DNA of 23,855 bases from a virus. This document shows positions 1 through 23,855 of this stretch, piece by piece (positions within the stretch are counted from its first letter, which is position 1; every line of letters starts with the position of its first letter). The notes below the pieces were generated by a model. It was not told where the DNA came from. It searched no databases and saw nothing but the letters and a program-made list of their open reading frames with translations. Where the stretch lies: IMG/VR virus record IMGVR_UViG_3300025276_000214, positions 1 to 23,855 of that record; one strand, given 5' to 3'. Position numbers and translations under genes: made by a program.

Positions 1-36
1 GTATATTCTAAGGAATACAAAGTTATAGTAAAATAA
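1..36 (+). CDS. 3' end of an upstream gene (partial)
   Basis: The first 36 bases are open in frame 1 and read VYSKEYKVIVK followed by TAA at 34-36. This would be the last eleven residues of a gene that begins outside the window. The stop is followed directly by an ATG at 37, as is common between genes of one operon. The piece is too short to identify, and that it is coding is an inference from the frame and the context. Confidence 0.3.
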   Translation, partial: VYSKEYKVIVK

Positions 37-198
37 ATGGAATATTCAGCAGTTTTTGGAAGTAAAAAAAAATTATAAAAAAATTTGGAATGGGATTATA
101 TAAATGGAAAAGAATTAAAGGGTATAATAAGGGTATCTTTTACCCTTAAAGATAAAGAACAAGATAAAGCTAAAGATAAAGATATGAATAAAGACTAG
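37..198 (+). pseudogene. Short interrupted reading frame, possible remnant gene
   Basis: Frame 1 from the ATG at 37 reads MEYSAVFGSKKKL and stops at TAA 76-78. The same frame then stays open to TAG 196-198, encoding a protein-like segment with WDYINGKELKGIIRVSFTLK and a lysine/aspartate-rich tail. One base change at 76-78 would join both parts into a 53-residue protein. The stop lies between runs of nine and seven A, where both real indels and sequencing errors are common. It may be a decayed gene, a sequence error or chance. The segment resembles the C-terminal end of a small soluble protein, but I do not recognise a family. Confidence 0.25.
128..148 (+). terminator. Hairpin upstream of the late region, possible terminator
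   Basis: Positions 128-135 (TAAGGGTA) pair with 141-148 (TACCCTTA) to form an 8-bp stem with a 5-nt loop (TCTTT). No clear T-run follows, so as an intrinsic terminator it is weak. It lies inside the possible remnant frame 37-198 and ahead of the promoter at 211-252, which suits a boundary between upstream genes and the terminase unit. Confidence 0.3.
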
Positions 199-210
199 TT
201 AATAAAATTT

Positions 211-252
211 CCTAAAGTTTCGTAGGATATATTAAATATTTTACTTTATTTG
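211..252 (+). promoter_or_regulatory. Late promoter 1, conserved upstream element plus TAnnTTTG-like box
   Basis: TTTATTTG at 245-252 matches the Bacteroidetes -7 box TAnnTTTG except at its second base. Upstream, 214-228 reads AAAGTTTCGTAGGAT, which matches AAAGTTGCGTAAGAT at 15984-15998. In both places the distance to the box is the same 16 bases. Over the 42-base block 26 positions are identical, 15 of the first 18. The expected transcription start is a few bases downstream, about 20 bases before the ATG at 280. The element may be bound by a phage activator or a modified polymerase, since no plain TTG -33 box is well placed. Confidence 0.5.
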
Positions 253-279
253 TGCAGAAGAAATTAAAAAACAGAAATT

Positions 280-723
280 ATGCCTTGCGAACAATGCGAA
301 GAAGGATTATACAGATGGGGAGAGAATGGAGAATGTATGTACGAATCTCTTGAGGACTGCCAATTAGCAAATCAAGAAGAATACCTTGATGAAACTATAA
401 AAAAGCCAAAATATGAAGAAGAAATTGATTGGACTTACAACTTTACTGAAGAACAAATGAAAGAACTTCATGATGATGGTAAACTTATTGTTAAAGTTGA
501 GAAAGAAGAACAAGAATCAATGACTTTACTTTTCACTTATGATAGAGAAGAAAAAGAAGATGATAGAGAGGAGGAGTTAGAGGAAGATAAGAGAGAAGAC
601 GATAAGAGAATTGATGAGGAGGAAAGAGAAGAAAGAGAATATGCTAAATTAACTGTAGCTATGCTAGATGGAGAGTTAGATGAGTATATTGACAAGCTTA
701 CTGCTTCAATTAAAAAATTGTAA
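280..723 (+). CDS. Hypothetical protein with N-terminal Cys motif and charged helix
   Basis: A 147-aa acidic protein of unknown function and the first gene after late promoter 1. The N-terminus has Cys3, Cys6, Cys19 and Cys27 in a MPCEQCEEG...WGENGEC arrangement, a pattern I recall from small proteins of flavobacterial phages and which could bind zinc. Residues 88-120 are almost all Glu, Asp, Arg and Lys and should form one long charged helix; the corresponding DNA (about 540-650) is strongly purine-rich. A short helical segment ends the protein. It lies two bases from the probable small terminase gene, so a role in packaging or late regulation is possible, but that rests on position only. 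The ATG at 280 follows an A-rich leader. Confidence 0.75.
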   Translation: MPCEQCEEGLYRWGENGECMYESLEDCQLANQEEYLDETIKKPKYEEEIDWTYNFTEEQMKELHDDGKLIVKVEKEEQESMTLLFTYDREEKEDDREEELEEDKREDDKRIDEEEREEREYAKLTVAMLDGELDEYIDKLTASIKKL

Positions 724-724
724 T

Positions 725-1129
725 ATGAGTGAGGATGAAAGATATAAACTTAAAGAGAGTAATATAAATAAACTCAATCCTTATAAAGAAACTACAGATA
801 AGTTCTTTCCTAATGGCGGTAAGATAAACACAGAAGGAAGGAAAAAAGGAGAAAAGAATAATATTGTTACTACAAAAATAAGCAGAAATGCTTTGACTTG
901 GGCATTAGAAGGACATTCAACTAAGATAAGATTAGCATTAGATAAATTATTTGACCAAAATCCTGAAGCTTATATAAACGCAGTTTCAAAACTACTTAAC
1001 TATACAGTTCCAAAACTATCATCTTCTGAGATAACTGACAACACAACAAAAAAAGTTAAAATAGAGTTAAATGATGATGTGAGCATTGAGGAGCTAAGAG
1101 CAAAACTTAATGACATTGACAACAACTGA
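725..1129 (+). CDS. Probable terminase small subunit
   Basis: A 134-aa basic protein immediately upstream of, and overlapping by 20 bases, the large terminase gene. Small subunits recognise viral DNA and regulate the packaging motor. The N-terminal part is polar (PNGGKINTEGRKKGEKN). The central part has ALTWALEGHSTKIRLALDKL followed by NPEAYINAVSKLLNYTVPKL, which resembles the C-terminal half of terminase small subunits annotated in Bacteroidetes phages. The frame is open from 680, but an earlier start would overlap the preceding gene. The ATG at 725, just after that gene's TAA and behind an A-rich leader, gives a natural N-terminus (MSEDERYKL). The assignment rests on position and general resemblance; I see no diagnostic catalytic motif. 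Confidence 0.6.
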   Translation: MSEDERYKLKESNINKLNPYKETTDKFFPNGGKINTEGRKKGEKNNIVTTKISRNALTWALEGHSTKIRLALDKLFDQNPEAYINAVSKLLNYTVPKLSSSEITDNTTKKVKIELNDDVSIEELRAKLNDIDNN

Positions 1130-2567
1130 TGAGGTACTTAGATTTGCGTTAGAAAAGAGGTTATGCGAATTATCATTCTATGAATTTTTCCAAAAGGCTT
1201 GGCATATTGTTGAACCTTCTATTGAGCTATCTACTAATTGGCATCATAAATATCTATGTGATATTTTACAAGAAGAAGCCGAAAGAATAATAGCTAATAA
1301 ACCTAAAACGAAAGATATTGTAATTAATATCCCATTTCGTTCTACAAAATCACTTTTAGTTACAGTTATGTTTCCTGTATGGGCTTGGATTAAGAATCCT
1401 AAGTTCAGATTCATAACAGCATCTTATTCTGCAGAGCTTTCAATAGAACATTCAACAAGAAGTAGAGATATTATAAACTCAGAGTGGTTTAAAGAAAGAT
1501 GGGGAGATTTATTCTTCATAAAGAAAGACCAAAATCTAAAATCAAGATACGAGAATAATTTCTTAGGAGTTAGGAGAGCAACATCAGTAGGAGGTACTGT
1601 TACAGGGCAAGGAGGGGACTTTCTACTTGTAGATGACCCTGTTTCTCCACAACACGCTGCATCAGAGATAGAGAGAGAGAACGCAAACGAATGGTATAGG
1701 ACAACATTCTACTCTAGGCTTAATAATCCATTAACAGGAGTAAGAATAATTATCATGCAGAGAATACATGATGATGATTTAAGTGGATTCTTGCTATATG
1801 GAAAGCAAAGTAGATTAAAATACCAACATATTTGCATACCTGCAGAGCTTTCAGAGGATGTTAAACCTAAAATTCTAGAATCTAACTATGATGAGAATGG
1901 ATTGTTTTGGACAGACAGGTTCAGTAAGGCTATTTTAGATGATTATAAGCAAGCTTTAGGAAGTTATGGATATGCAGGTCAGCTTATGCAAACTCCTACA
2001 CCTCTAAACTCAGGAATGATAAAATCAGAGTGGCTAAACATAGATAATCATAAGATGGGAGATATGGGAGAGCAAACTACAGTTGATTTCGTTATAGACC
2101 CTGCATATACTGCAAATGAGAAGAATGACCCCTCTGCACTACTAGCATATACATATAAAAACAATAAATGGCAGATAATTGATTGTATTAATGTTTATAA
2201 AGAGTTTCCTGACTTAATTAAATTCATTCAGCAATGGGTAGCGAAAAATGGATATACAAATAGAAGTAGAATTTATGTTGAACCTAAAGCATCAGGTAAA
2301 TCTATAGTCCAAACTCTTAAAAAGGAAACAGGACTTAATGTAAAAGAAGATAAACCACCATCTAAAGATAAAGTAGCAAGAGTACAGGATATTTCTGCCT
2401 CTTTAGAGTCAGGTAGAGTTAGTTTACTCAAGGGGAAATGGAACGAGGAATTTTTACAGCAATTAGTGAGGTTTCCATCTGCAAAACATGATGATATGGT
2501 TGATTGTTTAGTTATGGCAGTCAATAATAATATGTGGAGTGGTTCTAAGGTAGTTTATTTCTCTTAA
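1110..2567 (+). CDS. terL: Terminase large subunit (packaging ATPase and nuclease)
   Basis: A 485-aa protein with the two-domain plan of TerL, the motor that pumps DNA into the prohead and cuts concatemers. In the ATPase domain the P-loop is IPFRSTKS (74-81), a variant in which Thr replaces the usual Gly before Lys. The SGGTVTGQGG-type segment (159-169) precedes the Walker B strand FLLVDDP (171-177). In the RNase H-like nuclease domain Asp330 (VIDPAYT), Glu391 (YVEPKASG) and Asp461/Asp462 (KHDDMVD) are the likely metal ligands. Length is usual for the family. The ATG at 1110 lies inside the end of the small subunit gene, so the two are probably translationally coupled. Confidence 0.95.
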   Translation: MTLTTTDEVLRFALEKRLCELSFYEFFQKAWHIVEPSIELSTNWHHKYLCDILQEEAERIIANKPKTKDIVINIPFRSTKSLLVTVMFPVWAWIKNPKFRFITASYSAELSIEHSTRSRDIINSEWFKERWGDLFFIKKDQNLKSRYENNFLGVRRATSVGGTVTGQGGDFLLVDDPVSPQHAASEIERENANEWYRTTFYSRLNNPLTGVRIIIMQRIHDDDLSGFLLYGKQSRLKYQHICIPAELSEDVKPKILESNYDENGLFWTDRFSKAILDDYKQALGSYGYAGQLMQTPTPLNSGMIKSEWLNIDNHKMGDMGEQTTVDFVIDPAYTANEKNDPSALLAYTYKNNKWQIIDCINVYKEFPDLIKFIQQWVAKNGYTNRSRIYVEPKASGKSIVQTLKKETGLNVKEDKPPSKDKVARVQDISASLESGRVSLLKGKWNEEFLQQLVRFPSAKHDDMVDCLVMAVNNNMWSGSKVVYFS

Positions 2568-2573
2568 CTTTTA

Positions 2574-2612
2574 AAAACTTCTAGGTTAATAGAAAAAAAA
2601 GTCATATAATTG
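2574..2612 (+). promoter_or_regulatory. Possible late promoter 2, weaker copy of the conserved element
   Basis: In the 65-base gap after terL, AAAACTTCTAGGTT (2574-2587) resembles the AAAGTTTCGTAGGAT element of promoter 1, allowing one gap and a few mismatches. TATAATTG at 2605-2612 matches TAnnTTTG except for one base. The spacer is 17 bases against 16 in the two better copies. Transcription would start about 15 bases before the ATG at 2633. The gap itself argues for a regulatory site, because most genes here abut or overlap. Confidence 0.35.
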
Positions 2613-2632
2613 CGAAACAATAGGAATAAATT

Positions 2633-3061
2633 ATGGACATAAGCAGTTTGAACGAGAAACACGAAGAAATGATTCACAAATATGTGAAATTTGTTCAAGG
2701 TACTGCATACACAGCTACTGAAGGATATGAAAGCAGTAAATTCTTGGGTTTCAATGATATAATATCTAATATAATAACATATACCAATTCATTTAATAAT
2801 ATGTTGGTTTCATCCAACAGAAGAACTGAATGGGCTTATATGACTCCTAATTTAATGCTTTATGCGACAATAGGTTTCTTGGAGGGGGTTAAAAATGATG
2901 AAAACAGTGATTTAATTGATGAATTATCAGAGGATTTATTTGAAACAACTGTAGATTTTGTAGGAGAAACAACAGATATTTTAGATGATATTGAGAAAAA
3001 AGAAGAAATGCAGAGAGAAATACTAACTAACCAAAAAACACAGAATGAGTATAACAATTAG
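2633..3061 (+). CDS. Hypothetical protein preceding the tail chaperone
   Basis: A 142-aa acidic, probably mostly helical soluble protein with no signal peptide or membrane segment. The middle contains GFNDIISNIITYTNSF and TEWAYMTPNLMLYATIGF. The last 50 residues are Asp/Glu-rich and probably form a coiled coil (DILDDIEKKEEMQREIL). I do not recognise a family. It is the first gene after the gap behind terL and its end overlaps the following chaperone gene by 17 bases, which suggests translational coupling and a role in tail assembly. The stop is TAG, rare in this window. Confidence 0.7.
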   Translation: MDISSLNEKHEEMIHKYVKFVQGTAYTATEGYESSKFLGFNDIISNIITYTNSFNNMLVSSNRRTEWAYMTPNLMLYATIGFLEGVKNDENSDLIDELSEDLFETTVDFVGETTDILDDIEKKEEMQREILTNQKTQNEYNN

Positions 3062-3758
3062 CATAAAAAGCCAAGATATAGACAGAGATGTAGTTATTCC
3101 TGTAGAATGGGAGGATATAACCGTTCAGTATTGGGGGGAATTATCTACAATAATAAAGAAACATTATAAAGATGCTTCTGATGGTGCGTTTAATGCAGAT
3201 GAAAAAACTCACGAATTACTTAAAGAGGGTATGTTTTCTGAGTTAAATCAAAATACAGAGCTAAATCCTAGTCAAACATTAAACATGAACTCTGATATAT
3301 TCTCATATATAACGGGATTAACAAGAGAGGAAGTAAATCTTGTTGATGTAGATGTAATAACAAGAGTAATAGAGTGCATAAATAAATTAACTAAAGAATA
3401 TGAAAATAAAGGTATTAAATCCTTTCAGTTAGATGGAGAAACATATAATTTCCCTTCTGAGTTTTTCAGAAAAGAAACTTATGGAGATTTTATTGAATCT
3501 ACTCAGCTAGATATGTACATTAAAGATATGGAAAATGGAAGGTACGATATACTTCCTGAACAGATGGCTATATTATGTAGAAGAACAGATGAAGAATACG
3601 ATGAAGCTTTAATCCCTGAAAAGGCAGATAAATTTAGAAAACTTACAATGGATATCATTTGGGAGTTCAGTTTTTTTTTGACTCATCAAAGCAAAAAATT
3701 AACGACACTTTTCCATACATATTCGGAGAACAAACAACAACTACAGGAGGAGCTGTGA
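3045..3758 (+). CDS. Probable tail assembly chaperone, short (zero-frame) form
   Basis: A 237-aa protein. Its start (SQDIDRDVVIPVEWEDITVQYW) resembles tail assembly chaperones of Bacteroidetes phages, which open with a strand, an IPxxWxxIT motif and a helix. Later segments (FPSEFFRKETYGDFIES, ILPEQMAILCRRTDEEYDE) fit the same family as I recall it. Such proteins are made as a short form and a frameshifted long form that coat the tape measure during tail assembly. Near the 3' end, at 3671-3679, is a run of nine T, and the -1 frame stays open from there to 3985 with protein-like sequence. The last 26 residues of this frame (after residue 211) would exist only in the unshifted product. Confidence 0.65.
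   Translation: MSITISIKSQDIDRDVVIPVEWEDITVQYWGELSTIIKKHYKDASDGAFNADEKTHELLKEGMFSELNQNTELNPSQTLNMNSDIFSYITGLTREEVNLVDVDVITRVIECINKLTKEYENKGIKSFQLDGETYNFPSEFFRKETYGDFIESTQLDMYIKDMENGRYDILPEQMAILCRRTDEEYDEALIPEKADKFRKLTMDIIWEFSFFLTHQSKKLTTLFHTYSENKQQLQEEL
3671..3679 (+). promoter_or_regulatory. T9 slippery site for -1 frameshifting
   Basis: Zero-frame codons across the run are AGT TTT TTT TTG (codons 209-212 of the chaperone). T TTT TTT and T TTT TTG are both permissive for a -1 slip of paired tRNAs. After the slip the ribosome reads TTT GAC TCA TCA and continues to TAA at 3983-3985. The frame difference (start 3045 versus -1) is that expected for a gpG/gpGT-type arrangement. I see no strong downstream hairpin. 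Polymerase slippage on the same run is an alternative mechanism. Confidence 0.6.
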
Positions 3759-3985
3759 ATACAAGAGGATTATATAAAACCTACATTGCACCATTTGGAT
3801 GGCTTAACAGCCTTTATATGTTGGCGGACAAGCAAGTGTTTAATGTAAATGGTAAAAATGGAATAGATAGCGTTAAAGAAACTAATTTGTATAATGTCTT
3901 AACATATCTTAGTTGGGTTACAGCAAAAAACACATACGAATCTAAAGTTCAAGAGAAAATTCACAATCCAAACAAAATAATGTAA
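3671..3985 (+). CDS. Tail assembly chaperone, frameshift extension (gpT-like part)
   Basis: This -1 frame adds about 101 residues to the chaperone, giving a long form of about 313 aa spanning 3045-3985. The extension contains GLYKTYIAPFGWLNSLYML and ETNLYNVLTYLSWVTAKN, which resembles the small second-frame products beside tail chaperones in Bacteroidetes phages. Within its own frame the only start ahead of the shared region is a TTG at 3659, with no good leader, so independent translation is unlikely. In the lambda model the long form carries the T domain that contacts tape measure and tube protein. Expression by frameshifting is an inference from the overlap, the slippery run and the context. 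Confidence 0.6.
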   Translation, partial: FFFDSSKQKINDTFPYIFGEQTTTTGGAVNTRGLYKTYIAPFGWLNSLYMLADKQVFNVNGKNGIDSVKETNLYNVLTYLSWVTAKNTYESKVQEKIHNPNKIM

Positions 3986-3986
3986 T

Positions 3987-5201
3987 ATGGCAATAGTAAG
4001 ATTAACAGATATAGTAGCAACAATGAAGAATAAATGGACTTATGGGGATAAGTTCTTTGGATATACAGAGGAGTTTAATGATAATCACAAAACTCAGTAC
4101 CCTTCTTTACTTATAACACCACCTGATTCAGTATATCCTGAAGTAACCCCTAGAAATGGTTGGGAGGAATACTCATTTGAGGTTTATTTTTCAGATTTAT
4201 ATAACAGAACAGCACAAAAGAACGAAAGTATAGAGCAAAGATGGGATAACCTTCAGGATTTAGCTAACGAGTGGTTAGATATGTTCCTAAAGAGTTATAT
4301 GAGGGGGTCTACAGGTGATGGAACTACCATAGCCTACTTAATGGATGGTAGTTTAGCTATTGAGAGAAAGAAAGAGGTTGCTAATGACCAACTTCTTCAA
4401 TTAAAGATGAATTTTGGGTATAGAATATTCAGCAAGTGCTTTGCTCCTGTTTCTAACTACCCAAATCAAATAAGCGGTTTAGCATCTTGGTTAAGAGCTG
4501 ATAGTAATGTTACATTTAGCATTCCTACTAAAAAAGTTAGTGCTGTTGGAGATGGTTCAGGTAAAGGAAATGGAGTTGCACAAACAGATAAAGCTTTTCA
4601 GCCCCTAAGATATACTTATGGTGGAGGTGCTTTAGATAAAACACAGTTTACTTTCTTTACTACTCCTGATTATAGTTTTTTGGTTTCAGACAATAAATTA
4701 GTTACATCAGAAAGTAATGACTTCTCAATATTTGAAGTTAGTAGGGTAAATGCAGTAAGTAATGCTGTATTTGGGTATTATAATTTAACTGATGGTTCTC
4801 TTATAGAGATGGGAACTAATGCTGCAGGCTCCTATGAGGTTTCTGTAAGTGATGGAGAAGCGGTCTTATTAATAAGAACAGAAACAGTTAATACAGGGAA
4901 ATATCATATTGGGGCTTTAAGAAAAAAAGGTCAGAGGGCTTATTTGGACTACTATGATTCTTCAAATTCTTATTCTGTTAATTCTAATAATGAAAGTTTT
5001 CAAATTAATAAATCTTACTCAGAAAAAAAGTTTAGAATAGGGTGTACGCAAATAACTGATGGATTATTACCTCCTGCAGCAATTAACACTAGATACTTAG
5101 ATGGAGATTTCCAAGAAGTTATCACTTATGATAGAAAATTAACAGATGCTGAAACAGCAAAAGTAGTAGATTATTTAAACAAAAAATATAGAATATATTA
5201 A
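3987..5201 (+). CDS. Tail protein with C-terminal lectin-like (LamG/ConA-type) domain
   Basis: A 404-aa protein that appears to have two parts. Residues 1 to about 150 resemble a phage tail completion-type domain (SFEVYFSDLYNRTAQKNESI, then a helix WDNLQDLANEWLDMFLKSY). Residues about 157-404 look like a concanavalin A-like/LamG beta-sandwich. It opens with ISGLASWLRADSNVT, has GDGSGKGNGVAQ, and closes with EVITYDRKLTDAE (377-389) and LNKKYRIY, the typical end of these domains. Such domains bind glycans, so a tail component that touches the host surface or capsule is likely. The ATG at 3987 lies one base after the preceding TAA, behind an A-rich leader. Confidence 0.65.
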   Translation: MAIVRLTDIVATMKNKWTYGDKFFGYTEEFNDNHKTQYPSLLITPPDSVYPEVTPRNGWEEYSFEVYFSDLYNRTAQKNESIEQRWDNLQDLANEWLDMFLKSYMRGSTGDGTTIAYLMDGSLAIERKKEVANDQLLQLKMNFGYRIFSKCFAPVSNYPNQISGLASWLRADSNVTFSIPTKKVSAVGDGSGKGNGVAQTDKAFQPLRYTYGGGALDKTQFTFFTTPDYSFLVSDNKLVTSESNDFSIFEVSRVNAVSNAVFGYYNLTDGSLIEMGTNAAGSYEVSVSDGEAVLLIRTETVNTGKYHIGALRKKGQRAYLDYYDSSNSYSVNSNNESFQINKSYSEKKFRIGCTQITDGLLPPAAINTRYLDGDFQEVITYDRKLTDAETAKVVDYLNKKYRIY

Positions 5202-5204
5202 GAT

Positions 5205-6992
5205 ATGGCAACAATAAATGGAACAGTAAAATGGGGTAAAACACCTCTTTGGTTTTCAGGTGATTTTTTTAACGACCAACAGCAAAACTTTAATGGTAAT
5301 TATTTAGTTTCAGCAGGTCTACCTATGGTTTATCAAGCAGTTTGGACTTCTAGTGGAGTTACAGACCAATACACTCCTTCAGCTGAAAAAGATATAGTAA
5401 ACTGCATATTTAGTGTTCAAGTGACTACAGGAGCTTCATCAGGATGGGAAACAATAGCAACAATTAGCAAAACTAGGGATTTAGCGGTAACAGATAGTGT
5501 TACATCTTCAGTTCCTCAATTTCAAACATTTACCATAGATGTTTCTTCTTTAATTTCAGACCAATTATCCTATTCTTTAACTCCATTGGGAATGGGTGGG
5601 TTGCAGACTGTAGAATGGGGTGGTATGAATGGGGGTGAAATAAAACAAGATAATATAACATCAGATGTAAGTCCTTATGTGGTTACTAGAAATGGGGCAT
5701 ATAGACAAGTTAGGGTTTTTTGTAATTTTGATATACTAACTAGTACAGGAGATTTAGAACTTGCAAGCACTACGCTAACAAGTGTTCCAAATGTTAGAGC
5801 TATAAATTCAGTACCTCCTACAGCAAACAATACTTACTATAATCAAATGCGTACTATACAGAAGTGGGGTACAAATTCTATAACCCCTAAGTTAGCAATG
5901 ACTAATTGTCCTAATTATGGCGTAGATACAAATAAAATACCTAGTTTGTATAAGCCTGTAGGTAGAGATGAGCATTCAGAGTTTTTATATTTTTTTATTA
6001 GAGAATCTTATAATGGTAATGACCCTACTGATTATTATAACCTGTATGAAGCTTACGGTCAAGCATATAATAAAGATGGAAGTACAGGTCTGAGTTTTGT
6101 ATTAGGTTCTACTTGGACAAACCAAAATGGATTAGAGGAAATAACTTCAGACATATCACATGATTTTTTTAAATATGATACAACTGTTTTTTCTCATTCA
6201 CAAAATTGCGTTTCATCACAAAATGTATCTCCTGCCTATATAAATAGCCACGCATACGCACCTCAAAACTCTAATTATCCTTATGTAACTGCTAGAACTC
6301 CAATTACAGCTGATACAGATTACTACAGAATATATCTTAGAGGTAATTACAATACAAATGTTAATAATGTATGGTCTGCAATCAGACATACAGCTGTATA
6401 TTTTTATAGAGTTAAAGACTATGAACCACAAGGAGCTTTTGAGAAAGTAAGATTTCATTGGCTTAATAGAGCAGGAGGTATAGATAGTTATACAGCAAAT
6501 AGAAATGTAGTTCAGGGGCTTCAAGTAAGTAAAAATATTATAGAATCAGCATTACCTGATAGAAGATATCATCAATCAAAAACACAAGCAGATGGGACTG
6601 CTCATACTTCAGGTAGTTATTACGATAGTACAATGAGGGGCTTTAATACATATAGAGGAGGTTCTGAAGTTGTTAGCTTAAACGCATCCACTTCTAAAAG
6701 TGTATATACAGAACCATTAACCTATTTAGAGTCTAAATGGCTAGAGGAATTATTTACATCTCCTAATGTATGGATTGAAGTAAATGCAGGAGGGGTAGAA
6801 AGTCAAGACTATAATCATGATATGGCTTATCACATTAATGAGTTAAATTCATATCAAAGACCCGAAAAAGCTTACTATTTACCTGTAATTATAACTAATA
6901 CAGAGGTTACTTCTGTAAATCAAGAGGAGGGGGTTACATCATACAATATAGAATATACAGAATCTCAAGAGATACTAACACAAAGAAATTAA
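5205..6992 (+). CDS. Probable tail-tip/baseplate structural protein
   Basis: A 595-aa protein rich in Ser, Thr, Asn and Tyr with predicted beta structure throughout and no signal peptide. A recognisable segment is VRFHWLNRAGGIDSYTANR (about 415-433), followed by SKWLEELFTSPNVWIEV (about 510-526) and PVIITNTEVTS. That combination recalls a tail protein that precedes the hub-like protein in many Bacteroidetes siphophages and may play a distal-tail role. It sits three bases after the lectin-domain protein and one base before the 1037-aa hub-like gene. The exact role cannot be read from sequence alone. Confidence 0.55.
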   Translation: MATINGTVKWGKTPLWFSGDFFNDQQQNFNGNYLVSAGLPMVYQAVWTSSGVTDQYTPSAEKDIVNCIFSVQVTTGASSGWETIATISKTRDLAVTDSVTSSVPQFQTFTIDVSSLISDQLSYSLTPLGMGGLQTVEWGGMNGGEIKQDNITSDVSPYVVTRNGAYRQVRVFCNFDILTSTGDLELASTTLTSVPNVRAINSVPPTANNTYYNQMRTIQKWGTNSITPKLAMTNCPNYGVDTNKIPSLYKPVGRDEHSEFLYFFIRESYNGNDPTDYYNLYEAYGQAYNKDGSTGLSFVLGSTWTNQNGLEEITSDISHDFFKYDTTVFSHSQNCVSSQNVSPAYINSHAYAPQNSNYPYVTARTPITADTDYYRIYLRGNYNTNVNNVWSAIRHTAVYFYRVKDYEPQGAFEKVRFHWLNRAGGIDSYTANRNVVQGLQVSKNIIESALPDRRYHQSKTQADGTAHTSGSYYDSTMRGFNTYRGGSEVVSLNASTSKSVYTEPLTYLESKWLEELFTSPNVWIEVNAGGVESQDYNHDMAYHINELNSYQRPEKAYYLPVIITNTEVTSVNQEEGVTSYNIEYTESQEILTQRN

Positions 6993-6993
6993 T

Positions 6994-9900
6994 ATGGTTG
7001 ATATAGAATTATTAGATTATAAGTATTCTGCAACAGGACTAAAATCTGCATCTCAAGGGAATTTTGATGGAGTTACAAATCAAGCAGATTGGGTTGTAGA
7101 TTCTAGGTATAACATATCTATACCTGCTCACTCAGGAACAGATTATATTTATCCTTGCTGTTCTCCATTAAAAATAGGAGCTACCTATCTTGTTAGAATA
7201 ACTATGAGTGGCAAAACAGGTTCAGATGATATAGGTGTTTCTTCTGTAACTACAGCAGGAACAAGTTATACCTCTCTAGCTTCTGCTAGGAGGTCTACAA
7301 GTGGAACTTCTGAAGCAACTTTCACTACTACCGCAGCCAATGAAACACTTAGAATATTTGCTCAATCTAATGCAGTTGCAACTAATGTAAGCCTTAGAGT
7401 TTCTCTTGTTGGAGGTGTTGATTTTAATACAAGCATATTAGGAAGGTTAGATATTGGAGATTCATCTAATTTTCCTTTAGCTATAACTTTTGGAGTTATA
7501 GATGTTAGAAATTTAGAGGAAAGAGCAGGTACTTATAGTAAGACATTTAACATTCCTGCTACAAAAAATAATAATCAAGTTTTAAGAGGACTCTATAAAG
7601 ATGGCTCTTTTTTAGAAGGTAATAGCCTTACTAACAGAAAACCATGCAGGATTGTTTTTGATGGAGTTAATAATATTTTGGGTAAACTTCAAGTAACTCA
7701 AGTGGGTAAAACATCATCTCCATCATATTATTCTTGCGTTTTTTATGGAGATAATGTAGATTGGGCTGCATCTTTATCTCAAAAAAAATTAATGGACTTA
7801 AGTGTTCATAATGGAGCTAAGGGTAGTGGTTGGGATAATCTAAATAATAAAGGAGCTAACACAGGAGTTGATTTAAAGCTTCAGTATGATGATGTTAAAG
7901 ATTCTTGGTGGGCAGACAATGCTTTGGAGAAAAGTCAGTTTGTTCAGGGAGCTTACAATTATTTGGATTCTTGGAATACACCTGTAGCTAATGATTACCC
8001 TATAGTTTATCCTTATGTTAGTTACGGAGAATTTGGAGGTATAGAGGGTGGAAGTCAAGACAGTTTGTTTGCCTATAATAGTATACAGCTATTAAAGTTT
8101 TGGTCGGAAGTGTTTGCTATAGGAACAGGAGAAGACGCATATTGGGGAGCCAACATATCTAATGTTTTACCAACAGTAGATTGGAGACCAGGCATTTTTA
8201 TATATGATATTTTTAAACAAATTTTTGCACAAGAAGGATTTACTATATCTTCAGCATTTATAGAGACTGCTATGTTTAAGAAACTTATAATGCTTCTTCC
8301 TAATTTCACTTACAATAATGCTTCTGAAAGGAGTTCTGAAAATGGACAAAGATTAACATTTTCTACAGGAGTTGTAGATAGTATGAGTTATATGAGTCCA
8401 ACTCTTAGACCTGCTAGTTACACATACTATCCTACTTCTCAAATTCAATGGAACGCAAATAGTCTTGCTATTGATGACCCCAATTACACTTCAAGTATGT
8501 TAGCTAATTCATCATTTGTAATACCTGAGTTTGGATTTTACAATATAAACATGAGCAACATAGGAGCTTATTTATCTCAAGCTTGTAATATTCCTGCGGG
8601 TGCATCAGAAGCAGCATCAACCTGTAGAATAGAATATGTAAAAATAATATGTAGGACTAAAATGGTAGGGCAAAGTAATTGGGCAGATTGGAAAACTATA
8701 GCTACAGTATATGGGAAAGAAGATAGTACTCCTGCAGATAATTATGCGGGTTGCAATAACTTTTATCCTGTAGCTCCTACAGGAGATGTAGACAGGGTCT
8801 TTAACTTTGATGATGTAAATATAGAAAATAGATGGCTAAATAAGAATGACCAAGTTGATTTTTGTCTTAAATGGAGATTTGGTCATAATGATAGTACAGA
8901 TAAGAAATCAGGGAGTGGTTTTCAAATTTTTGGAGGAAGTTCAGGTAGTACGGGATTTGGTAATGATGGAGAAGTTTCTATTGTACTTTCTTCTCCTTCT
9001 ACTGTGGATTGGGGAAACACATTTGATTTGAAAGATGTAATTCCTGACAACTCATCTCAAATTGACTTTTTAAAAGGAGTTACTCATGCTTTTAACTTAC
9101 AATACAGAACAGATGTTAATTCTAAAACTGTTTATATAGAGCCTTATGATGATTTCTTTAAGCCATTAAACGAAGCGATAGATTGGACAAATAAAGTAGA
9201 TTTATCTCAAGTTCAAGAAGATGTATTTCCTGAAACTACTTTAATGAGTAGAATAATATTCAAATTTAAAACAGATTCTAGTGATACTAAGGTTGCTGCT
9301 AGAGCTTCTTTATATTGGGATAATATTTTAGATGAGTTTCCCCATAAAGAAGATTTATCTAATGAATTTAAAACAGGTGTTAGTGTATTTGAAAATCCTT
9401 TTTTTGCAGGAACTTACACTACTTCAGATACTCATAGTAAGAATGATACACTATGGACTGCTTGTTTGTGGAAAGATTGCTCAGATGGTAATACTCCTTA
9501 TTGGAATGGAGCCTGTAGACCTGAACAGGGATTTAGTAATTTACCTAGACTTCTTTCTTGGTCTAAAATGGAGTGTAGAAGTATAGATAGTACAGCAGGT
9601 ACAGAGTTAAATGGATATTCTTTTTTATGGACTAAAGCTGCGTCTACACTTAGCTGTAATAGTGGGATTCCTTATCTTATAGATAATATGTGTTTAGGAA
9701 GGACTATACCTAAAGCAGTCAGCAGAGATTTCACAATGGAGGACACTAGCACTACTCCTTTCTTATGCTACGGAAGTGGAAAGCAACAAAAGTTTTCCTG
9801 TGATTTCAGCACAAGTTATTCTCAGTTTTTAGATAAAGGATTATATCAAACTTATTGGGAAAAGCAAATTGAACAATTAAAATTAAACCCTAAAATAAAA

Positions 9901-10107
9901 AATGTTCATATTAGATTGACCCCTAGTGATATAGCAAATTTAGATTTACGAGTTTTAATTTATATTAGTGGTTATTATTACAGGATAAATAAAATAAACG
10001 ACTATATTGTAGGTAGTAAAACAACAAAAGTAGAATTATTATTATGGAGTGAACAGGGAACATCTATACCTAGAGATTCTTTTAATAATTCAGGAATAAT
10101 GAGATAA
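6994..10107 (+). CDS. Large tail hub-like structural protein
   Basis: A 1037-aa virion protein. Residues about 20-140 form a beta-sandwich that resembles carbohydrate-binding modules (SPLKIGATYLVRITMSG...TTAANETLRIFAQS...SLRVSLVGG). From about 149 comes a conserved block, LGRLDIGDSSNFPLAITFG, DVRNLEERAGTYSKTF and NIPATKNN, seen in large tail proteins of flavobacterial phages. The C-terminal end (about 960-1037) has a compact beta domain with LTPSDIANLDLRVLIYISG and YYRINKINDYIVGS, consistent with a hub or Tal-like core. It has several Cys residues, including a CC pair near 54-55. It probably sits at the tail tip. Function is inferred from size, position and resemblance; no lytic domain is visible. 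Confidence 0.6.
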   Translation: MVDIELLDYKYSATGLKSASQGNFDGVTNQADWVVDSRYNISIPAHSGTDYIYPCCSPLKIGATYLVRITMSGKTGSDDIGVSSVTTAGTSYTSLASARRSTSGTSEATFTTTAANETLRIFAQSNAVATNVSLRVSLVGGVDFNTSILGRLDIGDSSNFPLAITFGVIDVRNLEERAGTYSKTFNIPATKNNNQVLRGLYKDGSFLEGNSLTNRKPCRIVFDGVNNILGKLQVTQVGKTSSPSYYSCVFYGDNVDWAASLSQKKLMDLSVHNGAKGSGWDNLNNKGANTGVDLKLQYDDVKDSWWADNALEKSQFVQGAYNYLDSWNTPVANDYPIVYPYVSYGEFGGIEGGSQDSLFAYNSIQLLKFWSEVFAIGTGEDAYWGANISNVLPTVDWRPGIFIYDIFKQIFAQEGFTISSAFIETAMFKKLIMLLPNFTYNNASERSSENGQRLTFSTGVVDSMSYMSPTLRPASYTYYPTSQIQWNANSLAIDDPNYTSSMLANSSFVIPEFGFYNINMSNIGAYLSQACNIPAGASEAASTCRIEYVKIICRTKMVGQSNWADWKTIATVYGKEDSTPADNYAGCNNFYPVAPTGDVDRVFNFDDVNIENRWLNKNDQVDFCLKWRFGHNDSTDKKSGSGFQIFGGSSGSTGFGNDGEVSIVLSSPSTVDWGNTFDLKDVIPDNSSQIDFLKGVTHAFNLQYRTDVNSKTVYIEPYDDFFKPLNEAIDWTNKVDLSQVQEDVFPETTLMSRIIFKFKTDSSDTKVAARASLYWDNILDEFPHKEDLSNEFKTGVSVFENPFFAGTYTTSDTHSKNDTLWTACLWKDCSDGNTPYWNGACRPEQGFSNLPRLLSWSKMECRSIDSTAGTELNGYSFLWTKAASTLSCNSGIPYLIDNMCLGRTIPKAVSRDFTMEDTSTTPFLCYGSGKQQKFSCDFSTSYSQFLDKGLYQTYWEKQIEQLKLNPKIKNVHIRLTPSDIANLDLRVLIYISGYYYRINKINDYIVGSKTTKVELLLWSEQGTSIPRDSFNNSGIMR

Positions 10108-10120
10108 TAAATATATTAAA

Positions 10121-10903
10121 ATGTCAAATCCAACAAGAAGATTAGTAGAATTTAATGATAATGGCGTTCCTTTGGTGGCAGGCGGAAATACTTATTCTCC
10201 TGTAATTGTGTATGGGAAAGAAATGCTACCTTATGGTAATTACTTTACATCTAGCACTCTTTCTGAAGGAAATACTACAGTAATTCCTGTTACAACAAAT
10301 AGTATTTTCAATGAGGTTATATCTAATAATATAGAGCTGATGGAAAGTGGTAAATGGGTTGTTTGGTATACAGCAGCAGGTGGTTATTTTCCTGCTACAG
10401 CTAGTCCTACATCATTAGATAATAAAATAAATATTTCCTATACTAATTCAGGTTATTCAGGTTTATGTCAAAAGTTTAATGGATTGATTGTTGGAGCAAA
10501 TTATTCTCTTGTAATTAATTTTCACAAAGGAACTCAAGTAGCAACTTTAGAAATAAGCACTTATTTTAACTCTTTAACAGGGACTCCACCAACTATTGTA
10601 GCTTTAAGTGGAGGGTCTAAAGGTGTTTTTGAATTACCATCATCTTTCAGCAGCACAGGAGAAATTATTTTTAATTTTACAGCTAAATCTCCTAATGAAA
10701 TACTTTTTCTTAATTTCTTTTCAAGTAATGCTGCAGCAGGTAGTGTTACAGAAATATCTTCAATAAGTTTAAGGGAAAAACAAGAATATCAAATACCTGT
10801 AGTTGCTAATGAAGAAGCAATAGGATTCACAAATGTAATAAGAGACAGGGGTTCAGAATTTGCAGATGATAAAGAGCCTAGTGATGAAGTTATTAGAACA
10901 TAA
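10121..10903 (+). CDS. Virion protein with carbohydrate-binding-like beta-sandwich
   Basis: A 260-aa protein. Residues about 65-220 look like a jelly-roll module: KWVVWYTAAGGYF, a strand with GLCQKFNGLIVGANYSLVI, then EIIFNFTAKSPNEILFLNFF and a closing SISLREK. The pattern of NG...W...Y...L...F...SL is typical of CBM-like domains in phage fibre proteins and recurs in the hub-like protein and in the last gene of the window. The C-terminal 40 residues are polar and acidic. It lies between the hub-like gene and the completion protein, so it is probably an accessory tail-tip protein. Confidence 0.5.
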   Translation: MSNPTRRLVEFNDNGVPLVAGGNTYSPVIVYGKEMLPYGNYFTSSTLSEGNTTVIPVTTNSIFNEVISNNIELMESGKWVVWYTAAGGYFPATASPTSLDNKINISYTNSGYSGLCQKFNGLIVGANYSLVINFHKGTQVATLEISTYFNSLTGTPPTIVALSGGSKGVFELPSSFSSTGEIIFNFTAKSPNEILFLNFFSSNAAAGSVTEISSISLREKQEYQIPVVANEEAIGFTNVIRDRGSEFADDKEPSDEVIRT

Positions 10904-10911
10904 ACTATAAA

Positions 10912-11439
10912 ATGGCAGAGTATAAAAAAATACAAGAAGCTTTAGAGAAAGAAAAGTTTTTAGTGATAGGAGCCTTGAAAAAGGAACTTGAACTTCAAAA
11001 GCATGTAGGTAAGGGAACTTTAAAAAATGGGTTTTATCATAAAATAGTCAGCACTCCTGATAGAATTTTTCTCTACATTATGAACGACACTCCTTATATG
11101 TGGTTGGTTAATAATGGAAAGTCTACAGGTGTTAATGCTACTTATAACGCTATAGACAGTTGGACTTATGATAAAGAGAAAAGAGGTGAGCTGAGATTTG
11201 GGAGTGAACATGAAAGAGCTAACTTTGTAAATACTGTTAAAAGTAATTTAGAAGATGGGTATTATACTGCAGGTGGTAAATTAGTTGCAGAAAGAAGATA
11301 TTTCTTTATAGATTTTGCAAGAGAAAGTTGGAAGAAGGGTGGTGCAATAAAAAGGATAAAAGATTCAATAGTTAAAGATGTTGAAGATATCGTAAGTAAG
11401 GGATTAGTAAAGAAGGAAATTAAATTAACAATAGGTTAA
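10912..11439 (+). CDS. HK97 gp10-like tail completion protein
   Basis: A 175-aa basic protein resembling HK97 gp10-like minor tail proteins, which act at the head-proximal end of the tail. The segment PYMWLVNNGKST (about 61-72) corresponds to the usual Y-x-x-x-V-x-x-G motif, followed by IDSWTYDKEK, a helix with ERANFVNTVKSNLEDGYY, RRYFFIDFARESWKKG and a final helical segment. It directly precedes the tape measure, a common position in Bacteroidetes phages. The family call is by motif pattern, not by search. Confidence 0.5.
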   Translation: MAEYKKIQEALEKEKFLVIGALKKELELQKHVGKGTLKNGFYHKIVSTPDRIFLYIMNDTPYMWLVNNGKSTGVNATYNAIDSWTYDKEKRGELRFGSEHERANFVNTVKSNLEDGYYTAGGKLVAERRYFFIDFARESWKKGGAIKRIKDSIVKDVEDIVSKGLVKKEIKLTIG

Positions 11440-11450
11440 AATAAATATAT

Positions 11451-14400
11451 ATGGCAAGTAAGGTAGCAATAGAAGTAGAAATTAAAAACATTAAACAGGT
11501 TGCTGATTTAAAGAAATCATTAAAAGCATTAAGAAAAGAAACTAGTGATTATGAAAAAGAAATAGCTAATGGGAAGAAAGCTACCAAAGAATCTACAAAA
11601 GGATATATAGATTCTTCTAAAGCAATTAAAAATCAATCTAAGGATTTAAGAAATTTAAAGAAAGATTTAAGTGGCTCTAATAAAGCAACAAAAGCTGTTA
11701 CGAAATCATCTAATGGGATGGCAAAGCAGTTCATTAAAGGTGCTGCAGCTATTGGAGTTATTGTCGGTGCGTTTAGATTAGTAAACCAAGTAGTTAGTTC
11801 TGTAGTTATGACTTTTGCTGAGTTTGAATTTGTTATGGCTAAAGTTCAAGCAGTTTCAGGTGCTACTGATTCGGAGTTTAAACAATTAACAGCTTCTGCA
11901 GAGGAGTTAGGTAGAACAACATTCTTTACAGCAGCACAGGTAGGGGAATTACAACTAGCATTTTCTAAATTAGGTTTTACTGCATCTGAAATAATGGATG
12001 CACAGAAAGCAACATTAGACTTAGCAACTGCAACAGGAACAGATTTGGCTAGAGCAGCACAGGTAGCAGGTGCAGCAGTAAGGGGTTTTGGATTAGATGC
12101 TAGTGAAACTGAAAGAGTTGTAGATGTTATGGCTGTTTCCTTTGCAAGTTCTGCTATGGATATTGAGAAGTGGAGTACATCTATGACTAAGGTTGCACCT
12201 ATTGCAAAGTCAGCAGGATTCTCTATAGAAGATACTGCAGCTATGATGTCAAAGCTTACAGATTCAGGTATTGAAGCTTCTATTGCAGGTACATCTTTAA
12301 GAAATATATTGCTTAAAATGCAAGACCCTACATCAGACTTATCAATGAACTTTGGAAAAACTATACATAGTTTAGATGAGTTAGTTCCTGCTATGAAAGG
12401 GTTTATAGCAGATGGTGGGGATATGGCTGATATTTTAGAGGTTGTAGATTTAAGACAAGCAGCAGCTTTTGAGCAAATGCTTACTACTGCAGATGGAACT
12501 TTAGCATTAAGAGATTCATTGAAAGAAGCTAACGGAGAAGGAGCAAGAATGGCAGGTATTGTTGGAGATACTTTGCAGGGTGCGTTTTTAAAATTTACTT
12601 CTGCAGTTCAGGGTATATCTATATCTGTTATGAAGGGTTTTTCAGAAGGACTTCAGGGAGCTATAGAAAATATAGCATCATTCTTTAATGTTATTGCTAA
12701 AAATAGTAAAACAATAGTAAGTATAATAAAAGGAATTACAACTCTAGCTAAATGGTTTGGTATATATAAGCTTACACTAATAGCTGTTTCAGGACTAACA
12801 ACTGCTTATATTAAAATTATGGCTTTGCAAGGAAAAGTAGCTATGCAAGCAGCAGCAGGAATGACCGTTCTATCAAGAGCTACTATGGTTGCAAAAAGGT
12901 CTATTAACGCACTTATGGGAAGTACAGGTATAGGGCTTTTAATAGTAGGTCTTACTGAATTAATTCCTTGGCTAATGAGTACGAATGATGAACTTGAGGA
13001 AACTGCAAGTTTGACTGATACTGTTACTAAAAGCTATCAAGATTCATTAAAACCTATAGAGCAAATAACTATTACATCAAAAGAATTGTTAAGGGTTAAG
13101 ACTCAGATGAATAAAATGACAGATGAGGAGGGTAACCTCATAGAAAATACTGCTGTTAAGCAAAAGGTGTATAATAAGCTTAAGGGTCAGGCTACTATAC
13201 TAACAAGAAGTTTAAATAGAGAACTTAAAGAAAATGACCAATCTTTAATTACTGAAAAAACATCTATTGAGGATGTAGCTGCAGCAATAGATATTCTTAC
13301 TAAATCTTTAACTGAACAAGCATTAGTTAAGGGTTTTACAAAGCAGATAGAAAAAATTACTGAGGTTGCTGCTAATGCTGAGATAACAAAACAATCACTT
13401 ATATCAGCTTTAAAAATTGAATCAACTGATATATTTGGAGAGGTTGATATGGAAGCAGCACTAGATGCTGAACTTGCTTATATAGAGGAATTTGCAGGTG
13501 TATATAAAAGTGTAGGTAAGGAGGCTGATATAGTTAATAAATTATTAGCAGAAGGAGGATTTAAAACTTATGATGAACTTCAGGAATCATTGGGTACAGT
13601 TGAAGAAAAAATGTCTATTGTAACTAAGGCATTTGATGTGCAGGCGGGAGGAAAGGGAATAGGAGCTTTAATTTTAGCAAGAGGAAAATTAGATAAAGGA
13701 ACAGATACTAATATAAAAACAATTAAGAATTGGGCAACTGAAACTACTTTAGCAATAAATGAAGTAAAAAGACAAAGATTTGAATTAGGATTAACAGAAG
13801 AAGAATACGCTAGAAATATATTAGAAACTCAGCTTAGACTTATAAGAGAAGAAAAAGCGGCTTACTTGAAAAGTCTTACGGCTAAAGGAAAAACAAAGAA
13901 AGCTAATGTAGATAAGATGACTGCCTTTGAGAAAAAAGAAGTAGACCTTTTATTAAAAATTCAAAATGATTATTTTAAACAAAAGATGTCTGACTTGAAT
14001 AAACTTAATACAGCTACAAATAATCAGATAAGAGAAGAATTTACTGTTAATGGCAGCTTAACAGAACAAGGTCAAACTGCATTACTCAAACAAGAGATAG
14101 ATTTTCTTACTTCTAAAGGGCAGCTTCATGATAACTATAGAATAGTTTTAACAGGTAATAACGAGAAGATAGCACAAAGTAATAGAAAGTTGCACGAACA
14201 GAATATGGCTGAACTTCAACAGCAGATAGGAGCTATGAGTGGAGTTGGAAGTGCATTGACAACCTTAGCAGGTGAAAATGAAGCTTTAATAAAAGTTAAG
14301 GAATTAGGTAACAAAATAAATCAAGCTGCTACTGTTATAAACGCTGCACTAGCACTGCAAGAGAATTTAGTAACATTAGGCTTGATTAAAAATAGTGCTG

Positions 14401-15086
14401 CTGAGGTAGTAAATACTACAGTTAAAACAACAGGTGTAGCAGTAGAAGAAGCATTAGTACTTGTAAAATCTCAAGATGCGGCTGTTACAGGAGTATCAAC
14501 AGTAGCTAACCTAGCTAACGCAACATCAGCAGGTGTTGAAGCTACAGCCACAATAGGAAGTACAATAGCAACTACACTTAGTATTATCCCTAAAGCTATT
14601 GGTTCAATACTATCAGCTGCTATGGCAATACCGTTCCCCTTTAATCTTTTTGCAATAGCGAAGACTTGGCAAATGATTAATAAAGTTAAGAGGTCTAAAT
14701 TTGAAGAAGGTGGTGTGATAGATGGAGGAGATAAGTTTGCAAATGGAGGAATGGTTCATGGAGCAAGTCATGCTAATGGAGGTGTTAAGTTCGCTGTAGG
14801 CGGTAGAGTAAATGAACTAGAGGGTGGAGAGGCTGTTATAAATAAAAGAAGCACAAAAATGTTTAGAAATCAATTATCATCTATGAATGAAGCAGGTGGA
14901 GGTGTTAAGTTTGCAGATGGAGGGCTACTCAGTTCACCTTCCTTTGCTGAATCACAATTTGATGCAGAAAATCAATCTAAAATGATGGGGGCTATGCAAG
15001 GTCAAAGAAAAGTAGTAGTAGTAGAGTCAGATATAACAACAAGTCAATCAACAGTTAGCACAATACAAGCTAACGCAACCTTTTAA
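11451..15086 (+). CDS. Tail tape measure protein
   Basis: At 1211 aa this is the longest gene in the window. It determines tail length and occupies the tube lumen. The N-terminal 90 residues are a Lys-rich coiled coil. A hydrophobic segment (about 98-120) follows, and then a TP901-type tape-measure core (about 123-300; FAEFEFVMAKVQAVSG, AEELGRTTFFTAAQVGELQ, GFSIEDTAAMMSKLTDSG). Further hydrophobic stretches lie near 415-460, 490-510 and 1035-1075, fitting membrane passage at DNA ejection. The C-terminus is Gly-rich with NGGVKFAVGG and GGGVKFADGG repeats flanking GGEAVINKRS (about 1125-1134), a motif common at the ends of Bacteroidetes tape measures. The length predicts a tail of roughly 180 nm at 0.15 nm per residue. 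Confidence 0.9.
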   Translation: MASKVAIEVEIKNIKQVADLKKSLKALRKETSDYEKEIANGKKATKESTKGYIDSSKAIKNQSKDLRNLKKDLSGSNKATKAVTKSSNGMAKQFIKGAAAIGVIVGAFRLVNQVVSSVVMTFAEFEFVMAKVQAVSGATDSEFKQLTASAEELGRTTFFTAAQVGELQLAFSKLGFTASEIMDAQKATLDLATATGTDLARAAQVAGAAVRGFGLDASETERVVDVMAVSFASSAMDIEKWSTSMTKVAPIAKSAGFSIEDTAAMMSKLTDSGIEASIAGTSLRNILLKMQDPTSDLSMNFGKTIHSLDELVPAMKGFIADGGDMADILEVVDLRQAAAFEQMLTTADGTLALRDSLKEANGEGARMAGIVGDTLQGAFLKFTSAVQGISISVMKGFSEGLQGAIENIASFFNVIAKNSKTIVSIIKGITTLAKWFGIYKLTLIAVSGLTTAYIKIMALQGKVAMQAAAGMTVLSRATMVAKRSINALMGSTGIGLLIVGLTELIPWLMSTNDELEETASLTDTVTKSYQDSLKPIEQITITSKELLRVKTQMNKMTDEEGNLIENTAVKQKVYNKLKGQATILTRSLNRELKENDQSLITEKTSIEDVAAAIDILTKSLTEQALVKGFTKQIEKITEVAANAEITKQSLISALKIESTDIFGEVDMEAALDAELAYIEEFAGVYKSVGKEADIVNKLLAEGGFKTYDELQESLGTVEEKMSIVTKAFDVQAGGKGIGALILARGKLDKGTDTNIKTIKNWATETTLAINEVKRQRFELGLTEEEYARNILETQLRLIREEKAAYLKSLTAKGKTKKANVDKMTAFEKKEVDLLLKIQNDYFKQKMSDLNKLNTATNNQIREEFTVNGSLTEQGQTALLKQEIDFLTSKGQLHDNYRIVLTGNNEKIAQSNRKLHEQNMAELQQQIGAMSGVGSALTTLAGENEALIKVKELGNKINQAATVINAALALQENLVTLGLIKNSAAEVVNTTVKTTGVAVEEALVLVKSQDAAVTGVSTVANLANATSAGVEATATIGSTIATTLSIIPKAIGSILSAAMAIPFPFNLFAIAKTWQMINKVKRSKFEEGGVIDGGDKFANGGMVHGASHANGGVKFAVGGRVNELEGGEAVINKRSTKMFRNQLSSMNEAGGGVKFADGGLLSSPSFAESQFDAENQSKMMGAMQGQRKVVVVESDITTSQSTVSTIQANATF

Positions 15087-15105
15087 TAATTAAAAAAGTA
15101 AACAA

Positions 15106-15306
15106 ATGTTTGTTAGTAAAAAAGTAAAGAAAGATAGGATGGATGTATGTAAAAAATGCGACTTTTACAGGAACTTCGCAATGCTGAAGTATCCTAAGTG
15201 GACTAAAGGAGCAAGATGTGGTAAATGCAGTTGCTTCTTAGATGCTAAAACAACTCTTACTAAAGAGTTTTTAGGCGAATGTCCTTTAGATAAATGGAAA
15301 GAATAA
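15106..15306 (+). CDS. Small Cys-rich, probable zinc-binding protein
   Basis: A 66-aa basic protein with Cys15, Cys18, Cys38, Cys41, Cys43 and Cys59: CKKCDF, then ARCGKCSCFLDAKTTL, then GECPLDKW. This spacing is typical of a small zinc ribbon found in many phage genomes, often beside structural genes. The role is unknown; protein or nucleic-acid binding is plausible. It starts 19 bases after the tape measure behind an A-rich leader. Confidence 0.7.
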   Translation: MFVSKKVKKDRMDVCKKCDFYRNFAMLKYPKWTKGARCGKCSCFLDAKTTLTKEFLGECPLDKWKE

Positions 15307-15324
15307 TAATTAAATAATAATAAT

Positions 15325-15648
15325 ATGGATTACAGTTCAATAGTTGAAAAATACGACCAAGAAAAAAAAGACATGATTGTTAGTTTTGCAGAACTCAATA
15401 GAGATAAGATGCACTTATATAATGAATATCATCCTGCAGCATTAAATAAATTCTTTGAGTTGTGGGGTCAAGAGTTTCCTAATATAAGGCAAAGTAAAGG
15501 CTGCACAGGATGCAGGAAATCAGTTTGTCATTTCTTTCATAGTGTAGCTGAATTTATATCTAAAGAAGCAGAAAAACAAAAAGAAATAGTGCCTGAAACT
15601 GTCAAGGTTAAAAGTAAAAAAAAGAAAAAAGTTTTATCTAAAAAATAA
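15325..15648 (+). CDS. Small hypothetical protein with Cys/His cluster
   Basis: A 107-aa protein with a helical N-terminal half and a compact CTGCRKSVCHFFHS cluster (Cys60, Cys63, Cys68, His69, His72), which could hold one metal ion. The last 15 residues are almost all lysine, suggesting contact with nucleic acid or with acidic partners. Together with the preceding Cys-rich gene and the following helix-turn-helix gene it forms a small-gene group between the tail and head modules. I do not recognise a named family. Confidence 0.65.
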   Translation: MDYSSIVEKYDQEKKDMIVSFAELNRDKMHLYNEYHPAALNKFFELWGQEFPNIRQSKGCTGCRKSVCHFFHSVAEFISKEAEKQKEIVPETVKVKSKKKKKVLSKK

Positions 15649-15651
15649 AAT

Positions 15652-15972
15652 ATGGCTAATAAGCAAAATACCATAGATGTGGTTGAAGAATATATGAATT
15701 TATTAGATGATGAGGTTACTTTAAGATTTATAGAGCCTACATCTAAAGACACTATAAGACATCTTATTGAGAAGGGGATTATAGCTCCAAAAATTCTTAG
15801 AAACTATATGATAATCTATGATTTTGATTGTATGCTGAGATTTAATGAAGGCAATAGAACCCATACATTTATGGATTTATCTATAAAATATGATATATCT
15901 GAAAGACAGGCTCAAAGTGTGGTTTACAAGGAGAGAAGAAAGCAAAATAAGTCAGAAAATATAACATATTAA
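15652..15972 (+). CDS. Small helix-turn-helix protein, possible late regulator
   Basis: A 106-aa protein whose C-terminal third has a credible helix-turn-helix: FMDLSIKYDISERQAQSVVY (about 73-92) followed by the basic KERRKQNK. The arrangement DLxxKYxxSxxxxxxxVxxxR resembles Mor/C-type phage activators and sigma region 4-like helices. The N-terminal part is acidic and helical. The gene ends nine bases before the conserved promoter block at 15981-16022, which makes it a candidate for the factor acting on that promoter. Alternatives are a small terminase-like or other DNA-binding phage protein. The link to the promoter is inference from position. Confidence 0.55.
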   Translation: MANKQNTIDVVEEYMNLLDDEVTLRFIEPTSKDTIRHLIEKGIIAPKILRNYMIIYDFDCMLRFNEGNRTHTFMDLSIKYDISERQAQSVVYKERRKQNKSENITY

Positions 15973-15980
15973 AGTTTGTT

Positions 15981-16022
15981 CCAAAAGTTGCGTAAGATTG
16001 TCATAGTATAAAATTATTTTTG
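15981..16022 (+). promoter_or_regulatory. Late promoter 3 ahead of the head module
   Basis: TATTTTTG at 16015-16022 is a perfect TAnnTTTG box. AAAGTTGCGTAAGAT at 15984-15998 is the same element found at 214-228, with the same 16-base gap to the box. A TTG at 15988-15990 lies 24 bases from the box, slightly beyond the usual Bacteroidetes -33 spacing, so the conserved element may replace it. The last G of the box is six bases before the protease ATG at 16028. Confidence 0.6.
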
Positions 16023-16027
16023 TGGCT

Positions 16028-17023
16028 ATGAATGAAAATTGGTATAACATAAATTCAAAAGCATCTAAAGTTGTTGATGTTTATATTTTTGATGAGATAG
16101 GAATGGGTGGAGTTAATGCTCAAGGATTCATTGAAGAAATCAAATCTTTTAAGGACTCCCCAATGAATTTGCACATTAATTGTGTGGGTGGAGATGTATT
16201 TGATGGAATGGCTATCTATAATATTATAAAGAAAAGGACTGCAACTACTACAGTATACATTGAAGGTATAGCTGCTAGTATGGGTAGTGTTATTGCGTTA
16301 GCTGCTAATAAGGTTGTTATGGCAGAAAACTCTTTATTTATGATTCACAATGCTTGGGGTGGAGCAATGGGAGAAGCTAAAGAAATGAAAAAAACAGCAA
16401 AGCTTTTAGATAAGATTAGTGGAGAGATTGCTGACATCTATGTTAAAAAAACAAAATTACCTTATGATAAGGTAAAAGAAATGATGGATGAAGAAACTTG
16501 GTTAAATGCTGAAGAAGCATTAGAGCTAGGTTTTATTGATTCTATCTCGGATGCTATTAAAGTGGCAGCCAAATATGATGTTTCTAAGTTTAAAAATATA
16601 ACAAACAAGGAGATAAAAACTAAATTAAGTATTAATATAAAAAGTAAAAAAATGACTGATGAGTTAAAAGCTTGGTTTAATGGGAAAGTTGAAGACATTA
16701 TCGCTAGAGTAAAAAGTGAAAATGTTGAAGCTGATTCTAAATCAAATGTTGAAGTTACTATGTCTGATGAGGCTGAAATTTTAAATAAATTTTCAGATTT
16801 TGAAGCAAAAGTAGCAGAAGTTAGTGGGTCTGTAACTGAATTAGAAGGAGAAAAAGAAACTCTTACTGTGGAAGTTGAAAGACTTAATGGTTTATTAAGT
16901 AAATCAAATGCAAAGGGTACAGAAATTTCTACAGATGGCGACCCTGCAGTAGTTAAAACAGATGTAGAAAACAAAGATGCTAAATTTTGGAATGGAATTG
17001 TAGCAAAAATGAATTTAAAATAA
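16028..17023 (+). CDS. ClpP-like prohead protease with C-terminal scaffold-like region
   Basis: A 331-aa protein. Residues 1 to about 190 are a ClpP/S49-type serine protease that would process the prohead. The nucleophile is Ser84 (EGIAASMGS), the base is His107 (FMIHNAWGG), and the acid is in MMDEETWLNAEEA (Asp154 or Glu156). Residues about 209-331 are acidic and include a likely coiled coil (FEAKVAEVSGSVTELEGEKE), as expected of a scaffold fused to the protease. The frame can be read from a GTG at 16022, but the ATG at 16028 gives MNENWYNI, the usual start of these phage proteases. The capsid gene follows 19 bases later. Confidence 0.88.
   Translation: MNENWYNINSKASKVVDVYIFDEIGMGGVNAQGFIEEIKSFKDSPMNLHINCVGGDVFDGMAIYNIIKKRTATTTVYIEGIAASMGSVIALAANKVVMAENSLFMIHNAWGGAMGEAKEMKKTAKLLDKISGEIADIYVKKTKLPYDKVKEMMDEETWLNAEEALELGFIDSISDAIKVAAKYDVSKFKNITNKEIKTKLSINIKSKKMTDELKAWFNGKVEDIIARVKSENVEADSKSNVEVTMSDEAEILNKFSDFEAKVAEVSGSVTELEGEKETLTVEVERLNGLLSKSNAKGTEISTDGDPAVVKTDVENKDAKFWNGIVAKMNLK
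16652..17023 (+). CDS. Possible nested scaffold protein (internal start in the protease gene)
   Basis: An in-frame ATG at 16652 (residue 209 of the protease) is preceded by AAAAAGTAAAAAA, as A-rich as the leaders of the independent genes here. It falls exactly at the junction between protease and scaffold-like region. Use of this start would give a 123-aa acidic coiled-coil protein (MTDELKAWFNGKVEDI...), analogous to Nu3 inside gene C of lambda. The evidence is the leader and the domain boundary only; the fusion alone could suffice for assembly. Confidence 0.4.
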   Translation: MTDELKAWFNGKVEDIIARVKSENVEADSKSNVEVTMSDEAEILNKFSDFEAKVAEVSGSVTELEGEKETLTVEVERLNGLLSKSNAKGTEISTDGDPAVVKTDVENKDAKFWNGIVAKMNLK

Positions 17024-17042
17024 TAAATAAAAAAATAAAATT

Positions 17043-18149
17043 ATGGCAGCAGTAGATGTAGCACAAAATGGACTAGGAGGATTATATCAAGGCACTTACG
17101 CTTCAGGTATATTACTAGAGCCTATGTTCCATTCAGATGATATTATGAGAAATTATACTATCTATCCAAATGTAAAGTTTAAACAAAATATCACAATGGC
17201 TCCTTCATTGAGTAGTATTACTACTGTAAATGCAGGGTGTACTAGTACTTCAGACACTTGTACTAATAGCTTTTCTGTAACTCAGAAAGTTCTTATGGTA
17301 GAAAATGTTGCAGTTAAGCAAGAGCAATGTTGGGATGAGTTCAAATCAGAAGTAATTGTAGAGTCTTATAGAAATGGTGTTAATATGCCTGACTTAACAG
17401 GAACGCAATTAGCTCAGGTAATTATTGACAGAGTAAGAAATGGTATTCAGTCTGACATGGTAAGAAATATGTGGGCAGGAGATAATGCAGCAGCAGTTGT
17501 AGCTATTGACTGTACTTACGCATCAATGGGAGATGGACTATGGGTAACATTATCAGCAGGAGGAGCAATTAATGGAACTCAAATGAATGAAGTACAAGGA
17601 ACTTTAGGTGCAGCAGCAACTCAGTATGTTACTGTAGCAGCTACTTTACCTACAGCAGATGCAATTCTTATACTAGAATCTGTATATAATACTGCTTCAG
17701 CAGCATTAGCATCAGTACCTGCATCAGAGAAAAGAATTTTCTGTAATCCAAATATTTATAATGCTTGGTATAGTGCATTAACTCAAGTTGCCGCAGCAGG
17801 AGCAGTTGATTATGGACATTCGGAAGCTCAAGCAGGAAAACAAAGATTATACTTTAGAGGTATAGAATTAGTACCTATGTATGAGTGGGATACAGCTTTA
17901 ACAGCTTTAGCAGGAGCAACTTTCCCTGCATTATTTACAGCAGCAGGAGCAGGAATTGATGCAACTGCAGGATGTATTTACACAGTAAAATCTAACTTAT
18001 TTATCGGTACTGATGTAACAAGTCCTGAAAATGAGTTAAGAACATTTTATGATGAGGTTTCTGACAAAATGTATATTAGAGCAGGATTCACTATGGGCTT
18101 CCAATACGGTTGGAACGCTTTAGTTAATGGAGCTGTACTAGTAGACTAA
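17043..18149 (+). CDS. Major capsid protein (HK97-like)
   Basis: A 368-aa protein directly downstream of the prohead protease, the normal place for the capsid subunit. It has the composition of a major capsid protein (rich in Ala, Gly, Thr; few Lys clusters), and FCNPNIYNAWYSAL, LYFRGIELVPMYEW and NELRTFYDEVSDKMYIRAGFTMG are segments of the sort seen in HK97-fold capsid proteins of Bacteroidetes phages. Cys66 and Cys73 lie close together near the N-terminus (GCTSTSDTCT). An N-terminal delta domain is not obvious; the separate scaffold-like region of the protease could fill that role. The leader is A-rich. Confidence 0.8.
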   Translation: MAAVDVAQNGLGGLYQGTYASGILLEPMFHSDDIMRNYTIYPNVKFKQNITMAPSLSSITTVNAGCTSTSDTCTNSFSVTQKVLMVENVAVKQEQCWDEFKSEVIVESYRNGVNMPDLTGTQLAQVIIDRVRNGIQSDMVRNMWAGDNAAAVVAIDCTYASMGDGLWVTLSAGGAINGTQMNEVQGTLGAAATQYVTVAATLPTADAILILESVYNTASAALASVPASEKRIFCNPNIYNAWYSALTQVAAAGAVDYGHSEAQAGKQRLYFRGIELVPMYEWDTALTALAGATFPALFTAAGAGIDATAGCIYTVKSNLFIGTDVTSPENELRTFYDEVSDKMYIRAGFTMGFQYGWNALVNGAVLVD

Positions 18150-18161
18150 TTTAACAGTAAA

Positions 18162-18185
18162 TAGGGTGGGAGAAATCTCACCCTA
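18162..18185 (+). terminator. Hairpin after the capsid gene, possible attenuator or terminator
   Basis: TAGGGTG (18162-18168) pairs with CACCCTA (18179-18185), a 7-bp GC-rich stem with a 10-base loop, 12 bases past the capsid stop. The following CTTTTCTTAATTTT is T-rich but broken. It could partly stop transcription and so lower tube gene expression relative to capsid, or protect the 3' end of the capsid message. No clear promoter separates it from the next gene; TAATTTTA at 18197-18204 lacks the final G. Confidence 0.45.
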
Positions 18186-18217
18186 AATACTTTTCTTAAT
18201 TTTAAAAATAAAATAAA

Positions 18218-18811
18218 ATGGCGATAACAAACGGAATAAATATATTATGTTCAGATATAGTAGGAGCAGGGGGAATTAGGAATGTACTTATTAGGACTTG
18301 GGCAGATGGAGATTCTATATCATACACAAATACTGCTACAACTCATGGTATAAGTAGCATTAAAGACACAGGTGGCTCTACAGCTACTTGGTTTAATTAT
18401 GAGTTTAAGCAAGAATTACCTTCTTTAACTGTTACTGCAGCAAGAGAAAATGGTTCTACTTCTTATGAGTGTGCTTTAAACTTTATGATGCCTGATATGG
18501 ATACTGCAAAAGCAGCAGCATTGCAAAGTCTTATGGACACTTGTATGATGGTAATAGCAGTTGGTAATAATGGTAAGGCTTATGTTTTAGGAGTAAGTCA
18601 GAAGTATAGTAATGAAAAAGCTACAATTCGTAACCAAACTTTTGCTAGTATGACAGGAGCTGAAGGTGCTACAGGTGCAGGAATAAATGATGATAATGGT
18701 TGGACTGTAACAATGGGATGTAAGCAATGGGAAGCACCTAGACTGTATAGTGGTAATCTAACTTTATATACGAATGCAGGGTCAGGAACAGGAACATCTA
18801 CTACATCATAA
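18218..18811 (+). CDS. Tail tube-like protein, copy 1
   Basis: A 197-aa protein resembling major tail tube proteins of Bacteroidetes siphophages: MAITNGINILCSD at the start, a central beta domain with STSYECALNFMMP, an insertion around NGKAYVLGVSQKYSN, and a C-terminal NGWTVTMGCKQWEAPRLYSG. It is clearly paralogous to the next gene (shared MAI..G..I.CSD....GG.R, ATW, SLTV, YEC, TVT and PR-Y-G in the same order). The A-rich 14-base leader before the ATG is also the same as in the next gene. Tube proteins polymerise around the tape measure. A capsid decoration role is the main alternative. Confidence 0.6.
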   Translation: MAITNGINILCSDIVGAGGIRNVLIRTWADGDSISYTNTATTHGISSIKDTGGSTATWFNYEFKQELPSLTVTAARENGSTSYECALNFMMPDMDTAKAAALQSLMDTCMMVIAVGNNGKAYVLGVSQKYSNEKATIRNQTFASMTGAEGATGAGINDDNGWTVTMGCKQWEAPRLYSGNLTLYTNAGSGTGTSTTS

Positions 18812-18837
18812 TAATTAATAATAAAAAATAAAATAAA

Positions 18838-19473
18838 ATGGCAATAGCAGATGGAATGCAAATTAATTGTTCTGACTTACAAGCTGTAGGAGGAACAAGA
18901 TTTATAGCAGTAAGAAAATGGACTAATACGGATATAGTTACATTTGATGATACTGCCCACACAGTTACAGTTATAGATAGTGCAGCAAATACAGGTGCTA
19001 CTTGGGGTGTTTTTGAAAGCAGAATTGAATCTTCTTCTTTAACAGTATCAGGTGCAAGCGAGGGTAAAGAATTTTCAACTTACGAGTGTACTTTATCTTG
19101 GTTTATTCCTGGATTAACAACAGCTCAATTCGCAACACTTTATCAGTTTGATGGGGATTGTTTAATGGCAATGGTTATAGATAATAATGATACAACTTCA
19201 GGAACTACAATACCTAGTACAGACCAAATTCACAATAAACTAATAGGAATATCAAATACCTTAGCAAGTCAAGATGGTACTGCAGGTGCTTATACTGCTG
19301 AAAGAACTCAGCAATGGTGTAGACTTCAGTCAGTTGAGGGTGGAACAGGAGCAGCTTTCTCTGATGAGATTGGTGTTACAGTAACTCTTGTTGCAAAAAC
19401 TTATGAAATACCAAGAGCTTATGCAGGTGCTATCACTATTGATAGTGATGGTTTAGGTTTAGTTACATCATAA
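18838..19473 (+). CDS. Tail tube-like protein, copy 2
   Basis: A 211-aa paralog of the preceding protein: MAIADGMQINCSD, ATWGVFESRIESSSLTVSG, STYECTLSWFIPG and GVTVTLVAKTYEIPRAYAG follow the same order as in copy 1. Copy 2 has an extra stretch near DNNDTTSGTTIPSTDQ. Divergence is large, so the duplication is old or the pair was acquired as such. The two may form a mixed tube, or one may serve as terminator, tip or decoration protein. The leader AAAAATAAAATAAA is identical to that of copy 1. A terminator-like hairpin follows. Confidence 0.6.
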   Translation: MAIADGMQINCSDLQAVGGTRFIAVRKWTNTDIVTFDDTAHTVTVIDSAANTGATWGVFESRIESSSLTVSGASEGKEFSTYECTLSWFIPGLTTAQFATLYQFDGDCLMAMVIDNNDTTSGTTIPSTDQIHNKLIGISNTLASQDGTAGAYTAERTQQWCRLQSVEGGTGAAFSDEIGVTVTLVAKTYEIPRAYAGAITIDSDGLGLVTS

Positions 19474-19487
19474 TAATAATTTTATAT

Positions 19488-19522
19488 ATAAGGGGGTGTC
19501 TTAGTTAATAACACTCCCTTAT
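19488..19522 (+). terminator. Terminator-like hairpin after the tail tube genes
   Basis: ATAAGGGGGTGT (19488-19499) pairs with ACACTCCCTTAT (19511-19522), giving a 12-bp stem with one G-T pair and an 11-base loop. TAATATCTTTTATAATAT follows, T-rich but not a pure run. This is the strongest hairpin I found in the window. It sits between the end of the head/tube unit and the next promoter. Confidence 0.6.
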
Positions 19523-19546
19523 TAATATCTTTTATAATATGTGTGA

Positions 19547-19574
19547 TTGTAATACGGAAAAAAGTTTAATTTTG
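19547..19574 (+). promoter_or_regulatory. Promoter 4 ahead of the portal unit, TTG-17-TAATTTTG
   Basis: TTG at 19547-19549 and TAATTTTG at 19567-19574 are separated by 17 bases, matching the Bacteroidetes housekeeping promoter (TTG, 17-23 bases, TAnnTTTG). Transcription would start near 19579, before the ATG at 19593 but after the upstream in-frame ATG at 19539, and so favours the later start. The AAAGTT(T/G)CGTA element of the other late promoters is absent. Confidence 0.6.
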
Positions 19575-19592
19575 ATAAATATATATACAGAA

Positions 19593-19847
19593 ATGGCAGA
19601 ATACAAAGTAAACGACAAGGCTCAGAGGGGATTAAGACTAGCAGGAAGGGATGAGGAAAGTCTTGGTAAGGAGTTTGTAGATTTTAGAGGAGAATTAAGT
19701 CAAGCTGAATTAGCTTATGCTTATGAGGAATTACATATAACTGATTGGATAGATAAAACTGATAAAGTAAATGAAAAAGCAACAACCAAAAAATCAACAA
19801 GCAAAAAAGCAACCACAACAATTACGGAAAACTCAGAAGAAGAATAA
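19593..19847 (+). CDS. Small protein upstream of portal, connector-like or accessory
   Basis: An 84-aa protein (MAEYKVNDKAQRGLRLAG...). The core (EFVDFRGELSQAELAYAYEE) is a short acidic helical domain like small proteins next to portal genes in Bacteroidetes phages. The tail from about residue 60 is Lys/Thr-rich and then acidic. The frame is open back to an ATG at 19539, but promoter 4 lies between that ATG and 19593, and 19593 has a good A-rich leader. Its last 77 bases also encode the start of the portal protein in another frame. Function unknown. Confidence 0.6.
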   Translation: MAEYKVNDKAQRGLRLAGRDEESLGKEFVDFRGELSQAELAYAYEELHITDWIDKTDKVNEKATTKKSTSKKATTTITENSEEE

Positions 19848-21102
19848 CACTTTTGAGTTCGGAGTATTTGATTTAACAGTCCCACCTAGTATTACTGAGG
19901 TAAAAGACCTTAAATCACTTAATAATGATTGGGTTCCTTTTGGAGAAGACAACTTATTTCCTCAGTATTTAGCAGAGTTAAAGAGAAAGTCATCTACACA
20001 TAGAAGTGTATTGGCTCAAAAGACTGTCTTTACAAGTGGAGCTAAATTTGTTTGTGAGAATGAATCATTAAGAGAGTTTATTGAGGATGTTAATGCTGAT
20101 AAAGAATCTCTAAGAGATGTTTTTAAGAAGTTAGCAGATGATTACTATACTTTTGGTAATGCTTATATGGAGTGTGTTATATATGATGGAGGTGTAAACC
20201 TTTACCATTTAGATGCAACTACTGTAAGAATGTCCAAGACTAAGAAAGAGGTTTACATAAACCCTGATTGGTGTAAGTATTGGAATCAAGATAAAAAAAT
20301 AAAAAGACTACCTATATACCCTAGAGTAGCACATAACAAGTTTGTAATTCACTTTAAGGATTACGAGCCTACATTTAACTTTTACGGACTTCCTGATTAT
20401 GTAGCAGCACTAGAGCATATCTGTGTTGATTACGAAATTGGAAAATGGAATCATACTAAATTCTTAAACGGATTTCAACCTTCAGCTATTGTTGAGATTA
20501 GTGGAGATATGGGAGAAGAAGAAGCTCAAAAGATGGTTCACGAAGCTCAAAAGAAATTTGTAGGAGAAGGTAATAATGGTAAAATTCTATTTATAGTTAA
20601 GAATGGAGATACATCTCCTGCTAATGTTCAGATTATAAAAGATGACCAAGAAGGAAGTTGGATTGATTTACAACAGATTACCGACCAAAATATTATAACT
20701 GCTAACAGATGGCAGCCATCACTTTCAGGTATTGTTAGTTCAGGAAAAATGAACAACTCAGGAAGTGAGATTAGAATTGCCTATGACTTGGTAATGACTA
20801 CGGTAATTAGAGATACTTCTGAGTTAATATTAAACGGTATAAGAACAGTTCTTTATAATGAGCTAGGATTTGACCCTAAAGATTTAAAGATTCATTATGA
20901 GCCACCAATCTCATACGCTAATGATGTAGATATTAAACAAGTTCTTACTATAAACGAACAAAGAGCATTAATTGATGAGGACTTACCAATGCTAGAAGAT
21001 GGTGATATGTTTGTAGCGGATAGAGAGGTTATAGTAGTTGAAAAAGATAATGATGGAGATGGTGAGCCTGATGAAAGTAAAGAAATAACTGTAGAGCAAT
21101 AA
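19771..21102 (+). CDS. Phage portal protein
   Basis: A 443-aa portal protein, the dodecameric ring through which DNA enters and leaves the head. Family-like segments are DWVPFGEDNLFPQYLAEL (53-70), HRSVLAQKTVFTSGAKF (77-93), the clip/stem-proximal DDYYTFGNAYMECVIYDGG (123-141), FYGLPDYVAALEH (204-216), KFLNGFQPSAIVEISG (230-245) and the late helical RIAYDLVMTTVI (335-346). Length fits compact siphophage portals. The first 25 residues are Lys/Gln-rich and overlap the preceding gene. The C-terminus has an acidic DNDGDGEPDE stretch (427-436) resembling a calcium-binding loop. Its place downstream of capsid and tube genes is unusual. Confidence 0.9.
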   Translation: MKKQQPKNQQAKKQPQQLRKTQKKNNTFEFGVFDLTVPPSITEVKDLKSLNNDWVPFGEDNLFPQYLAELKRKSSTHRSVLAQKTVFTSGAKFVCENESLREFIEDVNADKESLRDVFKKLADDYYTFGNAYMECVIYDGGVNLYHLDATTVRMSKTKKEVYINPDWCKYWNQDKKIKRLPIYPRVAHNKFVIHFKDYEPTFNFYGLPDYVAALEHICVDYEIGKWNHTKFLNGFQPSAIVEISGDMGEEEAQKMVHEAQKKFVGEGNNGKILFIVKNGDTSPANVQIIKDDQEGSWIDLQQITDQNIITANRWQPSLSGIVSSGKMNNSGSEIRIAYDLVMTTVIRDTSELILNGIRTVLYNELGFDPKDLKIHYEPPISYANDVDIKQVLTINEQRALIDEDLPMLEDGDMFVADREVIVVEKDNDGDGEPDESKEITVEQ

Positions 21103-21105
21103 AAT

Positions 21106-21708
21106 ATGGGTAATACTAAGCAATATAAAACATTAGTAAGTGCAGGAGAAGTAATTGATAAAACCTTCACCAACAAGAATACAGACCCTGTATTAGTTTC
21201 AGAGAACACTATTGTATTGTCTGAGTTAGCACATATTAGACCCTTATTAGGAGAAAAGTTTTATGCAGAATTAAAGCTTCAACATGATACAGGGACTTTA
21301 AGTGTTAATAATCAGTCGTTTATGACTTATTACCTAGAGGATACCTTATCTTGGTTTGTTAGATTTGAGGTTGTTAATGATATTATGAGTAATATATCAT
21401 CTAGTGGAGTAGTTAATAATATAGATGAGTTCTCAAGAATAATAAGCCAAGACACATATAATACATTCAAGCAAGATACATACAGGAAAGCAGATATATT
21501 TGCTAACGATATGATGGACTTTTTGAATGGTACTGACCAAACAGGACTATATCCTACATTTGCTAGCAATAGACCTAAGAGTATGAATGATACATATAAA
21601 AATCATGGAATGATATTCTATGACAGTATATATGGTTATGATGGAGTTGATGGTTGCTATAGCTGTGGAAATCCCTATGTAAGAGGTAAATCAAATTGTA
21701 ATTGTTAA
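21106..21708 (+). CDS. Putative head-tail connector protein
   Basis: A 200-aa, mostly helical protein directly downstream of the portal. LVSENTIVLSELAHIRPLLGEKFYAELK and the tyrosine-rich helix around TYYLEDTLSWFVRFEV match the general form of head-completion/connector proteins in Bacteroidetes phages (DUF6712-like, by memory). The C-terminal 17 residues carry Cys184, Cys187, Cys198 and Cys200, a possible metal site or disulfide pair. The position after portal supports an adaptor that docks on the portal ring. Confidence 0.5.
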   Translation: MGNTKQYKTLVSAGEVIDKTFTNKNTDPVLVSENTIVLSELAHIRPLLGEKFYAELKLQHDTGTLSVNNQSFMTYYLEDTLSWFVRFEVVNDIMSNISSSGVVNNIDEFSRIISQDTYNTFKQDTYRKADIFANDMMDFLNGTDQTGLYPTFASNRPKSMNDTYKNHGMIFYDSIYGYDGVDGCYSCGNPYVRGKSNCNC

Positions 21709-21717
21709 AATAATAAT

Positions 21718-22362
21718 ATGGCTAATAACGAACATAAAAACTTAAGGAGTGAAAATAGACATAATCCTAAAAACTTTGAAAGTGCATTAAATAATAGCGT
21801 ATTAACTAAGGCTTTAGGAACAGGGGCTAATAATTATGATGGAGATTTGTCTTGGATAAATAAATCTAGTGTTGGTTCTGTAAACTATAAAATGCAAGGA
21901 TACGCAGTAGGTCTTAATAACTTTCAGCATGGAGAAGATATAGCAGATAATAAATCTCCATTTATAATGGATGTAGATTATGGGAGTACTTTAGTTGCAT
22001 CAGGAAGTTTATCTCCTACAACTGTATTTAGAATTGGTCAGTCTTGTGTTATTCATAGAGATTCAACAGTTATTGGAATATATGGTTGGCTTACAAGCAG
22101 CGGTACTTCAACTGTAACAATAGCAATATGCAAGGTAACTCCTAATCCTTCCTCTACAGATGCTCTAGTCCCTACCGTAATTGATGAGTTTGTGATTGTT
22201 GGAGGCGGTAATAACAGTAAATTAGTTAATTTTTCACAAAGCCTAATAACTCTACCATCATTATCTTCAGGTGATATTATATTTCCAATGATTAAAGAGC
22301 AGGTAGATAGGGATAGTTCAAATTTATATACTAATTTGAATATTGAATCAATTTTAATATGA
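21718..22362 (+). CDS. Probable virion structural protein
   Basis: A 214-aa protein opening with NEHKNLRSENRHNPKNFESA and VLTKALGTGANNYDG, a start I associate with small fibre or decoration proteins of flavobacterial phages. The rest is predicted beta-rich (GIYGWLTSSGTSTVTIAICK) with no membrane segment or catalytic motif. It ends with TGA overlapping the ATG of the holin-like gene (ATGA). Confidence 0.5.
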   Translation: MANNEHKNLRSENRHNPKNFESALNNSVLTKALGTGANNYDGDLSWINKSSVGSVNYKMQGYAVGLNNFQHGEDIADNKSPFIMDVDYGSTLVASGSLSPTTVFRIGQSCVIHRDSTVIGIYGWLTSSGTSTVTIAICKVTPNPSSTDALVPTVIDEFVIVGGGNNSKLVNFSQSLITLPSLSSGDIIFPMIKEQVDRDSSNLYTNLNIESILI

Positions 22363-22592
22363 CAACTAAAGAAGAAATAGTTTCAATGAAAAAAGATATA
22401 AATTCTATTAACAGTAAGATGAGTAGTATAGATTCTAAGTTAGATATGCTTACTGAAAAGTTGTTGAATCCCGATACAGGAGTTACAGCTAGAGTTAATA
22501 GAAATACAGCAATGAGAAAGGTTTTGGTTAAAGCTATGTGGGTTATATATAGTATAACTTTAGGTGCATTAGTAAAAATATTTACATCATGA
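22359..22592 (+). CDS. Holin-like membrane protein
   Basis: A 77-aa protein with a coiled-coil N-terminal half (IVSMKKDINSINSKMSSIDS, heptads to about residue 36), a polar linker (NPDTGVTARVNRNT) and one C-terminal transmembrane segment (about 54-75). This is the plan of XhlA-type holin or haemolysin-like proteins. It is coupled by ATGA overlaps to the genes on both sides, and the next gene is a DUF5675 protein often found in lysis cassettes. It could instead be a spanin-like or tail-membrane accessory protein. Confidence 0.6.
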   Translation: MTTKEEIVSMKKDINSINSKMSSIDSKLDMLTEKLLNPDTGVTARVNRNTAMRKVLVKAMWVIYSITLGALVKIFTS

Positions 22593-23026
22593 TGTGTATG
22601 AAAAAAAAAGAAAAAGCTAACCTATTATTAATCAGGGATTGTTTTTCAGAAAAATCTGTTTTAGGAAAGCTTTATTGTAATGGAGAATTTATTTCACATA
22701 CCTTAGAATTAGCTTGGAAAAATAACCAAAAAAATGTATCTTGTATCCCTAGAGGAGAGTATAAATGCAAGGTTAGATTAGCAAGAGAAAGTTCAAGTAG
22801 AGAATATGTTCACTTGATAATAGAAGATGTTGAAAATCGTTCCTATGTATTATTTCATAGGGGTAATGTTCCATCTGACAGTAAAGGATGTATATTAACA
22901 GGGACTCACAGAGCAGGAGAACCTGATAAAATTTTAGAAAGTAAAATAGCTCATACTTACTTGATGGATTATTTATTAAAAAATCAATTAAGTGAAAATA
23001 TAAATTTAACAATTAAAAATAGATAA
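22589..23026 (+). CDS. DUF5675-family protein, candidate lysis protein
   Basis: A 145-aa protein with the DUF5675 pattern: LLLIRDCFSEKSVLGKLY (12-29), HTLELAWKNNQKNVSCIPRG (37-56), RLARESSSREYVHL (63-76) and SYVLFHRGNVPSDSKGCILTG (85-105). The HRGNxxxDxxGC block (His90, Asp97, Cys101) resembles the His/Cys active site of L,D-transpeptidases, so peptidoglycan activity is a reasonable guess. No signal peptide is present, which fits release through the adjacent holin-like protein. The ATG at 22589 overlaps the preceding stop; ATGs at 22592 and 22598 are also possible. No other endolysin is visible in the window. Confidence 0.65.
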   Translation: MMCMKKKEKANLLLIRDCFSEKSVLGKLYCNGEFISHTLELAWKNNQKNVSCIPRGEYKCKVRLARESSSREYVHLIIEDVENRSYVLFHRGNVPSDSKGCILTGTHRAGEPDKILESKIAHTYLMDYLLKNQLSENINLTIKNR

Positions 23027-23029
23027 AAG

Positions 23030-23299
23030 ATGAGAACAAATATTGGAGATAACACACTATTCCTTGAGATGCTAGGAAAGGGTAACGGAACAGAGGTTTT
23101 TACAACTGCTGCACAAACTGCTAAAGATTGGTATTGTATATTCTTTCCTGTTGATTCAGTAATTGCAACTATAGCAGGAACTGCTACTAACATTACTGCT
23201 TTAAACGGACAAAGTGTAAGTGCAGGTATGACATTATTTCTTAATACGACTGCTATCACTTTAACAAGTGGTATTGGAATTGGCTACCCTAACCATTAA
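23030..23299 (+). CDS. Small hypothetical virion-type protein
   Basis: An 89-aa protein with VDSVIATIAGTATNITALNG and SAGMTLFLNTTAITLTSGIG, a regular alternation of beta strands and turns. The first part (GDNTLFLEMLGKGNGTEVF) is more variable. It resembles small structural proteins in flavobacterial phages, but no function is known to me. Its TAA overlaps the next ATG (TAATG). Confidence 0.55.
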   Translation: MRTNIGDNTLFLEMLGKGNGTEVFTTAAQTAKDWYCIFFPVDSVIATIAGTATNITALNGQSVSAGMTLFLNTTAITLTSGIGIGYPNH

Positions 23300-23466
23300 T
23301 GAGATTAGTATTAGGAATATCATTACCTTCAAGTAATAAGGGAAATATAACACCTGTACAAAAGCAAGTTAATGTTTTTAAAGCTAGGGTTATTGCTGAT
23401 GGCGGAGTATTTGAGGCTAAGGCTTGTTTAGAAGCACAGTTATTAATATTAAGTAATATAGCATGA
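23299..23466 (+). CDS. Small hypothetical protein (55 aa)
   Basis: A 55-aa frame from ATG 23299 to TGA 23464-23466, reading MRLVLGISLPSSN and then FKARVIADGGVFEAKACLEA. The ARVIADGG.FE..ACL pattern recurs in short proteins of Bacteroidetes phages near tail-fibre genes. The start overlaps the preceding stop (TAATG) and the stop overlaps the next start (ATGA), so it sits in a tightly coupled chain, which supports coding. Function unknown. Confidence 0.55.
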   Translation: MRLVLGISLPSSNKGNITPVQKQVNVFKARVIADGGVFEAKACLEAQLLILSNIA

Positions 23467-23855
23467 GTTTATTAGATGATGTAAGTATTGTAGTAACTCC
23501 TAATGGGTATAAGGCAGGAGAATTATATGCAGTTGTTCCTGTACCTAGTGAGGGTGCTGAAGAAATAACAAATGGAGATTTCGCTACTGATAGTGCTTGG
23601 ACGCTTTCGTCAGGTCTTACATTTAGTGCAGGTGCTATTTTATTTGATGACGATAATGATAATCTTTTTCAAAATAAGACTCCTACTCTAAATACACGAT
23701 ATAAATTAACTATAACAAAAACAGGTTCAGGAACATTAAGATTTAGGTCAGGCTTTGCAGGAACGGATGGTGTAAGAATAGATATACCTGAATCAGGAAT
23801 TATTTATTTTACATCTACATCAGACACTAATAGGATTCAGATTTATGGAGATATA
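23463..23855 (+). CDS. Virion/fibre-type protein with carbohydrate-binding-like domain (partial, 3' end outside window)
   Basis: An open frame of 131 codons from ATG 23463 that runs off the end. The start (MSLLDDVSIVVTPNGYKAG) and the following ITNGDFATDSAWTLSSGL are typical of flavobacterial phage structural proteins in which NGDF..D..W begins a CBM-like jelly roll; FTSTSDTNRIQIYG continues that fold. It probably forms or decorates a fibre. The full architecture cannot be judged from this part. Confidence 0.6.
   Translation, partial: MSLLDDVSIVVTPNGYKAGELYAVVPVPSEGAEEITNGDFATDSAWTLSSGLTFSAGAILFDDDNDNLFQNKTPTLNTRYKLTITKTGSGTLRFRSGFAGTDGVRIDIPESGIIYFTSTSDTNRIQIYGDI

Follow-up and report, generated by a model that had tools for sequence, protein, structure and literature searches.

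Two paralogous tail tube-like genes in a phage of the Bacteroidota type: a candidate mixed tail tube that seems to be exchanged as a block with a single-gene version

The phage tail tube is normally pictured as a stack of copies of a single protein, in some cases accompanied by a longer form of it (PMC8718954); in SPP1, two forms of the tube protein are present in one tail at a 3:1 ratio (PMC8718954). Outside phages, the type VI secretion system (T6SS) of Bacteroides has heterohexameric Hcp rings made of paralogs, according to the title of PDB 9vne and to PMC13323088. Here, we describe a virus record of 23,855 bases (the window) in which two neighboring genes, tA and tB, encode diverged tail tube-like proteins. 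We propose that these are two paralogous major tail proteins that form one mixed tail tube and are traded as a block, a reading to which we give an even chance of being right.

The first gene, tA (positions 18218–18811, plus strand), encodes a tail tube-like protein of 197 residues, and the second, tB (18838–19473, plus strand), a tail tube-like paralog of 211 residues. Both are complete genes with their own starts and stops, and BLASTP aligns their products almost from one end to the other at 32% identity (E 3e-34), which is far beyond chance. tA and tB are true paralogs. The original prediction, made from the DNA letters, had listed two proteins of these lengths with motifs in the same order, and both points proved correct. 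Motifs that the two proteins share in this order include MAI..G....C.D....GG.R at the N terminus, W...E, YEC, and an NN turn, and near the C terminus EG..GA...D[DE].G.TVT is strongly conserved in both copies. No other plus-strand open reading frame (ORF) of at least 90 residues in the window matches the family profile.

All the recognized genes in the window lie on the plus strand. Its head protease, portal, and DUF6712 genes were named by family match; appearance and position served to assign the terminase, tail, tape measure, and capsid genes. To the left, the pair is flanked by the gene for the probable major capsid protein (17043–18149, plus strand), so called because it follows the head maturation protease; its PHROG matches are of unknown function only. 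To the right, a small gene starting MCDC (small gene x; 19539–19847, plus strand) lies between the tube genes and the portal gene that flanks the cassette (19771–21102, plus strand; PF04860, E 3.3e-19). There follows a DUF6712 protein (21106–21708, plus strand; PF20459, E 2.6e-12), whose position points to a head–tail adaptor role. A protein of 1211 residues (11451–15086, plus strand) is, from its size and position, the probable tape measure. The pair is part of a tailed-phage module of virion genes. Elsewhere in the window, ORF 3659–3985 lies in the -1 frame relative to ORF 3045–3758, which it overlaps, and nine consecutive T occupy 3671–3679 of the overlap; the two look like a tail assembly chaperone pair made via -1 frameshifting (gpG/gpGT type). 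In the ORF at 3987–5201, residues 157–403 match the virion structural protein profile phrog_10356 (E 6.1e-6), and the location and appearance of the N-terminal part suggest a tail terminator; the gene is possibly a fusion of two tail parts.

For tA and tB, Pfam gave no match at E 1 and the PDB no credible sequence match; tblastn with tA, tB, and the capsid protein against 50,697 phage records led to no named family. In PHROGs, tA matches phrog_19091, of unknown function (E 6.9e-5, residues 17–182), as does the single-copy protein L087 (E 0.0012), and tB has no match at E 1. A pattern scan of a bacterial and archaeal genome collection confirmed 0 relatives among 38 candidate stretches. The portal protein is 24 to 25% identical to those of Nonlabens phages, and from this distant kinship, together with low GC and A-rich leaders lacking a Shine–Dalgarno sequence, we infer a Bacteroidota host. 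We take the phage to be long-tailed.

We then asked how many copies of the gene are present in relatives. IMG/VR searches provided 236 stretches besides the window's own, many of which overlap on the same contig; three of these searches cover the best 80 of 364, of 269, and of 82 confirmed places. Capsid and portal genes are both present in 193 of the 237 stretches (window included), representing 118 distinct intervals. Among the matches listed, one tube-like gene is found in 64 of these intervals, two in 54, and three in none, no further copy is present elsewhere in those stretches, and the order capsid–tube gene(s)–small gene x–portal holds in 118/118. The interval lengths are bimodal (864 to 969 and 1536 to 1676 bases), and 18 mapped loci have largely the same neighbors whether they hold one or two copies. 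In whole records, 10/10 chosen one-copy contigs (29 to 38 kb) gave one match each and 8/8 chosen two-copy contigs (26 to 38 kb) gave two, none of these contigs being rated complete by the tool.

Both genes start from the same A-rich leader of 14 bases, AAAAATAAAATAAA, which occupies 18204–18217 before tA and 18824–18837 before tB (plus strand). The 19-mer AAAAATAAAATAAAATGGC is present at these two starts and nowhere else in the window, with still no third match when 3 mismatches are allowed; 0.14 matches are expected per shuffle, and at least two were seen in 1/100 shuffles. The identical leaders that had been pointed out beforehand are thus genuine, but they do not single out tA and tB as specially linked, because single-copy and capsid genes have similar leaders. 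Among the matches listed, identical 14-mers precede both genes in 12 of the 54 two-copy cassettes, and the exact 14-mer of the window also precedes 8 of the 64 single-copy genes. The mean leader distance is 2.74 mismatches within a cassette versus 3.33 between cassettes. We therefore dropped the idea that leader identity is a relic of the duplication or a special link, since it varies in relatives and the same kind of leader is present on single-copy and capsid genes.

Counting A in the last 14 bases before the start, averaged over distinct sequences, we found means of 12.3 for capsid (n = 17), 11.3 for tB (n = 34), 11.3 for single (n = 44), and 10.9 for tA genes (n = 35). Ten other genes have 9.5 or less: gene 21718, 9.5 (n = 61); tape measure, 9.0 (n = 5); DUF6712, 8.1 (n = 72); portal, 8.0 (n = 13); neck-like gene, 6.7 (n = 6); protease, 3.3 (n = 7); and the remaining four, 7 to 9 with one row each. 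In this comparison, several genes rest on 1 to 7 rows, and some low-A genes start inside the preceding gene, which constrains their leader sequence. Window gene 15106, which is outside both the capsid/tube set and the ten-gene test, has 11/14 A, equal to the window capsid gene. Bacteroidetes naturally lack Shine–Dalgarno sequences, and adenine at position -3 favors initiation (PMC6847099). The A-rich leader hints at a strong start region of virion proteins predicted to be abundant, alike for tA, tB, and the capsid protein.

Structure prediction of each protein lends support to the label "tail tube-like" that they had been given from the letters, with modest scores. AlphaFold2, run with 22 close relatives for tB and 20 for tA, produced a tB model (pLDDT 70, pTM 0.71) predicted to consist of a beta-sandwich with a flanking helix. 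The tA model is poor (pLDDT 47, pTM 0.42) and might improve with a deeper alignment; because the two proteins are homologous, tA is expected to have the fold of tB. When tB was compared to known structures by VIA-align, 47 of the 50 listed rows were, from their titles, phage-tail, pyocin-like, extracellular contractile injection system (eCIS), or T6SS parts, including Hcp and monocin tube, GTA, SPP1, and 80alpha proteins; 2/50 had uninformative titles, and 1/50 was an oxidoreductase (listed rows, Z 5.2 to 7.3, rmsd 2.9 to 4.7 Å). For the tA model of pLDDT 47, 45/50 titles were of these same kinds, including Mu, lambda gpV, eCIS, and SPP1 tube proteins; an uncharacterized protein came first (Z 7.0), followed by tail-type rows (best Z 6.7). 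Since Z values up to 7.3 are at a level that the tool calls common and any single row can be due to chance, our argument for a tube-type fold is the uniformity of the neighbor lists, in which tail tubes, Hcp, and tail or baseplate rings make up most entries, and no single row's score. The best matches in a viral structure library are mostly uncharacterized phage proteins, including one from Polaribacter phage Leef_1 and one from Nonlabens phage P12024L. A tube/Hcp-like fold is thus cautiously supported for tB and expected for tA. Foldseek against the PDB found no match for tB at E 0.001 (best E 1.1e-3, TM 0.26). Its first rows are a head–tail interface protein (9lwa, E 1.1e-3) and the 80alpha baseplate chain 6v8i_AC, followed by eCIS baseplate chains and tail terminators. 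Unrelated rows include astrovirus capsid spikes and a protein from Burkholderia (E 0.025). The spikes are weak matches (best E 0.11, probability ≤ 0.12), and the capsid-spike fold that the original prediction had considered as the contrary outcome was not seen.

These first Foldseek rows would fit a model in which tA alone built the tube and tB were a specialized ring at one tail end, either adjoining the neck or adjoining the distal tail complex; tube-fold proteins commonly form end rings. We nevertheless consider this unlikely because the tB leader is as rich in A as that of the single tube gene (mean 11.3/14), unlike those of portal, DUF6712, and neck-like genes, and because 11 mapped one-copy loci with largely the same neighbors have no extra ring gene in the place of tB.

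How the two copies diverged can be read from the relatives. Six positions are conserved (≥75%) within first copies and within second copies but differ between the two, and at 5/6 the commonest residue of the singles is that of the first copies. It follows that tB is the more changed copy, tA being nearest to the single gene of one-copy relatives. Second copies have a median length of 207 residues, versus 196 and 193 for the others, and their insertion sits at different places in different subgroups. In the window's subgroup, the tB loop after the conserved NN is longer (residues ~118 to 134); we rejected this as a general mark of tB since the distant second copies L103, L105, and L108 lack the loop and have the insertion elsewhere. 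The expectation that both genes are maintained by selection held true, and this selection is purifying, with dN/dS below 1 in every counted pair. Median values, from related and hence nonindependent pairs, were 0.28 for tA, 0.46 for tB, 0.06 for portal, and 0.30 for capsid in two-copy phages, and 0.27 for single, 0.12 for portal, and 0.25 for capsid in one-copy phages.

The higher dN/dS of tB than of tA also fits an accessory role, in which tB would replace some tA subunits and alter the outer surface (adsorption or host factor) as a dispensable decoration, comparable to the longer gp17.1 of SPP1. The loop lengths of tB, which vary between subgroups, and the one-copy phages that manage without it point the same way. 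However, an independent extra of this kind predicts tA without tB, or tB beside a single-type gene, and neither is present in the 118 intervals among the matches listed; in addition, no added domain was recognized in tB, or in tA, using Pfam and PHROGs. On balance, decoration is an improbable role for tB.

To determine how the one-gene and two-gene versions are related, we built trees for the tube proteins (172 rows thinned to 114), portal (118 intervals, 103 once short portals were dropped, 61 after thinning), capsid (118 intervals, then 106, then 78 rows), and small gene x (118 reduced to 72 rows, with few columns and many weak forks). On the tube tree, first copies are found on one side of a branch (SH-aLRT 99) and second copies on one side of another (100), and the first/second/single labels need 2 changes, the minimum possible; a careful tree of 93 rows agrees on this separation. 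In the careful tree, the singles fall between the first-copy and second-copy groups, and 0% of 200 bootstrap trees unite them; in the larger set, a tree constrained to keep them together escapes rejection and has a marginally better fit (p-AU 0.58). The picture is different for the flanking genes. The one/two state changes 12 times on the portal tree (at least 9 forced by the starred branches, ~20 in shuffles) and 15 times on the capsid tree (at least 10 forced, ~26 in shuffles). The state is therefore somewhat clustered by ancestry, yet it has switched repeatedly. Since it interleaves on the portal and capsid trees, yet first, second, and single proteins separate on the tube tree with the fewest possible changes, we conclude that the two genes travel together, and one-gene and two-gene versions seem, from these sequences, to replace each other by recombination.

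We also compared six close pairs of opposite copy state. In L132 (one gene) and L103 (two genes), portal windows are 96 to 99% identical, the available 150 bases of the capsid end 92%, and the stretch across the first tube gene 78%. The corresponding figures for L107/L149 are 94 to 100% for portal and 71 to 91% for capsid, and the portals of L234/L210 are 78 to 92% identical. Most pairs are nearly identical on the portal side, and there are often differences toward the capsid as well. On its own tree, small gene x follows the copy state almost as closely as the tube genes do, the one/two label needing 3 changes. Reading the pairs L103/L132, L107/L149, and L162/L203 by eye, we found its Lys/Ser-rich end almost unchanged and its first part different, which suggests that the exchanged block includes this first part. 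Separately, the capsid gene seems to recombine alone, in view of the 15 label changes on its own tree, and the window and L003 have capsid proteins that are 77% identical and portals that are 100% identical.

The coupling of tA and tB alleles suggests coupled function. Physical linkage could also explain it, if divergence prevents crossovers within the genes: because single and first copies have drifted apart, exchanges would fall outside them, and small gene x also follows the copy state with no known partnership. As for tape measures, the 35 relatives in which this gene is complete have lengths from 764 to 1289 residues, which makes a wide range of tail lengths probable within the group. We considered a link between a longer tape measure and two copies (median 1019 residues, n = 13, versus ~884, n = 22; P 0.006) and dropped it because the rows are related; two-copy phages outside the main two-copy portal clade, with tape measures of 863, 866, and 878 residues, also count against it.

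The following scenario for a mixed tube would account for these observations. An ancestral single tube gene between the capsid and portal genes, still present in many relatives, would have been duplicated, with tA keeping most ancestral features and tB changing more. Both genes would start from a strong A-rich leader, making both proteins abundant in the virion, and the two would build a single mixed tail tube around the tape measure, most likely from rings holding both proteins (or from alternating rings). Mutual dependence of tA and tB would then have led to their exchange as a block. In this scenario, virion abundance, co-assembly, and mutual dependence are the inferred steps. We favor the mixed tube over an end ring or decoration because of the strong leader of tB and the allele coupling between tA and tB, and our confidence is slightly reduced by the loop difference not being general and by the capsid side differing in several pairs. 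A stricter version, in which the tube is an obligate two-gene product made of mixed tA–tB rings, neither protein makes a tube alone, and the cassette is traded against a one-protein tube between otherwise close phages, is plausible but tentative. Counting against the mixed tube, phages with one copy and an almost identical portal do without tB, which is therefore unnecessary in principle. Although their place in the head module between capsid and portal, away from the probable chaperone and tape measure genes, and the lack of a match to any named tube family would suit head-associated or connector proteins with a tube/Hcp fold, we find this quite unlikely for tA and tB given that no other plus-strand window ORF of at least 90 residues matches the family profile, that their A-rich leader resembles that of the capsid gene, and that most listed model neighbors are tube-type proteins.

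Distant relatives of the pair are present in a cultured phage. Nonlabens phage P12024L (NC_018272), a seawater isolate, encodes two paralogs, gp03 (2149–2694) and gp09 (5953–6552), which are 31% identical over ~156 residues (E 3e-21), match phrog_19091 (E 2e-98 and 4e-95, respectively), and are both annotated as hypothetical. gp03 directly follows gp02, which we take for the capsid protein, and gp09 follows the portal and gp08. With the profile of the window family, gp03 is matched at E 1.9e-4, and Leef1_44 and gp09 give weaker matches. In a profile comparison with 67 selected proteins from Leef_1, Freya_1, Flavobacterium phage 1H, and P12024L, gp03 scored 32.6 (probability 48%), Leef1_44 27.5 (17%), gp09 25.7 (10%), and the next protein 18.6; none of the selected Freya_1 and 1H proteins stood out. 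The P12024L tape measure, absent from that list, scored 23.9 in another comparison, close to gp09, and the kinship of gp09 therefore rests more on its likeness to gp03. Like the window, P12024L has two paralogs in one phage; unlike tA and tB, these are nonadjacent, with the portal between them, and may stem from a separate duplication. Doubled tube-like genes thus occur in at least two arrangements, with perhaps two origins.

How does the pair compare with characterized systems? With siphovirus major tail proteins (SPP1 gp17.1, lambda gpV, 80alpha, and GTA), which are among the listed structural neighbors, tA and tB share a predicted beta-sandwich with a flanking helix; they differ from these in having no sequence match to them, in lying between capsid and portal genes, and in being two separate paralogs. 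SPP1 also has two versions of its tube protein, but these come from one gene in which a frameshift adds an FN3 domain (PMC8718954), whereas tA and tB are two diverged complete genes with no recognized added domain. The Hcp proteins of Bacteroides are likewise paralogs with a tube fold, in the same phylum as the inferred host, although they serve a secretion system rather than a phage tail and mixed rings of tA and tB are only inferred. Among the papers listed from the mainly open-access literature, none was seen to describe a siphovirus with two tube paralogs encoded by separate genes.

These comparisons indicate why the pair is of interest. Phages whose portals are almost alike but which have either one or two tube genes would make it possible to ask directly what a second subunit does, whether for length, flexibility, DNA passage, or surface, and if the obligate pair is true, nature has run this swap of one-protein and two-protein tubes many times. 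A testable tube identity is also suggested for this family, which in cultured phages carries the label hypothetical, and the heteromeric Hcp rings of Bacteroides make the comparison with tA and tB timely. Set against the systems above, the pair appears ordinary in its predicted fold but unusual as an exchangeable one-or-two-gene cassette with matched alleles.
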